DNA of 34,500 nt, from NCBI GenBank assembly GCA_944375725.1, contig CALWAZ010000041.1, positions 1 through 34,500 of the forward strand, read 5' to 3'. Both the position numbers and the translations under genes were made by a program. This stretch comes from an uncultured Merdimonas sp. GTDB lineage: Bacteria > Bacillota > Clostridia > Lachnospirales > Lachnospiraceae. The notes under the pieces were generated by a model that was not told the origin of the DNA, did no database searches, and worked only from the letters and a program-made list of their open reading frames with translations. Positions 1 to 34,500 of this stretch are shown one piece after another (positions within the stretch are counted from its first letter, which is position 1; every line of letters begins with the position of its first letter).

Positions 1-46
1 TCGCTGCTGCCTTCTTCGTTGTCGCTGTTGCTTTTTTAGCAGTCAT
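1..46 (-). CDS. Lys/Ala-rich protein, N-terminus only
   Basis: Only the first 15 codons lie in the window, reading leftward off its edge. They encode MTAKKATATTKKAAA, a low-complexity lysine, alanine and threonine stretch. The ATG follows a clear AGAGGAGG ribosome binding site with good spacing, and a sigma-A-like promoter lies about 80 bases further upstream, so this is a real start. Such basic N-terminal tails occur on nucleoid-associated and DUF6465-type proteins of Clostridia, but the folded part is not visible, so no function is assigned. Confidence 0.6.
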   Translation of the reverse strand, partial: MTAKKATATTKKAAA

Positions 47-131
47 AATAATCCTCCTCTGGTACCGCGCCGCAGTACACGAATGCCTGTCCGTTCCCGC
101 GCCGCAGTGCAATGAAACTTTTGACAGACTC

Positions 132-160
132 ATTATAGAGCATTTTCCCAGTTAATGCAA
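132..160 (-). promoter_or_regulatory. sigma-A promoter of the Lys/Ala-rich protein gene
   Basis: On the minus strand, TTGCAT is followed after 17 bases by a perfect TATAAT. This predicts a leader of about 80 nt before the ATG at 46. The leader holds two copies of the 12-base word ACTGCGGCGCGG (plus-strand 65-76 and 97-108). Confidence 0.7.
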
Positions 161-184
161 GAATGTTCTTATTTTTTATTAAAT

Positions 185-1420
185 TCAGACAAGAGAATGA
201 ATAAAGAGTCCGCTGCGGAGCTTTGGCTCAAACCAGGTGGATTTGGGCGGCATCAGCCTTCCCGCGTCAGCCACCGCGAAGAGCTCGCGGATGGATGTGG
301 GATACATGGCAAAGGCTGCCTTCATATCCGTATGTACCCGCCGTTCCAGCTCGGAAAGCCCGCGGATTCCTCCCACAAAATCAATCCTCTTATCTGTCTT
401 CGGATCGTGGATTCCCAGCACCGGCTCCAGAATCCTGTTCTGCAGAATGGACACGTCCAGTCCTTCTACCGGATCGGAAGACTCATACTGGGGCTTCAGG
501 GTGAGAAGATACCACTGATCCTCCAAAAACAGAGCTACCTGTCCTTTCTTCTCCGGATGCGCTGCTTTCTCCAGCTTCCGCACTTCAAAAACTTCCTCCA
601 CCCGGCTCAAAAACTCCTCCTGCGTCAGGCCGTTCAAATCACGGACTACCCGGTTGTAATCCATAATCATCAGCTCGTCATCCGGAAAAATCACTGAAAG
701 GAAATAGTTAAAGGGTTCTTCTCCGGTATACCCCGGATGCTCTTCCCGTCTCTTCAGTCCTACACGCACCGCGGAAGCAGCCCGGTGGTGTCCGTCCGCA
801 ATATACAGAGCGTCCATCTTCCCAAAAGCTTCCCGGATTGTCCGAATCTCTTCTTCTCCGTCAATTTTCCAGCCCCGGTGGCGGATTCCGTCCTCCGACA
901 CAAAATCAAAGAGAGGTTCTTTCCGTTTCTCTTTTTCTGTCAGTTCCTTCAGCGTCCTCTCGGCCCGGTAAGCCAGGAAAATCGGTCCCGTCTGGGCATT
1001 GCACACGTCCACATGGCGGACCCTGTCCTCTTCCTTTTCCCGCCTGGTATTCTCATGCTTTTTGATTCGTCCTTCCAGATAATCATCCACGGACGCGCAG
1101 GCAGTGATACCCGTCTGGCTGCGGCCATTCATGGTCAGTTCATAAAGATAATAGCAGGGCACGGCATCCTGCACAAAATCTCCGCTTTCTACCATGCCCC
1201 AGAGCAGTTCCCGGGCCTTCTCATAGACCTGGCTGCTGTAGAGATCCGTGCCTTCCGGAAGCTGCGTCTCCGCCCGGTCGATCCGCAGAAAGCTTAAAGG
1301 TCTGCCTTTGACAGCCTCCCGGGCTTCAGCGCTGCTGTATACATCATAGGGAAGGGCCGCGATGTCCGCCTCTTTTCCCGCCGCGGGCCGGATCGCGGGA
1401 AAGGGCCTGATGTCAGCCAT
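185..1420 (-). CDS. DUF1015 family protein linked to serine biosynthesis
   Basis: The 411-residue protein begins MADIRPFPAIRP and has the DUF1015 signature (ALPYDVYSSAEA near 22-33; IADGHHRAASA in the middle, roughly 205-217). It is soluble, with no signal peptide or membrane segment. Its ATG shares one base with the serA stop codon (TGATG), so translation is probably coupled, and no strong ribosome binding site of its own is visible. The steady pairing with serC and serA implies a role in serine or phosphoserine metabolism. The DGHHR segment recalls ParB/SerK-like nucleotide-handling proteins. I recall reports of serine kinase activity in relatives but cannot confirm them, so activity is inference; the family call is firm. 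Confidence 0.85.
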   Translation of the reverse strand: MADIRPFPAIRPAAGKEADIAALPYDVYSSAEAREAVKGRPLSFLRIDRAETQLPEGTDLYSSQVYEKARELLWGMVESGDFVQDAVPCYYLYELTMNGRSQTGITACASVDDYLEGRIKKHENTRREKEEDRVRHVDVCNAQTGPIFLAYRAERTLKELTEKEKRKEPLFDFVSEDGIRHRGWKIDGEEEIRTIREAFGKMDALYIADGHHRAASAVRVGLKRREEHPGYTGEEPFNYFLSVIFPDDELMIMDYNRVVRDLNGLTQEEFLSRVEEVFEVRKLEKAAHPEKKGQVALFLEDQWYLLTLKPQYESSDPVEGLDVSILQNRILEPVLGIHDPKTDKRIDFVGGIRGLSELERRVHTDMKAAFAMYPTSIRELFAVADAGRLMPPKSTWFEPKLRSGLFIHSLV

Positions 1421-2583
1421 CAGCAGATTACCCTGACTTTCAGAACGCCGTCTACAGCCTTCAGGCGGTCCACCAGCTGGGGACTTGCCGCCGTCTCCAG
1501 ATCAAACATGGAATAAGCGTAGTCTCCACGGCTCTTATTTGTCATGTTTCCGATATTGTAATTCTCCTGTCCGAGAATGGTCGTAAACTGGCTCAGCATA
1601 TTTTTCACATTTCTGTGGCAGATCGCGATTCGGGCCGGATAGCTGGGAATTCCCATATCGCAGTCCGGATAGTTTACGGAATTTTTGATATTGCCGTGCT
1701 CCAGATAGCAGCGCACTTCCTTCACTGCCATACGGGCGCAGTTTTCCTCAGCTTCCTCAGTGGAAGCGCCCAGATGGGGGATCACGATGGCTCCCTTGGC
1801 TCCGGCAGTGGTGGGATTCGGGAAATCACTCACATATCTCTTTACCCTGCCCTTTTTCAGAGCCAGAACCACAGCATCCTCATCCACCAGCAGATCCCGG
1901 GCGAAGTTCAGGATCACGACTCCGTCCTTCATCTTCTCGATGGCTTCCGCATTGATCATTTTGCGGGTGCTCTCAAGAAGAGGCACATGGATGGTGATGT
2001 AATCGCACTGCTTATAAATTTCATCCACATTGGTGATATGCTGAATGCTTCTGGAAAGGTTCCATGCCGCGTCCACAGAAATATAGGGATCGTATCCCAG
2101 CACCTCCATACCCAGATGGGCAGCCGCGTTCGCCACCTTCACGCCGATGGCTCCAAGGCCGATGATTCCCAGCTTCTTTCCCAGGATCTCATGGCCCGCA
2201 AACTGCTTTTTCTGCTTTTCCGCCAGCTTGGAAATCTCCTCATTCATCCGTTCGGACTGCACCCAGTTCACACCGTCGATGATATCTCTGGAGGCCAGCA
2301 GAAGGCCTGCCAGCACCAGCTCCTTTACGCCGTTGGAATTTGCGCCCGGCGTATTGAATACCACGATTCCCTGCTCCGCGCACTTGCCGAGAGGGATATT
2401 GTTTACTCCCGCTCCGGCGCGGGCGATTGTCTTCAGGTTCTCCGGAAATTCCATATCATGAAGGGCAGCGCTTCTTACCAGAAGAGCGTCCGCTTCCTCT
2501 ATATTCTCTGTCTGCGCGTAATCCCGGGTAAAATGATCCAGTCCGAACTGCGCAATCTGATTCATGCATTTGTACTGATACAT
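1420..2583 (-). CDS. serA: D-3-phosphoglycerate dehydrogenase
   Basis: This enzyme oxidises 3-phosphoglycerate to 3-phosphohydroxypyruvate with NAD, the first step of serine synthesis. The 387-residue protein has the D-2-hydroxyacid dehydrogenase fold. The Rossmann loop GLGAIG is at 142-147, the substrate arginine in NFARD at R229, the catalytic histidine in PHLGAST at H270, and a C-terminal ACT-like domain spans about 318-387. It is the short type without the extra domain of long SerA enzymes. The usual Glu of the Glu-His relay (in ...DVFxxEP...) is not evident; the segment reads SDFPNP. The gene starts 3 bases after serC stops, and its ribosome binding site (GGAGGAG) lies in the last codons of serC, so the two are in one operon. 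Confidence 0.93.
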   Translation of the reverse strand: MYQYKCMNQIAQFGLDHFTRDYAQTENIEEADALLVRSAALHDMEFPENLKTIARAGAGVNNIPLGKCAEQGIVVFNTPGANSNGVKELVLAGLLLASRDIIDGVNWVQSERMNEEISKLAEKQKKQFAGHEILGKKLGIIGLGAIGVKVANAAAHLGMEVLGYDPYISVDAAWNLSRSIQHITNVDEIYKQCDYITIHVPLLESTRKMINAEAIEKMKDGVVILNFARDLLVDEDAVVLALKKGRVKRYVSDFPNPTTAGAKGAIVIPHLGASTEEAEENCARMAVKEVRCYLEHGNIKNSVNYPDCDMGIPSYPARIAICHRNVKNMLSQFTTILGQENYNIGNMTNKSRGDYAYSMFDLETAASPQLVDRLKAVDGVLKVRVIC

Positions 2584-2586
2584 GGC

Positions 2587-3666
2587 TTAGTTCTCCTCCT
2601 CAAATTTCTTCATGAACTCCACCAGGGCCTTCACGCCCTCCAGAGGCATCGCGTTGTAGATGCTGGCGCGCATGCCGCCTACGGTTCTGTGGCCTTTCAG
2701 ATTCACAAAGCCTGCAGCTTCCGCTTCCTTTACAAACTTTGCGTCCAGCTCCTTATCACCTGTCACAAAAGGCACATTCATGATAGAACGGTCCTCTTTA
2801 CGCACAGTTCCCCGGAACAGACGGCTGCTGTCCAGATAGTCGTAGAGTACTGCCGCCTTTTCCTCGTTTCTCGCTTTCATGGCTTCCAGGCCGCCCTGCT
2901 TCTTCAGCCATTTGAAGACCTTGCCGCACATGTAAATGCAGTAGGTGTTCGGCGTATTGTAAAGAGAATTGGCGTCTGCATGAATCTTATATTTCATATA
3001 GGTGGGTGTATAGGGCAGGGTGTCTTCCGTAATCAGATCATCCCGGATAATGACGATAGCCATACCGGCAGGCCCGATATTTTTCTGCACGCCGCCGTAG
3101 ATCAGGCCATATTTGGACACATCCACCGGCTCAGACAGGAAACAGGAGGAGACGTCGGATACCAGGATCTTTCCCTTGGTATTCGGCAGTGTGTGGTACT
3201 TGGTTCCGTAAATCGTATTATTTTCACAGATATACACATAGTCCGCGTCAGGACTGATGGGCAGATCCGAGCAGTCCGGAATATAGGAAAAGGTCTGATC
3301 CTCGGAAGAAGCGATGGCATTTGCCTTTCCGTAAATCTGCGCTTCCTTGAAGGCCTTCTTTGCCCACTGGCCGGTGATGATGTAATCCGCCACACGGTTC
3401 TTCATCAGGTTCATGGGAATAGCCGCAAACTGAAGGTGGGCTCCCCCCTGCATAAACAGAACCTTGTAGTTGTCCGGGATCTGCATCAGATCTTTCAGAT
3501 CCTGCTCCGCCTCATTCAGAATGTCCTCGAATACCTTGGAGCGGTGGGACATCTCCATGACAGACATTCCTGTTCCCCGGTAATCCAGCATCTCATCGGC
3601 TGCTTCCTTCAGCACTTCCTCCGGCAGAACCGCAGGACCCGCCGAAAAATTGTACACACGACTCAT
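2587..3666 (-). CDS. serC: phosphoserine aminotransferase
   Basis: This PLP enzyme transfers the amino group of glutamate to 3-phosphohydroxypyruvate, giving phosphoserine. The 359-residue length is normal. The start MSRVYNFSAGPAVLP is diagnostic of SerC, and the PLP lysine is K195 in GGVQKNIGPAG. HRSK near 41-44 fits the phosphate-binding region. The ATG follows GAGGAGG at suitable spacing. It is the first gene of serC-serA-DUF1015 and is driven by the promoter at 3706-3734. No serB-type phosphatase is in the window. Confidence 0.96.
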   Translation of the reverse strand: MSRVYNFSAGPAVLPEEVLKEAADEMLDYRGTGMSVMEMSHRSKVFEDILNEAEQDLKDLMQIPDNYKVLFMQGGAHLQFAAIPMNLMKNRVADYIITGQWAKKAFKEAQIYGKANAIASSEDQTFSYIPDCSDLPISPDADYVYICENNTIYGTKYHTLPNTKGKILVSDVSSCFLSEPVDVSKYGLIYGGVQKNIGPAGMAIVIIRDDLITEDTLPYTPTYMKYKIHADANSLYNTPNTYCIYMCGKVFKWLKKQGGLEAMKARNEEKAAVLYDYLDSSRLFRGTVRKEDRSIMNVPFVTGDKELDAKFVKEAEAAGFVNLKGHRTVGGMRASIYNAMPLEGVKALVEFMKKFEEEN

Positions 3667-3705
3667 TCTTTCATTCCTCCTCTTTCACTGACTGTTTCTC
3701 CTGTT

Positions 3706-3734
3706 ATTGTATTCTTTTGTTAATGTTTTGTCAA
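3706..3734 (-). promoter_or_regulatory. sigma-A promoter of the serC-serA-DUF1015 operon
   Basis: Reading on the minus strand, a perfect TTGACA is separated by 17 bases from TACAAT. The start site would fall near 3699, leaving a leader of only about 33 nt. That is too short for a T-box or riboswitch. Confidence 0.8.
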
Positions 3735-3782
3735 TTCTGTCCGGCCATTTCCTTCTGATTTATGGCTTTTCCTGACCGTTCT

Positions 3783-5141
3783 TTAATAGTACAGCACCAC
3801 CGGCGTGCCGGATTCTATATTTTCAAATATCACCTTCATGGCCGCAGGCGGCGTATTGACGCAGCCATGGGAGCCATTGGTCAAATAAATGGTGCCTCCG
3901 AACTCTCTTCTCCAGCTGGCGTCATGGATTCCATAATTCCCGTAGAAAGGCATCCAGTATTTTACCGGCGTAGCATAGTTGTCTCCCCTGAGCACCGCGT
4001 CCCGGTCCTTATACTGAATAGCCGCCACCATGGACGGTGTTCCGTAATTCCGGCTGATATTTCCGGTCACCACATCTGTGTCAATCAGAAGGGAACCGTT
4101 CTTATAAGCCCACATATGCTGGGCTCCCATATCCACCTCAATATAGGTGTTTCCGATATCGTTGAGGCCGCCCCAGGCTTTTGCCTGATGGGACCAGGCC
4201 GGTTCTCTGGACGCTTTCTCGCCGTTCTCCACAGAAGCAAGCAGGGCCGCTGTCTCTGTCTTCTGATCGATCTGCCAGCCATAATTTCCCCCGCTGACCG
4301 TGATCGTTCCACGGAGCGTGCTGTCGAAGGAACGTTTCTTCTTATAGGTGTCATGTCTGTCCGCCATTCCCGAAATCCATTCCTTTACAGCCTCCTCATT
4401 CAGGGACGCCTCATAACCATCCAGATTGACAAAGCCTGAAACCACAGAGCTGTCCACCACCTCGGTCTGGGTGCCGAATTCATAGGTCACCTCTGTGCCG
4501 AACCATTTGTCCAGCTTTGCGGTAAGCTCTGTGATTTCCGGGGAGTCAGCCGTCACGGAAGGCTCCTCATAACAGCCTGTCTCCTCCAGATCCAGCTCCG
4601 GGGAAAGGGCCTGCGCCGCCGCCCGGATCTGTTCTTCCAGCACATCCTCCCGGATCTGGGAGCCCTGCTGCTCCGGGATGAGCTGATAGCCGTCTCCGGT
4701 CAGCTCCACCCGGGCATCCTCAGGCTGCTCCCCGTCCCGCACACAGGAAAGGCTGGAAACCGTATTCTGAAATGTATCCTCGTCTACTGTGATCTCCGGC
4801 GCAATCTGGTAAGAATCCTGCTGCCAGAACATCCGCGGCCACAGAAACCCGTTCTGAATCCGCTTGTTCTGCTTCACGTTTTCCGTCTCGGAAAAGCTCA
4901 TTCCCAGCTGCTCCGCTGTCAGGGTGTCTTCTGTTCCGCCCCGCTCTTTCAATGTCAGGCTGTAGCTTTCCGCCTGCTCAAGAATCAGGCTGTTCACCTG
5001 TTTTACCGTAAGAAATTCCGCACTTTCTCCGTTTATGACAGTTCCCATGAAAAAGTGCTCCATAAAATAGACGGAAACCGCCAGATAGATCAGTAAAATT
5101 CCTGCCAGCACCCAGAGATACCAGCGCATACGCTTCAACAT
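3783..5141 (-). CDS. membrane-anchored L,D-transpeptidase (YkuD)
   Basis: The 452-residue protein should form 3-3 peptidoglycan cross-links or attach proteins to the wall outside the membrane. One N-terminal membrane helix (about 8-28) is followed by two regions resembling the peptidoglycan-binding domain seen before many clostridial YkuD domains (roughly 75-200 and 210-320). The catalytic domain is C-terminal, with histidine 406 (GIHDASW) and the motif SHGCVN, whose nucleophile is C427. It ends almost at the end of the catalytic domain (GTPVVLYY), as is usual. The gene starts 21 bases after ilvB, so it probably shares the leuB-ilvD-ilvB transcript, an unusual partner for a wall enzyme. Confidence 0.92.
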   Translation of the reverse strand: MLKRMRWYLWVLAGILLIYLAVSVYFMEHFFMGTVINGESAEFLTVKQVNSLILEQAESYSLTLKERGGTEDTLTAEQLGMSFSETENVKQNKRIQNGFLWPRMFWQQDSYQIAPEITVDEDTFQNTVSSLSCVRDGEQPEDARVELTGDGYQLIPEQQGSQIREDVLEEQIRAAAQALSPELDLEETGCYEEPSVTADSPEITELTAKLDKWFGTEVTYEFGTQTEVVDSSVVSGFVNLDGYEASLNEEAVKEWISGMADRHDTYKKKRSFDSTLRGTITVSGGNYGWQIDQKTETAALLASVENGEKASREPAWSHQAKAWGGLNDIGNTYIEVDMGAQHMWAYKNGSLLIDTDVVTGNISRNYGTPSMVAAIQYKDRDAVLRGDNYATPVKYWMPFYGNYGIHDASWRREFGGTIYLTNGSHGCVNTPPAAMKVIFENIESGTPVVLYY

Positions 5142-5162
5142 TTTCAGTGTTCTCCATTATCC

Positions 5163-6848
5163 TTATTTATTTTCTTTTGTCAGATCGTCCGCGTCAAAGG
5201 TCGCCTCCAGAGGTGCCCCTGCCGGCATCATCGGGAATACTTTGTCGTCACTGTCGATGATGCAGTCGATCACAACCGGACGTCCCATGGCAATGGCCTT
5301 TTCCAGGGCGGGAGCTACCTCCTCCCGTCTGGTGACCCGCATGCCTTCCGCGCCCATGGCCTCCGCCAGCTTCACGAAATCCACATGATCCTCAAGGACT
5401 GTGGCGGAATAGCGCTTTCCATAGAAAAGCGTCTGCCACTGGCGCACCATGCCCAGCACATGATTGTTCAGCACAAGCTGAATCACCGGGATGTTATAGC
5501 GGGCCGCTGTGGCAATCTCGTTCATATTCATGCGGAAGCATCCGTCTCCGGCCACATTGACCACCAGCTTATCCGGACGGCCAAGCTTGGCTCCCAGGCT
5601 CGCTCCCAAGCCGTATCCCATGGTTCCCAGTCCTCCGGAGGTCAGGAAAGTCCTGGGCTCCTTATATTTGTAATACTGGGCGGCCCACATCTGATTCTGT
5701 CCTACTTCTGTGACAATCAGGGCATCTCCCTTTGTAACGCGGTAAAGCTCCTGAAGCACATAGGGACCGGTCAGGCGGTCTTCCTCAAATTTCAGAGGAT
5801 ATTTGTTTTTCAGCCCGTTGATTTCATCCAGCCATTCCTTATGCTCTTTCTCCGGAAGCCGGGGATTCAGCATCTGAAGCACAGCCTTCACATCGCCGAT
5901 GATACTGCTGTCCACCACCACATTTTTATTGATCTCTGCCGGATCGATATCAATCTGCAGAATCTTCGCCTTCTTTGCAAACCGGCTGGTATCTCCGGTT
6001 ACACGGTCGCTGAACCTGGCTCCGATGGTGATCAGAAGATCACAGTGGGCTACGCCGAAATTGGAAGCCTTGGTGCCGTGCATGCCCAGCATGCCGGTAT
6101 ACAGCGGATCCTCTCCCGGAAATACGCCCTTTCCCATCAGCGAGTCGCAGACAGGCGCCTGAAGCTTGTGGGCAAGCTCCTCCACCTCTCTGGAAGCTCC
6201 TGAGATAGCGGCTCCTCCGCCCACAAAGATAAAGGGGCGTCTTGCCTTTGTAATCATCTCCACCGCCCGTTCCAGATCCTCTTCCCGGATAGTATCTGTC
6301 ACACGGACCACCGGTTCCGGCTCTTTGCGCTCATACTCCGTCTCCGCCCCTGTGACATTTTTCGTAATGTCCACCAGAACCGGACCGGGCCGGCCGCTGC
6401 GGGCGATATGGAAGGCTCTTCTGAGAACCGGCGCCAGCATTTCCACTTCTTTCACAATAAAATTATGCTTCGTCACCGGCATGGTGATTCCGGCAATATC
6501 TACCTCCTGGAAAGAGTCTCTTCCCAAAAGTCCTCTTCCCACGTTTGCCGTAATGGCCACCACCGGAACAGAGTCCATGTAGGCTGTGGCAATTCCTGTC
6601 ACCAGGTTCGTAGCCCCAGGGCCGGAGGTCGCCATACATACCCCCACTTTTCCCGTAGCGCGGGCATAACCGTCAGCCGCATGGGACGCTCCCTGCTCAT
6701 GGGAGGTCAGGACGTGGCGGATCTCTCCGCTGTGCTTATACAACGCGTCATAGACATCCAGAATCGCTCCACCCGGATATCCGAACACTGTATCCACACC
6801 CTGTTCCTTCAGACATTCAATTACAATTTCCGCTCCTGTCAGCTGCAT
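5163..6848 (-). CDS. ilvB: acetolactate synthase, large (catalytic) subunit
   Basis: This thiamine-diphosphate enzyme condenses two pyruvates, or pyruvate with 2-oxobutyrate, in valine, leucine and isoleucine synthesis. The 561-residue protein has the three-domain layout. The N-terminal Pyr domain carries the catalytic glutamate E51 (SHEQGASHAADGYARA), a middle FAD-type domain follows (GGGAAISGAS near 210-220), and the C-terminal PP domain has the diphosphate motif GDGCFRMNMNE and the NNHVLGMVRQWQ loop. The QEVD and VLGMVRQWQ signatures favour a biosynthetic AHAS over the catabolic AlsS. No small regulatory subunit (ilvN/ilvH) is nearby. A GGGGAG ribosome binding site precedes the ATG. Confidence 0.94.
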   Translation of the reverse strand: MQLTGAEIVIECLKEQGVDTVFGYPGGAILDVYDALYKHSGEIRHVLTSHEQGASHAADGYARATGKVGVCMATSGPGATNLVTGIATAYMDSVPVVAITANVGRGLLGRDSFQEVDIAGITMPVTKHNFIVKEVEMLAPVLRRAFHIARSGRPGPVLVDITKNVTGAETEYERKEPEPVVRVTDTIREEDLERAVEMITKARRPFIFVGGGAAISGASREVEELAHKLQAPVCDSLMGKGVFPGEDPLYTGMLGMHGTKASNFGVAHCDLLITIGARFSDRVTGDTSRFAKKAKILQIDIDPAEINKNVVVDSSIIGDVKAVLQMLNPRLPEKEHKEWLDEINGLKNKYPLKFEEDRLTGPYVLQELYRVTKGDALIVTEVGQNQMWAAQYYKYKEPRTFLTSGGLGTMGYGLGASLGAKLGRPDKLVVNVAGDGCFRMNMNEIATAARYNIPVIQLVLNNHVLGMVRQWQTLFYGKRYSATVLEDHVDFVKLAEAMGAEGMRVTRREEVAPALEKAIAMGRPVVIDCIIDSDDKVFPMMPAGAPLEATFDADDLTKENK

Positions 6849-6883
6849 AATTTCATCTCCCCATTCTCTTCTATCTATTTGCA

Positions 6884-6907
6884 GCGGCTGCCGCGGAGGG
6901 CAGCCGC
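6884..6907 (-). other. intercistronic GC-rich hairpin between ilvD and ilvB
   Basis: GCGGCTGCC and GGCAGCCGC form a perfect 9-bp stem around a 6-base loop in the ilvD-ilvB gap. No U-run follows it on the minus strand, so it looks more like an RNA stability or processing element than a terminator. Confidence 0.5.
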
Positions 6908-6945
6908 CTCACTCTTCTCCAATCCGCAAAACTCCAGGCCGTTCC

Positions 6946-8607
6946 TTACAGCTCCAGAATCGCTCCGCGGTTTCCGGAGGTAACCATTTTGGCGTAGCGC
7001 GCCAGATAACCGGTGGTCACCTTAGGCTCTCTGGGCTGCCATGCAGCCTTTCTGGCTGCCAGCTCCTCATCAGATACCAGAAGCTCCAGCTTATTATTCG
7101 GGATATCAATGAGAATCCGGTCTCCCTCTTTTACCAGAGCGATAGGTCCTCCCACAGCCGCCTCCGGCGATACATGTCCGATGGAGGCTCCTCTGGAGGC
7201 TCCGCTGAAGCGTCCGTCTGTAATCAGGGCTACTGTGGAGCCAAGGCCCATGCCCGCGATGGCAGAGGTGGGATTCAGCATCTCGCGCATGCCCGGGCCG
7301 CCCTTGGGTCCCTCATAGCGGATGACAACCACATCGCCCGCCACGATCTTGCCGCCCTTGATCGCTTCGATAGCGTCTTCCTCGCAGTCAAAGACACGGG
7401 CCGGTCCCTCATGAACCATCATTTCCGGCACGACAGCGGAACGCTTCACCACTGCTGTATCCGGCGCCAGATTTCCCTTCAAGACGGCGATTCCGCCGAT
7501 CTCACTGTAAGGATTGTCAATGGGGCGGATTACTTCCGGATTTTTATTGACACAGCCTGCGATATTTTCTCCCACAGTCTTTCCTGTTACCGTCATCAGA
7601 TCTGTGTACAGAAGTCCCTTTTTGTTCAGCTCGTTCATAACCGCGTAGACGCCGCCTGCCTCGTTCAGATCCTCAATGTAGGTGGGGCCTGCCGGAGCCA
7701 GATGGCACAGGTTCGGAGTCTTGGCGCTCATCTCATTGGCGATCTCCATATTCAGCTCCACGCCTGCCTCATGGGCGATAGCCGGAAGATGCAGCATGCT
7801 GTTTGTGGAGCAGCCAAGAGCCATGTCTACAGTCAGAGCGTTCAGGAACGCTTTCTCTGTCATGATATCTCTGGGACGGATGTTCTTCTTCAGAAGCTCC
7901 ATCACCTGCATGCCCGCGTGCTTCGCCAGCTTGATACGCTCAGAATATACGGCCGGAATCGTTCCGTTGCCCTTCAGGCCCATGCCAAGAGCCTCCGTCA
8001 GGCAGTTCATGCTGTTTGCCGTATACATACCGGAACAGGAGCCGCAGGTCGGACATACCTTTTCCTCAAATTCACGCACGTCTTCTTCTGTCATCGTGCC
8101 TGCCGCATAGGCGCCCACAGCCTCAAACATGCTGGAAAGGCTGCGCTTCTGTCCCTTCACATGGCCTGCCAGCATGGGGCCGCCGCTGACAAAGACCGTG
8201 GGCACATTGATACGGGCCGCGGCCATCAGAAGTCCGGGCACATTCTTGTCGCAGTTGGGAACCATAACGAGGGCATCAAACTGATGAGCCATGGCCATAG
8301 CCTCGGTAGAATCCGCGATCAGATCTCTGGTTACCAGGGAATACTTCATTCCCACATGGCCCATGGCGATACCGTCACAAACCGCGATAGCCGGAAATAC
8401 AATAGGGGTTCCGCCTGCCATAGCCACACCCATTTTTACCGCTTCCACAATTTTATCCAGATTCATGTGGCCGGGAACAATCTCATTATAGGAGCTGACA
8501 ATACCTACCAGCGGCCGGTCCATCTCCTCCTGGGTCATGCCCAGAGCGTTAAACAGACTTCTGTGGGGAGCCTGCTGCATTCCTTTGGTTACTGCGTCAC
8601 TTCTCAT
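6946..8607 (-). CDS. ilvD: dihydroxy-acid dehydratase
   Basis: This iron-sulfur enzyme dehydrates 2,3-dihydroxy-isovalerate and 2,3-dihydroxy-3-methylvalerate to the 2-oxo acids, the third step of branched-chain amino acid synthesis. The length of 553 residues is typical. Cluster cysteines are in PNCDKNVPG (near 117-125) and [19 protein letters not shown] (near 190-208). The C-terminal region with SDGRFSGA-like sequence ([12 protein letters not shown], roughly 465) is intact. The ATG is preceded by GAGGAGGATATACAGGT. It sits between leuB and ilvB on the same strand; ilvC is not in the window. Confidence 0.96.
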
Positions 8608-8642
8608 ACCTGTATATCCTCCTCTTCCATTTCTGTATATCT

Positions 8643-8677
8643 GCAGGAAGCGCCGGTTCTCTCCGGCGTTTCCCTGC
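8643..8677 (-). other. hairpin in the leuB-ilvD spacer
   Basis: CGCCGG/CCGGCG form a perfect 6-bp inner stem with a 6-base loop, and GCAGG/CCTGC extend it outside a small internal loop. No U-run follows on the minus strand, so it is probably not a strong terminator. Confidence 0.45.
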
Positions 8678-8740
8678 GGTTTTCTGATTTCCTGTATTTT
8701 TCTGGTTTTCCGGGATTTTCTGTTTTTCCTGATTTTTCTG
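8678..8740 (-). repeat. purine-rich imperfect tandem repeat in leuB-ilvD spacer
   Basis: In the transcribed direction the first 60 or so bases after the leuB stop are a chain of near-copies of CAGAAAA and CAGGAAA, spaced about 8-10 bases and almost free of T. The tract runs straight into the hairpin before ilvD. Confidence 0.6.
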
Positions 8741-9823
8741 TCAGATTCTCTCCGCGATCAGATCGCCCATTTCCACCGTGCCCACTTTCGTGCAGCCCTC
8801 CGACATAATGTCTCCGGTGCGGTAACCCTCTGTCAGTACCTGCTGGACAGCCGCCTCAACAGCGTCCGCCTCTTTATCCAGATCAAAGCTGTACCGCAGC
8901 ATCATAGCCGCTGAAAGAATGGTAGCAATGGGATTTGCGATGCCCTGGCCCGCGATGTCCGGCGCAGAACCGCCGCTGGGCTCATACAGGCCGAATTTTG
9001 TGTCATTTAAGCTGGCGCTTGCAAGCATTCCGATAGAGCCTGTCACCATGCTGGCCTCATCTGAGAGAATGTCTCCAAACATGTTCTCTGTCAAAATCAC
9101 GTCAAACTGGGAGGGATCCTTTACCAGCTGCATGGCACAGTTATCCACCAGCATATGGGAAAGCTCCACATCGGGATAATCCTTCGCCACTTCCTCCACG
9201 ACCTTTCTCCAGAGCCTGGAGGAATCCAGCACATTTGCCTTATCTACGCTGCAGACCTTTTTCCTTCTCTTTTCCGCGATATCAAAGGCTCTCTTGGCAA
9301 TGCGGCGGATCTCGTTTTCATTATACACCAGAGTATCCACTGCTGTCATCACGCCGTCGATCTCCTCGGTCTTACGCTCTCCGAAATACAGGCCGCCTGT
9401 CAGCTCCCGCATAATCATCATATCGAAGCCCTTTTCGCTTATCTCCTCGCGCAGAGGGCAGGCATGCCGCAGTTCTTTATAAAGGATGGCGGGACGCAGA
9501 TTTGCGAACAGTCCCAGAGATTTCCGAAGCTTCAGAAGTCCTGCTTCCGGACGTCTGTCAGGCGGAAGCTGATACCAGGGGGAAGTGGCCGCGTTTCCGC
9601 CGATGGAGCCCATCAGCACCGCGTCGCTTGCCTTCGCCGCCTCTATGGTCTCATCTGTCAAAGGCACTCCGTTTACGTCGATGGACGCTCCGCCCATCAG
9701 CAGCTCTGTATACTCAATCTCATGGCCGAACTTTCCGGCTGTCTTATCCAATACCTTTCTCGCTTCCCGTACAATCTCCGGCCCGATGCCGTCTCCGGGA
9801 ATGACTGCCAGCTTTAATTTCAT
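8741..9823 (-). CDS. leuB: 3-isopropylmalate dehydrogenase
   Basis: This NAD-dependent enzyme oxidatively decarboxylates 3-isopropylmalate in leucine synthesis. The protein has 360 residues, the usual length. It begins [18 protein letters not shown], the isocitrate/isopropylmalate dehydrogenase nucleotide-binding start. The substrate arginines lie in [14 protein letters not shown] (about 99-112) and [15 protein letters not shown] (about 137-151). The metal-binding aspartates are in the [12 protein letters not shown] segment, and the NAD region [14 protein letters not shown] follows. LeuA, LeuC and LeuD are not in the window. It is the first gene of leuB-ilvD-ilvB-ldt. Confidence 0.96.
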
Positions 9824-9840
9824 TCTCTCATCATCCCTTC

Positions 9841-9855
9841 TTTTTTCATAAAATT
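9841..9855 (-). promoter_or_regulatory. possible CodY box in the leuB leader
   Basis: On the minus strand the sequence AATTTTATGAAAAAA matches the CodY consensus AATTTTCWGAAAATT at 12 of 15 positions. It lies just downstream of the predicted transcription start, where binding could block initiation or elongation. The AT-rich surroundings make a chance match possible. Confidence 0.35.
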
Positions 9856-9868
9856 ACATATTATTAAT

Positions 9869-9897
9869 ACTATAGACCAAAAACTGTATTTTTTCAA
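9869..9897 (-). promoter_or_regulatory. sigma-A promoter of leuB-ilvD-ilvB
   Basis: Minus-strand TTGAAA, a 17-base spacer and TATAGT. The leader is about 40 nt and AT-rich, with no room for a T-box. Confidence 0.7.
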
Positions 9898-9956
9898 CCG
9901 GGAGATCGGGTTTTAAAGAGATTTTAACACGGTAAAGGAGAAAAGGAAAGGGAACT

Positions 9957-10043
9957 TTGAAAAACCGTCAGAAACCTCTGCGATACAGGTCAGAATCCGG
10001 CTGTAACCACATATATTATCAAAAACGGATTTTCTGCATATGA
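9957..10043 (+). CDS. 28-codon upstream ORF coupled to the deacetylase
   Basis: A TTG start at 9957 lies just after a purine-rich tract containing AAAGGAG and GGAAAGGG (9934-9952). It opens a reading frame of 28 codons starting MKNRQKPLRYRS and ending RIFCI. Its TGA overlaps the ATG of the next gene as ATGA. The deacetylase itself lacks a recognisable ribosome binding site, so this small ORF may exist mainly to deliver ribosomes to it. No homology is recognised, and the start codon is weak. Confidence 0.4.
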   Translation: MKNRQKPLRYRSESGCNHIYYQKRIFCI

Positions 10044-10858
10044 AACTGCCTTATAAAAAGATTTTTCACACCTCAGGCTCTCTCCTGCTCCTGGTTTCCG
10101 CTTACTTTATCGGACAGGGGATCGCCCGCTTATCCGCCGGAGACGCAGTGATCAGCGCGGAAAGCACTGCCTCCGCGAACTGGGGCTTAAGCTTCCAGGA
10201 GGAGGGAAAGCCTCCTGTGGCCAATGCCTCCGCCTCCTATCTCTCCCAGTATGACGCTTATTATATAGAAGAAACGGAGGAAAAGAAAATTTACCTTACC
10301 TTCGACTGCGGCTTTGAGAGCGGCTGCACCCCTGCCATTCTGGACGCGCTGAAAAAACATGGGGCTCCTGCCACGTTTTTCATTGTGGGCAACTATCTGG
10401 AAACAAGCCCCAATCTGGTAAAACGGATGGTAGAGGAGGGCCACACAGTAGGAAATCATACCTACCACCACCCGGACATGTCCAAAATCAGCACCAGGGA
10501 AGCTTTCGCGGAGGAACTGCAGTCCCTGGAAGCTCTTTATGAAGAAACAGTCGGGCAGCCTATGGCCAAATACTACCGTCCGCCCCAGGGCATCTACAGT
10601 GAAACCAATCTGCAGATGGCCCATGATCTGGGCTACCAGACCTTTTTCTGGAGCCTGGCTTACGTGGACTGGTACCAGGACGATCAGCCCACAAAGGAGG
10701 AAGCTTTCGCAAAGCTGATTCCGCGGATTCATCCCGGAGCTGTGGTGCTTCTGCACAATACCTCCCAGACCAACGCGGATATTCTCGATGAACTGCTGAC
10801 CCGGTGGGAGGAAATGGGATATACCTTCCACCCCTTAAGCGAGCTGTGCGGCAGCTGA
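10040..10858 (+). CDS. PdaA-like polysaccharide (peptidoglycan) deacetylase
   Basis: The 272-residue extracytoplasmic enzyme probably removes acetyl groups from muramic acid or GlcNAc residues of peptidoglycan. An N-terminal membrane helix or signal anchor (about 12-30) precedes a NodB domain (about 82-265). Visible motifs are TFDCGFE (catalytic base D89), the metal pair H140 and H144 in NHTYHHPD, RPPQG (180-184), and a late LLHN histidine. The second Asp of the usual TFDDG motif is Cys here. PdaA-type enzymes have Asn at that place, so this subgroup is the best guess. It is a single gene followed by a strong terminator. The ATG lacks its own ribosome binding site and overlaps the preceding small ORF. 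Confidence 0.88.
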   Translation: MKLPYKKIFHTSGSLLLLVSAYFIGQGIARLSAGDAVISAESTASANWGLSFQEEGKPPVANASASYLSQYDAYYIEETEEKKIYLTFDCGFESGCTPAILDALKKHGAPATFFIVGNYLETSPNLVKRMVEEGHTVGNHTYHHPDMSKISTREAFAEELQSLEALYEETVGQPMAKYYRPPQGIYSETNLQMAHDLGYQTFFWSLAYVDWYQDDQPTKEEAFAKLIPRIHPGAVVLLHNTSQTNADILDELLTRWEEMGYTFHPLSELCGS

Positions 10859-10896
10859 TCACGCATTTTCCTTTTCATTTTTCGCATCCGGCCTGT

Positions 10897-10960
10897 GCCG
10901 GGAAGAACCTGCATCCGAAACCGCATTCGAAGCCGCAGGTTCTTCCCGGCATTTTCTTAA
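10897..10960 (+). terminator. intrinsic terminator of the deacetylase gene
   Basis: GCCGGGAAGAACCTGC (10897-10912) pairs perfectly over 16 bp with GCAGGTTCTTCCCGGC (10935-10950), with a 22-base loop, followed by the T-rich tail ATTTTCTTAA. Confidence 0.85.
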
Positions 10961-10976
10961 TTTTCTCTCTCCTCTA

Positions 10977-11005
10977 TTGACTTATGAGTGCTTATAGTGT
11001 ATGGT
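10977..11005 (+). promoter_or_regulatory. promoter and possible auto-operator of the GntR-ABC operon
   Basis: TTGACT and TATGGT are 17 bases apart. The following 45 bases contain nested inverted words (TAGTGT...ACACTA, ATGGT...ACCAT, GTGT...ACAC), as expected for a YtrA-type repressor binding its own promoter. The -10 choice is uncertain. Confidence 0.45.
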
Positions 11006-11109
11006 GTGTATATAGAAACATCACACTAAATACCATTGATGCTCTGGGGCATTCTTCCAGCCCGGAGAAGAAACTTCATGGAATTTTATTCCAAATACAG
11101 GAGAAGGTT

Positions 11110-11493
11110 ATGAAAGTACTGATTTCAAACACCTCCGATACGCCGCTCTACCAGCAGATTAAGGATCAGATTACAGACGCCATTCTGAGAGGCGAGCTGA
11201 AGGAAGGCGATCCCCTTCCTTCCATCCGCTCCTTTGCCAATGATCTGCGGGTAAGCGTCCTGACCATCCGGCGTGTCTACGATGATCTGGAAAAGGAGGG
11301 CTATATCAACAGCCAGGTGGGAATCGGAACCTTTGTATCCACCGGCAACACAGAGCTTCTGCGGGAGGCAAAGCTCCGTCTCGTGGAACAGAAAATGCAG
11401 GATATGATTCAGACTGCCCGTTCTCTTGGAATCAGTAGGCAGGAGCTGAATGATATGATGGATATCTTATATGAGGAGGAACCTGGAACATGA
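11110..11493 (+). CDS. GntR-family (YtrA-type) transcriptional regulator
   Basis: The start at 11110 (MKVLISNTSDTPLYQQI) is chosen because ATG follows AGGAGAAGG; an in-frame upstream extension to 10984 crosses the promoter and has no homology. The 127-residue protein has the GntR winged helix at about 10-75 (IYDQI-like YQQIKDQI, then LPSIRSFANDLRVSVLTIRRVYDDLEKEGYI in separate helices) and only a short helical C-terminal tail. That layout defines the YtrA subfamily. These regulators usually repress the ABC transporter encoded with them and respond to cell-envelope antibiotics. Its stop overlaps the ATPase start as ATGA. Confidence 0.88.
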   Translation: MKVLISNTSDTPLYQQIKDQITDAILRGELKEGDPLPSIRSFANDLRVSVLTIRRVYDDLEKEGYINSQVGIGTFVSTGNTELLREAKLRLVEQKMQDMIQTARSLGISRQELNDMMDILYEEEPGT

Positions 11494-12368
11494 AAAATCT
11501 TTTAGAAGTCCGCGGATTAAACAAAGCCTACCGGAATTTTGCCCTGCATGATGTCTCCTTTTCTCTGCCGGAGGGCTGCATCACCGGTTTTATCGGAGTC
11601 AACGGCGCGGGCAAGACTACTACTCTGAAGACCATTCTGGGACTGACGCCCAGAGAGTCAGGAGAAATCCTCTTTTTTGGCCAAAATCTTGACAAGGAAG
11701 AGCGGGCCATCAAGGAGCGGCTGGGCATCGTATTGGACAGCGGCGGCTTTTACGGAGAGTTGAGCCTTATGGAAATGAAGGCACTTGCGGCCTCCTCCTA
11801 CCGTTCCTGGGACGAGGCAGAGTTTCGGCGTTATCTTGACCGCTTCTCTCTGAATCCCCGCCAGAAAATCAACACCCTCTCCAAGGGCATGCGCATGAAA
11901 TACGCCCTGGCCCTGGCTCTCTCCCACAAAGCAGAGCTTCTGATCATGGACGAGCCCACCAGCGGTCTGGACCCGCTGATCCGCAGACAGCTTCTGGATA
12001 TTTTAAGAGAGTATATGGACCGGGGTGGAAGAGGCGTATTCTTCTCCACCCATATCACCTCTGATCTGGATCAGCTGGCAGATATGCTGATCCTCATCGA
12101 CCGGGGCCGGATTGTATTTCAGGAGGAAAAGGATTCTCTGATGGAGCGTTACCGAATCGTGAAGGGAGACGCGAAGGAGCTCTCAGATTCCGTTCTGCCC
12201 CTGCTGCACAACCTTTCCCGGACTGCCTTTGGCTTTACCGCCGTCACAGACCATGCGGAAGAGATCCGGAAAGCCATGCCCGGCGCTCTTTTGGAACGGG
12301 CGTCTGTGGAAGATATTATGCTCTGCCAAATCGAAGGAGGCGATCGCTATGCTGCTTCAGCTGATTAA
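11490..12368 (+). CDS. ABC transporter ATP-binding protein
   Basis: The 292-residue cytoplasmic ATPase powers the permease encoded next to it. Walker A is GVNGAGKT (36-43), the signature is LSKGM (130-134), Walker B is LLIMDEPTSGLDP (from 150) and the switch histidine is H188 in STHIT. It resembles the BcrA/CcmA-type drug-export ATPases controlled by GntR/YtrA regulators. The ATG overlaps the gntR stop by ATGA, and its end overlaps the permease start by 20 bases, so the three genes are translated together. The substrate is not known; a peptide antibiotic or lantibiotic is possible but only inferred. Confidence 0.92.
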   Translation: MKNLLEVRGLNKAYRNFALHDVSFSLPEGCITGFIGVNGAGKTTTLKTILGLTPRESGEILFFGQNLDKEERAIKERLGIVLDSGGFYGELSLMEMKALAASSYRSWDEAEFRRYLDRFSLNPRQKINTLSKGMRMKYALALALSHKAELLIMDEPTSGLDPLIRRQLLDILREYMDRGGRGVFFSTHITSDLDQLADMLILIDRGRIVFQEEKDSLMERYRIVKGDAKELSDSVLPLLHNLSRTAFGFTAVTDHAEEIRKAMPGALLERASVEDIMLCQIEGGDRYAASAD

Positions 12369-12993
12369 AAAAGATTTTCTGCTTACCTGGAAATACCTGC
12401 TTCTCATGGGAGCCCTCTGCTGCTTCTATCCGATATTTGTTCACAGCCGCCTCACTGGAAGCGCGGCCGCGTACGCCGGAACCCTGGCCTTTGTCCTGAT
12501 GACCTTCTTCTCAGTCCTGTTCGTGCTCCTGCAGGCCTTCCAGAAGGAAGCCATGTACCCAAAGGCCTCCGCCTATCTCTGCGCCCTGCCGTACCGGCGC
12601 CGGGATCTGGTCCTGACAAAATACATTTATTTCCTGGGTATTTTTCTGGGCTGCTGCCTCATTTACTGGCTCGAGACAAGACTGTTCCCGGAGCTTGGAA
12701 GCTTCGGTTTTTCCAAAGCAGTTCCCACTTTTACGGGTGTCTGCCTTCTTCTGGGACTCTATCTGCCCGTCCAGTACCGGCTGGGATACGAATGCACCAA
12801 ATATTTTTTCCTGATTGCCATTTTGGGTTTCTCGTTCCTGCTTCCCCTGCTGATCCGCTATCTGCCGCCGGAGGCCCTGGCTTTCCGGTTCACCCCCGGA
12901 ACCCTGGCCGGTCTTTTTATATTCAGCAGCGGCCTGCTGGCCGGATCCATGGCAGTGTCCATCCACTTCTATAAAAAGGCGGCTCTCACTTAA
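12349..12993 (+). CDS. ABC-2 type transporter permease
   Basis: The start at 12349 (MLLQLIKKDFLLTWKYLLL) is preferred because GAAGGAGG lies 8 bases before it; the longer frame begins inside the ATPase gene with a non-homologous hydrophilic sequence. The 214-residue protein has about six membrane segments (near 15-35, 42-62, 85-105, 120-138, 150-170, 185-205) and begins with the LxxKDFxxxxK pattern of ABC-2 permeases. It forms the membrane half of the GntR-regulated transporter, and a large terminator follows. Confidence 0.88.
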   Translation: MLLQLIKKDFLLTWKYLLLMGALCCFYPIFVHSRLTGSAAAYAGTLAFVLMTFFSVLFVLLQAFQKEAMYPKASAYLCALPYRRRDLVLTKYIYFLGIFLGCCLIYWLETRLFPELGSFGFSKAVPTFTGVCLLLGLYLPVQYRLGYECTKYFFLIAILGFSFLLPLLIRYLPPEALAFRFTPGTLAGLFIFSSGLLAGSMAVSIHFYKKAALT

Positions 12994-13022
12994 AACCATT
13001 ACAGAAACACAGAAACAAAGAC

Positions 13023-13079
13023 CCCCGGGACACGGCCGGACAGCTGTCCGGCGGTGCCCCGGGGCTTACAATTTTCTTT
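13023..13079 (+). terminator. strong, probably bidirectional terminator
   Basis: A 42-base near-palindrome centred on CAGCTG (13041-13046) forms a stem of about 21 bp with two mismatches (arms CCCCGGG and CCCGGGG at the base). It is followed by CTTACAATTTTCTTT. The opposite side is T-rich on the minus strand, and the genes converge here, so it may serve both. Confidence 0.8.
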
Positions 13080-13087
13080 AAATAAGA

Positions 13088-13432
13088 CTAATTCAAGTCG
13101 CGCAGGTTCATCTTGTCCAGCATCTTCTGCTTTCTCTTTTTCGCCCGAAAAATAAAATAAATCAGCAGCAGAATCCAGGTAGGCACATTCAAGACCAGAA
13201 GCCCGGAAATAAAAAGAAATATCAGGCTGAAAACATTATTATCGGGCAATATCATAAACGATACCGTACTGAGACAGATAAACAGCGCCCACAAAAAGGT
13301 AAAAAGGGGCGGTATCAGGCCAGGCCACCACTTCTCCGACTTTGCCAGAAAAATCTCCAGTACAATCAGGCCAGCTGTTATCCCGATAATCAGCAGCAGC
13401 ACAACTCCCAGCGACGCACTTACAAATTCCAT
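13088..13432 (-). CDS. small membrane protein paired with DUF2089 regulator
   Basis: The 114-residue protein has three likely membrane segments (about 5-28, 38-62 and 68-95) and ends in a basic tail (FRAKKRKQKMLDKM). No enzymatic motif is visible. It starts 3 bases after the DUF2089-type gene, and the two probably form one unit. Such pairs suggest a membrane partner or target of the small regulator, but the function is unknown. Confidence 0.75.
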   Translation of the reverse strand: MEFVSASLGVVLLLIIGITAGLIVLEIFLAKSEKWWPGLIPPLFTFLWALFICLSTVSFMILPDNNVFSLIFLFISGLLVLNVPTWILLLIYFIFRAKKRKQKMLDKMNLRDLN

Positions 13433-13435
13433 ATT

Positions 13436-13735
13436 CTACTCCTCCTTCCGAAGCTTCCGGTATTCCGTAATCAAAATCTTTGCCGTATCAAAATCCAGCT
13501 TGTCATTCACAGCCAGCCTTTTAATCAGGGCCACATAGGGATCATTTTCGGCCTCCTCGCTGATTTTGATTTTCTGAATCAGCCGGTCCAGGCGCAGGCG
13601 GACTGTGGGGTAGGTCACTTCATATTGACGGGCGATCTCTTTCAGGGAACCGGACGCCAGAACAAAATTCCGGATAAATGATACGTCCTCCGGTTCCAGA
13701 TCCGCCATCCAGTCCGGTACATATTCTATGGCCAT
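13436..13735 (-). CDS. DUF2089 family helix-turn-helix protein
   Basis: The 99-residue protein fits the DUF2089 family. The segment DVSFIRNFVLASGSLKEIAR, then a recognition-like helix (VTYPTVRLRLDRLIQKI, about 39-55), forms an HTH of the sigma-70 region 4 or PadR-like kind. The acidic C-terminal helices may mediate dimerisation. It lacks the N-terminal zinc-ribbon found in longer DUF2089 proteins. The ATG follows GGGAGAGGTG. A sigma-A promoter lies just upstream, and a small membrane protein gene follows. Confidence 0.82.
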   Translation of the reverse strand: MAIEYVPDWMADLEPEDVSFIRNFVLASGSLKEIARQYEVTYPTVRLRLDRLIQKIKISEEAENDPYVALIKRLAVNDKLDFDTAKILITEYRKLRKEE

Positions 13736-13774
13736 ATCTTTTTCACCTCTCCCTTTCCATTTTTAATTAAATTA

Positions 13775-13803
13775 AGTATAATCTTCAATTTTATTAAAGT
13801 CAA
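13775..13803 (-). promoter_or_regulatory. sigma-A promoter of the DUF2089 pair
   Basis: Minus-strand TTGACT, 17 bases, TATACT, giving a leader of about 33 nt. It lies divergent from the oxidoreductase promoter. Confidence 0.75.
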
Positions 13804-13860
13804 TATGAAATTATATCTTTATTTTATTTTCAATTTTAAAGACCTCTGCGCAAAAACCGG

Positions 13861-13889
13861 TAGAAAAAAATTCTTACGCGTGCTACAAT
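13861..13889 (+). promoter_or_regulatory. promoter of the Gfo/Idh/MocA gene
   Basis: An extended -10 element TGCTACAAT with TAGAAA 17 bases upstream. The -35 is weak, but the TG motif should compensate. Confidence 0.6.
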
Positions 13890-13930
13890 AAAAACAAAAA
13901 ATCTGATTTCAGAAAGGAGCAGAGTAAATA

Positions 13931-14914
13931 ATGAGAAAAGTAAAATGGGGTGTTTTGGGAACCGCATATATCTTTGAACGCGATACCGCTCTCGGTATGC
14001 GGCTGGCAGATAACTGCGAACTGACAGCGATTGCAGGAAGAAATTCCGAGAAAGCCAATGCTTTTAAAGAAAAATATGGGTTCCAGAAAGCTTATGGAAG
14101 CTATGAAGAGCTGCTGGAGGACCCTGAAATTGAAGCCGTCTACATCCCGCTTCCCAATACACTGCACTATGAGTGGACCATCAAGGCGCTGCGGCACGGC
14201 AAGCATGTTCTCTGCGAAAAGCCTCTTGCTCCTACGGCAGAAGAGGCGGAAGAGATGTTCCGGACTGCCAGGGAAAACCATGTATATCTGATGGAAGCCT
14301 TTGCTTACCAGCACAGTCCCTTCATCAAAGCGGTAAAGAAAGAAATCGAGTCGGGAACCATCGGAGATATCCGTTATATGGAGGCTGCTCTTATCACCTC
14401 CGATTATCTGAAATCCAATATCCGCATGCGCAGGGAGACCTTTGGCGGCTGCACCTACGACCTTGGTGTCTATGCCATCAGTCTGATTCAGACCATGCTG
14501 GGAAAAGAGCCGAAAGCAGTAAAAGCCATCAGCTCTTTCAACGAGGACCGCATCGATGTCTACACGACCGGAATCTTTGAATACGAAGGCGGCGCAAAGG
14601 CCAGCTTTGACTGCGGACTGGCCCTTGCCACAGAAAAGAACGCCTCCCTGGACCGTTTTCAGATTCACGGAACCCTGGGTTCCATTTCCTCTGTAAACTT
14701 TGGGTTTAACAAACCCGGAAAGCTCTCTTACCAGATCCAGACCTTCGACGGCAGAGAGGATTTCCGGATCGTGGAGGTTCCCCAAAACTACCGCCTGGAA
14801 GTGGAGCAGCTGGGCCGCTGCATCATCAGCGGTGAAACACCATACGTGACAGAAAATTTCAGTATTTCCCTTGCCCGGACCATTGACCGGGTGCTGAAAG
14901 AAATCGGTTACTGA
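13931..14914 (+). CDS. Gfo/Idh/MocA family oxidoreductase
   Basis: The 327-residue NAD(P)-dependent enzyme probably oxidises or reduces a sugar, inositol or related polyol. The Rossmann start is VKWGVLGTAYI (4-14), and the family motif CEKPLA is at 95-100 with the conserved lysine K97. GGCTYDLGVYAI (near 176-187) matches the G-G-x-x-x-D-x-G-x-Y motif of this family. The substrate cannot be read from the sequence; relatives include dihydrodiol, xylose and 1,5-anhydrofructose dehydrogenases. AAGGAG precedes the ATG by 11 bases. It is monocistronic, between its own promoter and a terminator. Confidence 0.9.
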   Translation: MRKVKWGVLGTAYIFERDTALGMRLADNCELTAIAGRNSEKANAFKEKYGFQKAYGSYEELLEDPEIEAVYIPLPNTLHYEWTIKALRHGKHVLCEKPLAPTAEEAEEMFRTARENHVYLMEAFAYQHSPFIKAVKKEIESGTIGDIRYMEAALITSDYLKSNIRMRRETFGGCTYDLGVYAISLIQTMLGKEPKAVKAISSFNEDRIDVYTTGIFEYEGGAKASFDCGLALATEKNASLDRFQIHGTLGSISSVNFGFNKPGKLSYQIQTFDGREDFRIVEVPQNYRLEVEQLGRCIISGETPYVTENFSISLARTIDRVLKEIGY

Positions 14915-14956
14915 TTTCCGGTTTGATTTACATTCTCTATATATTTTGAATAAATA

Positions 14957-15025
14957 AAAATGCTCTCTTTCCGGGAGGCGGAATCTTCGTCAGAATCCTC
15001 TGCCGGAAAAAGAGCATTTTATTTT
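14957..15025 (+). terminator. bidirectional intrinsic terminator
   Basis: AAAATGCTCTCTTTCCGG (14957-14974) pairs with CCGGAAAAAGAGCATTTT (15003-15020) with one mismatch. T-rich sequence on one side and A-rich on the other let it end both the plus-strand oxidoreductase and the minus-strand carboxypeptidase transcript. Confidence 0.85.
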
Positions 15026-15038
15026 ACCATTTTTATTG

Positions 15039-16088
15039 TCACCGGAACTGAATGGAAATATCATTTCCGCAGACACGAACCTTTCCATGACTGCCGGTAA
15101 TCAGCGGCATCATGGGAGAAATATGGCCCAGATCCACATCCATGATCACAGGCACATTCTTCTCTCCGGCTGTCTTCAGCACCGCCTGATAGGCGTCCAG
15201 GCCCATCAGCTCCTGGCCAAAGCAGAGAGGCCGCCCGATCAGGAAGCCCTTCACATAACGGAACCATCCTGCCTCCTCCATCTGCCACATAGCCCGGCGG
15301 ATGGAAAAGACATTCAGATCACAGGCCTCCAGGAACCAGATCAGGCCCTCTTCCCGGTAACGCTCAGCAAAGTCCACAGTCCTGTCAAACCGGGTCCCCA
15401 GAAGCGTAACCAGACAGTCCATGCAGCCGCCAATCAGCCTTCCTTCAAACTCCAGCTTTGTATCCGGGGATACCGGCGAATGGCCCACATAGCTTCTCAG
15501 CACCTTCTTTTCCGTCAGCCGGAAAGGCGCCAGAGGATTCCCCTCTGCTCTCACGCTCTCCTTGGCCTCAGCCGGTTCCCAGGACTCATATCCGTGTACA
15601 GAATCCTTTTTCCCAGTCAGGAGATCAAAAGCATCCTGCAGAGATTCATGCCAGGGCTCCATTCCAAAGGAAGAAGCGCAGGGCCCGTAGATGGAAGCCG
15701 TATCGCAGAGCGTCGCCAGCAGGAAGGTCATATTGGTATTGTCGGAAAATCCCATATACCATTTAGGCTTCGCCGCTTTCAGCGCTTCAAAATCCATATG
15801 GCTTAAAATCTCGCACATCAGCTCTCCTCCGCCGCAGGAAATCAGCACATCATTATCCGCCTTCCGATAATATTCCATCAGCTCCGCCGCGCACTTCTCC
15901 GGCGTATTGCTGATGCCCACGCCCTCCGCCGCCATGCAGTTTGGGCCCAGATCCAGACGGTATCCCAGTTTTTCAAAGGTTTTGCAGGCATTCTCAAAAC
16001 AGGTCCGGTAAGGATCTTCCGCGCACCCGAAGGATGGGGCTGCAAAGCCAATGGTGCCGCCCGCGGGCAGATATTCAGGGTATCTCAT
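15039..16088 (-). CDS. S66 family LD-carboxypeptidase
   Basis: The 349-residue serine peptidase probably removes the terminal D-alanine from murein tetrapeptides or a related substrate; MccF-like self-immunity enzymes share the fold. The nucleophile is S115 in YMGFSDNTN, the triad is completed by E254 in WFLEACD and H322 in DLGHISP, and the GGG loop (85-88) forms part of the oxyanion region. No signal peptide is visible, so it is cytosolic, as in peptidoglycan recycling. An AAGGAGG ribosome binding site lies 8 bases before the ATG. It follows the phosphoribosyltransferase gene by 52 bases and ends at the bidirectional terminator. Confidence 0.92.
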   Translation of the reverse strand: MRYPEYLPAGGTIGFAAPSFGCAEDPYRTCFENACKTFEKLGYRLDLGPNCMAAEGVGISNTPEKCAAELMEYYRKADNDVLISCGGGELMCEILSHMDFEALKAAKPKWYMGFSDNTNMTFLLATLCDTASIYGPCASSFGMEPWHESLQDAFDLLTGKKDSVHGYESWEPAEAKESVRAEGNPLAPFRLTEKKVLRSYVGHSPVSPDTKLEFEGRLIGGCMDCLVTLLGTRFDRTVDFAERYREEGLIWFLEACDLNVFSIRRAMWQMEEAGWFRYVKGFLIGRPLCFGQELMGLDAYQAVLKTAGEKNVPVIMDVDLGHISPMMPLITGSHGKVRVCGNDISIQFR

Positions 16089-16140
16089 AAGCTTCTTCCT
16101 CCTTTTCTTTCTATTTTAGCACGTTTTCCCTGAAAAACGC

Positions 16141-16707
16141 TTACAGAATTTCGTATTCTCCCTCAGCTGTCTTCCGGAACAGGGGCAGCTTCTGAAGGAA
16201 AATAATATCATCTCTGGACGCCGCGTCACCTTCTGCCAGGATAGCCGCTTTCTTTACCACAGAGGCTCCTGCGTTGTCCATCAGAACCTCCAGGGCATGC
16301 AGAGACTCTCCGGTGGAAATCACATCGTCCAGAAGGCAGACCTTTTTCCCACGGATCTTGTCCGCGTCCACGCCGTCCAGATACAGGTGCTGCTCACCCG
16401 CTGTGGTGATGGAATGCACAGAAGCGGAAACCACATTTTTCATGTAGGTCTTCGTGCTCTTTCTGGCTACAATGAATTCCTTCAGGCCCAGAAGACGGCT
16501 GATCTCATAAGCCAGAGCGATTCCTTTGGCCTCCGCGGTCACCACCGCGTCCACCTGTCCGATTCTCTTTACCAGCTCAGGCGCGCAGGCGCTTACCAGC
16601 TCCGTATCGCCCAGAACCACAAAGCTTGCAAATGCCGTGGTATCATTGATGGGAATGAAGGGAAGCGTTCTCTCCACGCCGCACAGTTCTATCTTATACT
16701 CTTTCAT
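16141..16707 (-). CDS. purine-type phosphoribosyltransferase (APRT-like)
   Basis: The 188-residue type I phosphoribosyltransferase should convert a purine base and PRPP into a nucleotide. The PRPP loop is CLLDDVISTGES (124-135). TAEAKGIALAYEIS (58-71) and ARKSTKTYMK (81-90) resemble the flexible-loop region of adenine phosphoribosyltransferase. It lies 56 bases downstream of an NCS2 permease, so imported base is probably salvaged directly. Adenine, guanine or xanthine specificity is not clear from the sequence; the similarity looks closer to Apt than to Xpt. AAAAGGAG precedes the ATG. Confidence 0.85.
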   Translation of the reverse strand: MKEYKIELCGVERTLPFIPINDTTAFASFVVLGDTELVSACAPELVKRIGQVDAVVTAEAKGIALAYEISRLLGLKEFIVARKSTKTYMKNVVSASVHSITTAGEQHLYLDGVDADKIRGKKVCLLDDVISTGESLHALEVLMDNAGASVVKKAAILAEGDAASRDDIIFLQKLPLFRKTAEGEYEIL

Positions 16708-16763
16708 TTCCTGACTTCTCCTTTTTATCCTGCTCTACACTGTCTTTTATTGTCCCGGCATCT

Positions 16764-17822
16764 TTAGAGGCCCAGAAGCTTTGCAGCCACTCCGGCCACC
16801 ATGCCCAGGAACGGATTCGTAACGGCCGTCACTACCATAGCTGTGCCGCCCACAGCCGCATTGGCCGCAAACGCTGTCGGGGCATCCAGAACAACCGTCT
16901 TAAAGATACCCAGCACAAACAAAAAGCCGGCGATGGAAGAAGAGGGAACATATCTTCCAATCTTCGGGAGCAGCTTGAAAATCAGAATCAGGCCGATGAC
17001 TGCCATCATAATCACGCCTGCCCATACGGGATGAGGCGCGCTTGCCGTAGCGGAAATGATGGACTCTACCGGAGCCCCTCCAAAGAAAGAAGAGCACATG
17101 TCAGCCACGGAAGAAATCACCGTCAGATGATCCACGTTGTAATTTCCGCTTGCCGCCATGCCCGCTGTGATTCCTCCAAAGGAAATGTTGGAACCGATAT
17201 TCAGGCACACCATGCCCAGAGCGCCCAGAATGACGCTGGAATTGATCGTGAATTTCTGGCGGACAAACTTATCGTCCTCCACCACAATGTTTGATTTCTC
17301 TTTCTTGAAAATTGCGCTTGCGATGCAGGACGCCACCACGGAAATCACAATGGTATATACCAGCGTGTTGGAGCTGTCCTTTGTAAAATAATAGGTAATC
17401 AGAGCCGCCGCCAGAGATACGCCTCCGGAAAGGGCGTCGCTCTTAATCATATCGATAGCCGCCTTTGTCAGGATGATTCCCACGCCGGCCATCATGCCGT
17501 AGGCCACATCCTCACCCACAAAGTTTACAATCTTTGTCAGAAGACCGCATACACCGATAATCGTCATAATCACGCCGCCGATAAAAATCATCGTGCAGCG
17601 TTCCGAGCGGTTCTTTCCTGCCGTTCCCGCATAGGTAATGGTCTCCGCCTGGAATGAAATGGGCGCCACACTCTGGGTCAGCGTATTTCCCGCCACGCCC
17701 ACAAAAAACGCCAGCGCCGTGGGCACAGACGCAAAACCATAGGCAAGAGCCAGAAGTCCCTGGGGCAGTCCGTTCAGAACCACGCCGATGATGGCAAGCA
17801 GGTCTGTTAAAATGTCATTCAT
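16764..17822 (-). CDS. NCS2 family nucleobase permease
   Basis: The 352-residue integral membrane protein should take up a purine or uracil base. It has about ten hydrophobic segments, a GNTLTQSVAPISFQAETIT segment typical of NCS2 domains near the first third, and a second signature FGGAPVESIISAT near 235-248. The ATG at 17822 (MNDILTDLLAI) has the best ribosome binding site (AGGAGGAAGGAG). The frame stays open upstream, and another ATG preceded by AAAGGAG would add 21 residues, so the start carries some doubt. The protein is shorter than usual (about 430 residues). It is the first gene of permease-PRT-S66. Confidence 0.85.
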   Translation of the reverse strand: MNDILTDLLAIIGVVLNGLPQGLLALAYGFASVPTALAFFVGVAGNTLTQSVAPISFQAETITYAGTAGKNRSERCTMIFIGGVIMTIIGVCGLLTKIVNFVGEDVAYGMMAGVGIILTKAAIDMIKSDALSGGVSLAAALITYYFTKDSSNTLVYTIVISVVASCIASAIFKKEKSNIVVEDDKFVRQKFTINSSVILGALGMVCLNIGSNISFGGITAGMAASGNYNVDHLTVISSVADMCSSFFGGAPVESIISATASAPHPVWAGVIMMAVIGLILIFKLLPKIGRYVPSSSIAGFLFVLGIFKTVVLDAPTAFAANAAVGGTAMVVTAVTNPFLGMVAGVAAKLLGL

Positions 17823-17934
17823 AATACTCCTTCCTCCTGTTGTAAGAGATAAAAATTTCCGCATGCCGGAAAGTATCCGGCACATTCTCTGCCGGCTCCT
17901 TTCTGTCACTGCGGAGTGTTAAGATTACGTTAAA

Positions 17935-17963
17935 AGTTTAGCACTCCCCTATGGTAATGTAAA
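17935..17963 (-). promoter_or_regulatory. promoter of the NCS2-PRT-S66 operon
   Basis: Minus-strand TTTACA, 17 bases, TAAACT with an extended TG. An inverted repeat (GGAGTG...CACTCC, 17913-17947) straddles the -10 and start site and could be an operator. The leader of about 107 nt also holds a 7-bp hairpin (TGCCGGA/TCCGGCA, 17863-17881). I see no purine riboswitch core in it. Confidence 0.65.
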
Positions 17964-18033
17964 GAAAAAAGCCTATAACATCTGCTAATGTCTGTTTATT
18001 TGCCCTGCTTATAGTTAAATGTTTCCTGTTTTC

Positions 18034-18076
18034 AAAAAACCGCAAAAAAGGAGGAATCCCGCCGCCGGGATCCTCC
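18034..18076 (-). terminator. terminator of the peptide-salvage operon
   Basis: GGAGG and ATCCCG pair with CGGGAT and CCTCC (one bulged base) around a short GCC loop. On the minus strand it is followed by TTTTTTGCGGTTTTTT. It lies about 50 bases after the epimerase stop. Confidence 0.85.
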
Positions 18077-18123
18077 CTCTTCTCTTTCTCAGGCATATTC
18101 AGGCCGCCGCTCCGGCGCCCTGT

Positions 18124-19215
18124 TTAATCCAGATACGTCATCTTCTCCACGCCCTTGATGCCAAGGCCCGGCTCATCAGACACCGTAATCCTCTGCTCAT
18201 CAAATACCGCGCCGCCAAGAATCGGATCCTCACTGCAGAGCACAGGGCCGTCCAGGTCGATCTTGGTGATAATCTTCTTTGCGCAGGCCAGATGAACCGC
18301 CGCGTTTACACTGATCTTTGCTTCCAGCATACAGCCGATCATGCACTCCACGCCGTATACCTCTGCCGCGGACGCAATCTTCAAAGCGTTGTAGAGACCG
18401 CCGCATTTCATCAGCTTGATATTGACCAAATCGGCCGCTCTGGTCTGCATAATGTGAAGAGCATCCTCCGGGGAGAATACACTCTCATCTGCCAGAACCG
18501 GCACATAGGACCGCTCTGTCACATATTTCAGGCCGTCGATGTCGTGAGCCTTGACCGGCTGCTCTACAAATTCGATATCCAGGCCCTTCTCCTGCATCTG
18601 GTTCAGCAGACGGACTGCCTGTTTGGGCTCCCAGCCCTGGTTTGCGTCGATGCGGATGCGGGTATCGTTGCCAATGGCCTGGCGCACTGCGGTCAGTCTG
18701 GCTACATCCAGCTCCGGATGGGCTCCTACCTTGATTTTCAGAGTATCATAGCCCCGGCGTACAGCATCCACCGCGTCCCGGGCCATTTCCTCCGGATCGT
18801 TTACGCTGATGGTAATATCGGTGATGATATGCTTGCGGCTGCCGCCCAGCAGCTTGTAAACCGGAATCTTATACAGCTGTCCGTACAGATCCCAGAGGGC
18901 CATATCCATGGCTGCCTTGGCGCTGGTGTTTTTCACGATACAGCTGTTCAGAGCCTGCATCAGATCCTCGAAATCATCCACGTCCCGGCCCACAACTGTC
19001 TTGATAATATGATCCTGGAGAGCTCCCAAAATCGCTCCTGTGGTATCTCCGGTGATGGCTCCGGTAGGCGGCGCCTCTCCATAGCCTACCGCTCCTGTGT
19101 CGGTATGGACTTCCACAATGATATCCTCTACGCTTGATACAGAGCGCAGCGCCGTCTTAAAGGGCACCCGCAGGGGAACAGAAATCTTCCCCAGTCTCAC
19201 TTCCGTAATCTTCAT
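18124..19215 (-). CDS. dipeptide epimerase (enolase superfamily)
   Basis: The 363-residue enzyme should epimerise the second residue of dipeptides such as L-Ala-D/L-Glu, allowing murein-derived dipeptides to be used. The MLE-subgroup residues are all present: K160 and K162 (LKIKVG), metal ligands D190 (DANQGW), E218 (FVEQP) and D243 (ADES), K267 (NIKLMK), and the dipeptide-contacting aspartate in DLDGP (D322), which separates epimerases of this kind from o-succinylbenzoate synthases. It is the last gene of the DUF819-transglutaminase-Sapep operon, ahead of a strong terminator. Exact dipeptide preference cannot be read. AAAGGAG lies upstream of the ATG at 19215. Confidence 0.93.
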   Translation of the reverse strand: MKITEVRLGKISVPLRVPFKTALRSVSSVEDIIVEVHTDTGAVGYGEAPPTGAITGDTTGAILGALQDHIIKTVVGRDVDDFEDLMQALNSCIVKNTSAKAAMDMALWDLYGQLYKIPVYKLLGGSRKHIITDITISVNDPEEMARDAVDAVRRGYDTLKIKVGAHPELDVARLTAVRQAIGNDTRIRIDANQGWEPKQAVRLLNQMQEKGLDIEFVEQPVKAHDIDGLKYVTERSYVPVLADESVFSPEDALHIMQTRAADLVNIKLMKCGGLYNALKIASAAEVYGVECMIGCMLEAKISVNAAVHLACAKKIITKIDLDGPVLCSEDPILGGAVFDEQRITVSDEPGLGIKGVEKMTYLD

Positions 19216-19335
19216 ATTCTGTCATCTCTCCTTTACTCTTTTATTTTAAAAATCCGTACATTCCCGTCTTTCCGTCAGCGCGGTTCCCGCAGGGCAGGGC
19301 CGGTCCGCACAGAAATCCCGGCGGCAGCTTCCGCG

Positions 19336-20721
19336 TCAGCGGGCCAGCTCATACATGGCCTCAGCCAGAATCTCCGCATTGTCAATCAGACGGTCAAGCT
19401 CCATATATTCATCCGGCTTGTGCTCCCGCACCTCATCTCCCGGGAAAATAGGGCCAAAAGCCAGCGTATTTGGCATCATTTTGGCGTAGGTTCCGCCTCC
19501 GATGCATTTGGGCGCCGCTTCCTGTCCGGTGCAGCGGGCATACACTTCCAGAAGCTTGCTCACCAGCGGGCTGTCCGGCTCCATATAAAGGCTGGCCTTA
19601 TGATTCAGGGCCAACACCTGGAAACCAGTTTCCGCGAAGGCCGCCTCTACCTTCGGGCCGCAGTCCTCGAAGCTTTTTGTGACCGGATAGCGGTAATTCA
19701 GCTTCACAGAAATCTCACATTCCTCTCCCTGCGCGGTTCCCTGTATTACGCCCAGGTTCATGGTCAGGCCGCCGGACACCTCATCCTCCATGGCAATGCC
19801 AAGAGAAGCGCCGTCACATTCCATTCCAATCTTTTCCGCAAGCAGCTTTACCACCCGGGCCAGATCTCCGGAAAGAGGAAGCCGGTTCAGGAATATCATC
19901 AGCCGTCCGATGGCGTTTTCTCCCTCCCAGGGCGTCCCTCCATGGGCGCTCACTCCGGCGGCTTTGATGCGGACGCCGTCCTCCGTCAGCGCGCAGGTGA
20001 TCTTTTCCTCCTGCATGGCCGTAATCTGTTCCGCCATCTCACAGGAACAGGAGAGACGGGCCCACGCTTCGGCCGGAACAATATTGTGAGCCTCTCCTCC
20101 TTCCAGCTCCAGCAGACGGATCTCTCCGCTCTGGCGGAACCTGCAGGCGAAGGTCTCATTCACCAGCCCCTTTTCTCCGTTGATGACCGGATACTCCCCG
20201 TCCGGCGTAAAGCCCATGACCGGGACCTCCCCGCCATGCTTCAGGTAATATTTCATATCGGCGCTGCCGGTTTCTTCATTCAGGCCGAAGATCACCCGGA
20301 CCCGTCTCTTCAGCTTTACGCCTGATTCCTTCAGAGCCAGCAGGGCATACAGCGCCGCCATGGCAGGGCCTTTGTCATCCATGGTTCCCCGGCCGTAGAT
20401 CCTGCCGTCAGCCACCAGTCCCTCATAGGGCGGAACTGTCCAGCCGTCTCCCTCGGGCACCACATCCAGGTGGCAGAGCACTGCCGTCATCTCATCCCCT
20501 TCGCCGTACTCACACCAGCCCGCCTGATTGTCCATATTGTGGACGGAAAAGCCCAGCTTCCGGGCTGTCTCCAGCATATATTCCAGACACTCCTGCACGG
20601 CTTTTCCATAGGGGAATCCGCTGTCATCCTCCGCGTACACACTGGGAATCCGGATGCATCCCTGCAGATCCGCAATCAGATTTTCCTTCTTTTCTTCTAT
20701 CAGTTTCCGAAACTCCAACAA
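19336..20721 (-). CDS. Sapep family M20 dipeptidase
   Basis: The roughly 461-residue cytosolic zinc peptidase should cleave dipeptides, including D-containing ones known for this family. Motifs are CHLDVVPEGDGW (first metal His, general base Asp), GRGTMDDKGP (metal Asp), GLNEETGS (catalytic Glu and metal Glu), FTPDGEYP and a late EHKPDEYM histidine. An in-frame ATG at 20748 exists, but the AAGGAGG at 20728-20734 favours one of two adjacent TTG codons (20721 or 20718), which avoid overlap with the upstream gene. It follows the transglutaminase-like gene almost without a gap and shares its operon with the epimerase. Confidence 0.9.
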   Translation of the reverse strand: MLEFRKLIEEKKENLIADLQGCIRIPSVYAEDDSGFPYGKAVQECLEYMLETARKLGFSVHNMDNQAGWCEYGEGDEMTAVLCHLDVVPEGDGWTVPPYEGLVADGRIYGRGTMDDKGPAMAALYALLALKESGVKLKRRVRVIFGLNEETGSADMKYYLKHGGEVPVMGFTPDGEYPVINGEKGLVNETFACRFRQSGEIRLLELEGGEAHNIVPAEAWARLSCSCEMAEQITAMQEEKITCALTEDGVRIKAAGVSAHGGTPWEGENAIGRLMIFLNRLPLSGDLARVVKLLAEKIGMECDGASLGIAMEDEVSGGLTMNLGVIQGTAQGEECEISVKLNYRYPVTKSFEDCGPKVEAAFAETGFQVLALNHKASLYMEPDSPLVSKLLEVYARCTGQEAAPKCIGGGTYAKMMPNTLAFGPIFPGDEVREHKPDEYMELDRLIDNAEILAEAMYELAR

Positions 20722-20732
20722 ATCACTCCTCC

Positions 20733-22115
20733 TTACAGCTCCAAGCATTCCAGCACCTGCTTGCTGCGCTCAAATTCCTCATATTTCAGTCCCCGGTCCT
20801 CTGTCTCCATCTCGCCTACCTGATTGTCATAAGGATCCGCCCGCCAGTGCTGCTTTTCTATGGTAAAAGGCTCCTGAAAAGCCTGGTTTGCCGTCATGCG
20901 GAAGGGATCGATATTTCCGAAATAGAATCTGCGCCGTTCCTCATCGCCGGCCCGCACCGCGGCAATTCCGTAGGAAGTATCTGCGTACAGCCAGCCGTAA
21001 GGCGCAATATAAAACTGCACCCAGTCATGGGCCCCGCAGAAATCAGGCTCCGCGGTAAGACCGCTCTGCCAGCGGGCCGGAATTCCGGCGCAGCGGCACA
21101 GGGTCAGAAACAGCAGCGCAAACACGCCGCAGTCTCCGGTAAGATTACGGGCACAGTTGTCCGCGATGTTTTCCAGGCTGAAATAGGAAGGCATAAAAGT
21201 ATACGTCATATGCAGCGTAATAAAATCATAAAATCTCCGGGCCTTTTCCAGAGGATCTTCGGCTCCTTCCGTGAGCTTTGCAGCCAGCTCCCGGATATAG
21301 GGTGTAAACAGAATGTGGGGCGCTTCCTCTCCGGTATAAAAATCCGGCTGTTCCCCTTCTGCTTTCATCTGCTCCGTATCCCGGTACACAGCTCTGCGGA
21401 CATAGGAATACCGGACCGTAAACGGATGGTTTTCCTTCATCTCCTCTTCCCAGCAGACCGTGCGCTGCAGAGCGTCTCCCGGCGCGATTTTTCCGCCCGG
21501 CGTCAGCTTCTCAAATGTGATCTCCGTCTGCTCCGGACACTCTGCCGGAATCGGAAGATGCGCCCGGATCTTCATTCCGGGAACAAAGAGGCTGTCTTTT
21601 ATTCTGAGAGAAGCCTCCACACAGATCCGGCGGGAGGCAGAGCCCTCTTCCTTCATCTTCCGGATACAGGTCTTCAGTTTCCCTGTCTCCCGGGACTCCT
21701 TCCCTGCGCTTTCCACGCCTCTCATGGTGACACCCGCCCGGTCCGCGAAGCCCGGCTCCGTCTTGCAGAGTGTTTCGAAAAAGCGGTCGAAAAACCTCAT
21801 CTCTCCATTCTGGTAAATCCAGCCGATTTTCCCGGAATCCACTCTCTCGTCAAATTCTTCTTCCGTAAAATCCGGAATCTTCTCCCGGACCCGCGCAAGG
21901 GCCTCTTCTCTCGTAAAAGGGAAGTCCCCCGGAAGCCTGAGAATCATCTCCCGCTGGGCCGTCAGGCAGTGCCGGAGCGCTTCCGGCGTCTCCGGGCTCT
22001 GAAGGCGTCTGTCGATCAGCCTCACCGCTCCCTCAAAATCTCCCCAGAGTCTGCGGCGGAGAATATCCTCCGGAAGCCCCATGTGCAGATACCGGAAATT
22101 TTCGTTCACATTCAC
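20733..22115 (-). CDS. transglutaminase-like domain protein
   Basis: The 460-residue protein has an intact transglutaminase-like catalytic triad: C329 in TGDCGVFALL, H363 in GAHDWVQF and D379 in YADTSYG. The N-terminal 200 or so residues are a charged, mainly helical region that I do not recognise, followed by a beta-rich part (about 200-270). No signal peptide is visible, so it is probably cytosolic and may act as an amidase, peptidase or cross-linker on small peptides. The start is GTG, set by GGAGG 7 bases upstream. It lies between DUF819 and the Sapep dipeptidase and may help degrade peptides, but that is inference. Confidence 0.85.
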   Translation of the reverse strand: MNVNENFRYLHMGLPEDILRRRLWGDFEGAVRLIDRRLQSPETPEALRHCLTAQREMILRLPGDFPFTREEALARVREKIPDFTEEEFDERVDSGKIGWIYQNGEMRFFDRFFETLCKTEPGFADRAGVTMRGVESAGKESRETGKLKTCIRKMKEEGSASRRICVEASLRIKDSLFVPGMKIRAHLPIPAECPEQTEITFEKLTPGGKIAPGDALQRTVCWEEEMKENHPFTVRYSYVRRAVYRDTEQMKAEGEQPDFYTGEEAPHILFTPYIRELAAKLTEGAEDPLEKARRFYDFITLHMTYTFMPSYFSLENIADNCARNLTGDCGVFALLFLTLCRCAGIPARWQSGLTAEPDFCGAHDWVQFYIAPYGWLYADTSYGIAAVRAGDEERRRFYFGNIDPFRMTANQAFQEPFTIEKQHWRADPYDNQVGEMETEDRGLKYEEFERSKQVLECLEL

Positions 22116-22271
22116 GGCTCTTCCTCCTTTATCCTGGATTCAGACAGCCGGGCCCCGCCCCGGCCAGGCCGGAACGGAGCCCATCAGCTCTGATATACTT
22201 TCTGATATAGCGGCAGGCGGCGGCACAGCCCCGGACAGAGCCCTCTGCCGTCTGCTTTTACCTCACACCTG

Positions 22272-23462
22272 TCATAGGAATACCTGCAACAGCGCGCCCA
22301 TTCCCAATCCGCAGAAATTGCCTATGGCCGCGCCCAGAACTCCCATCAGCACGCCGATACCAGCAAAGGAAGCGTCATAGGCTGTAGCCACGATAGGCGC
22401 GGAAGCGGAACCGCCGATATTTGCCAGGGACGCTGTGGAAACCATGCACAGATCCCAGTGGAAAATCTTTGACATAACAAACATAAGCACCACATGTACC
22501 ACCAGAATAAACACACCGTACACAATCCACATGGGAGCGGATACCAGGTCGGTCAGGCTTGCGGTAGATGCCAGCAGGGATACCACTGCGTACAGATAGA
22601 TGCTGGACAGTTCTTCCACTGCGGGGAGCTTGCCCAAGGGCGTCAGTGCGCAGACAAGACCCAGAACTGTAACAAATACTGTTGTACAGGTGCCTGTATC
22701 AAACATAGAGAGACCAATGCTGGAAAGACCGCTGTTCATGGCTCCTCCCACCATCTGAGACAGAGCAGAAACCAGAAGGGAAAGGCCAATCAGGAAAATC
22801 CAGTCCCCGGAGGTCGCTTTCTTTTTCTGATCTTTCTCAATCTCAGCGTTGGCAGCCTGCGCCACCGCGTCCAGCTTGGAGGTATCTGCCTTTACGGCAT
22901 TATTCCACTTGGAAGCGTAGCGGACCGCAAGAAGCAGAAGGGCAATCCATACGGAATAGCAGACTGTATCCAGAGCCAGCGCGCAGCTGTAGGCACCTGA
23001 GTCCACCGGAAGCGCTTCCATCATGGCCGCCATGTTGGCAGAGCCGCCTACCCAGGAAGCATACAGAGCCGACACAGCAGCCCAGGTCTTCTGTCCGCCG
23101 CCCAGCGTGTTCATAAAGATCGGATAGCCGATAAAGAAGCCGATAGCCAGCGTCAGAGAACAGCCCAGGAAAATGGCAATCATCCGTCCGCCCAGTTTCG
23201 CCAGCTTCCGGAAATCACAGCGCAGCAGCATGACAAAGATCATGGCGTACAGCAGATTGTTCTTCAGAGCACCGTATGCAGCGGATACTCCATCCGAGTT
23301 GTAAAAGCCCAGGGTACAGAACACCATATTCAGCACATAGAGCCATACCAGCGGAGGAACTACATTAAAAATTTTCCACTTGGTATACTTTTCCAGCGCC
23401 AGCAGGCCGCCGGCCAGAAACATCAGAAACGCGATGTAAGTAAAACCGTTTGTAATAACCAT
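22272..23462 (-). CDS. DUF819 (YjcL-like) membrane protein
   Basis: The 396-residue protein has about ten or eleven membrane segments, with one hydrophilic central loop near 185-218 (KADTSKLDAVAQAANAEIEK and on). GGSANMAAM and NIGGSASAPIVATAYD form two matching glycine-rich pseudo-repeats in the two halves, suggesting an inverted-repeat transporter. DUF819 members have no settled substrate. Because the following genes act on peptides, a peptide, dipeptide or amino-acid transporter is plausible. The promoter and a leader terminator lie upstream, and GGAGAATGTT precedes the ATG. It is the first gene of the operon. Confidence 0.85.
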   Translation of the reverse strand: MVITNGFTYIAFLMFLAGGLLALEKYTKWKIFNVVPPLVWLYVLNMVFCTLGFYNSDGVSAAYGALKNNLLYAMIFVMLLRCDFRKLAKLGGRMIAIFLGCSLTLAIGFFIGYPIFMNTLGGGQKTWAAVSALYASWVGGSANMAAMMEALPVDSGAYSCALALDTVCYSVWIALLLLAVRYASKWNNAVKADTSKLDAVAQAANAEIEKDQKKKATSGDWIFLIGLSLLVSALSQMVGGAMNSGLSSIGLSMFDTGTCTTVFVTVLGLVCALTPLGKLPAVEELSSIYLYAVVSLLASTASLTDLVSAPMWIVYGVFILVVHVVLMFVMSKIFHWDLCMVSTASLANIGGSASAPIVATAYDASFAGIGVLMGVLGAAIGNFCGLGMGALLQVFL

Positions 23463-23585
23463 AACATTCTCCTTCGTCCCATAATGTAGTAGTGATTAGA
23501 GCCCCTCTCCAGGGGCTGCGAAAAACAGCTCCACCGGGCCGGCCGTCCACGGTTTTCTGGAAGTTTCTTCCTGCCGGATAAGGGC

Positions 23586-23636
23586 AAAAAAAATCACTTA
23601 AAGAAAGTCCCTTTTCTACTGGCTTTAAGTGATTTT
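23586..23636 (-). terminator. leader terminator (attenuator) before the DUF819 operon
   Basis: On the minus strand AAAATCACTTAAAG and CTTTAAGTGATTTT form a 14-bp perfect stem around a 19-base loop, ending in eight U. It lies between the consensus promoter (about 75 bases after the start site) and the DUF819 ATG 124 bases further on. Transcripts should normally stop here, so control by readthrough is expected. A hairpin without U-run (AGCCCCT/AGGGGCT, 23500-23517) lies beyond it. Confidence 0.75.
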
Positions 23637-23719
23637 CTTTACGGTTTTTTAATAAAAAACAGCATATCCGACAAACAGAAATTGCTTTCCGGCTTAACTT
23701 TTGTGTAAATTTTATAACA

Positions 23720-23748
23720 ATTATACCTATTTTTCCACTGATTGTCAA
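23720..23748 (-). promoter_or_regulatory. consensus sigma-A promoter of the DUF819 operon
   Basis: Minus-strand TTGACA, exactly 17 bases, TATAAT. It is a perfect consensus, yet followed by a terminator before the first gene. The 458-base gap 23463-23920 otherwise holds only this promoter, the leader hairpins and the gltD-distal stem. Confidence 0.9.
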
Positions 23749-23810
23749 TAAAGAAAGGCAATTATGTTAAAATACCGTTAAGATTCTTTTAAGTATAGGG
23801 CACTCCAGAC

Positions 23811-23859
23811 AGAAAGCCGCATCTGCAGCAGCCCATGACTGCCGCAGATACGGCTTTCT
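23811..23859 (-). terminator. stem-loop after gltD, probable terminator
   Basis: AGAAAGCCG pairs with CGGCTTTCT outside, and ATCTGC with GCAGAT inside, giving a long stem with two mismatches. The U-run after it is poor in both directions, so termination efficiency is uncertain. It lies 60 bases beyond the gltD stop. Confidence 0.5.
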
Positions 23860-23920
23860 CTCCTTCTAAAAGATACCCGCCGCTCTCAGCAGCGGCATCT
23901 CTTCCTATTTATAGCTCAGC

Positions 23921-25414
23921 CTACTGCACCTGCAGATTCGTGTACCCCATCAGGTCCAAATCTACTGCGCAGGCCGCCTCCCGGCCTTCCCGGATAGCCC
24001 ATACCACCAGAGACTGGCCTCTGTGCATATCGCCTGCGGTGAATACACGGTCCACGTTGGTTTTATACTGGCCGGGCTCCGTACTCACATTGGTTCTGGC
24101 ATTGACTTCCACGCCGAAAGCCTTGGTCACGTAATCCTGGCTTCCCAGGAAGCCTGCCGCGATCAGCACCACATCTATGTCCATCGTAAACTCGCTTCCC
24201 TCGATGGGCACCATCATCATGCGGCCTGTCTTCTCATCCTTTTTGCTCTCCAGCCTGCAGCAGATGACCTTTTTCAGGTTTCCGGATTTGTCGCCGACAA
24301 ATTCCTTTACGGTCGTGGTATAAAGCCGCGGGTCCTTGCCGAACAGAGCGATGGCTTCCTCCTGGCCGTAGTCCGTCTTGCAGACTCTGGGCCACTCGGG
24401 CCAGGGATTGTTCTCCGCTCTCGTATCCGGAGCTTTCGGCATCATCTCCAGCTGCACCACAGATTTCGCGCCCAGACGGATAGCGGTTCCCACACAGTCA
24501 TTGCCTGTGTCGCCTCCGCCGATGACCATTACATTCTTTCCCTTTGTGGAAATGAATTTCTTGTCGGCAAAATTGGAATCCAGCAGGCTCTTGGTGGTGG
24601 CCCGCAGGAAATCCACCGCAAAATAGATGCCGTTCAGTTCCCGGCCCGGCGCTTTGATGTCTCTCGGATTGGAAGCGCCGCAGGCCAGGATCACCCGGTC
24701 GTACTCCTTCAGAAGCTCGGCTGCCTTTTTATCCTTACCGATGTCTGTGTTTACTACAAATTCCACGCCTTCCGCTTTCATCATATCGATCTTCCGGTCG
24801 ATGATGTGCTTCTCCAGCTTCATATTCGGAATGCCGTACCGAAGCAGTCCTCCTATCCGGTCAAAGCGCTCGAACACTGTGACAGAATGGCCTCTGTGGT
24901 TCAGCTGATCGGCGGCTGCCAGGCCCGAGGGGCCGCTGCCGACAATAGCAATCTTTTTGCCGGTCCGGTTTTTCGGCGGCTCCGGCACCGCATACCCTTC
25001 CTTGTACGCATTCTCAATGATGGCCAGCTCGTTGCTCTTGGTGCTGACCGGCTCTCCGTTCAGGTTGCAGGTGCAGGCTTTCTCACAAAGCGCCGGGCAG
25101 ACTCTTCCGGTGAATTCCGGAAAGCTGCTGGTCTTCTTGAGACGCTTGTAGGCCTGCTCCCAGTTTCCCATGTACAGCAGATCGTTCCACTCCGGAATCA
25201 GATTCCGCAAAGGACAGCCGGAAGCCATCCCCCCGATCATGACGCCTGCCTGGCAGAACGGCACGCCGCAGTCCATGCAGCGCGCTCCCTGGCGCTGCTG
25301 CTCCTCTTTGGAAAGAGGGGTATGAAATTCATTAAAATGCTTGATTCTCTCTTTCGGAGACTGGGCTTTCTTATCTACCCGGTCATATTCCATAAATCCA
25401 GTCGGTTTTCCCAT
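23921..25414 (-). CDS. gltD: glutamate synthase, small subunit
   Basis: This flavoprotein passes electrons from NADPH to the large subunit, which makes glutamate from glutamine and 2-oxoglutarate. The 497-residue protein has N-terminal [4Fe-4S] cysteines C46, C49, C54, C67 and a second set C106, C110, C114, C116. The FAD motif is AIVGSGPSGLAAAD (about 150-163) and the NADPH motif is VIGGGDTGNDC (near 297). It starts 14 bases after gltB stops, with AGGAGGGGAG between, so the subunits are made together. GltD-like proteins also serve other oxidoreductases, but this pairing fixes its role. Confidence 0.95.
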   Translation of the reverse strand: MGKPTGFMEYDRVDKKAQSPKERIKHFNEFHTPLSKEEQQRQGARCMDCGVPFCQAGVMIGGMASGCPLRNLIPEWNDLLYMGNWEQAYKRLKKTSSFPEFTGRVCPALCEKACTCNLNGEPVSTKSNELAIIENAYKEGYAVPEPPKNRTGKKIAIVGSGPSGLAAADQLNHRGHSVTVFERFDRIGGLLRYGIPNMKLEKHIIDRKIDMMKAEGVEFVVNTDIGKDKKAAELLKEYDRVILACGASNPRDIKAPGRELNGIYFAVDFLRATTKSLLDSNFADKKFISTKGKNVMVIGGGDTGNDCVGTAIRLGAKSVVQLEMMPKAPDTRAENNPWPEWPRVCKTDYGQEEAIALFGKDPRLYTTTVKEFVGDKSGNLKKVICCRLESKKDEKTGRMMMVPIEGSEFTMDIDVVLIAAGFLGSQDYVTKAFGVEVNARTNVSTEPGQYKTNVDRVFTAGDMHRGQSLVVWAIREGREAACAVDLDLMGYTNLQVQ

Positions 25415-25428
25415 TTCGTCTCCCCTCC

Positions 25429-28400
25429 TTACTGATTCTTATTGGCGTAAAAGGCTTCGATCTGAGCCTGCTCGCTGCTCAGGCCTTTCTCTTCCATCTG
25501 GATAATTGCCATCTGCATTCTGTAATAGTCATACGGAATGATCTTCTTGAACTTGGGCAGATACTCCGCAAAGTTATTCAGAATCTCCTTGCCCTTTACA
25601 GAATTGGTGTAGGCCACATGGTTCTCGATCATTTCCTTGAGCTCCTGCACATCATACTTGTCGGTCAGCTCTGAAATCATCACCATATCTTTATTCAGTC
25701 TTGTGTACAGGTCACGGTCCTCATCCAGCACATAGGCGATGCCGCCGCTCATGCCTGCCGCAAAGTTCTTTCCGGTCTTGCCGAGGACTGCCACGCGGCC
25801 TCCTGTCATATATTCACAGCCGTGGTCTCCCACACCCTCTACGACCGCGATGGCTCCGGAATTCCGTACACAGAACCGCTCTCCGGCCACGCCGTTGATA
25901 TATGCTTTGCCGCTGGTCGCTCCGTAAAGTGCCACGTTTCCGATAATAATATTTTCATCCTGCTTGAAGCGGACGCCTCTGGGCGGATAGACAATCAGCT
26001 TTCCGCCGGACAGTCCCTTTCCGAAGTAGTCGTTGCTGTCGCCCTCCAGCTCCAGGGTCAGTCCCTTCGGAATAAAGGCTCCGAAGCTCTGTCCTCCGGC
26101 TCCCTTGCATTTGACTGTAAAGGTATCCTCCTCCAGTCCTTCCGGATACCGTTTTGTGATCTCAGAGCCGAACATGGTGCCGAAAGCACGGTCCGTGTTG
26201 CTTACATCCAGCTCGATGCTCCGCTTGCTTCCGGTTTCCAGAGCAGGAAGCAGCTTCTTGAACAGCACCTTCTGGTCGAGGGTCTTCTCCAGCTCAAAAT
26301 TGTATACCTGCTTCGGATCGAAGGTCACCTTCTGTCCCTTTCCCGCATAGGGATTGTTCAGAATCGCGGACAGATCGATGGATGCGGCCCGGCCCGTGAG
26401 ATTTTCCTTCATTTTCAGCATGTCTGTACGGCCTACCAGCTCATCCACCGTGCGCACGCCAAGTCTGGCCATGTACTCCCGCAGATCCTGGGCAATGAAT
26501 TTCATAAAGTTCATCACATATTCCGGTTTGCCGCGGAATCTCTTCCGAAGCTCCGGATTCTGGGTCGCCACGCCCACCGGACAGGTATCCAGGTTGCAGA
26601 CACGCATCATCACACAGCCCATGGTTACCAGCGGAGCCGTCGCAAAACCGAATTCCTCGGCGCCCAGCATAGCCGCAATAGCCACATCCTCTCCAGTCAT
26701 CAGTTTTCCATCTGTCTCAATGCGGACGCGTCCCCTCAGGCCGTTCTGAATCAGGGTCTGGTGCGTCTCCGCCAGTCCCAGCTCCCAGGGCATTCCTGCG
26801 TGATGGATGGAGCTTCGCGGAGCCGCGCCCGTTCCTCCGTCATAACCGGAAATCAGGATAACCTGGGCTCCGGCCTTTGCCACGCCGGCCGCTACGGTTC
26901 CCACGCCAGCCTCAGATACCAGTTTTACGGAAATCCGCGCGTCCCGGTTGGAATTTTTCAGGTCATAGATCAGCTGGGCCAGATCCTCGATGGAATAAAT
27001 GTCGTGGTGGGGCGGCGGGGAAATCAGTGCCACGCCCGGTGTGGAATGTCTCGTCTTCGCAATCCAGGGATAGACCTTGCCGCCCGGCAGATGGCCGCCC
27101 TCACCGGGCTTCGCGCCCTGGGCCATCTTAATCTGCAGCTCCTTGGCACTTACCAGGTAGCGGCTCGTCACACCGAAACGTCCCGAAGCCACCTGCTTGA
27201 TGGCGGAACATTTATTCAGGCCGTCCGGACCGATTTCCAGACGCTCCAGGCTCTCGCCGCCCTCACCGGAATTGGATTTTCCATGAAGGGTGTTCATGGC
27301 AATGGCCAGACATTCGTGTGCCTCCTGGGAAATGGATCCGTAGGACATGGCGCCGGTCTTGAAACGGGTCACGATAGACTCCACGCTCTCCACCTCTTCG
27401 ATGGGCACGCCCTTCTTCGGATAATTGAAATCCAGAAGCCTTCTCAGATATCCCCGGTTCGTCTCACCGTTGATCAGGTCCGTGTACTCCTTGAACATCT
27501 TATAATCGCCGCGCTTCGTGGACTCCTGTAAGAGGTGGATCGTCTGGGGATTGTACAGATGCTTTTCTCCGCCGCTTCTGCTCTTATGGCGTCCCACGCT
27601 CTCCAGCGTCAGATCCACATTCAGACCCAGCGGGTCGAAAGCTGCGGAGTGAAGCTCATCTGCCTGCTTTGCGATATCCTCCAGCGTAATGCCGCCCACC
27701 CGGCTGACGGTTCCCGTGAAATATTCATCCACGACCTTTTTGTCGATGCCGATGGCCTCAAAAATCTTGGAGCCCTGGTAGGACTGAATCGTGGAAATTC
27801 CCATCTTGGAGGCAATCTTTACGATGCCGTGCAGAACCGCGCTGTTGTAGTCATCCACTGCCGCATAGTAATCCTTGTCAAGCAGATGGGAAGCCACCAG
27901 CTCCCGGATAGTCTCCTGAGCCAGGTATGGATTGATAGCGCAGGCTCCGTAGCCAAGCAGAGTCGCGAACTGATGCACCTCTCTGGGCTCGCCGCTCTCC
28001 AGAATCAGGGCCACGCCGGTCCGCTTCTTGGTCGTTACCAGATGCTGGTTCAGGCCGGCCACAGCCAGCAGAGACGGAATCGCCACATGGTTCTCATCCA
28101 CGCCCCGGTCAGAGATAATCAGGATATTGACGCCCTCCCGGTATGCCCGGTCCGCGTCCATATACAGACGGTCCATGGCCTTCTTCAGGCTTGTATTTTT
28201 ATAATAAGTGATCGGAAGTACCTCAACCTTAAAGCCGGGCACCTTCATGCTCTTGATTTTCAGAATATCCGTGTTCGTCAGAATCGGATTGTTGATACGC
28301 AGAAGATGGCAGTTTTCCGGTTTTTCTTCCAGAACATTCCCATTTTTGCCCACATAAATGGTCGTAGATGTCACAATCTCCTCCCGGATGGAGTCGATAG

Positions 28401-29961
28401 GCGGGTTCGTTACCTGGGCAAAACGCTGCTTGAAATAATTAAACAGAGGCTGATGCTTGTCAGACAGAGCCGCAATGGGCGTATCAATACCCATGGACGC
28501 GATGCCCTCGCTGCCGTTCTTCGCCATATCCAGAATGGAATTGCGGTATTCCTCGTAGTTGTAACCGAAGGATTTCTGAAGCCTTCTTCTCTCATCTGCT
28601 GTAAACTCCGGCACACGCTCATTGGGGATCTTCAGATCTTTCAGCTGCACCAGGTTGCGGTCCAGCCATTCGCCATAGGGCTGGGCAGAAGCGTATTTCT
28701 CCTTCAGCGCTTCATCATCCACAACCTCGCCCTTAACCGTATCCACCAGAAGCATCTTTCCGGGATGCAGGCGCTCCTTCACGAGAATCTTCGTGGGATC
28801 GATATCCAGCACGCCTACCTCCGAGGACAGGATCAGGGTATCGTCCGTAGTGATATAATAACGGGAAGGCCGGAGACCATTGCGGTCCAGAACGGCTCCC
28901 ATCACATCTCCGTCGCTGAACAAAATGGAAGCCGGGCCATCCCAGGGCTCCATCATGGTGGCGTAATACTGGTAGAAATCCCGTTTCTTCTGAGACATGG
29001 CTCTGTTATTATCCCAGGGCTCCGGAATCGTGATCATCACAGCCAGGGGCAGATCCATGCCGCTCATGACCAGGAATTCCAGCGTATTGTCCAGCATGGC
29101 CGAGTCGGAACCGGAGGCGTTCACCACCGGGAGCACCTTGTTCAGATCCTTGTTCAGATAAGGCGACTCCATGGTCTCCTCCCGGGCCAGCATCTTATCC
29201 GCGTTTCCCTGAATCGTGTTGATCTCGCCGTTATGCACAATAAAGCGGTTCGGATGCGCTCTCTCCCAGCTGGGGTTCGTATTCGTGCTGAAACGGGAAT
29301 GTACGATGGCGATAGCCGACTCGTAATTCTCATCCTGCAGATCCGTAAAGAAGGATCTGAGCTGGTGTACCAGGAACATGCCCTTATACACAATCGTCCG
29401 GCTGGAAAGGGATACCACATAGGTATTGTCATTGGACTGCTCAAAGACACGGCGGGCCACATAAAGCTTCCGGTCAAAGTCCAGACCCTTTTCCACATCC
29501 GCAGGCCGCTTCACAAAGCCCTGCATAATGCACGGCATCTTCTCCAGGGCCTTGCTTCCCAGCACCGCCGGAACCGTAGGCACCTCTCTCCAGCCCAGAA
29601 ACTCCATGCCTTCCTTTTCCACAATAATCTCGAACATCTTGCGGGCCTGATTCCGCTTCAGCTCATCCTGGGGGAAGAAAAACATACCGATTCCGTAATC
29701 TCTTTCTTCACCTAAAAAGACGCCGAGAGGTTTGACTGCTTCGGAGAAAAACTTGTGGGAAATCTGTAATAAGATTCCTACTCCGTCGCCCGTCTTGCCT
29801 TCGGCGTCTTTGCCGGCCCTGTGTTCCAGGTTCTCTACAATTTTCAATGCGTCTGCCACTGTCCCGTGGCTTTTCTTACCCTTGATATTGACTACCGCAC
29901 CGATACCGCAGTTATCGTGCTCAAATCTCGGGTCGTATAATCCACTGCTTCGCTGGCTCAT
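25429..29961 (-). CDS. gltB: glutamate synthase, large subunit
   Basis: The 1510-residue enzyme hydrolyses glutamine, channels ammonia and forms two glutamates from glutamine and 2-oxoglutarate. After a 17-residue propeptide, C18 (DNCGIGAV) is the N-terminal catalytic cysteine of the glutamine amidotransferase domain. The central domain, the FMN-binding synthase domain (GYDGGTGAAPRSS, near 1055) and the GxGxG beta-helix (about 1260-1470) follow. The [3Fe-4S] cysteines are in CNLDTCPVG. The ATG at 29961 is chosen over an upstream in-frame GTG (30003), because the GTG overlaps the promoter -10 and this ATG has GGAGGG at proper spacing. It is co-transcribed with gltD. Confidence 0.96.
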   Translation of the reverse strand: MSQRSSGLYDPRFEHDNCGIGAVVNIKGKKSHGTVADALKIVENLEHRAGKDAEGKTGDGVGILLQISHKFFSEAVKPLGVFLGEERDYGIGMFFFPQDELKRNQARKMFEIIVEKEGMEFLGWREVPTVPAVLGSKALEKMPCIMQGFVKRPADVEKGLDFDRKLYVARRVFEQSNDNTYVVSLSSRTIVYKGMFLVHQLRSFFTDLQDENYESAIAIVHSRFSTNTNPSWERAHPNRFIVHNGEINTIQGNADKMLAREETMESPYLNKDLNKVLPVVNASGSDSAMLDNTLEFLVMSGMDLPLAVMITIPEPWDNNRAMSQKKRDFYQYYATMMEPWDGPASILFSDGDVMGAVLDRNGLRPSRYYITTDDTLILSSEVGVLDIDPTKILVKERLHPGKMLLVDTVKGEVVDDEALKEKYASAQPYGEWLDRNLVQLKDLKIPNERVPEFTADERRRLQKSFGYNYEEYRNSILDMAKNGSEGIASMGIDTPIAALSDKHQPLFNYFKQRFAQVTNPPIDSIREEIVTSTTIYVGKNGNVLEEKPENCHLLRINNPILTNTDILKIKSMKVPGFKVEVLPITYYKNTSLKKAMDRLYMDADRAYREGVNILIISDRGVDENHVAIPSLLAVAGLNQHLVTTKKRTGVALILESGEPREVHQFATLLGYGACAINPYLAQETIRELVASHLLDKDYYAAVDDYNSAVLHGIVKIASKMGISTIQSYQGSKIFEAIGIDKKVVDEYFTGTVSRVGGITLEDIAKQADELHSAAFDPLGLNVDLTLESVGRHKSRSGGEKHLYNPQTIHLLQESTKRGDYKMFKEYTDLINGETNRGYLRRLLDFNYPKKGVPIEEVESVESIVTRFKTGAMSYGSISQEAHECLAIAMNTLHGKSNSGEGGESLERLEIGPDGLNKCSAIKQVASGRFGVTSRYLVSAKELQIKMAQGAKPGEGGHLPGGKVYPWIAKTRHSTPGVALISPPPHHDIYSIEDLAQLIYDLKNSNRDARISVKLVSEAGVGTVAAGVAKAGAQVILISGYDGGTGAAPRSSIHHAGMPWELGLAETHQTLIQNGLRGRVRIETDGKLMTGEDVAIAAMLGAEEFGFATAPLVTMGCVMMRVCNLDTCPVGVATQNPELRKRFRGKPEYVMNFMKFIAQDLREYMARLGVRTVDELVGRTDMLKMKENLTGRAASIDLSAILNNPYAGKGQKVTFDPKQVYNFELEKTLDQKVLFKKLLPALETGSKRSIELDVSNTDRAFGTMFGSEITKRYPEGLEEDTFTVKCKGAGGQSFGAFIPKGLTLELEGDSNDYFGKGLSGGKLIVYPPRGVRFKQDENIIIGNVALYGATSGKAYINGVAGERFCVRNSGAIAVVEGVGDHGCEYMTGGRVAVLGKTGKNFAAGMSGGIAYVLDEDRDLYTRLNKDMVMISELTDKYDVQELKEMIENHVAYTNSVKGKEILNNFAEYLPKFKKIIPYDYYRMQMAIIQMEEKGLSSEQAQIEAFYANKNQ

Positions 29962-29994
29962 ACCATCCCTCCAGATTTCTTTACTTTGTGTGCT

Positions 29995-30023
29995 ACTATA
30001 CACCCATTTGTTTTGTATGTAAA
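29995..30023 (-). promoter_or_regulatory. sigma-A promoter of gltB-gltD
   Basis: Minus-strand TTTACA, 17 bases, TATAGT, with a leader of about 27 nt. Confidence 0.75.
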
Positions 30024-30039
30024 GTATGACTTTTAATTA

Positions 30040-30054
30040 AATTATCAGATAATT
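30040..30054 (-). promoter_or_regulatory. CodY-like operator upstream of gltB
   Basis: AATTATCAGATAATT is a palindrome of two 7-base arms around one base and matches the CodY consensus AATTTTCWGAAAATT at 13 of 15 positions. It lies about 17 bases beyond the -35. Further AGATAATT units in 30048-30062 make overlapping weaker copies. Confidence 0.55.
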
Positions 30055-30165
30055 AGATAATTTTCCTTTTATCACTTAATTGTTTCCGTGTTTTCTTAAT
30101 TTTCTCTCAAAACCGTTCTTTCAGAAACAATTCTCTCCGCTTTTTCCAGAAAAATTCTCCTGACT

Positions 30166-30975
30166 TTAAGAGATTCTTCGGGCTCTGCTCCAGCAGAAAG
30201 CCCCTGCTCCAAGGCAGACCGCAGTCGTCAGAAAATAAAGAGGAAGATCTGCGTACAGCCCATCCAGCCATCCTGTCTGCTCCAGCAGAATCGAGGAAGC
30301 ATTTGCCGACGCGTGAGCCAGAACCGCAGGCACCAGCGAATGGTATGCCTCATACAGCCACACAAAATACAGGCCGATGAAAAAAGCATAGACTCCCTGC
30401 ACCACATTTCCGTGAAACAGCGCGAACACAAGAGCTCCCGCCAGCATGGCCGGCCTGAGATCCGAAAAAAATGAGCGCAGTCTGCTGTAAATCAGCCCCC
30501 GCATCAGAAGCTCCTCCAGAACCGGAGCCGTCACCACGCTGGCCGCGGCCTGGGAAAGCAGGCTTCCCCTGTATATTGTCTCCGAAACCGTTTCATAAGC
30601 CGGAAACAGACGGGGCAGCGGGGTAAGCCCAAGCAGAGCGTTAAAGCCCCGGGCCAGAAAGAAACCGCCCAGAACCGCAGACAGGAGATCGGCCGGCCCC
30701 AGACGTCTTTTCCAGGCAGGGACTGCCGTTTCCCTCCTCCGGCCTTCTCTCTCTTCTCCGCAGGCTTCCGCCAGACGAAGCCTTCTGTACAATTGAAAAA
30801 ACACCGGGATCTGAAGCAGATTCACCAGAGCCAGAAGCCACATGGCATTGGAGGGCTCTTCCAGAACCGGAAAGACCATTTCCAGAATTCCCGTAAAACT
30901 CATCGTCAGCAGCAGATACAGGAAGGGCGGTACAATCAGCTCCACAAGCATCCGGCGGACATTCTTTTCTTTCAT
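30166..30975 (-). CDS. CPBP family intramembrane metalloprotease
   Basis: The 269-residue membrane protein belongs to the CAAX-protease and bacteriocin-processing group. Visible motifs are EELLMRG (E154, E155, R159), FALFHGN (H188) and HASAN (H221, N225), each on a membrane helix; about seven or eight helices are expected. A basic, charged cytosolic loop lies near 70-92. Relatives process peptides or confer self-immunity, but no bacteriocin gene is near, so the substrate is unknown. It starts 19 bases after the esterase gene, so the two share a transcript. Confidence 0.88.
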   Translation of the reverse strand: MKEKNVRRMLVELIVPPFLYLLLTMSFTGILEMVFPVLEEPSNAMWLLALVNLLQIPVFFQLYRRLRLAEACGEEREGRRRETAVPAWKRRLGPADLLSAVLGGFFLARGFNALLGLTPLPRLFPAYETVSETIYRGSLLSQAAASVVTAPVLEELLMRGLIYSRLRSFFSDLRPAMLAGALVFALFHGNVVQGVYAFFIGLYFVWLYEAYHSLVPAVLAHASANASSILLEQTGWLDGLYADLPLYFLTTAVCLGAGAFCWSRARRIS

Positions 30976-30994
30976 TTTCTATCCTCTTTTTTGC

Positions 30995-31855
30995 TCACTG
31001 AGACAGAGATTTCACATAAGCTCCGGCCTGCTCCCCCGCATCCTCTCCGATCAGGTTCAGCGCCTTCTGGGTAAAATGGATTCCGCCCTCATCCTTCATG
31101 TCATCTCCCGTAAGAGAAGCCGGAAGCTCAGATACCAGGATCATATCCCCGTATTCTCCGCAGATCTCTTCCTGCGCCTGCATGATTTCCTGATATTTTT
31201 CCGGTTCTGCCAGATCCGCTCCGATCTGAATCACAAAGCAGGCTTCCACGCCCTGTTTCTCCATATAGGAGACCAGCTCCCGCATCATAGTCTTATATTC
31301 ATTCCCCGTGGTCTGGAGGCTGGCATCCGTCTCTCCCTGAAACCAGAGCATATACACATGGCGGATTCGGATCCGCTCCTTCCACAGACATTTTTTCGCC
31401 TCTTTCAGGCGGTCAGCCGCTTCCTCCTTGCGTCCCTTATTCAGCCATCCGCTCAGCGAGGAACTCCCCACAGAAGCGGAAACCGCCACCACAGGAGTCT
31501 CCGTCTCCTCATAATACGCGTTCACAAAAGCTGTAGCCAGGCTTCCGTTCCGCTCCAGAATCTCCGTGTCGTCCAGAGCTCCACGGTTTTCATTTTTTCC
31601 AAAGGGTTCTTCCAAAGCATGAAGATGGTCCGGATCGGTAACTGCCCGGAATTCATATCCCGCCCCGGGAATCAGCTCCGGCGCCAGAGACGCGTCTCCT
31701 CCTGCTCCGCTCATATTGCTCTGGCCCATAAACAGGATCACATCCACAGCCGGCCAGGACCGGTAATACAGGCCCAGAAGAATAAAGAGCAGGCAGCAGA
31801 CCGCGCTGCCGATTACGATTGCTTTTTTATTATTCTGTAATTTTTTCGTATTCAT
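30995..31855 (-). CDS. membrane-anchored SGNH esterase (SASA-like)
   Basis: The 286-residue protein has an N-terminal membrane helix (about 10-30) and an extracellular hydrolase domain. Block I is FMGQSNMSG with nucleophile S46, WFQGETDA fits the GxxxE block, and the late GGIHFT histidine is H260. This is the sialate O-acetylesterase/carbohydrate-esterase pattern, so it probably removes acetyl groups from cell-surface or host glycans. The start MNTKKLQNNKK follows CAGGAG by 9 bases; a longer frame begins with a basic sequence that crosses the promoter and is not favoured. It is co-transcribed with the CPBP gene. Confidence 0.82.
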   Translation of the reverse strand: MNTKKLQNNKKAIVIGSAVCCLLFILLGLYYRSWPAVDVILFMGQSNMSGAGGDASLAPELIPGAGYEFRAVTDPDHLHALEEPFGKNENRGALDDTEILERNGSLATAFVNAYYEETETPVVAVSASVGSSSLSGWLNKGRKEEAADRLKEAKKCLWKERIRIRHVYMLWFQGETDASLQTTGNEYKTMMRELVSYMEKQGVEACFVIQIGADLAEPEKYQEIMQAQEEICGEYGDMILVSELPASLTGDDMKDEGGIHFTQKALNLIGEDAGEQAGAYVKSLSQ

Positions 31856-31885
31856 CACTGAAAACTCCTGTTTTTTTCTTCTGCT

Positions 31886-31914
31886 ATAGTAACACGAAAA
31901 GAATTCCTTTTCAA
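31886..31914 (-). promoter_or_regulatory. promoter of the esterase-CPBP operon
   Basis: Minus-strand TTGAAA, 17 bases, TACTAT. Its -35 is only 12 bases from the -35 of the divergent thiT promoter. Confidence 0.65.
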
Positions 31915-31926
31915 TTCTGACTTGTC

Positions 31927-31955
31927 TTGACATTCCACTGCCGTGGGAGTATACT
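31927..31955 (+). promoter_or_regulatory. sigma-A promoter of thiT
   Basis: TTGACA, 17 bases, TATACT, placed just before the TPP riboswitch. Confidence 0.8.
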
Positions 31956-31969
31956 CCAGTTAATCACAT

Positions 31970-32062
31970 AGCGCAGTGCTAGGGGAGCCTAAGGCTGAGA
32001 AAACACGGGATGTGTTGACCCTCATTACTTGAACCGGTTAATACCGGCGTAAGGAAGCAGCT
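31970..32062 (+). ncRNA. TPP riboswitch (THI element)
   Basis: The conserved core words occur in order: AGGGGAGCC, GGCTGAGA (31993-32000), GACCC, CTTGAACCGGTTAATACCGG and CGTAAGGAAG. P1 would be TGCT paired with AGCA. Thiamine diphosphate binding should lower thiT expression. After it, AATCC and TCCT (32068-32078) can pair with AGGAGGATT (32096-32104), which hides the thiT ribosome binding site; a weaker U-run also follows, so both translational and transcriptional control are possible. Confidence 0.95.
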
Positions 32063-32108
32063 TTTCGAATCCCCTCCTGTGATATTTTCATACAAAGGAG
32101 GATTTTTT

Positions 32109-32777
32109 ATGTCACTTTTTGTCAATCAGGTAACCGATGAATGGGGTACCTCTTACACCCTGACAGGGCTGGGCTACGGCGCTCTGATCGTTCTGATGCT
32201 GGCGCTTCTGCTCCTTGCCTGTTTTCTTTCCGGAGAGAAAAAGATTAAGACAAAGCATCTGGTCTTCTCCGCTGCCGCCATGGCTCTGGCCATGATCACT
32301 TCTTTCCTGAAACTCTTTGACGCTCCCATGGGCGGTTCCGTCACCCTTTTCTCCATGCTGTTCATCTGCTGCATCGGATACTGGTACGGACTGCGGACCG
32401 GTCTTATGACAGGCGTGGCCTACGGCCTGCTGCAGCTGATTTCCGATCCCTATATTATCAGCCTGCCTCAGATGATCACCGATTATCTGCTTGCTTTCGG
32501 CGCCCTCGGACTTTCCGGCCTGTTCTGCAATAAAAAGCACGGCCTGATCAAGGGCTATATCGCCGGTGTTCTGGGCCGTTATTTCTTCGCGTTTCTGTCC
32601 GGCCTGATTTTCTTCGCCTCCTACGCGGAAGGCACAGGCATGAGCGCGCCGGTATATTCTCTTGCCTACAACGGCGCTTATCTGGGACTGGAAGCGCTGA
32701 TCACGATTATTGTTCTGTCGATTCCGGCGGTGAATAAGGCGTTTGTGAAGGTCAAGGAGATGGCCACGGCTTCTTAA
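32109..32777 (+). CDS. thiT: ECF transporter S component ThiT, thiamine uptake
   Basis: This membrane protein binds thiamine for an ECF-type transporter, using shared energising subunits encoded elsewhere. The 222-residue protein begins MSLFVNQVTDEWG; a longer in-frame GTG start at 32079 would lie within the hairpin that hides the ribosome binding site, so the ATG after AAAGGAGG is used. Six membrane segments are predicted. GLMTGVAYGLLQLI and YSLAYNGAYLGLEALI are the characteristic ThiT stretches, including an asparagine and tyrosines known to line the thiamine pocket in related proteins. The TPP riboswitch directly upstream confirms the assignment. Confidence 0.95.
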   Translation: MSLFVNQVTDEWGTSYTLTGLGYGALIVLMLALLLLACFLSGEKKIKTKHLVFSAAAMALAMITSFLKLFDAPMGGSVTLFSMLFICCIGYWYGLRTGLMTGVAYGLLQLISDPYIISLPQMITDYLLAFGALGLSGLFCNKKHGLIKGYIAGVLGRYFFAFLSGLIFFASYAEGTGMSAPVYSLAYNGAYLGLEALITIIVLSIPAVNKAFVKVKEMATAS

Positions 32778-32797
32778 ATCCCATGTCTGTCCCTTCA

Positions 32798-32884
32798 CGG
32801 ACAGTGCGTGCCCGGATCCGGACCCGGAAGGTCCGTCCCGGATCCCACACTGTCCGCGAAGAGGCCAGAGCATCGGGATTTTAA
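32798..32884 (+). terminator. terminator region after thiT
   Basis: CGGACAGTG (32798-32806) and CACTGTCCG (32848-32856) form a perfect outer 9-bp stem around a second GC-rich hairpin (GGACC/GGTCC). An outer pairing of AAATCCC with GGGATTTT (ending at 32882) puts T residues at its end. The structure is strong, but the U-run is short. Confidence 0.55.
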
Positions 32885-32957
32885 GAAGCCTTTGTATTGT
32901 CTCAGGCGCCAGGGTTTCTCCTGCCGTTTCAAATATCCTACAATATTTCCCAATATT

Positions 32958-33365
32958 TTAGCTTTTGCAGAATATCCACAGGCTAAATAGTGCTGTCAGT
33001 ATTCCCAACGCGCGTCCAATTCTGTTTGTCTTCACATAGCCAAACATGGCATAAGTCTCCGGCGTGCAGTAGGGAAAAAGGATAAGCGTGAGCCCCAGAA
33101 GGAACATACCAGTTCCCGTCATATAATGCCCCATGGAGCTTTCTGAAGCCTCCATAAACGCGCTGCCCAGCACCAGAAGCACGGAACAGACGATGCCGGC
33201 CGCAAACCACTTCATATTTTTTCTGACCTTCTGAAGAGCCTCTTTGTGCTTTTCCCTGCACTCAGCAGAGCAATAGGCTTCTGCCTCTTTCACCTGTTCT
33301 GAAAGATATTCACGTTTCCCCTCTAATTTCTTCCCGCAATAACTGCATATTTTCCTGGCAGCCAT
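32958..33365 (-). CDS. zinc-ribbon-like small membrane protein
   Basis: The 135-residue protein (MAARKICSYCGKKLEGK) carries four cysteines in a C-x2-C and C-x3-C pair (CSYC near 7-10, CSAEC near 32-36) that should bind zinc. Three hydrophobic stretches follow (about 52-70, 82-100 and 115-132). The function is unknown. The second ATG is preferred because AGGGGG lies 9 bases before it; an ATG six bases earlier is too close. It follows the LysR gene by 43 bases and may be co-transcribed with it. Confidence 0.72.
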   Translation of the reverse strand: MAARKICSYCGKKLEGKREYLSEQVKEAEAYCSAECREKHKEALQKVRKNMKWFAAGIVCSVLLVLGSAFMEASESSMGHYMTGTGMFLLGLTLILFPYCTPETYAMFGYVKTNRIGRALGILTALFSLWIFCKS

Positions 33366-33408
33366 TATCATCAGCCCCCTGTCATTCTTTTGAGAATCTG
33401 CTTCTGTA

Positions 33409-34275
33409 CTATTCGGCTTTCAGCTTTTCAAGAAACGCGGCGGCTACCTTGCCGGATACGGAAGCACGTTTCCATACCAGAGCGTGATGCAGTTCCAGAG
33501 GCGGATCAAGCAGCCGGAAGCAGACGCCCGGCTCCAGTCCGGCGGCAATATATTCCTCACTTGCCAGAAAACAGCCTAGGCCGCTCTGCACAAAGCCCGC
33601 CGGATTACTGTTGACCACATTATAAGTTGCCGCAATATTCATATGCTGTGGTTCTGTCTGCGCCCAGAGGGCAATCTTGCGCTGCAGCCCCTCCCGGCGG
33701 GGAAGGATCAGCGGCACCTGGCTGAGATCCTCCCGCTGAACCACAGATTTGCGGGCAAGGACGCAGTCACAGGGCATCAGCAGGCCCCAGCGGGCCGAAT
33801 CCTGCAGGGAACAGTATTCATATTTCACTTCATCAACCGGTTCCAGCAGGATAGCAAAATCCAGGCTTCCATGATCCAGACGTTCAATGACATCAATGGC
33901 ATCACTGGTATAAAAGCTGAACCTGACACCCGGATGTTCTGCCCGGAGCGCTGAAGCCGCCTGCAGTATTTTGGGAAGCGGCGCTCCGCCGATGGAGACC
34001 TCACCTGCAATTTCAGCTGTATCAAAGCCAAGCTCCCTTTCTGTTTTTTCAAACAAAGCTACCAGTTCTTCCGCGCGCCTCCGGAGCAGGACACCGTCCT
34101 CTGTCAGCGTGATTCTGCGTTTCCCTCGGATCAAGAGCTGTCTGCCCAGTTCTTTTTCCAGCTCTATAAGCTGTTTTGAAAGAGAAGACTGGGCCATATG
34201 CAGGCTTTCCGCTGCCCGTGTAATATTTTCTTCCCGTACTACAGCCAGAAAATTCCGTAGAATCCGAATATCCAT
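33409..34275 (-). CDS. LysR family transcriptional regulator
   Basis: The 288-residue protein has a LysR helix-turn-helix at about 1-60 (MDIRILRNFLAVVREENITR, AAESLHMAQSSLSKQLIELE) and an effector-binding domain of about 85-285. The start at 34275 is chosen because GGAGGTAAGG lies before it; the frame also opens at a weaker ATG 15 bases upstream. It diverges from a MATE exporter gene, and LysR proteins commonly control the divergent neighbour. The effector is unknown. Confidence 0.92.
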   Translation of the reverse strand: MDIRILRNFLAVVREENITRAAESLHMAQSSLSKQLIELEKELGRQLLIRGKRRITLTEDGVLLRRRAEELVALFEKTERELGFDTAEIAGEVSIGGAPLPKILQAASALRAEHPGVRFSFYTSDAIDVIERLDHGSLDFAILLEPVDEVKYEYCSLQDSARWGLLMPCDCVLARKSVVQREDLSQVPLILPRREGLQRKIALWAQTEPQHMNIAATYNVVNSNPAGFVQSGLGCFLASEEYIAAGLEPGVCFRLLDPPLELHHALVWKRASVSGKVAAAFLEKLKAE

Positions 34276-34356
34276 AGCCCTTACCTCCATTACTCTATTA
34301 CCCTGTTTCTATGGAATCATTCCTTTTAGCTATGATAAAGTATCGAATATCGGCAT

Positions 34357-34369
34357 TTGATAATATCAA
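34357..34369. promoter_or_regulatory. LysR-type T-N11-A operator candidate
   Basis: TTGATAATATCAA is a perfect 6-1-6 palindrome that fits T-N11-A. Its left arm is the -35 of the MATE promoter, so binding there would directly affect transcription. Confidence 0.5.
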
Positions 34370-34385
34370 CCAGCAGTTTTATACT
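34357..34385 (+). promoter_or_regulatory. sigma-A promoter of the MATE gene
   Basis: TTGATA, 17 bases, TATACT. The leader is about 32 nt. Confidence 0.7.
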
Positions 34386-34423
34386 GAATACTGGAAAAAC
34401 ACTAAGGAAAAGGGGAGTTATAA

Positions 34424-34500
34424 TTGAACACAAAAACCAGCCAGCATCAGCTGGATATGCTTCATGGTCCCATCTGGAATAAAATCCCGCAGTTTGCCCT
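34424..34500 (+). CDS. MATE family efflux transporter, 5' end only
   Basis: About 25 codons are in the window before the edge. The frame begins at TTG, 6 bases after GGGGAG, and reads MNTKTSQHQLDMLHGPIWNK, then IPQFAL. The LDMLHGPIWNKIPQFAL stretch matches the N-terminal motif of MATE-type multidrug and toxin exporters, just before the first membrane helix. The divergent LysR regulator and palindrome suggest ligand-controlled export. Confidence 0.75.
   Translation, partial: MNTKTSQHQLDMLHGPIWNKIPQFA

Follow-up and report, generated by a model that had tools for sequence, protein, structure and literature searches.

The window, i.e. the whole 34,500-nt stretch of DNA that was analysed, carries on its minus strand an operon whose first gene encodes a DUF819 membrane protein (22272-23462; PF05684, E 6e-126), followed by genes for a transglutaminase-like protein (20733-22115; PF01841), the M20 family dipeptidase PepV (19336-20748; PF01546, and NF005591 with 497 bits at a cut-off of 435) and an enolase-superfamily protein (18124-19215; PF13378/PF02746). 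The top NCBIfam model for the latter is L-Ala-D/L-Glu epimerase with 257 bits, which is below the cut-off of 500, and judging from these matches the protein is a probable L-Ala-D/L-Glu (dipeptide) epimerase. Together the four assignments, with PepV above and the epimerase-like protein below cut-off, back the preliminary description of a peptide operon, whose probable role is the uptake and cleavage of small peptides. DUF819 is listed in PMC8396727 as a CPA/AT-clan family without a transport name and is also mentioned in PMC12671195; the literature searched gave no DUF819 substrate.

The upstream gene on the same strand (23921-25414; ORF list, Pfam Pyr_redox_2/Fer4_20) encodes an oxidoreductase that we name gltD-like, and it ends before the DUF819 operon's own promoter. 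Two G+C-rich hairpins 3' of this gene (23813-23897, minus strand), detected by the scan and in the sequence, are probably terminators that end the gltD-like transcript and set the DUF819 operon apart.

The promoter is a perfect match to TTGACA-17-TATAAT on the minus strand, as had been claimed, with the -35 hexamer at 23743-23748 and the -10 hexamer at 23720-23725. It is the single copy in the window, where 0.0075 would be expected from base composition (spacers of 16-18, both strands), and according to the alignments both hexamers are identical and kept at a spacing of 17 in all seven species that carry the leader. Transcription would start near 23713, and the predicted short leader RNA, from the start to the end of the terminator U-run (23586-23713, minus strand), is about 128-129 nt long and more stable than dinucleotide shuffles (z -3.68; 1 of 200 shuffles was equally good). 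The leader scores 141 bits with R2, our covariance model of the window-type leader, a score that includes this very sequence in the model. The U-run ends at 23586, and the terminator thus precedes the first gene by 123 nt, the DUF819 ATG being at 23462 with a conserved RBS, AGGAG, at 23469-23473 (minus strand).

The terminator hairpin (23586-23636, minus strand) was recognized in the sequence, in the predicted fold, of which it is the largest stem, and by RNAalifold. It is A+U-rich and can be read as a 10-bp stem with a tail of eight U or as a 14-bp stem with a tail of four, and hence the terminator itself stands while the count of a 14-bp stem with an eight-U tail does not, four U having been counted twice. 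It was missed by a simple scan that allowed loops of 3-8 nt, because its apical loop is approximately 20 nt.

Conservation of the leader within the genus and family

A full DUF819 gene is present in 13 of the 16 genus genomes and, on the basis of DNA searches and alignments, seven of these 13 have the leader; a fourteenth genome (G008) has only a 150-residue DUF819 match at 32% identity. In the six other species with the full gene we saw, by eye, another TTGACA/TATAAT-like promoter near the gene and no such terminator leader. Searching 299 family genomes with R2 gave matches in five, two of which are the genus itself; the other three matches (L127-L129) are not from the genus, resemble ordinary terminators and were rejected.

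RNAalifold applied to six distinct leaders (L007 was excluded as a near-duplicate of L006) predicts two hairpins ahead of the terminator. The 5' hairpin P1 (23668-23692, minus strand) has the form CCGG-A-AAGCA(AUUUC)UGUUU-G-UCGG with an A/G mismatch, and the middle hairpin P2 (23640-23666, minus strand) the form UAUG-C-UGUUUU / AAAAAC-CGUA. In the genus alignment three of nine pairs in P1, three of ten in P2 and two of 14 in the terminator have changed on both sides, and 92.6% and 88.3% of the cells are paired in P1 and P2, respectively. For the three elements combined this amounts to eight double-sided changes compared to 2.3 in shuffled alignments, none of 500 shuffles reaching eight, where the structure counted was derived from the same sequences. 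The fraction of paired cells is 90.9% vs 85.2% in shuffles and 45-56% with slid partners; the terminator arm of L006 is one column out of register in this alignment. P1, P2 and the terminator are thus conserved with paired changes in seven species, which is what the preliminary description had proposed to look for in relatives. Covariation of this kind would be expected of a riboswitch leader, and it comes from three lineages only (L002-L005; L006/L007; L008) with an RNAalifold covariation term of 0.09 kcal/mol, i.e. no net bonus.

Such an arrangement is most naturally read as attenuation, and the leader was rightly singled out for attention. Based on sequence comparison, the window leader is a putative attenuator conserved at the genus level, and the region 23748-23463 is fairly likely to represent a regulated 5' leader of the DUF819 operon with termination by default and signal-dependent read-through. 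Of the two options put forward previously, attenuation is favoured by the conserved promoter, terminator and hairpins with their paired changes and by the terminator leaders, recognized by eye, that many operons of other Firmicutes have at this position. A riboswitch is possible, although the leader has no Rfam match and falls outside the R1 family described below.

Features of the leader that are not conserved, and known RNA classes

The preliminary description had also pointed to a nine-codon ORF, MLFFIKKP (23639-23665, minus strand), which in the window immediately precedes the terminator, and to a GAAA-GCAA-UUUC tetraloop hairpin. The ORF has no clear ribosome binding site by eye, as had been remarked, and its frame is not kept in the relatives: it is longer in L003 (MLFFHKKTVKK...), shorter in L004 (MLFFR*), has other residues in L006 and lacks an ATG in L008. 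Leader-peptide attenuation through MLFFIKKP is thus unsupported, since the ORF is not conserved, and we regard it as highly improbable in spite of the position of the ORF. The tetraloop hairpin is present in L002, L004 and L005 and broken in L003, L006 and L008. As far as sequence comparison can tell, neither the short ORF nor the tetraloop appears to carry any weight for leader function.

At gathering score, Rfam reports nothing on the leader, in agreement with the earlier failure to assign it to a known riboswitch class; the only match in the window lies elsewhere, a TPP riboswitch at 31971-32072 on the plus strand (67.9 bits). Extending the search of the leader to E 5 gave 13 matches, all far below gathering (the trpB motif, for example, scores 19.3 vs 59 bits), and the sub-threshold microRNA and trpB matches were put down to hairpin composition. 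Lysine, glycine and glutamine riboswitches sense amino acids and some of them work via terminator control; none of these was matched by Rfam in the window or in the loci of 20 relatives. The guanidine-IV riboswitch and its variant Gd4v, which consist of two hairpins joined by a conserved pseudoknot and are proposed to be ON switches (PMC9788692), resemble the window leader in being short and in combining a structured 5' part with a 3' hairpin that also serves as intrinsic terminator. They differ in their conserved pseudoknot, loop-loop pairing being only weakly indicated here, and in the genes that they precede, which are unlike those of the DUF819 operon; nor is there any guanidine riboswitch among the Rfam matches to the leader. 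In the literature searched, which comprised no preprints and few subscription papers, neither the window leader nor the R1 RNA (see below) is described, and the term "alanine riboswitch" does not occur.

Possible mode of action of the leader

By default, RNA polymerase would stop at the terminator, and a leader RNA of roughly 128 nt would be released. Under inducing conditions a metabolite or protein would bind the leader and cause its upstream part either to refold or to be fixed in place, so that termination fails and the operon is transcribed. The signal is likely to be a peptide or an amino acid, given the probable role of the operon in small-peptide uptake and cleavage, and the sense of regulation would likely be ON, as argued below for the R1 leaders.

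Folding of partial transcripts revealed competing pairings before the 3' arm of the terminator is made, and among the window-type leaders these folds gave no consistent support for an antiterminator common to all lineages. A pseudoknot between the P1 loop and the terminator loop was considered and rejected: 4-6 bp can form in all five sequences tested, yet 19-43% of shuffles do as well. Any mechanism beyond the terminator is accordingly our inference, as no shared antiterminator was found and the loop pairing is not above shuffles in any single sequence.

These results bear on the possibility that the leader harbours a constitutive partial terminator that dampens expression or yields a small RNA and does not switch. 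The lack of a consistently demonstrable antiterminator in the window group would fit, as would the dominance of the terminator stem in the predicted fold and the six sister species that manage without the leader. However, P1 and P2 would be superfluous for a plain terminator and are nevertheless conserved with paired changes, and the promoter-to-terminator arrangement is maintained in seven species; we therefore find a constitutive terminator unlikely.

Regulated read-through might also be brought about by an RNA-binding protein, either an antiterminator protein or a CsrA-like protein acting at a UGGAGA loop and the AGGAG sequence. The loop belongs to a hairpin in the read-through mRNA just before the RBS, GCCCC-UGGAGA-GGGGC (23501-23516, minus strand), which is kept in all seven leader-bearing species with an invariant loop and one stem change, in L008; in the counterpart in L037, GUCCC-UGGAGA-GGGAC, the stem is altered yet paired. 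The CsrA pattern consists of one GGA in a hairpin loop and another in the ribosome-binding site, and this arrangement resembles it. Against this, CsrA (PF02599) is encoded in one of the seven leader-bearing genomes (G014) and was not detected in the window's own genome, which is 85% complete, and eight of the nine genomes that encode CsrA are without the leader. A CsrA-regulated leader was rejected on these grounds, and the invariant UGGAGA loop on its G+C stem stands as an observation for which CsrA is an unlikely explanation. By eye, no RAT or ANTAR motif was recognized in the leader, and Rfam had no match at its thresholds. Overall, control by an RNA-binding protein appears quite improbable, and signal-dependent attenuation is the reading that we retain.

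R1, a terminator-linked RNA upstream of related operons

A contig scan for relatives of the DUF819 protein gave 79 loci from the best 80 of 98. By eye, the upstream regions of many relatives in other Firmicutes have leaders with terminators at the equivalent position, and inspection combined with a script indicated that the genes behind them belong to DUF819 or epimerase-like operons. To obtain a seed alignment for a covariance model, R1, we selected by eye eight leaders of distant species that could be aligned, the window group being excluded. Without any preset structure RNAalifold predicts 18 pairs in the seeds, 11 of them changed on both sides, and our own structure has a covariation of 0.564 compared to 0.249 in shuffles. 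R1 forms one long interrupted stem-loop with the closing strands GCUG-C-UUYA...URAA-ACC-CAGC; examples are L047:2342-2399, L045:2316-2376, L036:2227-2287, L080:629-691 and L134:1501-1561.

Applied to 93 sources, the model found 38 matches at E≤5 and 35 at E≤0.01, the eight seeds and near-copies included. In an alignment of 30 members, which was fitted to the structure and hence is biased toward the R1 fold, 92.3% of the cells are paired and covariation is 0.585 vs 0.251 when shuffled and 0.058-0.105 with slid partners. Three matches (L131, L141 and L142) were dropped as no fitting gene start lies downstream, and another three, on the minus strand of L042 (E 0.051), in L069 (E 2.1) and the third in L050 (E 2), were treated as chance.

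The terminator 5' arm begins within the R1 closing strand (CCCAGC) in 39 of 42 kept matches according to a strict script, and when the terminator was allowed to start anywhere in a 14-nt stretch this was the case for 41 of 42 compared to 26.8% of 2000 random positions at the same loci; the 42 matches include near-identical rows, among them those of Peptoniphilus, which stayed in. This count omits L083, L085, L086, L087 and L095, which are near-copies or truncated, and L122, which represents the site already covered by L110. In L108, L050 and L138 we noted, by eye, an overlapping terminator with mismatches. The R1 fold and the terminator compete for one strand, and R1 therefore has the layout of an antitermination ON switch.

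Rfam at gathering score returned only a tRNA (in L075) for the loci of 20 relatives, eight of which carry R1. When thresholds were relaxed, no match was obtained for the R1 leader of L047 and 20 for that of L134, all below gathering scores; microRNA and trpB matches of this kind were again put down to hairpin composition. Taken together, the comparisons make R1 a well-supported candidate for an orphan riboswitch, strongly covarying and terminator-linked and without Rfam match.

R1 was detected in three of 391 class genomes at E 0.01 and, at E 0.05, in 3 of 22 and 13 of 148 genomes of two orders, where three matches look spurious and three genomes (G236, G326 and G128) recur from the class search. 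With R3, an improved R1 covariance model, 40 of 249 genomes in the order of G390 had matches at E 0.01, and none of the 299 genomes of the window's family had any under stricter filters.

Genes downstream of R1 and a candidate signal

Reading of the ORFs suggests that the first genes after R1 encode DUF819, epimerase-like, M20 dipeptidase, alanine dehydrogenase, class-III aminotransferase, CoA-transferase and thiolase proteins, or DUF3870 with a symporter. Among 30 R1 loci grouped by gene, several of which are from one genus, 11 have a symporter (SDF), six an epimerase-like gene, four a dipeptidase and four a methylmalonyl-CoA mutase; two have DUF819, two another transporter and one was unassigned. 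Representatives scored above the NCBIfam cut-off for alanine dehydrogenase (TIGR00518), PepV (NF005591) and CoA-transferase (NF007394). The symporter matches SDF (PF00375), with GltP as the best NCBIfam model, below cut-off. Other Pfam matches are Aminotran_3 (PF00202), BKACE (PF05853), MM_CoA_mutase (PF01642) and DUF3870 (PF12986), and the epimerases belong to the enolase superfamily. The row of genes in L187 comprises, partly from ORF reading, a symporter, aminotransferase, BKACE, DUF3870, mutase, carboxyl transferase and the beta subunit of a Na+-pump decarboxylase.

DUF3870 recurs near R1 (L061, L143-L154, L187-L192), next to alanine dehydrogenase in L061 and next to aminotransferase/BKACE in L146 and L187, for example, and possibly it links the alanine dehydrogenase and aminotransferase/BKACE pathways. 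In L189 two R1 matches (G868:C1:2619764 and 2620234) lie approximately 470 nt apart on the same strand and flank a DUF3870-like gene.

As ligand of R1 we would guess L-alanine or the dipeptide Ala-Glu, which is the simplest guess because epimerase, dipeptidase and alanine dehydrogenase genes follow R1. The symporter/BKACE/mutase clusters fit such a signal less directly, and other amino acids remain candidates. R1 ties together genes for DUF819, epimerase-like proteins, PepV, alanine dehydrogenase, DUF3870, the SDF symporter, class-III aminotransferase, BKACE and methylmalonyl-CoA mutase, and if it binds alanine or a dipeptide functions would be suggested for two DUF families. To our knowledge, an R1 RNA that binds alanine or a dipeptide would be the first of its kind.

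Relationship between the window leader and R1

Like R1, the window leader lies before the first gene of a dipeptide/amino-acid operon, here one with DUF819, and in both a conserved domain is followed directly by a terminator. They differ in that the 3' strand of R1 is the terminator 5' arm, whereas two separate hairpins come ahead of the terminator in the window leader. Could the window leader nevertheless be a diverged R1 member that shares fold and signal with R1? A DUF819 protein with 84% identity (L036) does have an R1 leader at that position, L036 being one of the eight R1 seeds, such that its 61 bits are by construction. Moreover, when the search was confined to the leader region the best R3 place (9.4 bits, E 0.031 in 491 nt, 23665-23616, minus strand) has the look of CUG-UU / AAA-GC-CAG. 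However, the best R1 place in the confined search (4.5 bits, E 0.17 in 136 nt) starts from 23681, i.e. in another register, and the closing-helix pairing CUG-UU/AAA-GC-CAG can be drawn, by eye, in the window but not in L006. The leader was also missed in the wide searches, by R1 in the 34.5 kb window with filters off, by R1 over 93 sources and by R3 over 75 sources, and R3 gave nothing significant in the 16 genus genomes (best E 0.23). Conversely, R2 on the R1 leaders aligns mainly via the terminator (by eye, ten alignments).

Membership of the window leader in R1 was rejected on the R1/R3 scores, and we consider a diverged R1 doubtful. Since the R1/R3 test fails and R2 finds only the genus, we report the two RNAs as analogous, although they may share a common origin. 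It appears rather unlikely that both are branches of a single new, rapidly evolving riboswitch superfamily whose signal is an amino acid or dipeptide (L-alanine and L-Ala-Glu being the first candidates) and which, in gut and other anaerobic Firmicutes, turns on the uptake and cleavage of dipeptides along with alanine dehydrogenase and the aminotransferase/BKACE pathways. Were this so, R1 would be a new orphan riboswitch class. The window leader is in itself a testable attenuator, and its signal would probably reveal the substrate of DUF819.

Other leaders upstream of DUF819 genes

In five loci (L103-L107) the approximately 140 nt ahead of the DUF819 start contain another type of conserved leader, UUCACGCUGGUGACACA ... 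GGGGCUUUGGGAUAGAAAA, with no obvious terminator before the gene. The mean column identity among the five sequences is 65%, and Rfam had no match in L103 and L105. Terminator leaders that are unmatched by R1 and R3 on their strand are present about 250-160 nt upstream of DUF819 in L038, L042 and L044, and by eye L042 and L044 share a pairing of the type GYGG-A-UUUU / AAAA-CC-RGY with the terminator arm.

What the first reader, a model, noticed from the sequence alone, without database searches (positions are those of the whole stretch)
22272..23748. Consensus promoter followed by a terminator in the leader of the DUF819 peptide operon
A perfect TTGACA-17-TATAAT promoter would yield a transcript that meets a 14-bp stem with an eight-U tail after about 125 nt, still 124 bases before the first gene. 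A nine-codon ORF (MLFFIKKP, 23665-23639) ends just before the terminator stem, and a GAAA-GCAA-UUUC tetraloop hairpin lies upstream. This arrangement suggests attenuation or a riboswitch. I cannot match it to a known riboswitch class, and the short ORF lacks a good ribosome binding site.
Basis: partly seen in the sequence, partly recalled or inferred. Interest (0 to 1): 0.7.

Follow-up and report, generated by a model that had tools for sequence, protein, structure and literature searches.

The report
Attenuated leader with transposon-derived RNA hairpin
The start of this gut bacterium's transporter operon makes an RNA leader with a built-in stop signal, a long-range fold, and next to the first gene a small hairpin that probably came from the end of a mobile element, which suggests that mobile elements can leave RNA control parts behind.

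Summary
The promoter (12/12) and terminator are real. The leader is conserved in 7 of 16 genus genomes plus Egerieimonas (terminator weak there); six genus members with DUF819 lack it. A conditional terminator is likely. A riboswitch is not supported: no Rfam family at threshold, no upstream segment competing with the terminator, and the nine-codon ORF and tetraloop hairpin are not conserved. A covarying long-range helix (P1, picked after seeing a fold) pairs the 5' leader with bases beyond the terminator, just before a second hairpin, tying promoter and gene into one RNA.

That hairpin (element B, 23519-23486) is the surprise: a 34-nt module about 50 nt before the start codon. Its model matches 59 of 397 Lachnospiraceae and 36 of 391 Clostridia genomes, before unrelated genes. 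The same module is the left end (bridge-RNA 5' hairpin) of IS110 elements that insert at Shine-Dalgarno sites. Of 99 copies, 40 show no IS (8 DUF819 leaders, 1 chance match). In DUF819 leaders B stays 82% identical while the stretch before it falls to 33%. Best reading: an IS110 end domesticated as a 5' UTR part. Its function is inferred; no expression data exist here.

The parts
23720..23748 (-). sigma-70 promoter TTGACA-17-TATAAT
   Evidence: 12/12 in all 8 leaders
23683..23691 (-). P1 5' strand CGGAAAGCA of the long-range helix
23665..23675 (-). inner long-range helix 5' strand UUUGUCGGAUA (window)
23644..23660 (-). small A/U hairpin P2 (GUUUUUU-AUU-AAAAAAC)
23639..23665 (-). nine-codon ORF MLFFIKKP; not conserved, no SD: probably not a leader peptide
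23586..23640 (-). intrinsic terminator, stem plus U8
23570..23580 (-). inner long-range helix 3' strand UAUCCGGCAGG
23519..23527 (-). P1 3' strand UGUUUUUCG, ending next to the element B hairpin
23486..23519 (-). element B: hairpin AGCCCCU-GGAG-AGGGGCU (23517-23500) plus ACUACUAC (23493-23486)
   Evidence: pattern match; R1 match 50.3 bits, but this copy was one of the 27 sequences the model was built from
23469..23485 (-). ATTATGGGACG-AAGGAG: Shine-Dalgarno sequence and possible relic of the IS110 left terminus (TATAATACG|AGGAG)
22272..23462 (-). first gene, DUF819 membrane protein
   Evidence: PF05684 6e-126
18124..22115 (-). following genes: transglutaminase-core protein, PepV-like M20 dipeptidase, enolase-superfamily protein whose best NCBIfam model (below cut-off) is L-Ala-D/L-Glu epimerase

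Best explanation
This is a structured 5' leader with two layers. (1) Transcription starts near 23713 and meets a strong intrinsic terminator after about 125 nt; some transcripts read through (inferred). In read-through RNA the 5' part pairs across the terminator with bases just before a second hairpin (P1), so promoter, terminator and gene are one unit: a conditional or partial attenuator. (2) That second hairpin, element B, descends from the left end (bridge-RNA 5' stem-loop plus GTAGTAGT) of an IS110-type element that once inserted at the operon's Shine-Dalgarno site. The rest of the IS is gone; the hairpin and its spacing to the start codon were kept. Shown by comparison: conservation, covariation, identity of B with IS110 ends. 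Inferred: read-through, the signal, the direction IS to host, and that B acts on translation initiation (for example as a standby or insulating hairpin with an SD-like GGAG loop) rather than on the terminator, which it follows by about 67 nt.
For: Promoter 12/12 in 8 of 8 leaders of the clade, strong terminator in 7. Mean pairwise identity, gaps counted as differences: B 0.82, SD 0.89, TSS-terminator 0.65, terminator 0.64, promoter 0.68, but 0.33 between terminator and B and 0.39 upstream. In a list of all helices of 7 bp or more between pre- and post-terminator stretches, P1 ranks first in 7 leaders and second in the window, its 3' strand always ending within 2 nt of B; shuffles as good: 28, 7, 1, 1, 5, 18, 8, 6 of 300. 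P1 pair count on 7 distinct rows: 8 double-change cells against 2.3 shuffled, 0 of 500 (helix chosen). B hairpin: 95.6% of cells paired against 83.3% shuffled, 21 double-change cells against 7.0. In IS110 copies B lies inside the repeated unit: in three genomes 6, 4 and 4 copies share it and diverge 2-4 nt outside CTCG. 38 of 48 IS110 left flanks have a start codon 6-30 nt on (ATG 32) against 527 (ATG 244) of 2400 random positions. The guide block matches its own flank at 6.75 of 10 positions against 5.26 shuffled, 0 of 1000 (40 non-independent copies). Called starts of B-only copies: 33 of 36 at 42-60 nt (includes 8 DUF819 leaders and one chance match).
Against: Six of 13 genus members with a close DUF819 lack leader and B. 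P1 is absent from the minimum-energy fold of the window RNA, which shows only the inner helix, and for the window alone P1 is weak (28 of 300). P1's 3' strand follows the terminator, so P1 cannot control it. No effector, no expression data. B-only copies were found by searches that required the hairpin, so their sharp borders are partly ascertainment; the DUF819 clade, collected by protein and by leader DNA, is less affected. The intermediate decay stages are thin: 11 of the 14 copies with only a bridge-RNA signature are cut by a contig end, so their transposase may simply be missing from the sequence. The IS-terminus likeness in DUF819 leaders ranges from 9 of 10 (G014) to 5 of 10 (Egerieimonas). 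Other DUF819 lineages with a terminator show no comparable helix beyond chance in 5 of 6; L061 is borderline (24 of 200).
Confidence: 0.47

Rival explanations
1. Classical riboswitch or peptide-coded attenuator: an aptamer or a translated leader peptide switches the terminator on and off through an antiterminator.
For: Promoter-leader-terminator-gene order; conserved leader; U-tract terminator; covarying helix P1.
Against: No Rfam family at gathering level; upstream-to-terminator-arm pairing not better than most shuffles in 7 of 7 leaders; ORF not conserved and without SD; leaders of other DUF819 lineages with a terminator look unrelated by eye and show no comparable helix in 5 of 6.
Confidence: 0.15
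2. The 125-nt RNA is a separate small-RNA gene and DUF819 is transcribed from elsewhere.
For: Strong terminator; leader region conserved as a block.
Against: No promoter of 9/12 or better between terminator and gene; the covarying helix spans the terminator and joins both parts in one RNA.
Confidence: 0.15
3. Element B is an old host 5' UTR element that an IS110 lineage captured, rather than an IS end that hosts domesticated.
For: Some IS110 relatives have the same left-end layout with another 5' hairpin (L320, L321, L344), so B is not obligatory for the IS. B precedes Flp pilin genes in two genera and xdhA-like genes in two families (Pfam for L259; L399 read from its sequence). Few uncut intermediate decay stages exist.
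Against: Copies range from complete IS (27) through transposase fragments (6) to bare B. A variant of the hairpin with arms GUUC/GAAC is seen by eye in IS110 left ends of three other families (L324-L326). B was gained without an IS inside one genus before pheS, in 3 of 18 readable species. Downstream genes are unrelated.
Confidence: 0.3
4. Element B is a CsrA-type binding site (GGA in a hairpin loop plus GGA in the SD).
For: Loop UGGAGA and SD with GGA.
Against: csrA found in 8 of 24 genomes tested, 23 of which carry B; G238 (one contig, 100% complete, six B copies) has none.
Confidence: 0.03

Closest known systems
IS110 family left end / bridge RNA (IS621; PMC11208160, passages read) and seekRNA (PMC11187229, passages read)
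   Same: DEDD transposase with a long non-coding region upstream, 5' stem-loop then target-binding loop, CT core, guide that resembles the target flank; element B lies where such elements in Clostridia have the 5' stem-loop.
   Different: In the window no transposase, bridge-RNA loops or right end were found; B is read in the opposite sense as part of a host 5' UTR. Shine-Dalgarno targeting was not seen in the passages read or in the listings.
Intrinsic-terminator attenuators of Firmicutes leaders (recalled)
   Same: Promoter, structured leader, terminator before the first gene.
   Different: No antiterminator competing with the terminator was found; the conserved long-range helix can form only after read-through.
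Domesticated transposon ends and REP-type palindromes used as RNA or DNA control parts (recalled; REP targeting by IS621 seen in PMC11208160 passages)
   Same: Short palindrome from a mobile source kept between genes; IS110 elements target repeated short sites.
   Different: Fixed distance (about 50 nt) to start codons, gene-sense orientation, SD at its edge.

Membership tests
Intrinsic (rho-independent) terminator | stable stem followed at once by a U tract | tested here: met
   stem plus U8, -19.1 kcal/mol for the hairpin; kept in 7 genus leaders, weak in Egerieimonas
Known riboswitch class | match to an Rfam riboswitch model | tested here: not met
   none at gathering level in the leader; the E-value search gave 7 sub-threshold matches, none to a riboswitch class
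Transcriptional riboswitch by mechanism | mutually exclusive antiterminator | tested here: not met
   184, 171, 42, 61, 168, 165, 43 of 200 shuffles as good in 7 leaders; only simple duplexes were tested
Transcriptional riboswitch by mechanism | ligand-dependent change in termination | not testable with these tools
   needs in vitro transcription
Leader-peptide attenuator | conserved translated ORF before the terminator | tested here: not met
IS110 left end (for element B) | hairpin with UUGGAGAG loop region and ACUACUAC spacing | tested here: met
   pattern match in the window. R1 gives 50.3 bits, but the window copy was in the model's alignment; orthologues not in it (G010, G015) score 48.2 bits
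IS110 left end (for element B) | IS terminus TATAATACG before the SD | tested here: inconclusive
   9 of 10 in G014, 7 of 10 in the window, 5 of 10 in Egerieimonas
IS110 left end (for element B) | bridge-RNA loops and DEDD transposase adjacent | tested here: not met
   none in the 1.1-2.3 kb upstream of B examined in the 8 DUF819 loci
CsrA-controlled leader | csrA in the genomes that carry the element | tested here: not met
   8 of 24 genomes; none found in G000, which is 85% complete

The most novel reading that the evidence does not exclude
A group of IS110 elements uses its guide RNA to insert at Shine-Dalgarno sequences and carries at its outward left end an RNA module that lets or regulates translation of the gene it lands on. 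When the element is lost the module stays behind as a ready-made 5' UTR control part. This has happened many times in Clostridia, and in the DUF819 operon the part has been wired into a larger attenuated leader by a long-range helix.
Probability: 0.33. Interest if true: 0.8.

Novelty: new variant of a known kind. Interest (0 to 1): 0.6.

Why it matters
If true, it gives a traceable route by which an RNA-guided transposon seeds cis-regulatory RNA in front of genes: target choice (Shine-Dalgarno sites), the delivered part (hairpin plus ACUACUAC) and its retention without the element can be read in present genomes. It would also give IS110 guide targeting a biological sense in gut Clostridia, and supply a natural test set for what the module does to expression. 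For the DUF819 operon, probably peptide or murein-peptide use, it replaces a vague riboswitch guess with a defined leader: attenuator, long-range helix and IS-derived hairpin.

Tried and rejected
Riboswitch by Rfam: no family at threshold. Leader peptide: rejected. Antiterminator pairing: not found. CsrA: rejected. Element B on plasmids: none. Phage records: 2, both unannotated, one strong (93% covered, 92.7% identity) and one weak; viral contigs: 10 stretches. Empty-site test for the G010 copy L172: the locus was not found in its genus mates apart from a 42-nt B match in G004, so uninformative. B as an outward sigma-70 promoter: the -10-like TATAAT at the IS end lies just before the SD, so a transcript would start inside the SD; judged by eye, not pursued. 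P1-like helices in other DUF819 lineages: shuffles as good L059 177, L061 24, L065 97, L067 187, L073 109, L085 75 of 200. One search aligned a wrong-strand sequence and was not used. In one search one B-only row (L083) and one bridge-RNA row (L165) are chance matches, judged by eye; they are counted in the totals given. The guide test used a fixed register chosen after seeing examples, and the strands were cut by hand from the helix seen.

Full report
Observation. The minus strand of the window carries a perfect TTGACA-17-TATAAT promoter at 23748-23720, the only perfect one in 34.5 kb and not expected by chance (0 of 200 Markov-shuffled windows). About 125 nt after the inferred start lies a long hairpin with a U8 tail (23640-23586). 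The first gene, a DUF819 membrane protein (PF05684), starts 124 nt further on. The next genes encode a transglutaminase-core protein, a PepV-like dipeptidase and an enolase-superfamily protein whose best NCBIfam model, below its cut-off, is L-Ala-D/L-Glu epimerase, in keeping with peptide or murein-peptide use.

Conservation. The window lies in a Lachnospiraceae genome (G000, 85% complete). A DNA search of 98 relatives found the leader in G014, G010, G015, G003 and G009 and, in G001, the part from element B onwards. A protein search found close DUF819 orthologues (72% identity or more) in 13 of 16 genus genomes. Seven of them, plus Egerieimonas (L060), have a 12/12 promoter, a terminator (weak in Egerieimonas) and the element described below; the other six have a promoter about 96 nt before the gene, no terminator and no element B. 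Of 91 upstream regions scanned, which include duplicates of the same genomes, a promoter-terminator-gene order outside this clade also appears in L059, L061, L065, L067 and L073/L131, and weakly in L066, L085 and L122, with leader sequence that looks unrelated.

What the leader is not. Rfam has no match at gathering level; below it there are seven matches, none to a riboswitch class. The short ORF is 8, 13, 5, 5, 21 and 21 codons long in six genus genomes, has no counterpart at that place in G001 and Egerieimonas, and no Shine-Dalgarno sequence was found for it. No upstream segment pairs with the terminator's 5' arm clearly better than shuffled sequence: 184, 171, 42, 61, 168, 165 and 43 of 200 shuffles were as good in seven leaders. 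A mutually exclusive antiterminator of the usual riboswitch type is therefore not supported, though only simple duplexes were tested.

A helix across the terminator. RNAalifold on the 8 leaders proposed a helix between the 5' leader and bases just before the second hairpin. A list of all helices of 7 bp or more between the stretch before and the stretch after the terminator puts this helix first in seven leaders and second in the window, its 3' strand ending within 2 nt of the second hairpin every time; shuffled 5' stretches did as well in 28, 7, 1, 1, 5, 18, 8 and 6 of 300. In the window it is CGGAAAGCA (23691-23683) with UGUUUUUCG (23527-23519). The sequence is replaced but the pairing kept in G001 (GAAAAGUG/CGCUUUUC) and Egerieimonas (AAAACACCUG/UGGGUGUUUU). 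Pair counts: 93.7% of cells paired against 78.8% shuffled, 8 double changes against 2.3, none of 500 shuffles reaching either (seven distinct rows cut by hand). Duplex energies against shuffles: 42, 7, 4, 8, 0, 1, 0 and 13 of 500 as good; native partners -20.8 against -15.8 kcal/mol for swapped ones among five leaders. The leaders are related, so these are not independent tests. Against it: the window's own minimum-energy fold shows only an inner helix (23675-23665 with 23580-23570). Because its 3' strand follows the terminator, P1 cannot decide termination, but it argues that read-through RNA is a functional product and that promoter and gene belong together.

Element B. Just before the Shine-Dalgarno sequence all 8 leaders keep a hairpin and a tail: in the window AGCCCCU-GGAG-AGGGGCU then CUAAUCACUACUAC (23519-23486). 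Mean pairwise identity there is 0.82, against 0.33 for the 64 nt between terminator and B, gaps counted as differences. A pattern for it matched 41 of 299 Lachnospiraceae genomes, often several times; by my count the reversed control pattern matched 12. From 27 aligned copies (26 distinct; A3), 95.6% of cells pair against 83.3% shuffled, with 21 double changes against 7.0. Model R1, built from these and so including the window copy, matches 12 of 61 relatives at E 0.01 (0 of 24 from other families of the order), 59 of 397 Lachnospiraceae genomes and 36 of 391 genomes of the class, two of them Lachnospiraceae, at E 0.001. The window genome has one match. Rfam has no family at gathering level at the B sites of 20 loci (the only hit was a tRNA).

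Its source. Among 99 non-redundant copies in the sequences then held, 27 had a full IS110 transposase upstream in opposite orientation, 6 a fragment, 14 only bridge-RNA signatures (11 of these cut by a contig end), 12 were at contig edges and 40 had no IS trace in at least 1.08 kb (8 of the 40 are the DUF819 leaders, one is a chance match). The genes behind B-only copies are unrelated: 21 of 27 scanned had a Pfam match, among them pheS, a GatA-like amidase, Flp pilin twice, a GerA protein, cas1, nitroreductase, ABC transporters and a restriction subunit. Thirteen B-only copies begin 4-83 nt after the end of a long same-strand frame. In G238, G197 and G375 the IS units (about 1.57-1.64 kb) are alike from CTCG inward, B included, and the flanks diverge 2-4 nt outside. 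So B is the left end of the IS, at the place where IS621's bridge RNA has its 5' stem-loop (PMC11208160, passages). Of 7 relatives in viral contigs, L315-L319 carry B and L320 and L321 have the same layout with another hairpin. Of 25 class-wide loci printed, 5 passed the B pattern, L324-L326 show by eye variant arms GUUC/GAAC, L323 and its copies keep only GTAGTAG, L344 has another hairpin, and the rest, mostly more distant, show no B. These IS110s insert at Shine-Dalgarno sequences: 38 of 48 left flanks have a start codon 6-30 nt on, ATG in 32, against 527 and 244 of 2400 random positions, and the variable guide block matches its own flank better than others (6.75 against 5.26 of 10, 0 of 1000 shuffles).

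Gain and retention. In the genus of G388 (22 genomes), B precedes pheS in 3 species and is absent in 15; two loci could not be read, one genome matched without a locus and one did not match. Where present it follows what looks like the host promoter, with no IS left. B-only copies lie 42-60 nt before the called start in 33 of 36 cases. In the class-wide set 18 of 35 copies were B-only, among them one before the same lipoprotein-like gene in three genomes of one genus (L381-L383) and an xdhA-like gene in a second family. Because these were found through the hairpin, their sharp limits are partly ascertainment; the DUF819 clade, collected by its protein, is the least biased case.

Mechanism. Most likely the leader is a partial or conditional attenuator whose read-through RNA folds through P1 onto hairpin B, and B acts on translation initiation. 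The first step is supported by comparison, the second is inference from position, orientation and occurrence inside operons. CsrA is excluded as a general partner (csrA in 8 of 24 genomes tested, 23 of which carry B). Literature searches listed no paper whose title or shown abstract start describes SD-targeting IS110 elements or such leaders; one search listed 20 of 35 papers and three of four. Only passages of PMC11208160 and PMC11187229 were read.

Noticed in passing
window 31971-32777 (+): TPP riboswitch (RF00059, 67.9 bits) directly before a YuaJ-type thiamine transporter: ordinary.
   Followed up: yes
L199-L204, L195-L198, L275-L278: IS110 elements whose guide block resembles Shine-Dalgarno sequences and whose left end abuts such sites before unrelated genes; several copies per genome.
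   Followed up: partly
L038-L043 upstream of DUF819: Six genus members have a short leader with TTGCTTGTTTTACAA or a variant of it right after the promoter, possibly an operator.
   Followed up: no
L059, L061, L065, L067, L073: DUF819 leaders of unrelated sequence also place a strong terminator about 95-140 nt after the -35 box, so attenuation of this gene may have arisen more than once.
   Followed up: partly
window 16764-17909 (-): 381-aa protein in the operon region without Pfam or NCBIfam match.
   Followed up: no
L139, L160: Element B lies between a preceding same-strand gene (read by eye as tadC) and an Flp pilin gene in two different genera.
   Followed up: partly
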